Shown in pieces: positions 1-21,706 of a stretch of 21,706 nt of DNA. The notes beneath the pieces are model-generated. The model worked only from the letters and a program-made list of their open reading frames with translations, was not told the origin of the DNA and did no database searches. This stretch comes from a virus, in IMG/VR virus record IMGVR_UViG_3300012353_000009, positions 1 through 21,706 of that record. One strand, 5' to 3'. How positions within the stretch are numbered: position 1 is the first letter of the stretch; every line of letters starts with the position of its first letter. Position numbers and translations under genes: made by a program.

Positions 1-864
1 CTCGTAGCGAATCTGGATGCGCACGACTTCCTGGTTGATGGCGTCCAGCCAGACGATGTAGGGCTCTTCCACGCCGTCCTCGTCGAGGTCGAGCCAGCGG
101 TGCTGCTCGAGTACCAGGCAGTAATCGGACGCGTCTCTGTGGCCTTCCTGGAACCCCATAATCGTGTCCACGACGTCATCGGCCGGGTTCTTGCCGGCAA
201 CGCTGCCGCGGCTCGACCACGGCATCAGCGGCTGGTTGAAATAGCCGGTCGACGCCAGCTTGTTGGCGTGGTGACGCGGCACCCACTGAATCTCGGTCTT
301 GCGGCCGATGTCGTCGAGCATGCGCGGCCCGGTGCCGTACGGAATGATGAGGTCAGTCGCCCGCACATTGCGCACCGCCAGGCGCCCGGTCACCGGGTCC
401 ATGAAGACCTTCGAGAACATGCAACCGTGCAGCGGCAACGCCATCAGCATGGCGTCCTTGGCCTGGCGGTAGTCCGAGCCGCGGTCGAGCAGCTGCCACT
501 GCAGGTACTTCTCGACCCTCTGCGCCCGCTCGAGCGACATCGGATCGACGGCACCGGTCGGAACGCAGCGGATCATCTTGCGGCCGCGCGCCGGAAACAT
601 CGCCTTCGATGCGCGCGCGTGGAACTGGTCGCAGGCTTCGGCGAGGATCGGCAGGCTGTCGTCGCTGGCTCCCTCGAACGGCTTCTCGGTCTTGTCGCGC
701 TGGAAGTAGATTTCTATCCACTTCGCGTGCATCTCGCGCCACTCCGAACAACTCTCGGCGTCCGGGGTGAACTCTTCCTGCACCATCCGGCCGGTGTTCT
801 TGAGCTTGTCGGCATCGAGCTGAGGACTGATATCGCGCAAGGTCGGGTGAAGAAGCGAGGGCAT
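1..864 (-). CDS. Portal protein, P22-like, 3' end cut by window edge
   Basis: The dodecameric portal forms the DNA entry/exit vertex of the capsid and binds terminase and the adaptor. The frame opens with ATG at 864 and stays open for 288 codons to the left edge, so the C-terminal part is missing. The N-terminal region has the portal-like stretch YFQRDKTEKPFEGASDDSLP around residues 53-72, which is followed by a run that continues to AMFPARGRK. Near residues 255-285 there is the hallmark LEQHRWLDLDEDGVEEPYIV, typical of P22-type portals. The start is three bases after the tailspike stop, with a modest GGGAAC upstream, so it is coupled to that gene. The position after the tailspike is unusual, because portals normally sit near terminase upstream of the capsid gene. 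Family assignment comes from recognised motifs, not from a search. Confidence 0.82.
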   Translation of the reverse strand, partial: MPSLLHPTLRDISPQLDADKLKNTGRMVQEEFTPDAESCSEWREMHAKWIEIYFQRDKTEKPFEGASDDSLPILAEACDQFHARASKAMFPARGRKMIRCVPTGAVDPMSLERAQRVEKYLQWQLLDRGSDYRQAKDAMLMALPLHGCMFSKVFMDPVTGRLAVRNVRATDLIIPYGTGPRMLDDIGRKTEIQWVPRHHANKLASTGYFNQPLMPWSSRGSVAGKNPADDVVDTIMGFQEGHRDASDYCLVLEQHRWLDLDEDGVEEPYIVWLDAINQEVVRIQIRYE

Positions 865-867
865 CGG

Positions 868-2772
868 TCAGTTCCCGTAGGCGACGTAATTGCAGAGAAT
901 GCCGACGCCGGCTTCGGTCACACCGCTCGTCGCATTCACCGTACGCGTGGTGAATCCCGTCTGATTCACGATCCCTACCGACATAACCATGTCCTCCCGG
1001 CCGGACGTATTGTCGCCGTTCGTGAGCGAAACCATGAATGCGGCATTGGTGAACGGCCGGGTGAACAGCACGGTCGATTCACCGCCGGCACTCACCACCG
1101 CCTGGCCCCACCGCATCTGAATGCCGTTCTCGAAGTCGGCATGACCGGGATTCGCGGCGCTGACCTCGATGCCGATGAAATTGCCGACGCCGGTGTTGAC
1201 GTAACGCGTCGTCACGCCGGATTGGAACGTGTTCATGGCACCGACGCGGACGTTCCGCGTGTTGCCGTCCAGCGAGATACCGGTCGACGCGAACTCGAAG
1301 CGGTTGTTGTCGATGCCGCTGTCGATCAGCTTTTCGCACAGCACCGCCAGCGGCGAGCCGGTAGTCATGGCGAAGGTGTTGCCGTTCACATTGCAGCTGT
1401 GCGCGGTAACGTCGAAACCCTGCAGATAGACGCCGATGGTGTTCGTCAGCGCCGTCGGCGTGTTATAGAACGTCGTGCCGGTGATCAGTGCCTCGCCGAC
1501 GTTGCGGCCCCACACGCCGACATTGCTGACGTTGAAGTGGCAATCCTGCACGTTGAACTGCGGCGCAGCGAAGGACGAGCCGCTGCCCGGACCGAAGAAC
1601 AGGGCGCCATAACCGCAACCGACGAAGTTGCAGCCCTCGATAAAGCCGCCCTCGATCTGCTCGAAGCTCACGCCGTTGATGTAGTAGTAGAACGAGCAAT
1701 CCTGGACGAGGAACTCGACCGGGTGCCCGTTCTGGTAGCTGTTGCCGACGCCGTGGTGCCGGATGGCGTAATTGCTGCCGGCATAGCTGCTGTCGTTGCC
1801 GGCGGCGCTACCCTGAATCCAGCCGGTGAACGAGCAATTGCGCACGTTGCCCTTGATGCCGGCGATGCTCTCGATCCCGGTGCCCCAGCCGGAATTGAAC
1901 TGCGCTGCGCTGCCGCCCGAGAAGAATACATTCTCGACGGTGAAACGCGGGCTGTCGCGATCGAAAATGAAGCGATCCTGGCCGGCGGTGCTGCCGGACA
2001 CCACCACCTGCGAAGTGTAGTCCAGCTTGATCGCCGTTCCCGCCGCACTCGACTTGGCGGTCATCAACGACATGTCGCGAAAGTGGTGGTAGTCGTGATT
2101 GTGCCGGCCGACGCAGTGGAATCCGTCGCTGCTCGCCGAGCTCGACCATCGCAGCAATGTCGTGCCGACGCCATCGCCGTAGGCGTAGACGTTGCCGGAC
2201 GCAGACACCTGGCCCTCGAGGCGATAGATGCCGCCGGGAATGTAGAGCGCCGCCGCGGTCGTCTGCACCGCAGTGAACGCCAGCTTGAACGCCGCCGTGT
2301 CGTCGGTGGTGCCGTTGCCGACCGCACCGAAGTCGCGCACGCTGTAGACGTCCGATCCCTTGCGATTGACGCTGCGCGTCGTAGAACCGACGATGCCGAG
2401 CTGGAAGTCGATGACCCCGGCGCTGGCCGGCGTGACGTTCATGATGCCGGCGACGGCTGCGGTCGTAGCGGACTGGAACAGCTGCAAGCCGACTGCGCCG
2501 GCCACGTGCGTGGTGGCGCTTACGGCCGAGAGGATGTCGAGAAAACCGACCGCGCCGCCGCCGACTCGAATGGCTGCGTCGACCTGCCACTCCGGCATGC
2601 TGCTTTCGATCCAGCTCGAGAACTGCGCCTGCGTCGGCGCATCACCCGCCTGGAACCAGCTCTTGACGGTCGTTTGATGCTCTAGGGCCACGATCAATGC
2701 TCCGGAAGTGATGACGCCGGGGAAATAGGTGTTGGGAAAATATACGACAGGAAAATAGCTATGTACGAACAC
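868..2772 (-). CDS. Tailspike with pectate-lyase-type beta-helix
   Basis: This is a 634-aa receptor-binding and probably polysaccharide-degrading spike. Residues 1-20 contain three YFP repeats (SYFPVVYFPNTYFPG). Residues 31-60 carry a phage N-terminal signature (TTVKSWFQAGDAPTQAQF), probably for attachment to the tail. Residues 144-162 (SVRDFGAVGNGTTDDTAAF) are the classic opening of the Pectate_lyase_3 beta-helix, which runs to about residue 540 with many short Asn/Gly/Phe-rich coils. Residues 555-634 start with WGQAVV and end YVAYGN, resembling the gp53-like fibre C-terminal domain. The first codon is GTG at 2772, overlapping the stop of the zinc-ribbon gene by 14 bases. No better in-frame ATG lies nearby. 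The enzymatic residues cannot be fixed from sequence alone, so lyase, hydrolase or plain binding all remain possible. Confidence 0.85.
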   Translation of the reverse strand: MFVHSYFPVVYFPNTYFPGVITSGALIVALEHQTTVKSWFQAGDAPTQAQFSSWIESSMPEWQVDAAIRVGGGAVGFLDILSAVSATTHVAGAVGLQLFQSATTAAVAGIMNVTPASAGVIDFQLGIVGSTTRSVNRKGSDVYSVRDFGAVGNGTTDDTAAFKLAFTAVQTTAAALYIPGGIYRLEGQVSASGNVYAYGDGVGTTLLRWSSSASSDGFHCVGRHNHDYHHFRDMSLMTAKSSAAGTAIKLDYTSQVVVSGSTAGQDRFIFDRDSPRFTVENVFFSGGSAAQFNSGWGTGIESIAGIKGNVRNCSFTGWIQGSAAGNDSSYAGSNYAIRHHGVGNSYQNGHPVEFLVQDCSFYYYINGVSFEQIEGGFIEGCNFVGCGYGALFFGPGSGSSFAAPQFNVQDCHFNVSNVGVWGRNVGEALITGTTFYNTPTALTNTIGVYLQGFDVTAHSCNVNGNTFAMTTGSPLAVLCEKLIDSGIDNNRFEFASTGISLDGNTRNVRVGAMNTFQSGVTTRYVNTGVGNFIGIEVSAANPGHADFENGIQMRWGQAVVSAGGESTVLFTRPFTNAAFMVSLTNGDNTSGREDMVMSVGIVNQTGFTTRTVNATSGVTEAGVGILCNYVAYGN

Positions 2773-2941
2773 ATTCGAGAACCTTGTTCATCAATTCTTT
2801 AGTCCGGCGGTCGGCGATAATATGGGATATGGCAATAACACCATCGTTGCATGATGTTCTACTGTAGTTTTCTACCGATTCCAGAGACGCCCCACACCGG
2901 CGGCAGAAACAACTTCCGAAATCCCAATCATGTTCCGTCAA
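2759..2941 (-). CDS. Small zinc-ribbon-like protein (60 aa)
   Basis: This 60-aa protein has a likely metal site made of His4, Cys13, Cys16 (CRRCG) and Cys31, in the order HDWDF...CFCRRCG...SC. The H-x8-C-x2-CG pattern at the N-terminus is typical of small phage proteins of unknown function. The frame begins with TTG at 2941, overlapping the stop of the long fibre gene by 14 bases. No in-frame ATG exists before residue 50, so TTG is the only start that keeps the metal ligands. It ends in TAG inside the start region of the tailspike. It sits between two receptor-binding-type genes, which might suggest a chaperone or regulator, but that is inference. Confidence 0.6.
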   Translation of the reverse strand: MTEHDWDFGSCFCRRCGASLESVENYSRTSCNDGVIAISHIIADRRTKELMNKVLECVRT

Positions 2942-5900
2942 GAGTCACCACCGTTCGATTTCCGCCCGCATCTACCGTCGCGTCGATGCGGTTTTTGGTG
3001 TCGCCGACGTCACGAATGAGCACATTGGTGGTCGCCGCACCGGACAGCTTGCCGGCAACCGCCGAGAGGATGATGCGCAGCGCCTGGCGCACCGTCATCG
3101 AGCCTTCCAGCGTGTCATCCAGGATTTCATCCACCGCCGAAGCAGCGAGAGCATTCGCATCGATCGCCGATGCCGCAAACGAGCTTGCGCCGATGGCGGA
3201 GGCACCGAGAAGCCCCAAAGTGGTAGCCGCGAGATTGACGGTGGCGCCGGGAGTTCCGACGTTGTTCCAATCGACGCCTGCCTCGCCGCCTGTCGAGACG
3301 TCCAGCGTTCGGCCGGCCACTGTCGGTTGCAACGGCGCTTCCCCCGCAACATAACTCGCCACCTCCACCTGCGGCCAGCCGGCGGTGACGACAGCCGCAA
3401 CGCTGGTGCCGGCCCACATATTCACGTTGACGCTGCCGACGACACCGCCCGGCGCTCCGGGCATCGCGCTGGCACTCGAGTGCGCCCACATCTGCAGATC
3501 GGCCATGACATTGCCGACGTTCAGCACATTCGGAACGGTGCCTCGCCATTGAGCTACATTGGCGCTGACCAGCACGTTCGTGCTGATCGAGGCCATATTG
3601 GCCTGCAGCACACCTTCGGCGCTGACATTGCTTATCGCCACCAGCCGCGTGCTCGGGGCACCGGCGGTGACGATGCCGGCGACGCTGCCGTGATTCCAAT
3701 AAACCACGTCGACCGGAATAGCGCCAGCCGTCGTGATGGATGCCACCGCCCTGCCGCCCCACGAGCTGACGTCGACGCTGCCGGCAGCCCCAGGTGCGCC
3801 GGGCATCGCGCTCGCCGAGGAGTGCGCCCACATCACCACGTCGGACTGCACATAGCCGGCGTTCAGCACGGCCGGCGTAGCGCCGCGCCAGGTTATGACG
3901 TTGACATCCGCAGCCGCACCGCCGGGTGCCTCCATCCATGATGTCGCGACAATTCCGAACTCATCGCCTGCCGAAACCTCGAACGGTAAGGCCGCAAAGG
4001 TAACGACGTTGCCGGTCTGACCGGTGATGCGGCGCATCGCGCCGTTGCAGGTGCCGGTGGTGAAAATAATGATCGACCCTTTATAGAGGTCGGTCATGCT
4101 CCGAATGTTGTTCGACGAAACCTGCGTGGTGGTGCTGCCGACGCCGGCTGATCCGCCGGTCCAGAAGATGATCTTCGAATAGGCGTCGTTTGAGATCGAG
4201 CTGTTGTCGAGGACATGCGCCGACATCTTGGCGACCAGCGACTGCACGAGCGTTCCAGACAGCGCCGCCGGAACTGACCCTAGCCACTGCCCGACGTTCG
4301 CCGAGACGAGCACGCCGGTGCCGATCGAGCCGACATTGGCGCTTACGGTGACGTTAGCGGCCGAGATGTGATCTATCATCATCACATCGGCTTTGAGCGT
4401 TCCCTGAGCACTATTGTGATTGACATAGATGAGATCGACCGGGATCGCGCCGGCTGTCGTCGGCACCGTCACCGGGGCTCCTGCCCACGTAACAACGTTG
4501 ACGCTCGGACCGCCGGCCGTCACGACGCCGGCGACGCTGCCGTGGTTCCAGTAGAGCACATCCGCCGGAATGGTCGACGCACTGCCGAGCACGGCCGGAA
4601 CCGATCCGCGCCATTGGCCGACATTTGCCGAGACCAGAACATTCGTCGCGATGGAACCGACATTGGCGCTGACTTTTATCAGCGAAACCGCCGATGCCAT
4701 CTGCGTTATCGTATGAGTCCGCGATGGGATTATGAGAAACTGGTCACCGCTGTTCGGGGCGCTGACGAAGGCTTCGTCGGTGGTGATGACTTTACCGGCT
4801 GTCGCATAAGAGCGAACCACGGCGCTCTGGCTGGCCAGGTCGCCGGTGCGGAACAGGATAAGCTGCTCGGCATAGAAGTCGGTCGAGCCGCTCGGCAGAT
4901 TGGTGATGAACGATGATGTGGTCGGACCCGGTGATCCCGCGCTGACGACTCCGCATACGAATGTCTTATACCACAATCGCTGATTGGCCGGCGTTACCGG
5001 ATCGTCGGATACGGCCACGACATTGACGCTCGGGGCATTTCCGGTGACAACGGCGGCGACTGCCGTGCCGAGCCATTGACCGACATTGGCGCTGACGATG
5101 ATACCGGCAGCTACAGCCCCGATGCTGGAATCCATCCGGCCGGCGACTAGTGCGTTTGGCGCAATACCGGCCCATTGAACCGTGTTGACGCTCAGCAGCC
5201 CGGCGTTGCCGGCGCTGGCGGTGTGGTTGACGTACATCACGTCGACGGGAACAGTACCGGCCGTTACCGGTGATGCGACCGTGGTATGTTGCCATGTCAA
5301 CACGTCGACAGCCGGTATGCCGGCATTGCCGACCGCTATCGCGGCGCTTCCCCATTGCGTCACATTGGCGACCACGGGAGCTTGAGATGCGCTCGCCCCA
5401 TGGTTGAAGTACAGCACATCAACCGGGATGGTTCCCGCCGTCGTAATGGCGGCGACCGCTTTGCCACCCCATGAGCTGACGTCGACGCTGCCGGCCACGG
5501 CACCCGGTGCACCGGGCATCGCGCTTACCGGACTGCCGGCCCAGCTGACGACGTTGATGCTGGGAGCACCGGCGGTGACAACTCCGACAACACTGCCATG
5601 ATTCCAATACACCGTATCCACCGGAATGGTCCCGGCGGTCGTGATCGAGGCTACGCTGGTGTGGTTCCACACATTGACGTCGGCGCGCATCGGCCCGGTG
5701 CCGAAGTATGCATCATAGGTCACCGGGTCGACGACCATAAAGTCTTCCCAAACCTGGAATATGCTGCTGGACGCTGACGGATAGCATGTCCATCTCAGCA
5801 ATCCTAATGTATCTACGTCGCCGGCAGATAGTGCAATCTCATAGAATGGACCGCCGCCGTCTTCATTGGTGAATACGTCTGACTTTGCCGGCCCCCAGTT

Positions 5901-6035
5901 GGCCGCATTTTTCTTAACTCGGCAACCGCCGGAAACAAGATCGGCTCCTATAACGGCAGTAAAACCATCGGACGCCTTTATGAACGGTCCGACGCCGGCA
6001 CAGACTTGTGTGTTTTGCCTAAGCCAGCGCGCCAT
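2928..6035 (-). CDS. Long repetitive virion fibre protein (1035 aa)
   Basis: This is a structural fibre or appendage protein. Residues 1-112 form a conserved N-terminal domain (MARWLRQN...VGPF...VKKNAANW...WEDFMVVDPVTYDAYFG) found in many phage proteins, probably the virion anchor. Residues 116-345, 455-600 and 708-900 are imperfect repeats of about 18-22 residues with the pattern P-x-VDV-x-x-W/Y-x-G/H-S-x-A-x-x-x-TAG, as expected for a beta-structured shaft. Two globular beta domains interrupt the shaft at about 346-440 and 612-700; both end in SGD/AGD-x-F-x-I. Residues 905-1035 are a recognisable C-terminal module with SAVDEILDD, RQALRIILSAVAGKLSGA and DATVDAGGNRTVVTLDG. The ATG at 6035 shares one base with the preceding TAA. 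The N- and C-terminal modules are recognised from phage genomes. Which virion position they occupy is unknown. Confidence 0.8.
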   Translation of the reverse strand: MARWLRQNTQVCAGVGPFIKASDGFTAVIGADLVSGGCRVKKNAANWGPAKSDVFTNEDGGGPFYEIALSAGDVDTLGLLRWTCYPSASSSIFQVWEDFMVVDPVTYDAYFGTGPMRADVNVWNHTSVASITTAGTIPVDTVYWNHGSVVGVVTAGAPSINVVSWAGSPVSAMPGAPGAVAGSVDVSSWGGKAVAAITTAGTIPVDVLYFNHGASASQAPVVANVTQWGSAAIAVGNAGIPAVDVLTWQHTTVASPVTAGTVPVDVMYVNHTASAGNAGLLSVNTVQWAGIAPNALVAGRMDSSIGAVAAGIIVSANVGQWLGTAVAAVVTGNAPSVNVVAVSDDPVTPANQRLWYKTFVCGVVSAGSPGPTTSSFITNLPSGSTDFYAEQLILFRTGDLASQSAVVRSYATAGKVITTDEAFVSAPNSGDQFLIIPSRTHTITQMASAVSLIKVSANVGSIATNVLVSANVGQWRGSVPAVLGSASTIPADVLYWNHGSVAGVVTAGGPSVNVVTWAGAPVTVPTTAGAIPVDLIYVNHNSAQGTLKADVMMIDHISAANVTVSANVGSIGTGVLVSANVGQWLGSVPAALSGTLVQSLVAKMSAHVLDNSSISNDAYSKIIFWTGGSAGVGSTTTQVSSNNIRSMTDLYKGSIIIFTTGTCNGAMRRITGQTGNVVTFAALPFEVSAGDEFGIVATSWMEAPGGAAADVNVITWRGATPAVLNAGYVQSDVVMWAHSSASAMPGAPGAAGSVDVSSWGGRAVASITTAGAIPVDVVYWNHGSVAGIVTAGAPSTRLVAISNVSAEGVLQANMASISTNVLVSANVAQWRGTVPNVLNVGNVMADLQMWAHSSASAMPGAPGGVVGSVNVNMWAGTSVAAVVTAGWPQVEVASYVAGEAPLQPTVAGRTLDVSTGGEAGVDWNNVGTPGATVNLAATTLGLLGASAIGASSFAASAIDANALAASAVDEILDDTLEGSMTVRQALRIILSAVAGKLSGAATTNVLIRDVGDTKNRIDATVDAGGNRTVVTLDGT
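3336..5690 (-). repeat. Degenerate repeat array coding the fibre shaft
   Basis: The fibre gene carries direct repeats visible at both DNA and protein level. One long module (MPGAPG...SVDVSSWGG...VDV) occurs at about 5394-5525, 3651-3812 and, more diverged, 3378-3470. A second (WNHGSV.GVVTAG.PS) occurs at about 5555-5610, 4495-4560 and 3650-3710. A third is VSANVGQWLG/RG, seen near 5060-5100, 4260-4310, 4600-4680 and 3540-3590. Spacing is irregular because two non-repeat domains are inserted. The array is protein-coding throughout, so this is an internal gene repeat and not a CRISPR or regulatory array. Confidence 0.75.
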
Positions 6036-7258
6036 TATGAAGACCTATGCATGTGATCATAATAGAAGTATCCGACAGGAACGGTGGCAGCTGCTGCCGT
6101 CGCATCAAACTGCATAACGATGATACGCTGATACGCCATGTCCAAGCCGGCACCGGTAGCAGAAAGCCTTCCCTGGTATTTAAACTCATGCTGCCCTTGA
6201 CTTGCTGTAGTTATGACCATGAGAGCATTGGGATGCCAGCTCCAAACAGCATCGGCTGCGGTACCCTGGCCCCATATAGTCGTCTCTCCGGCCGTTACAT
6301 TATCCATTACGAAGAAAACCGATTGCGATGCCGTCAGCAAATTCGTGTTTCTGCCTCTCGATGCAGCCAGAACGCCGTATTTAAGACCGCCCTTCATGGC
6401 AAACGAAGTAGTCAATGCAGTTACGAATGATGCGGCCGATATACTTGCCGTAACGTCAGAAGCAGCAATTGTAATCGCGTTGAAAGCGTCGGCCCGCAAC
6501 GCGGCTATGCGCGCCCAGTTGACGTTGGCCGAAACCAATGCACAGCTGGTACCAAACTGGTATTCCAGCGTGTTGGAACCTGCCGCAAAATTCACGATAT
6601 CAACGATCGGAAAACATGAGCTTGGACTGGTAAATCCACCGGCTGAGTACATTCCCATATATCCGGCTGGCGAAAGCCCGGCTGTTCCCTGATGCAATAG
6701 CCTGGCACCGCGATGTTTCTGGCCGCCCTGCTGTATGGCTAGGCCACCAACTCCCATAACAAGATAATTGCCTTGTGTAGCGGGAGTAAATGTTGCCGAG
6801 CATGCGGTGGCCCAGCCGGTAGGATTGACTATCTGATGCAGCGTCTCGGTCGTGCCATAGGCATCGGCGGCAGTTGCCTTGATGGCCCACAGCCGCAGAT
6901 TCCGCACCTCGCTCATCTTGGTGTTAGCGCTGACATGAAGACGAAAGCTGATGTTTTGCGTGCCTACGGATGTCGGTGTAATAATTCTCCGGAATCCGAA
7001 TTGTCCCTCTACATCCGATGCCGTCACCGGCGCGAACATGAAATCGCATACGGTCGCGGTTGCCGCCGTTTCCATATAGACGAGCTGGGCAAATACATTG
7101 TTTTGTAGCTCGGTGGCGCGCACCGACCAGCTGCCGCCGACAAAGTAGGCAGCGCTTGCCTGATTGGTGAAGCTGAGCGCCGTTACCTGAGTGCGCGTTG
7201 CGCTGCTGACGTTTGCCGTCGCCAGCGACTCGATGAAGAAAACCTGACGCGCCGGCAC
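6035..7258 (-). CDS. Virion/appendage protein with three internal repeats (407 aa)
   Basis: I do not recognise a named family. The sequence is beta-rich, without a signal peptide or membrane segment. It shows three related blocks, roughly residues 26-133, 150-260 and 280-390. Each ends in a similar strand pair: NISFRLHVS...VRNLRLWAIKA, LEYQFGTS...NWARIAALRADA and FKYQGRLS...AYQRIIVMQFDA. This suggests tandem jelly-roll-like domains. The start is GTG at 7258, with an AAGAAGG ribosome site six bases upstream inside the preceding 51-codon gene. The ORF ends in TAA that shares one base with the fibre ATG. Base composition is AT-richer than its neighbours, hinting at separate acquisition. Position before the fibre and tailspike suggests a tail or appendage component. 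Confidence 0.72.
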   Translation of the reverse strand: MPARQVFFIESLATANVSSATRTQVTALSFTNQASAAYFVGGSWSVRATELQNNVFAQLVYMETAATATVCDFMFAPVTASDVEGQFGFRRIITPTSVGTQNISFRLHVSANTKMSEVRNLRLWAIKATAADAYGTTETLHQIVNPTGWATACSATFTPATQGNYLVMGVGGLAIQQGGQKHRGARLLHQGTAGLSPAGYMGMYSAGGFTSPSSCFPIVDIVNFAAGSNTLEYQFGTSCALVSANVNWARIAALRADAFNAITIAASDVTASISAASFVTALTTSFAMKGGLKYGVLAASRGRNTNLLTASQSVFFVMDNVTAGETTIWGQGTAADAVWSWHPNALMVITTASQGQHEFKYQGRLSATGAGLDMAYQRIIVMQFDATAAAATVPVGYFYYDHMHRSS

Positions 7259-7259
7259 A

Positions 7260-7415
7260 TCAGACCTTCTTGAGTCTCGGATTCTTGCGCTTGGCGGCCG
7301 CCGATGCGCCGCGCGAACTCGCCGCGAGAATGGCGTTCGCGCGCTCCTTGCTGACGCCTTCCTTGGCCGCGATCTTCGATGCTACGGCTTTGAATCCGGG
7401 ATGCTTCTTTGCCAT
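7260..7415 (-). CDS. Small conserved basic phage protein (51 aa)
   Basis: The protein begins MAKKHPGFKAVASKIAAKEG and continues with an Ala/Ser/Lys-rich stretch ending NPRLKKV. It is strongly basic and probably helical. Similar small proteins with the KKHPGFKAVA...IA.KEG pattern recur in structural regions of phages; their function is unknown, and DNA or RNA contact inside the head is a guess. The gene overlaps the end of the 39-aa membrane peptide by 34 bases in another frame. It ends in TGA two bases before the GTG of the next gene. A weak GGGA precedes the ATG. Confidence 0.65.
   Translation of the reverse strand: MAKKHPGFKAVASKIAAKEGVSKERANAILAASSRGASAAAKRKNPRLKKV
7265..7271 (-). promoter_or_regulatory. 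Ribosome binding site for GTG start at 7258
   Basis: AAGAAGG lies six bases before the GTG at 7258. It supports the GTG start over the overlapping ATG at 7260, which is out of frame. Confidence 0.55.
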
Positions 7416-7501
7416 TTGTCCCATGCCCACCTGATCGCGCCCGCCAAACCGGCAACGATGAAGCCCTTGGCGAAGATATACAACATCTCTTCGTACGTCA
7501 T
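7382..7501 (-). CDS. Small single-pass membrane peptide (39 aa)
   Basis: This 39-codon ORF begins with ATG at 7501 in a four-base ATGA overlap with the stop of the upstream 224-aa gene. It encodes MTYEEMLYIF, then a hydrophobic stretch (AKGFIVAGLAGAIRWAW, about residues 11-27), then a charged tail ending PDSKP. One transmembrane helix with aromatic residues at the interface is likely. It could be a small holin-like or DNA-ejection membrane peptide, but neither role is shown and no endolysin is adjacent. The exact coupling and the coherent hydrophobic profile are the main support. Confidence 0.55.
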   Translation of the reverse strand: MTYEEMLYIFAKGFIVAGLAGAIRWAWDKWQRSIPDSKP

Positions 7502-8172
7502 TTGTTTACTCCCGACGCGGCTGTTGCGAATAGAACACTTGCCGGCGGCGCGGCGACCTGCGTCGGCTTGGGCGCTTTGTTGAATTTATCCCATCCGGCA
7601 TCTATCTCAAAAATACGACCCCCGAATGCCGGGTTTTGTCTCGCGAGACTACGACGATATGCGCTCTGTATTTTGACGAGAGCCTTGCCGAGCGGGGCCA
7701 CATTGGGATGACTCAGATATGTGTCGGACCGATCATGCATATAATCTATCGCATCTTTAATGGGCATATCAGCGGCTTCGCGGCAAATCCCCATAAGTCT
7801 CTCAATATGATTTTCCGGCATCTCTGCAGAGATGACCCTTGATACGGAGATAAGGTCTTGCAACGTCTCTGATGCACGAACTTTGAGCTTCGGCACGATC
7901 TGTCCTAGCTGATATTCAAGACTATCGCGCGATGGTGCAGTTTTCGGGAGCTTTGCCTCTTCGATCAACGCCGCGCCGTGCTCGCGCAAGGCGGCTCTCT
8001 CCGGGTCTTCCTCTTCCTCTACCGGAGCGGCCTCTCGGGTCGAAGAGTCGATCGGTCTCTTGCTCTCGGTATCCCAAAATTCGTCCGGTGCGGGCGCCGG
8101 CGGTGGTGTCGATGGCGATGCCGTCGCGCCGAAAATCTGCGCTCGCCTGGCGCGATTGAGCAGCTCGTTCAT
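7498..8172 (-). CDS. Probable internal virion protein (224 aa)
   Basis: The N-terminus (about residues 18-60) is Pro/Glu-rich and probably disordered (STPPPAPAPDEF, then an acidic EEEED run). The rest looks helical. Residues 176-194 contain LARQNPAFGGRIFEIDAGW, matching LAKQNPAYASRLRAINEGW in the protein just upstream, so the two genes share a domain. That motif is common in phage DNA-ejection-type proteins. The gene begins with ATG in a four-base overlap with its neighbour's stop. A role as ejection or internal core protein follows from this similarity and position and is an inference. Confidence 0.68.
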   Translation of the reverse strand: MNELLNRARRAQIFGATASPSTPPPAPAPDEFWDTESKRPIDSSTREAAPVEEEEDPERAALREHGAALIEEAKLPKTAPSRDSLEYQLGQIVPKLKVRASETLQDLISVSRVISAEMPENHIERLMGICREAADMPIKDAIDYMHDRSDTYLSHPNVAPLGKALVKIQSAYRRSLARQNPAFGGRIFEIDAGWDKFNKAPKPTQVAAPPASVLFATAASGVNK

Positions 8173-9701
8173 GGCGCGCCGGCCTCGGACAGTACAAGCC
8201 CGACGCCGGGCGAAGCTACGCGGCCGGCGATCTTTGCCGCCAAGCCGATCGGCTCGGCTGCGGCGGGTCGCCGCAGAATGGCAGTCGCCGTCGCTTTTCG
8301 AAGCAGTGGGCTCATGTATGGCACCGAGGCGATGGCCTCAGCAGCCGGCAAAGCAAGAGTCGCTGGATGACCAAGAAGCGGACCTAAGAGCGACGCGACA
8401 TTACTTGCTTGCATCATACGTCCTGGTGTCCCGGAATCGGGATATTTTTTGCCGAGAACGCGCATCATTGGCGAGGAGAGGTCTTGTAACTGTGCCTGAC
8501 CCTGCGCAAATCTGCCGATCCCGGCCTTTCCTAGACGCCTGGAGTGCGCCGCAACTGCTTGGCTGAACTCCTCCGGCGAGAAAGCATCTCTGCCCCGCTT
8601 CTCGGCTGCAAACGCCGCATCACGGATTACGCTGTAGTTCGACCACCCCTCATTGATAGCGCGCAGCCTGCTCGCATACGCAGGATTCTGCTTCGCAAGC
8701 CCCTCGCGGGCAGCCGACAGAACGTCGTCAAGCGATTCAGCGAGCAGAATAGAGTCCGGGTCAGCATTCGGCCCCTTGTAGCGGGTGGAGAAGTCCGTCA
8801 GATATTCCTCAGCGTCCTTAAAGTTCTTCTTGCTGAGGGCCTGATCGAGAATCTGCCCGAAGCGCGTCGCCTCCGCAGATGGCAGATCGGCGTGCACCCT
8901 CTCGACAATAGGTGTTAGATCGCCCACCAGCTGCCGCGTATCCATCTGGAGCTTCGGTGCAATCTCATCGAAAGCCCCGCTAAGATTATTGAAGACCTCT
9001 TTGACGCCTTGGGGGCCCACCTGTCCGCTGGCCTTGGCGCCGATCGGCTTTAATGCCCGATTGTAGACGGCTACATTGGCCTGTTCGATGGCATTCGCGC
9101 GGCCACGCACGATGGCGCTACCGAGGAACGGTATGCTGGTCAGCTTCTCTTCGGCCGCAGCCGCCTTGGGACCAATGGCTTGTCCAAGCGTCGGGGTCAC
9201 ACCTTCGCTGACGAGCTCTCTCGCCGCCGGATTCACCGCTCCACTGATGATCTTGCCGGCAACCTGGCCGACAATGCTGCCGGCGGCGCCGATACCGGCC
9301 TGCTTGAGCTTGGATTGCCAGTAGTGATCCTCGTCATCTGTTTCCGGCGATGCCGCGCCGGCGATTGCGCCGGCCACCATGCCGCCGGCAAGCCCCCCGC
9401 CACCGGCGAGCGCGATCGGCAATGTCGCCGCGATCTCGCCGGCCATCTTCGCGACATCGAAACCCTCGGGCTTGCGCGCCTCGTACTCGATTTTCCGCTG
9501 CCTGATGTTTTCCTCGAGTTTCCCCAGCGGGCGCGCCATAATCCCACGGGCTTCCTGCGGCAGTGCGCGCGCCGCCATCTTCGACAAGCCATAGGCGATA
9601 TTGCCGGCGCCATAACCAAAGCTCTCGATGGTGCTCATCGGCCCTTTCTGCTTGCCGGACCAGTAGGACGCAGCTGCCGACTGCATTTCCTTTTCCGGCA
9701 T
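8169..9701 (-). CDS. Internal virion / DNA-ejection-type protein (510 aa, amber-separated N-terminus)
   Basis: This is a likely ejected inner protein. From the ATG at 9701 it has SAAASYWSGKQ at the N-terminus, two Gly/Ala-rich hydrophobic segments (about 88-117 and 135-155) and a family-like stretch at residues 165-222 (SEGVTPTLGQAIGPKA...SIPFLGSAIVRGRANAIEQ...YNRALKPIGA). The LAKQNPAYASRLRAINEGW motif follows at 335-353, and a hydrophobic C-terminal region at 434-465. The same frame continues upstream past one TAG (9723-9725) to an ATG at 9842. Without that codon the protein would be 557 residues with two N-terminal repeats. Candidate starts are 9701 (no clear ribosome site) and 9638 (AAAGGG three bases upstream, MSTIESFGYG). 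Translation could also come by amber readthrough. Family motifs are recognised; exact function is inferred. Confidence 0.75.
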   Translation of the reverse strand: MPEKEMQSAAASYWSGKQKGPMSTIESFGYGAGNIAYGLSKMAARALPQEARGIMARPLGKLEENIRQRKIEYEARKPEGFDVAKMAGEIAATLPIALAGGGGLAGGMVAGAIAGAASPETDDEDHYWQSKLKQAGIGAAGSIVGQVAGKIISGAVNPAARELVSEGVTPTLGQAIGPKAAAAEEKLTSIPFLGSAIVRGRANAIEQANVAVYNRALKPIGAKASGQVGPQGVKEVFNNLSGAFDEIAPKLQMDTRQLVGDLTPIVERVHADLPSAEATRFGQILDQALSKKNFKDAEEYLTDFSTRYKGPNADPDSILLAESLDDVLSAAREGLAKQNPAYASRLRAINEGWSNYSVIRDAAFAAEKRGRDAFSPEEFSQAVAAHSRRLGKAGIGRFAQGQAQLQDLSSPMMRVLGKKYPDSGTPGRMMQASNVASLLGPLLGHPATLALPAAEAIASVPYMSPLLRKATATAILRRPAAAEPIGLAAKIAGRVASPGVGLVLSEAGAP

Positions 9702-9833
9702 ATCATCAGGAAATTTGACATGCTAGCCGTTAGGAAACTCGACTGAGGACCAGTAGGACGCAGCTGCCGAATGCATCTGTTCTTCCGGCATGTCATCCGG
9801 AAACTGGCGGCGCTCGCCGTTAGGAAACTCTAC
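9657..9833 (-). repeat. 90-bp in-frame tandem duplication
   Basis: Two direct copies lie at about 9657-9743 and 9747-9833, offset by exactly 90 bases (30 codons). By hand count there are about 15 differences over 87 aligned bases. Each encodes a VEFPNG...FPDDMPE...M.SAAASYW module. The left copy has TAG where the right copy has GAG. Confidence 0.9.
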
Positions 9834-9842
9834 TAGCGGCAT
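9723..9842 (-). CDS. N-terminal repeat ORF ending in amber, in frame with the 510-aa gene
   Basis: ATG at 9842 opens a 39-codon frame: MPLVEFPNGERRQFPDDMPE, then EQMHSAAASYWSSVEFPNG, then TAG. The downstream continuation after the TAG (HVKFPDDMPEKEMQSAAASY) repeats the first half. This VEFPDG-type module is a familiar N-terminus of phage internal or tail proteins. The ORF is therefore best read as the original 5' end of the 510-aa gene, cut off by a GAG- or CAG-to-TAG change. It could be a free peptide, a remnant or the readthrough N-terminus. It overlaps the end of the 41-aa gene by 23 bases in another frame. Confidence 0.55.
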   Translation of the reverse strand: MPLVEFPNGERRQFPDDMPEEQMHSAAASYWSSVEFPNG

Positions 9843-9945
9843 CACACCATCCCATTGCGTACGCCATCTCCAAGACCGTCTTCACCTTGTGGTATTTCAG
9901 CAATTCCAGAAGCTGGTTAATCTTTTCTTCGGTCAGATCAACCAT
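9820..9945 (-). CDS. Small helical hypothetical protein (41 aa)
   Basis: Starting at ATG 9945 the product is MVDLTEEKINQLLELLKYHK, then VKTVLEMAYAMGWCDAASRVS. It is predicted helical and amphipathic. I choose this start because GGAG lies five bases upstream. An upstream ATG at 9969 (eight residues more, overlapping the lipoprotein stop by ten bases) is possible. No family is recognised. It sits with the lipoprotein as a two-gene insert between internal virion protein genes. Confidence 0.55.
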   Translation of the reverse strand: MVDLTEEKINQLLELLKYHKVKTVLEMAYAMGWCDAASRVS

Positions 9946-9950
9946 GGTAA

Positions 9951-9954
9951 CTCC
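9951..9954 (-). promoter_or_regulatory. Ribosome binding site GGAG for the 41-aa gene
   Basis: GGAG five bases before the ATG at 9945 favours this start over the ATG at 9969. Confidence 0.5.
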
Positions 9955-9959
9955 ATCGA

Positions 9960-10253
9960 TTACCGGCATGTCATTGTCCCATATCCATCCGAATAGCACG
10001 TTGTGGTCCGTCTCACCGGCATGTACGCCAGCGGATTGGGCACCGGCTGACTGAACACCTGACTCCATACGGCGTTGTCCATGGCATTCTGGCGTTGCCG
10101 GTAATCCATGCACTTCCAGAAATCACCGCTGTTGTTCGTTACGCCATGACAATTATCTGCTTCCGTAGGAACATCGACGCAGCCGACCAGCAGGATCACG
10201 CCCATGACCGCCGCTACGGCGATCATGCCGAAGTCAAAAGCCGTGTATTTCAC
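9960..10253 (-). CDS. Phage lipoprotein (97 aa)
   Basis: The N-terminus has a hydrophobic segment (residues 10-24, MIAVAAVMGVILLVG) followed by Cys25 in an L-V-G-C lipobox, so signal peptidase II processing and attachment to a membrane are likely. The mature part contains further cysteines (about residues 35, 48, 86 and 96) and ends TTTCYSDGYGTMTCR. The n-region is weakly charged, with Lys2 offset by Asp7. ATG at 10253 overlaps the preceding stop by four bases. Possible roles are superinfection exclusion at the receptor, a spanin-like lysis part or a virion component; none can be chosen here. An Rz1-type spanin seems less likely, because no overlapping Rz gene is seen. Confidence 0.72.
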   Translation of the reverse strand: MKYTAFDFGMIAVAAVMGVILLVGCVDVPTEADNCHGVTNNSGDFWKCMDYRQRQNAMDNAVWSQVFSQPVPNPLAYMPVRRTTTCYSDGYGTMTCR

Positions 10254-11746
10254 TCTACTCTCCCGGTTGCAGGATTGAACTTCAGAACCTTAGCAGGTCC
10301 CGGTACCCCTGTCATTGGGAGATTTGCTGGATTGGCAACTTTTCGTGCCTGTCCGGGTCCAAAAACACCGGGCGGAGAATCGCCCGCGGGAGCCGGGTAA
10401 TATCCTGACGTAGTTGGATTATTGCCCGGCGGAAATTGCCGCTGCGTTTGCTGATGCGACAACAACCCCTGAAATGCCTGCGAGCCCGGCTGTAGAACCA
10501 CCCCCATCAACGACAGATTGCCGCTCAGGAATTGACGCAGCCGATCCAGCTTGTCGCGGACCTGCGCCTCGCTGTCGCCAACACTCGGAGCAAACATCTG
10601 GTTTGCATTCTTGAGCTCCTGTTCGTTGAGCGCCGCGCCGGTCGTGGCTCGAACGTAGGGGTCCATCGCCTGCAGAATGCGCTGATTGACCAGCGCGCCC
10701 TCCGGTACAGCAATACCGGGCGCGCCGTGTCGCGCCGCGGTGGCGCCGGCGAGCACCCCACGGTCGAGCTGGCCATTGGGGAATACCTGCTGCTCGATTT
10801 GATCGACGATCTCGGCACCCTGGCGCGTGCCCTGGATGCGACCGGCTTCGGCCATGCCGAGCGGCTTGCTCTTGACGGCCTGCGGCGCGCCGGCGAGCGG
10901 CACCGCATAGGGTGTGCCGCCCTTCGGCTTCATGCCGGCCATGTAATTGGTCGTCGTCATCATCTCGCCGGTGTCGGGATTACGCTCCTGCGTCTGGATC
11001 GGCAGGATTTGCGGCGCGAAATACCCGCCTCCTCCGCCGCCGCCACCACCACCAGTGGCAATGTGGCGGGCCTCTGCCTGCTGGCGAATGACCCTCGGGT
11101 CTTCCGGACCGCCCGGCTCAGCCATCAGATTGCCCGCCTCATCGCGAATAAAGCCGCTGGGTGTGCCTTGCGCCTTTGGCTTGGCCTTGAGGCCACCCGC
11201 CTTCACAAGCGCCTGTAGCGCCATCTGACGGCCTGCCGCCTCGTTCGGTATACCGCCGCTCACATCTTCCTTCATAATCCCCTCGAGCCAATGATTGGCC
11301 TGCTCGGGGTCCATGCCGGGGGCGATGTCCGAGAACGTCTTGTAGACCGCACCGACCGCCGCGTTGCCCTGCGCCGCCGCCTGCTTCATCACATCGAACG
11401 CCAGACGGCCCTGCTCGGTGGCGATGCGCTGGCGCTGCAGGTCGTGCTGCTGTGTATCCTGCAGCAGCGCCAGCAGCTGCGCGCGTTCCTTAACCGCCGA
11501 CATGCGCTGCGCCTTGAGAATGGTCGACGGCAGCATCTCCGGCCCGGTCTGCTGGCCGCGCATGATCGCCAGCGGATTGATCACCGGCATCGTCCGGATC
11601 GCCCGGAATATCTCATCCGGCGATGGCGTATCGTGAATCAGGCCGGCGGTGATCTGATCGAAGATGCGCGACGTCGCCTGCTCGGACGGCATCGGTGGCC
11701 CGGTCGGTTGCTCCTGCGCGAGCCCGGATTCGAAATCTTCCATCAT
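10250..11746 (-). CDS. Probable internal virion protein (498 aa)
   Basis: The start at ATG 11746 gives the four-base ATGA overlap seen at many junctions here. A longer frame to 11800 is open but would overlap the upstream gene. The protein has a long helical, Gln/Ala-rich first half (about residues 60-170), then ten consecutive glycines near residue 235, then beta-poor sequence and a Pro/Gly-rich tail. No catalytic motif or membrane segment is visible. Length, composition and position between other inner proteins suggest a core or ejection protein. The family is not recognised with certainty. Confidence 0.7.
   Translation of the reverse strand: MMEDFESGLAQEQPTGPPMPSEQATSRIFDQITAGLIHDTPSPDEIFRAIRTMPVINPLAIMRGQQTGPEMLPSTILKAQRMSAVKERAQLLALLQDTQQHDLQRQRIATEQGRLAFDVMKQAAAQGNAAVGAVYKTFSDIAPGMDPEQANHWLEGIMKEDVSGGIPNEAAGRQMALQALVKAGGLKAKPKAQGTPSGFIRDEAGNLMAEPGGPEDPRVIRQQAEARHIATGGGGGGGGGGYFAPQILPIQTQERNPDTGEMMTTTNYMAGMKPKGGTPYAVPLAGAPQAVKSKPLGMAEAGRIQGTRQGAEIVDQIEQQVFPNGQLDRGVLAGATAARHGAPGIAVPEGALVNQRILQAMDPYVRATTGAALNEQELKNANQMFAPSVGDSEAQVRDKLDRLRQFLSGNLSLMGVVLQPGSQAFQGLLSHQQTQRQFPPGNNPTTSGYYPAPAGDSPPGVFGPGQARKVANPANLPMTGVPGPAKVLKFNPATGRVE
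11024..11053 (-). repeat. Ten-glycine codon tract
   Basis: Ten Gly codons in a row (GGT x3, GGC x3, GGA x2, GGC, GGG) form a GGN microsatellite inside the 498-aa gene, coding a flexible linker. Confidence 0.9.
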
Positions 11747-12426
11747 CGCATCCAGCTGAACTGCGGCTGGGTCGGCCGCAACCCGGAGAATTGCGCCCAT
11801 GGCGCCTGGTTGACGTAGCCTGCCATCGGCGGCGATGGGGCAAACATGTCACGCAGCTGCCGGCCACCGCCCATGGCCTCGCCGGCAAGACCGAGAATAT
11901 CGAAGCTGCGCTGGTACTTCATCTGATTGCCGATGCTCCCGGCTGTCGCCATCTGCGCATATTCGCTCGCATCACCGGCCGCTTGGCCATAGCTGGATGC
12001 TACACCCAGCATGCCATGGCCGGTCGCCATGAGACGCTGCTGCGCCAGCCCGCCCGATTGCTCGCTCGCCTGCTGAAACAGCCTGCCGATGGCAAGATTA
12101 CGCGATTCATCCTCGCGCTCGGGACGGACGCCGGCGGTGAGCCCCCGCGCGCGAGCCTTCCTGGCCAGCAGCTGGTTGCTCATCACGCCTTCGGCGATGT
12201 TGCGCCGCAGCCGGCTTTCTTCCATCGCGGCAGTCTGCCGGAACAGCGGATTGGTGACGTCGCCGGCCGCCTGAAAATAGCGCTGTGCGGCGCTCGCCGC
12301 ATTCACCTGCGCCTGCATGGTGCGCTGAATGCGGCCCATCCCCTGCATATTGCCGCCGGCGAACATGCTGCCGATGGAACCGGCGGTCGACAGACCCATC
12401 AGGGCAGCGGCGAACGGGAACGGCAT
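11743..12426 (-). CDS. Internal virion protein, gp14/gp7-like (227 aa)
   Basis: The N-terminus (MPFPFAAALMGLSTAGSIGS) is hydrophobic and glycine-rich, as in small internal virion proteins of podoviruses that insert into the envelope during DNA ejection. It is followed by a long Gln/Ala/Arg-rich helical region (about residues 30-190). The start has TAAGG seven bases upstream and follows the 144-aa gene by nine bases. It is the first of a run of inner proteins. Assignment is by size, composition and context rather than by a specific motif. Confidence 0.68.
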   Translation of the reverse strand: MPFPFAAALMGLSTAGSIGSMFAGGNMQGMGRIQRTMQAQVNAASAAQRYFQAAGDVTNPLFRQTAAMEESRLRRNIAEGVMSNQLLARKARARGLTAGVRPEREDESRNLAIGRLFQQASEQSGGLAQQRLMATGHGMLGVASSYGQAAGDASEYAQMATAGSIGNQMKYQRSFDILGLAGEAMGGGRQLRDMFAPSPPMAGYVNQAPWAQFSGLRPTQPQFSWMR

Positions 12427-12435
12427 CGGATTACC

Positions 12436-12870
12436 TTACTGAACCGGCTGTTGGGGGAGGATTAGCATGTTGCCCGGCTCAACCCTCCCAAAATAGTCGG
12501 TCAGCGCTTCCGGCCCCCAGTAGTCGAGATTCGTCTTGCCTGGCGAAAATGTCCAAGATTTGTCCGTCCTCCGGAGCCACGTGCCGCCCTCATATCCATC
12601 ACGACCATGATACATCGACTGCGTAGAGAAAGTAGGGTGATTTGGCTTCTTAAAATCATCTTCGAAATGGCCGGAGTGAACCTGTTGACCACGATGCTTT
12701 TTCCACCAACCACGCATATCGTAATTCTGCATATCTCGGCTGTAATCCCTGCCCTCCCATTTCCTCTGGTCAGCGATGAACCTATTGAAAGCCATCTCTT
12801 CGCTCGATGATAACGGTGTATTGTATCGATCCACCCACGACTCGCTTTCCGGATCATTGATTGATGGCAT
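12436..12870 (-). CDS. Conserved phage structural-region protein (144 aa)
   Basis: Residues about 48-90 contain YDMRGWWKKH and FEDDFKKPNHPTFSTQSMYH, followed by GGTW and FSPGKTNL. The YDMRG...FKKPNHPTFS signature recurs in a family of uncharacterised proteins next to tail and internal virion genes of podovirus-like phages. A late part (PEALTDYFGRVEPGN) also fits that family. Function is unknown. ATG at 12870 follows the previous TAG by six bases, with a GAGG ribosome site. The gene is AT-richer than its neighbours. Confidence 0.72.
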   Translation of the reverse strand: MPSINDPESESWVDRYNTPLSSSEEMAFNRFIADQRKWEGRDYSRDMQNYDMRGWWKKHRGQQVHSGHFEDDFKKPNHPTFSTQSMYHGRDGYEGGTWLRRTDKSWTFSPGKTNLDYWGPEALTDYFGRVEPGNMLILPQQPVQ

Positions 12871-12876
12871 TTGCCG

Positions 12877-13053
12877 CTACCTCAACATCAGTATCTTGTT
12901 GATCTTGAGCATCCATTTGGCGATTTCGGCGTCCTGAGCACAGCTGAAATTGCCGATGCCGTTAGCAACATCAGTCACCTTGTCCAAGGCTACCGGCATC
13001 GGCAACTCGTCGCTCTCGCCGTCGGTCGTGAATACCGCGAAGTCGAACTTCAT
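12877..13053 (-). CDS. Small hypothetical protein (58 aa)
   Basis: The product begins MKFDFAVFTTDGESDELPMP and ends AKWMLKINKILMLR. I choose ATG at 13053 because it forms the ATGA overlap typical of this operon and has AGGA close upstream. A start at 13080 would add nine residues and overlap more. No family is recognised. It is soluble, with a basic C-terminal helix. Confidence 0.62.
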   Translation of the reverse strand: MKFDFAVFTTDGESDELPMPVALDKVTDVANGIGNFSCAQDAEIAKWMLKINKILMLR

Positions 13054-13235
13054 GTCCTGCTCATTCCTTGTAGGTGCCATGCCAATGTGGAATCGGCGTC
13101 ATCGATCCATGTGTCGTAATACGACAACCATAGATCGTCGTATGTCCAATATCTCACAATCCCGCGCGAGCCGGTTCGCGAATATACCGGGAAGCCATGT
13201 GTCAGAACCGGACCGGCATCGGTTATGATCTTCAT
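13050..13235 (-). CDS. Small hypothetical protein (61 aa)
   Basis: The product begins MKIITDAGPVLTHGFPVYSR and is rich in Trp and Tyr (WTYDDLWLSYYDTWIDD around residues 30-46). The ATG at 13235 gives a four-base overlap with the stop of the large tail-hub gene; upstream codons in this frame lie inside that gene and are rejected. The function is unknown. Confidence 0.6.
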   Translation of the reverse strand: MKIITDAGPVLTHGFPVYSRTGSRGIVRYWTYDDLWLSYYDTWIDDADSTLAWHLQGMSRT

Positions 13236-15310
13236 CTGATTCCCAGTCTGTTGATGAACAGCGTGAATCGAGAGATGACATCCGGCCCTCGCTGATCGCT
13301 GGTCGATATCGTCAGACGCATTTCCTTGCCGCGCCATCTGAGCGGGAATTTCCGGTCGAAGATACCTGAGCCGCCGCCGATCGTCCATTGGCCGATGATG
13401 ATGCTGCCTATCGAGCCGCTGCCGCCGGCCGCCGATACGGTGATGATGTCGTTGCTCTCGATCGGGAAGAACGGCGCCTCGGCTCGGATCGTGTAGGTGA
13501 TGTCGGCACCGTTGTGGAACGTCGGCTGAATGTAGTGGCCTTGCTTGACCTGCAGGGACCGGCGCGGCTCGTCGAGCGTCAGCCAGCCCGACTGGTACTC
13601 GGTCGTGTAGGTCTCGCCATCGTCGTCATAGGTGCCGGCGTCGAACCGATAGACCTGGCCACCGGCGCCGGCGCACAGCAAAGTGCCGTCCTGGCGCGTC
13701 AGGAATGCGTTCTGCCGGGCGAACTTGCCGTCGAACAGGCTCCAGCTGCCGCGCGTCGGTGCCGGTGAGAATGCCTGCGGACCGGCGCCCATCAACGCCG
13801 ATCCGAAATACGGCGTGTAGTTGTAGGTGAAAATCTGCGAGCCGATCTTGAAGCACACCCACGACCGCTTCGGATAATGGAACACCATGACCTCGGATTC
13901 GTTCGCCGAGGCGATCAAGGTGCGCAACGTGTTCTTTAGCGCCTCAGAGAGATTCTCCTGGCCTAAGCCGCTGCCGCCGCTCTGCGGCAGATACGAGAAG
14001 CTCTGCACCCCGTCGTCGGAGATGATCACGACATCGTTACCTATCGTCGCCAATCCCTGCGGTGAGCGCGCGCCCTGCGGAAACAGGCCGGCCGGGCTGA
14101 AATCCTTGCTGCCGCCGGCATCGTCGATGATCGGATCGGTGCCCTCGAACAGCAGGGTGAAGCGATTGCCACACATCACCAGGAACCGCTGGTAGCTGGC
14201 CATCGACTTGATGATATCGCCGGTCGGTTGCTGTGAGCCGAAGCTGAACGTGCCGGACGCGATCGTGCCGCTCGAGGTGGTCATGTCGGACGGATCGTCG
14301 GGACCGCTGATACGGACGAGGTGGCGATCGCGGCTGTCGATGAAGTAGGCGCGGCCATAGTGGACATGTACACGTTCGGCGATCGGCATGGCCGACTTGT
14401 GAAACGTCAGGATATCGCCAGGCGACTGGCCGGCCACCACACCGCCGATGCCGAGCGCGGCGCTGCTGATGGCACTGACCAGCGAAACGGTTTGCTGACC
14501 AGGATTGTGGATAAAATCGCCGACGCGGATTGATGTGCCGAACCAATTAGTGATGCCGGAAACGGCCACGGTGGTCGAGTTGGTGCCGGGACCGGCGGTG
14601 GCGACATTATCATCCTCGCCGCCGCCGTCCTGCGGAATGATGTTGAGCTCGACGGTATCGATGATCTGGTAATGATCGCCCGGCGACTGTCCTGCAATCG
14701 CCGTATGTTGAATAGTCGCCGTGGCTGATACAGCCACAATAATACCAAGGAGCTGACGCGTCATATTAAATACAACGTCGTCGTTGGTTATGCCTCTGGT
14801 GGATGGACTTCCGCCTAGTGCCGTGGTGTTGTTTATAACCAGCTGTGTAGTGGTGGTTGGCGTAATGGCCTGGTCTTCGTCGATGATTGCGCGCAGCTCG
14901 GTGTAGTTCTGGCCGTCCTTGGTGTAGACGTTGCGGCTGGTGCCGTTCACGAAGATCAGCCGGTCGACCATCTGCACCGACTGATACGTGTTGCCGTGGA
15001 AATGGCTGTTGAACGCGCTGACCCATGCCGATGTTGCGACATTGAAGCGGTATAGGCGGCCCTCGGCCCCGGCGATCAGGGTCGTCGCGCCGGTGCGGCT
15101 GTCTACCAGCTCATGCAGCGACGATATGGTCGGGCCACCTGGAATCGCCGGGCTGTGCTTGACGAGGCCTTGCCGCTTTTCACAACCGCCGGCTGAGTTT
15201 ATGAAGCGGTTGCGGAACCTTAGCGCGTAGTCCGGGGGTAGGGCGGTTTCCTCGAAGTTGGTCGCGAGGCCTTTCGGCGCTATTGGGTACGTGGCTTGGA
15301 GGAGGGCCAT
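13232..15310 (-). CDS. P22 gp10-like stabilisation / tail-hub protein (692 aa)
   Basis: In P22-type virions gp10 forms part of the tail hub that plugs the portal and retains DNA. The N-terminus (MALLQATYPIAPKGLATNFE, then YALRFRNRFINSAGGCEKRQ) and the many short W/Y/G beta motifs (EGRLYRFN, VHYGRAYFIDSRDRHLVRIS, GSWSLFDGKFARQN) fit this beta-propeller-like family. Length is in the usual range. A duplicated block with GQSPGD (about 175-218 and 261-304) lies in an insert. I choose ATG at 15310, four bases after the previous stop. A GTG at 15334 in frame would add eight residues. T7 gp12-like nozzle protein is the alternative label. Confidence 0.78.
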   Translation of the reverse strand: MALLQATYPIAPKGLATNFEETALPPDYALRFRNRFINSAGGCEKRQGLVKHSPAIPGGPTISSLHELVDSRTGATTLIAGAEGRLYRFNVATSAWVSAFNSHFHGNTYQSVQMVDRLIFVNGTSRNVYTKDGQNYTELRAIIDEDQAITPTTTTQLVINNTTALGGSPSTRGITNDDVVFNMTRQLLGIIVAVSATATIQHTAIAGQSPGDHYQIIDTVELNIIPQDGGGEDDNVATAGPGTNSTTVAVSGITNWFGTSIRVGDFIHNPGQQTVSLVSAISSAALGIGGVVAGQSPGDILTFHKSAMPIAERVHVHYGRAYFIDSRDRHLVRISGPDDPSDMTTSSGTIASGTFSFGSQQPTGDIIKSMASYQRFLVMCGNRFTLLFEGTDPIIDDAGGSKDFSPAGLFPQGARSPQGLATIGNDVVIISDDGVQSFSYLPQSGGSGLGQENLSEALKNTLRTLIASANESEVMVFHYPKRSWVCFKIGSQIFTYNYTPYFGSALMGAGPQAFSPAPTRGSWSLFDGKFARQNAFLTRQDGTLLCAGAGGQVYRFDAGTYDDDGETYTTEYQSGWLTLDEPRRSLQVKQGHYIQPTFHNGADITYTIRAEAPFFPIESNDIITVSAAGGSGSIGSIIIGQWTIGGGSGIFDRKFPLRWRGKEMRLTISTSDQRGPDVISRFTLFINRLGIR
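14399..14788 (-). repeat. Internal duplicated block in tail-hub gene
   Basis: Two stretches of about 44 codons, at 14657-14788 and 14399-14530, encode similar blocks. Each has a DDV/GDF-x-x-N opening, a hydrophobic middle and an AGQSPGD ending. DNA identity is low outside the AGQSPGD part. Confidence 0.55.
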
Positions 15311-15314
15311 ATTG

Positions 15315-15560
15315 TCATTGCTTGCCGGTATCACATTGGTATGATGAGATGTGAGAAATGAAGATGTTTAAATACTCCATGGCGCGGTTTTCCCCATAAT
15401 TCCTTTCGATAAACAGCATTAACATTCGCATTTGGCTAGTTAAGAAAGTTGCGTAAGCTTCTATCCCCACCTTCCCGCCATACTCATCATCGATCACATC
15501 CGCTAAGAGAAAACCTAAAACACGAGCATCTTCCTCTACGCGTTTAACGTCATCGTTCAT
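15315..15560 (-). CDS. Small acidic helical hypothetical protein (81 aa)
   Basis: The product begins MNDDVKRVEEDARVLGFLLA and ends with SYQCDTGKQ. It is predicted helical with a hydrophobic core and no membrane segment. ATG at 15560 overlaps the preceding stop by four bases, with GGGGG upstream. The gene is AT-rich relative to its neighbours. No family is recognised. Confidence 0.6.
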   Translation of the reverse strand: MNDDVKRVEEDARVLGFLLADVIDDEYGGKVGIEAYATFLTSQMRMLMLFIERNYGENRAMEYLNIFISHISSYQCDTGKQ

Positions 15561-15733
15561 TTATACCCCCGCTTTGGCGGCAGATGCGGCTTCGCACTCT
15601 TCGCCAGCATCTTGCCGCCCTTGTCGGCGTTGTTGAACTCCTTGCTCACGTTCGACGGCGGGCAGCTCGGATAGTTAGACCCATGACTGCAGGCAGCCAT
15701 GAAGCGCGCTTGCTTCGGTGATTTGCTCGGCAT
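15557..15733 (-). CDS. Conserved small phage protein, PSKSxKQARFM type (58 aa)
   Basis: The product begins MPSKSPKQARFMAACSHGSN and continues with VSKEFNNADKGG and a basic C-terminus. The PSxSxKQxRFMAA...V.KEFN.ADKG pattern is widely seen in small phage proteins of unknown role near structural genes. It has two nearby cysteines (residues 15 and 24). GAGGAG four bases before the ATG is one of the strongest ribosome sites in the window. Confidence 0.78.
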   Translation of the reverse strand: MPSKSPKQARFMAACSHGSNYPSCPPSNVSKEFNNADKGGKMLAKSAKPHLPPKRGYK

Positions 15734-15734
15734 T

Positions 15735-15950
15735 TCACTCCTCGTCCGGCACTTTGTTCGCTCCTACCGACTCGGCGGCTGCCATGAAACCCGCCCGGTA
15801 GGCCGCATAATCATCACGGCTCTGGTCGTACAGCGCATGCGAAAACTCGGTGATGTCGAGGAATTTCTCATCGAAAAAATCCAGCCAGCCGATGCCGTAA
15901 TAGATGGACTCGCTATGCGGGCGAGGGCGCTCATGTGTCTCGCCCGACAT
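15735..15950 (-). CDS. Small hypothetical protein (71 aa)
   Basis: The product begins MSGETHERPRPHSESIYYGI and then has an acidic aromatic helix region (WLDFFDEKFLDITEF) and an acidic C-terminus (VPDEE). AAGGA eight bases before the ATG supports the start. It follows the 69-aa gene after 11 bases and ends one base before the next ATG. No family is recognised. Confidence 0.62.
   Translation of the reverse strand: MSGETHERPRPHSESIYYGIGWLDFFDEKFLDITEFSHALYDQSRDDYAAYRAGFMAAAESVGANKVPDEE
15738..15743 (-). promoter_or_regulatory. Strong ribosome binding site GAGGAG
   Basis: GAGGAG lies four bases before the ATG at 15733, inside the last codons of the 71-aa gene. It fixes that start. Confidence 0.65.
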
Positions 15951-15961
15951 GGCGGTCGTCC

Positions 15962-16171
15962 TTATGCGGCCGGCGGCAGCGGTGCCGGTTCGGAATAGAT
16001 CGGCAACGCGACATCACTGAACTGCGTGATGCCCCAGGCAACGATCGTCCGGCCGTCCGTGCCCACTGTTCCAGCAAGTGCAGGAACGGCGAGCTTGAAG
16101 TGATTCGGGTCTTCGTGGTCGTTCTCAGGCATGTGTTTTCCTTTCTTGGTAGGCTTCACATTTCTCGGCAT
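15962..16171 (-). CDS. Small hypothetical protein (69 aa)
   Basis: The product begins MPRNVKPTKKGKHMPENDHE, with a basic start and an acidic following part, then a beta-like segment (GRTIVAWGITQFSDVALPIY) and a Pro/Ala tail. The start is well supported by GAGGGAG just upstream, in the nine-base gap from the previous TGA. No family is recognised. Confidence 0.62.
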   Translation of the reverse strand: MPRNVKPTKKGKHMPENDHEDPNHFKLAVPALAGTVGTDGRTIVAWGITQFSDVALPIYSEPAPLPPAA

Positions 16172-16175
16172 AGCG

Positions 16176-16181
16176 CTCCCT
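16176..16181 (-). promoter_or_regulatory. Ribosome binding site AGGGAG
   Basis: AGGGAG four bases before the ATG at 16171 fixes the start of the 69-aa gene, rather than the in-frame ATG 13 codons later. Confidence 0.6.
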
Positions 16182-16372
16182 CACAAATGCGTCTTGTACT
16201 TCTTGCCGACAACAACGATGCCGGTCCCGGCCGGCACCGTGGCCGCGTCGATGACACCACCGAACTTCTGATACTGATTTAGAAAGTGCTCACGCTGCGC
16301 GTTTGTCATCTTCGTGTTGAAGACGGCCCACGTGGTGCTGCCGATCACCGTTGCCGTACTGATATCCGCCAT
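16181..16372 (-). CDS. Small hypothetical protein (63 aa)
   Basis: The product begins MADISTATVIGSTTWAVFNT, has a helical centre (TNAQREHFLNQYQKFGGVID) and ends GKKYKTHL. It lies 21 bases after the adaptor gene, the largest gap in the window, with CGAGG upstream. No family is recognised, and its location among connector genes is the only functional hint. Confidence 0.6.
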   Translation of the reverse strand: MADISTATVIGSTTWAVFNTKMTNAQREHFLNQYQKFGGVIDAATVPAGTGIVVVGKKYKTHL

Positions 16373-16393
16373 TCCGTGAAGCCTCGCTCTCTC

Positions 16394-17092
16394 TCACCCC
16401 AACACAAATTGTATCTCGCTGTCCCCCGTGTCGTAGTTGAAGCGGTTGAGCTCTTCTCGTTTCATTCGTTCGTACTCGACCAGCGCCGCTTGGACATGCG
16501 GGTTCGGCTCGCCGCCGCTCTCCTCGAGCAGCAGCTTGACGTACAAACCCTGCTCGACCAACTGCGCATTGTACATGGGGATTATGCTCGCGTCAGCGGT
16601 CGCCAGCACCCGATGCTTGGTGTACATCGCCACATGGAACTGGAAGGGCTCCGTGGGGGCCGTAACCGGCTCAGGATAGACGAACATGATCGGGTCGGCC
16701 CCCGACACCCCGATGACCGCGAAGTGCCTCGGCGTGCCCCGCGCGCTGCCCCTGATCCACCGTTTCATGTCGGGGATGCTCTGCGGCATGAGATGCTGCG
16801 TCTGCCGGCCGAAATGGACGAGGAAAATGCTGCGCACGACCTCCGATGTCGCTGTGACCGGTACGCTCACCTTGAACCGGTTCGTGCTGGTCGCGGCGGT
16901 GACGATGGTCTCGCGCCAGGCTTCCTGCCAGTCGCCGGCATCGCCGATTTCCTGCAGCACGCCGTTCAGAAGATCGAGGGCCAGCACCGACATGCGTGTC
17001 TGGTCGAGCGTCGTTACCGCGTTCAGCGCCAGCCGCGTAAAGCAGTTGTTGATGATCTCGAGGACCGGGCGGTGCTGGTAGGATTGTGTCAT
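16394..17092 (-). CDS. Head-tail adaptor / tail tubular A-like protein (232 aa)
   Basis: This protein probably forms the ring joining portal and tail hub. The N-terminal helical region (about residues 10-60: IINNCFTRLALNAV, LDLLNGVLQEIGDAGDWQEA) matches the pattern of gp4/gp11-type adaptors, which begin with helices containing a conserved DW. A beta-rich centre (residues 65-155) and a helical C-terminus ending in SEIQFVLG follow. Length fits this family. ATG overlaps the methyltransferase stop by four bases. It lies upstream of the tail-hub gene, as in other podovirus-like clusters, though five small genes intervene. Confidence 0.72.
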   Translation of the reverse strand: MTQSYQHRPVLEIINNCFTRLALNAVTTLDQTRMSVLALDLLNGVLQEIGDAGDWQEAWRETIVTAATSTNRFKVSVPVTATSEVVRSIFLVHFGRQTQHLMPQSIPDMKRWIRGSARGTPRHFAVIGVSGADPIMFVYPEPVTAPTEPFQFHVAMYTKHRVLATADASIIPMYNAQLVEQGLYVKLLLEESGGEPNPHVQAALVEYERMKREELNRFNYDTGDSEIQFVLG

Positions 17093-17667
17093 GCTCTAGC
17101 ACTTGCCCGCACTTTCCGCCATGCCACAGGGTTCTTCTCGAATAGCGTTATCTCTCTGTACGAAATCGCCAGTCCCTCTTCGGCGACGAGCGCTTTGGGA
17201 TCACCGCCGTCGGTAACGATCCGCTGCCGGGCGTATTCCAGGAACGACCTGTTGTGCGGCATTATATCTTCGACCGCATAAACTCCGCCCGCTCGCAGCC
17301 GCGGCCACATGATGTCGAATGTGGCGATCATAGATGACGCGATATGACCGGCGTCGTCGATAATGATGTCAGGCGACGGCAGGGAAGAGAGAACACGTGG
17401 GTCCGTCTGGTCACCAATGATCACCGTCTCGCCGACATCTATGCTCGTACATTCCGGAGCACGATCGACGCCGATAATCCTGACATTCGGACCGAGCCAT
17501 TTACGCCAAATCTGCAGTGAGCCGCCCTGCAGCACACCGAATTCTATAAGCGTCGCGTTGGTGCCGATGAACTTCGACAAATGGCGCGGATAGATGTCGA
17601 GATAGGGGTCGCGCTTGACCGAATAGCGGCCGGTATGCGTCTCGAAAATCTCTCTGAGAGTCGTCAT
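17089..17667 (-). CDS. Class I SAM-dependent methyltransferase, CmcI/Methyltransf_24-like
   Basis: This 192-aa protein has a complete Rossmann-type methyltransferase layout. Motif I is LIEFGVLQGGS at residues 40-50. An acidic residue closes strand 2 (IIGVDRAPE, Asp68). GDQTDP (85-90) binds the adenine region. IIIDDAGH (101-108) is motif IV, with an acidic/His cluster as in metal-assisted O-methyltransferases. GGVYAVEDI (127-135) is a later core strand. The N-terminal KRDPYLDIYPRHL fits the family of sugar and antibiotic O-methyltransferases. Substrate is unknown; glycan, protein and small molecule are all possible. It overlaps both neighbours by four bases, so it is made together with structural proteins. 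Confidence 0.8.
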   Translation of the reverse strand: MTTLREIFETHTGRYSVKRDPYLDIYPRHLSKFIGTNATLIEFGVLQGGSLQIWRKWLGPNVRIIGVDRAPECTSIDVGETVIIGDQTDPRVLSSLPSPDIIIDDAGHIASSMIATFDIMWPRLRAGGVYAVEDIMPHNRSFLEYARQRIVTDGGDPKALVAEEGLAISYREITLFEKNPVAWRKVRASARA

Positions 17668-18284
17668 GTGCCAAGCCAGAACGGGACATGCGCGGTTACC
17701 CCGGCGACTTTTATCTTGAGAAAGCCGGAAGCGAATGCCGATACATCCTGCATCGGAATACGCCGGCCACTACCGGTTGATGCCGTGACAATCGCCGTGG
17801 AATTGGCGCTGACCAATGCAAGCAACCCATCGACCCATAACGAACTGGCCGATATGGTTGCGCTGAATGTGGCCGCACTCGTAAACGTCGTTACGCCCGT
17901 ATGCGCAACCGGCCCGCTGAACGCGGCGCTCGCCGTCACCTTCATGTTGCCGGCGACGCGCGCCGAGCTGGCGACGAACAGCTGCGTCGCGCGCACATTG
18001 GCGGCGGTGATGTTGGTCAGCGCCAGGCTGCCGGCCGTCATGGTGCCGGCGCTGAGCGTATCGGCCTGCAACACCGTTATCTGCGAATTGCCGATGTTGG
18101 CGGTGTTGGCACTTACTTCGCCGGTGGTGATGAAGTTGTTGGCCTTGAGGTCGCCGGCCATGACCTGCGCCGTCGTGTCCGAAAGCGCGACGAACGAATC
18201 GATCAGATCGACAAAATCGGTGCCGTGCGGGATATCGCCTTCTCCAAAGCGCGAGATGTTGGTGGCACGCGTCTGCTGGGTCAT
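17664..18284 (-). CDS. Head-fibre or spike-like beta-repeat protein (206 aa)
   Basis: The N-terminus has FGEGDIPHGTDFVDLIDSFV, resembling attachment regions of phage fibre proteins. From about residue 60 to 155 it shows repeated hydrophobic/Ala/Thr/Ser strands (NNFITTGEVSANTANIGNSQ; ITAANVRATQLFVASSARVA), as expected for a triple beta-helix shaft. The C-terminus GFLKIKVAGVTAHVPFWLGT matches that of the 88-aa protein at 18972-19238. The gene starts in an ATGA overlap. Position two genes past the capsid neighbours suggests a head fibre or decoration, which is inference. Confidence 0.62.
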   Translation of the reverse strand: MTQQTRATNISRFGEGDIPHGTDFVDLIDSFVALSDTTAQVMAGDLKANNFITTGEVSANTANIGNSQITVLQADTLSAGTMTAGSLALTNITAANVRATQLFVASSARVAGNMKVTASAAFSGPVAHTGVTTFTSAATFSATISASSLWVDGLLALVSANSTAIVTASTGSGRRIPMQDVSAFASGFLKIKVAGVTAHVPFWLGT

Positions 18285-18619
18285 TTGCCGGGCTGCAATA
18301 CGCTGAGAGTGTAGCTGGATGAGTTGCCGCTGATCGCCTCTACCACGAAACGGCCGAACCGCCCCTGCATGGTACGCGTCGTATGTTCGGTCACCACACC
18401 GAACGGCACGGTCGCAAAGCTGAATATGGACTGCGGCGACGGCATGTCGTCGAGCGTCACCTGGAACGCGGTGCGCGCATCACCGCCGCCGGCTTTGCGC
18501 ACCTTGGTGTGACTGATGTTGCCGATCTGACCGCGAATTGCCCGAGCGTTCGTGCTAAGCGAAAACCACGGATATGTGGTGGCCGTAGCCGACACTATTA
18601 CCTGAGTCGCATAGATCAT
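18281..18619 (-). CDS. Small beta-rich virion-type protein (112 aa)
   Basis: The product begins MIYATQVIVSATATTYPWFS and is dominated by Val/Thr/Ser beta strands, with one basic turn (KVRKAGGGDAR). The end is SGNSSSYTLSVLQPGK. No family is recognised. It starts five bases after the preceding TAG. A head or tail surface component is likely from context only. Confidence 0.62.
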   Translation of the reverse strand: MIYATQVIVSATATTYPWFSLSTNARAIRGQIGNISHTKVRKAGGGDARTAFQVTLDDMPSPQSIFSFATVPFGVVTEHTTRTMQGRFGRFVVEAISGNSSSYTLSVLQPGK

Positions 18620-18624
18620 GCGAG

Positions 18625-18960
18625 CTACATCCCGACATTGAGAACGCCAAAGGCTATCGCCACCGATCCTGAGACCTGTGTAACGTTGAGGCGAATTGCC
18701 GAATGCGGAAATGTCAGCGCAGTCACCCCGATGATACTATCGGCACCAGCGGTGAAATTGAACCAATTAGGTGTCGGTGAGGTGACGAATGGCGAATCGA
18801 TAGTGAATTGGACTACGGCAGAGACTTCCGTAGCTGCGCCGCCGCCCCTTGATTGCGAATAGTAGAAGCTTGTATTAACCGGCGTGACGTGAATGTTGAC
18901 CGGGACGACATACGCACAAACCTGCGCTACGGCAGTTGTGAGTGTAAAGTATGTCGTCAC
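18625..18960 (-). CDS. Small beta-rich virion-type protein (111 aa)
   Basis: The product begins MTTYFTLTTAVAQVCAYVVP (GTG start at 18960). It is rich in Val/Thr and aromatic residues, with segments VQFTIDSPFVTSPTPNWFNF and IRLNVTQVSGSVAIAFGV. TAGGG upstream supports the GTG; an ATG seven bases upstream is out of frame. No family is recognised. Probably a jelly-roll-like surface protein. Confidence 0.6.
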   Translation of the reverse strand: MTTYFTLTTAVAQVCAYVVPVNIHVTPVNTSFYYSQSRGGGAATEVSAVVQFTIDSPFVTSPTPNWFNFTAGADSIIGVTALTFPHSAIRLNVTQVSGSVAIAFGVLNVGM

Positions 18961-18971
18961 GCGGCATTGCC

Positions 18972-19238
18972 CTACGTCGACGAATAGAAGAACGGCACCA
19001 GCGCTACTGTACCATCAACGATGATCTTGACGAGCCCACGGAACCTGACTGTCGTCTCGCCGGTGCTGGCGGACGTAAAGATGATCGGATTGCCGGCGCC
19101 GGTGAAGATAACGCCGCTCGTTCCACCACCACTTACAAGCGAGAGCGTCCCTAATGGGACTGCTGCCTGGTATACATTCTGACCTGTCGGTGCATCGGCG
19201 GATGCCCGAATATGAACCGGCCCGGTAAACGTCGTCAT
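18972..19238 (-). CDS. Small virion-type protein with GLVKIxVDG C-terminus (88 aa)
   Basis: The product begins MTTFTGPVHIRASADAPTGQ and ends RFRGLVKIIVDGTVALVPFF. That C-terminal motif (G-hydrophobic-K-I-x-V-x-G-T-x-A-x-V-P-F) is shared with the 206-aa protein and is common at the ends of small phage head proteins. The start is one base after the stop of the 18-codon micro-ORF, with AAGGG nine bases upstream. Likely a head-surface component. Confidence 0.68.
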   Translation of the reverse strand: MTTFTGPVHIRASADAPTGQNVYQAAVPLGTLSLVSGGGTSGVIFTGAGNPIIFTSASTGETTVRFRGLVKIIVDGTVALVPFFYSST

Positions 19239-19239
19239 A

Positions 19240-19296
19240 TCAATAACCCTTCGGCTTGCGGATCGGCATGCCCTTCGGCTTCTTGGGCTTGGCCAT
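19240..19296 (-). CDS. Lys/Pro micro-ORF coupled to capsid gene (18 aa)
   Basis: This 18-codon ORF encodes MAKPKKPKGMPIRKPKGY. Its ATG shares one base with the capsid stop (TGATG), and its TGA is one base from the next ATG (TGATATG). The sequence is strongly basic with repeated KPKG. It may be a peptide product, a DNA-contact peptide or merely a translational bridge. It is too short to be confirmed by coding statistics. Confidence 0.45.
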   Translation of the reverse strand: MAKPKKPKGMPIRKPKGY

Positions 19297-20195
19297 CACG
19301 CACCGGGCGAGCCGAACACGCCGCGTGGATCGGACCAGCCGGTATCCCAGCGGCCGACGGTCGTCATCTTCAGGTTCTTGGTGTCGAACTCGTTGTCGCG
19401 CGACAACTCGGGCTGCATCCGCCAGTAGAACGTAAGGCCGTTCGGGATGTCGGTCTTGATGAACCATGCATCGTCATCGGTGAGCCACGGGTTGACCACC
19501 AGGCGAATACCGAGACTGACCAGCGGGTTCATGTCGTTGTCGGCCGAACCCGTCACCTGGCCGCTGCTGAGCAGCTTGACGGCGCGGAACATGAACGCCG
19601 GCGACACCAGCAGAGTCGTCGGCCGTACCAGCATCTTGAGGCCCTGATCGTCGACGAACTGGCTCTTGACATCCTGCAGCGCAATCTCGAGCGAGGTCTG
19701 GTCGAGGTCGGCGGCGGTCGCCAGCTGATTGCGGAACGTGCCGCCATTCACCAGCACATGCGAGGATGAGCAGAGAGCAACGCCGTCCGATCCGGTAAAG
19801 CTGGCGCTGAATGCGCGGTTCATGACGTTAGCCGCATCGGTCTCTTGCGACTGCCGCATAGACCTGGCAAGTAATTCCGGCAGCTGGTTGATGTAACCAT
19901 ACTGCTCGTCATCATACATTTCCATCGTCACTACGCAACCAATGGCAAACGTCTCCATGACGTATTCTGTCTGGAAGCCCTGCATTGGGTCTACATAGCT
20001 GACCTGCGATCCTTCCGTCTTGATCGCAGCAAGCGGCAAGCCGGTAACGCCTTGGACTTTCTCGAAGCGCTTGTCCGAGTATTTGATGTCCATATACTGC
20101 GAGAATATCTCCGGCCACTGGTTGTAGGCGGTGCCGTACAGATCGGCAAGGCCGGGCCAAAGAAGTTCAGGAAAGTTAGAGGAGGCAATGGCCAT
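19296..20195 (-). CDS. Major capsid protein, HK97-fold, Mu gpT-like (299 aa)
   Basis: The shell-forming protein. N-terminal residues 1-50 (SNFPELLWPGLADLYGTAYN, then W.EIFSQYMDIKYSDKRFEK) and the following beta region (GFQTEYVMETFAIGCVVTME) match the gpT-like major head subunit family. Internal features such as the ALCSSSHVLVNGG loop (residues 140-152) and late QPELSRDNEFDTKNLKM also fit. No long N-terminal scaffold domain is present, so scaffolding is likely a separate gene. The ATG has AAGG upstream and follows the 199-aa gene by 12 bases. The first third looks AT-richer than the last third, possibly a mosaic boundary. The final codon region overlaps the micro-ORF by one base. Confidence 0.85.
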   Translation of the reverse strand: MAIASSNFPELLWPGLADLYGTAYNQWPEIFSQYMDIKYSDKRFEKVQGVTGLPLAAIKTEGSQVSYVDPMQGFQTEYVMETFAIGCVVTMEMYDDEQYGYINQLPELLARSMRQSQETDAANVMNRAFSASFTGSDGVALCSSSHVLVNGGTFRNQLATAADLDQTSLEIALQDVKSQFVDDQGLKMLVRPTTLLVSPAFMFRAVKLLSSGQVTGSADNDMNPLVSLGIRLVVNPWLTDDDAWFIKTDIPNGLTFYWRMQPELSRDNEFDTKNLKMTTVGRWDTGWSDPRGVFGSPGA

Positions 20196-20207
20196 TTCAA
20201 TTCTACC

Positions 20208-20807
20208 TTACGAGGCGTTGACTAGGTTCTTGGCAAGAATAACCTCTAGGCCATCAACCCAGTCTTGATTGGTGAGATAATCACGAGTCACAAGATTCGG
20301 CCCAACAACTCGCCAAGGATGAGTTAAACTCATTGCCTGAGTTGCGCTCGTCATCGTCACCGCAAATGCCGATCTGCCAACAGCAAGGTTTGTTGCGCCA
20401 GCACTAGCATCGGCCGCATACCCAACAAAGCGATTCATTACCACCGGTGTTGCGCTTGCATCGGTGGCAACAATGTATGTATTGCTGTTGTCAATATATA
20501 CGTCCACAAAGCCACTGGTTCCGGCCGGAAGATACGGCCCACGGATAGGCTGAGAGAACACCAGCGGCTTTTGATTGGCGTCGAGGCATTGCATCACAAC
20601 GCCTAGAGTTATCTGCGCATTATCAACGCTGCATGCCACTGGCGTTACTGTATTGCCTGACGCGACAACCACCGCATCACCGGTGAAAATTGCTCTCTGA
20701 ACGCCGGATGCGCCATCAACCCGATGACGAACGGTGGTCGGATTGAATGTGCCACCGGTAATGTTTCGGCATGGCTTGAAGCCGAACGGCGCCTTGAGTG
20801 CGGCCAT
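20208..20807 (-). CDS. Capsid cement/decoration-like protein (199 aa)
   Basis: The product begins MAALKAPFGFKPCRNITGGT. This is the familiar opening (APFGF.P.R...GG) of a beta-rich family coded next to phage capsid genes and usually called head decoration or structural protein. A central beta region (GDAVVVASGNTVTPVACSV; GFVDVYIDNSNTYIV) and a long Ala/Thr-rich end follow. The start has AAGG four bases upstream and lies six bases after the previous TAA. The gene is AT-richer than the one before it. A cement role is inferred from family and position. Confidence 0.7.
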   Translation of the reverse strand: MAALKAPFGFKPCRNITGGTFNPTTVRHRVDGASGVQRAIFTGDAVVVASGNTVTPVACSVDNAQITLGVVMQCLDANQKPLVFSQPIRGPYLPAGTSGFVDVYIDNSNTYIVATDASATPVVMNRFVGYAADASAGATNLAVGRSAFAVTMTSATQAMSLTHPWRVVGPNLVTRDYLTNQDWVDGLEVILAKNLVNAS

Positions 20808-20813
20808 ATTGCC

Positions 20814-21365
20814 TTATCCTACTTGCGGTTGACGTGTACGGCGCGCGGCGGTCGGATAGCGGCCGGCACGCATCTTCGCGGCGATGAAACGCCGCGCATC
20901 CTCGCGGCTCTCGAACGGCTTGCCGGTGCGCGGGTTGATCACCTCCTCGGTGATGATGCTCTCGGCATTGAACGGCCCGCCGGTGGCTTCGAGCATCGCC
21001 TGCGCCCGCGCCGCCGGTCGCATCGTCTGCTTATCGGTCTGATCCTGGTAGTAGTCCTCGCGGGCCAGCGCCATCTCCTCGGGCAGCTTCATCAGCCGCA
21101 ACGTGCCGACCTTGTGCACGCTGGTGGTGCTATCCTCGCCGGCCCGCACCTTGGCGCCGCTGACGCCCGAGACGATCTCCCAGCCGTCCTCGCGCAGCTC
21201 CGAGATGCGATCGCCGGTGCCGCTGGCATCGGACGCCCACTTGTAGCGGTATCCGGGCTCCTTGTTGCGCACCCCGAGACGGCTGCCGCGCGGCTTCCAC
21301 GGCGCGGTGCTGCGCTTCGGCTCATCCTCGATCGGCGGGAGGCGCGGATCGGTCGAACTAACCAT
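20814..21365 (-). CDS. Head-region conserved protein, function unknown (183 aa)
   Basis: I choose ATG at 21365 (MVSSTDPRLPPIEDEP), which overlaps the previous stop by eight bases; an upstream start at 21410 would add 15 basic residues inside the preceding gene. The centre has GYRYKWASD...RISELREDGWEIVSG, then LMKLPEEMALAREDYYQDQ. This W-x-D...GWE-x-V...LM-x-x-P pattern recurs in uncharacterised phage proteins coded just before capsid genes. The C-terminus (NPRTGKPFESREDARRF) is basic. No enzyme motif is visible. A head assembly accessory is likely from context. Confidence 0.68.
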   Translation of the reverse strand: MVSSTDPRLPPIEDEPKRSTAPWKPRGSRLGVRNKEPGYRYKWASDASGTGDRISELREDGWEIVSGVSGAKVRAGEDSTTSVHKVGTLRLMKLPEEMALAREDYYQDQTDKQTMRPAARAQAMLEATGGPFNAESIITEEVINPRTGKPFESREDARRFIAAKMRAGRYPTAARRTRQPQVG

Positions 21366-21706
21366 GCGTCGTAATCGCCCTCTTGTATCGCCCGATCGGA
21401 TCGGGATCACCCCGGAACATCCGCTTGGCGATGTGAATCTGCTCCGCCGTCAACTGTGGCGATGCCGTCTTGCTCTTCGGAGGGTTCTCGGTGCCGAGAA
21501 ACGCCGCATGGCGTGCCGGCTTTGCTGCTGCAACCGGCTGAGGCGCGCCTACAGCCTTCGCCGTCGACTTACCGATCCCCATGTAGCGATCGATAGAGTC
21601 CAGAACATCACCAATCGGTGCGAAGGCCGTCATCGGATCGGCCATTACCAGCTGGTGCGCTCTGTTCGCTTTCTCGTGTAGCGGATGCCTCGGATCAACC
21701 CACGGC
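21358..21706 (-). CDS. Scaffold/protease-type protein C-terminus, 5' end cut by window edge
   Basis: The frame is open to the right edge (PWVDPRHPLHEKANRAHQLV before the first internal ATG at 21645), so the true start lies outside the window. An ATG start at 21645 (95 aa) is also possible. The last residues (SPQLTAEQIHIAKRMFRGDP, then a basic end) resemble the C-terminal LTAEQ-x-x-A-x-x-M motif of phage scaffold or prohead-protease proteins coded before capsid genes. The stop overlaps the next ATG by eight bases. The assignment is tentative because only the end is visible. Confidence 0.5.
   Translation of the reverse strand, partial: PWVDPRHPLHEKANRAHQLVMADPMTAFAPIGDVLDSIDRYMGIGKSTAKAVGAPQPVAAAKPARHAAFLGTENPPKSKTASPQLTAEQIHIAKRMFRGDPDPIGRYKRAITTHG

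Follow-up and report, generated by a model that had tools for sequence, protein, structure and literature searches.

Organization of the Interrupted Gene and Its Surroundings

The window analysed here is the whole IMG/VR record IMGVR_UViG_3300012353_000009 (21,706 bases), an incomplete genome of an uncultured phage. Its minus strand contains late genes of the podovirus type, including a capsid gene attributed to the Pfam family Phage_capsid_4 and a gene for a tail fibre with a pectate-lyase-like domain; the source is an uncultured short-tailed phage. One gene of the late tail/fibre cluster is interrupted by an in-frame TAG. Translated on the minus strand from the ATG at 9842, it reads MPLVEFPNGERRQFPDDMPEEQMHSAAASYWSS-VEFPNG-stop-HVKFPDDMPEKEMQSAAASYWSG and so on, with one stop codon ahead of the natural TGA. 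The following features were found at the locus:

8169–9842, minus strand: whole interrupted frame, a two-module leader followed by a conserved core (557 codons upon TAG readthrough; natural stop TGA at 8169–8171)
9744–9842, minus strand: start MPL and module copy 1 (VEFPNGERRQFPDDMPEEQMHSAAASYWSS); the start matches that of the close relative and has the SD-like sequence GGGAUGG (−5.5 kcal)
9654–9743, minus strand: module copy 2 (VEFPNG-stop-HVKFPDDMPEKEMQSAAASYWSG)
9723–9725, minus strand: in-frame TAG, codon 40, opposite GAG in copy 1 and in the relative
9699–9701, minus strand: first in-frame ATG past the TAG (510-aa ORF), lacking an SD-like sequence and keeping only the helix of module 2
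9636–9638, minus strand: internal ATG exactly at the leader/core border (PMS...), with the SD-like sequence AAAGGG at a short spacer
8169–9638, minus strand: conserved core, putative ejection/internal virion protein
9820–9945, minus strand: 41-codon ORF (MVDLTEEKINQLLELLKYHKVKTVLEMAYAMGWCDAASRVS) between the interrupted gene and its upstream neighbour, with a good SD (−5.9 kcal), overlapping ATG 9842 and absent from the relative
7498–8172, minus strand: adjacent gene (224 aa), partly paralogous to the core but diverged from it, absent from the relative

The 224-aa protein is 31% identical to the core over 121 aa, including an NPA...INEGW-like motif. The 41-codon ORF separates two genes that abut in the relative.

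Comparison with the Close Relative

The comparison was based on a single metagenomic consensus and one close relative, IMGVR_UViG_3300012353_000006 (loci L003, L004, L012, L016, L020 and L023), whose capsid protein is 98% identical to that of the window. The homologous gene (L003:15645-17234) showed 72% protein identity and was aligned over its entire length. It contains a single module, MPLVEFPNGERVDFPDDMPEEEMHSAAASYWQG, with GAG at the position of the window's TAG, and starts at the ATG equivalent to 9842, one base past the stop of the upstream gene (TGAaATG). For the core, dN/dS between the window and the relative was 0.16, which indicates purifying selection and, as far as sequence comparison goes, suggests that the gene still functions or lost its function only very recently. 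Copy 2 differs from the relative's module by 12.5 synonymous and 7.5 non-synonymous changes, counted over a small sample of 30 codons.

Two further features were noted outside the interrupted gene. At positions 12436–13080 (minus strand), a 67-aa gene ends in TAG, as it also does in the relative, and a 144-aa gene that the relative lacks begins two codons later in the same frame. This stop/start arrangement is an ordinary junction and would be a natural second site to inspect if amber readthrough were suspected. The 1035-aa protein encoded at 2928–6035 (minus strand) consists of many diverged short repeats (VSANVGQW, ITTAGTIPVDVLYWNHG), and parts of it match more than one place in the 785-aa homologue of the relative.

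Tandem Leader Module

The frame from ATG 9842 contains two tandem 30-codon modules (9657–9744 and 9747–9834) that are offset by 90 bp and share 83% identity. According to TRF, this is the sole tandem array of the window, and a degenerate motif of the module gave two matches here versus 0.00 expected in shuffled sequences. Translation and the repeat search therefore confirmed the 30-codon duplication, the 90-bp offset and the pairing of TAG with GAG described in the earlier note. The TAG of copy 2 (9725–9723) is one base away from a sense codon. The duplication junction is TGGTCCTCAGTCGAG (TGGTCC-TCAGTC-GAGTTT).

The two copies are not evenly similar. Codons 5–9 and 25–32 are identical (0 of 39 nt differ), whereas codons 10–24 differ at 14 of 45 nt (31%; Fisher p = 6e-5 versus the identical ends). 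Copy 1, copy 2 and the relative's module are approximately equidistant, with 72, 72 and 69 of 90 positions identical, and at the module ends (codons 5–8, 25 and 26) both copies of the window depart from the relative by the same silent changes. Since the middle has diverged as much as the window has from the relative, the repeat is not a simple recent duplication; identical ends around such a middle point to reshuffling by recombination or conversion. It may have arisen by recombination of two alleles sharing their ends or may be an older repeat that was partly homogenised, and neither route needs the TAG, which is one among several changes specific to copy 2. The earlier suggestion that the change may be recent can thus hold for the stop, but not for the repeat with its diverged middle.

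The FPDDM sequence of the module is kept in both copies with synonymous changes, so the module mattered, at least until recently. Modeling with AlphaFold led to a poor model (mean pLDDT 50), which was used for hints only. These were the strand-strand-helix (beta-beta-alpha) pattern of each leader module and the central helices; the TAG codon was placed, with low confidence, at the edge of strand 2 in the second module. No Rfam match was found around the TAG site.

Protein Family and Putative Function

When the viral collection was scanned for the module motif, only the known relative and no further two-copy case came up, with the nearest records possibly hidden from such a scan. The same motif gave three matches in Brucella among bacterial genomes, which were located in unrelated reading frames and were attributed to chance; searching bacterial genomes with a profile gave no relative either. 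The leader alone had no tblastn match in phage records.

Searches with a profile of the core were more productive. The first gave the loci L021 and L022, and the second gave ten loci, including the close relative. The L021 and L022 proteins showed about 31% identity and carry an unrelated leader, MADLAQLERALRNADAAGDMDAARRLAQAIVQARSVPQEP; their homology begins exactly at PMS, that is, at ATG 9638 of the window, which identifies the leader as an exchangeable module. The N-termini of all nine family loci besides the relative are unrelated to the window leader and differ widely, and in L025 and L028 the N-terminus contains a PF01464 SLT transglycosylase domain, which the window protein lacks. The family N-terminus is therefore exchangeable, and at the sequence level the gene product is composed of an exchangeable N-terminal leader and a conserved core of about 490 residues. 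For the copy number and the residue at codon 40, which the earlier note had left to an alignment of homologues, the answer is one copy with GAG in the only close relative and unrelated N-termini in the others. The methionine at the core border (9638) is kept in L003, L021 and L022 but is absent from L025, L028, L030 and L032, which rules out a conserved internal start as a feature of the family. In addition, the protein encoded at L025:5368-8160 contains the N-terminal peptide PTFTEVDHDPFA twice, before and after its SLT domain, and represents another leader duplication in the family.

Exchange of N-termini has been described for the ejection proteins of T7- and P22-like phages (PMC8954989). 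The free exchange found here, among a small beta-beta-alpha module, a helical leader and a lytic transglycosylase, extends this known mosaicism.

The interrupted gene is syntenic with its homologue in the relative and has the same neighbours. A tblastn search of phage records gave just two weak matches, a 'DNA ejection protein' of Phage C72C1 and a 'lytic transglycosylase' of a Microcystis phage. The interrupted protein had no match in PHROGs, Pfam or NCBIfam and no structural match in the PDB to known ejection proteins, including those of T7 and P22; the Foldseek matches were uncharacterised proteins. Gene order, the SLT-bearing relatives and the two weak annotated matches suggest that the interrupted gene probably encodes a podovirus protein of the ejection/internal virion type. 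The earlier name 'internal virion gene' is thus reasonable by synteny and by the SLT-bearing family members, but it is not proven by such sequence evidence.

Interpretation of the In-Frame TAG

The core could be translated from several starts. SD-like sequences of weak to moderate strength precede ATG 9842 (−5.5 kcal) and ATG 9638 (AAAGGG, −4.4 kcal, with a spacer of 3 nt), while ATG 9701 has none (+0.6 kcal). There is also an out-of-frame ORF from ATG 9721 (28 codons, with its TGA overlapping ATG 9638), for which no support was found.

The best explanation, to which we give about even credence, is that one isolated nonsense change hit a dispensable leader while production of the intact core continues from internal starts and by leaky readthrough. 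According to this model, a leader module of 30 residues (beta-beta-alpha) was doubled; its ends are homogenised and its middle has diverged, probably through recombination or conversion. A single nonsense change in copy 2 would then separate a 39-residue leader peptide from the core. Ribosomes that re-initiate or start internally at ATG 9638 or 9701 would most likely still make the core, in smaller amounts, with some core added by background amber readthrough. The stop would be tolerated because everything upstream of 9638 is a swappable and probably dispensable add-on. The position of this swappable leader ahead of the conserved core suggests a single mutation of an ordinary kind, or an error in the consensus, rather than a new decoding system. 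The TAG allele would be natural, probably young and hypomorphic, and not a regulatory device. This model is favoured by the 557-codon frame being intact apart from one stop, the single module and sense codon of the relative, the dN/dS of the core (0.16), the varied N-termini of the family, the SD-like stretch before 9638 and the lack of recoding signs elsewhere. Against it are the missing SD at 9701, the 3-nt spacer at 9638, the internal methionine that is unconserved in the wider family, the reliance on one metagenomic consensus and the retention of FPDDM in both copies.

The main rival is an error in the consensus or assembly, in which position 9725 really belongs to a sense codon and an ordinary two-module (or mixed-strain) protein of the ejection type is encoded. 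We consider this rather unlikely. The sequence comes from a single uncultured record of 21,706 bases, a sense codon is just one base away, and identical ends around a divergent middle are the hardest place for short reads to resolve strain variants. However, the junction TGGTCC-TCAGTC-GAGTTT needs a molecule that carries it and could not result from joining two single-copy alleles, and the homologous genes of the window contain no other frame lesions, so the assembly is otherwise clean.

Programmed amber readthrough, yielding a short leader peptide and a full-length two-module protein, is improbable. The coding-like constraint past the stop (the synonymous excess of copy 2 versus the relative, and FPDD kept through synonymous changes between the TAG and the next ATG) would agree with it. 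However, the codons immediately after the TAG are few and the ends of copy 2 are homogenised with copy 1, so the constraint of copy 2 is in part that of copy 1; taken by itself, the middle shows little of it. In addition, the relative has no stop at this position, the stop is followed by CAU GUC (UAG CAU GUC) instead of the known readthrough context CAR-YYA, and the downstream RNA showed no unusual structure (z = −1.58 and 0.02). This candidate of the earlier note therefore gained no positive support, and the point mutation with downstream re-initiation fitted best of the three that it had offered.

A stable split of the gene has a slim chance; here the 39-residue peptide and a protein of 510 or 489 residues would both be functional, with coupled translation (TAG, then ATG 9701 or 9638). 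Leader modules are swappable in the family, and genes close by overlap, with translational coupling probable. The peptide, however, would stop in the middle of module 2 with a meaningless VEFPNG tail, and what is left of module 2 has stayed in frame.

It is very unlikely that the phage depends on an amber-suppressing host or on its own suppressor tRNA, as in late recoding of the code 15 type. Phages that recode their structural genes late are known (PMC9523058), and the present record covers the smaller part of its genome. Nevertheless, TAG ends 4 of the 29 listed genes (TGA 18, TAA 7), in one case also in the relative; there is only one in-frame TAG in the late region; and neither the window nor the loci of the relative yielded a tRNA gene, both records being incomplete. 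Among the window genes with a homologue in the relative, no other has a stop in its own frame. Further stops occur in short ORFs that were read as overlapping and out of frame, tentatively so for two at 815–338, inside a portal-like gene that is open in the window. A general change of code was accordingly rejected, as the earlier note had anticipated, and its suppressor-dependent gene was left unsupported. On the whole, the earlier interpretation was partly supported.

Finally, there is a very small chance that the TAG is a maintained switch: most ribosomes would start internally and make the core only, a minority would read through to a two-module form, and virions would contain both forms, which differ in the exchangeable leader. 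With a maintained TAG, the decoding of a stop codon would determine two forms of an ejection-type protein, which is rarely seen. If the TAG is ordinary, the case is a caution that a stop near the 5' end of a phage gene from a metagenome should be judged against homologues, which here place the affected part in a swappable leader, outside the conserved core.

Comparison with Known Systems

The gene resembles those for T7 gp16 and P22 gp16/gp20 in that it belongs to the late genes, lies between tail/adaptor-like and tail fibre genes and has a helix-rich core. As in homologues of T7 gp16/gp15 (PMC8954989), the N-terminus is mosaic and a lytic transglycosylase occurs in relatives. Unlike in the T7 and P22 ejection proteins, the leader of the window protein consists of a small module in which no catalytic domain is known. 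The in-frame TAG in a late structural gene recalls code 15 phages, but there is only one, TAG still terminates other genes, and a suppressor tRNA was not found in the incomplete records. Bacterial genes that are otherwise constrained have been reported to contain in-frame stops widely, without these necessarily making them pseudogenes (PMC7918605). The single stop in an otherwise constrained frame is similar to these prokaryotic cases; the present one differs in being a phage gene, known from one record, whose stop falls within a duplicated leader ahead of the conserved core.
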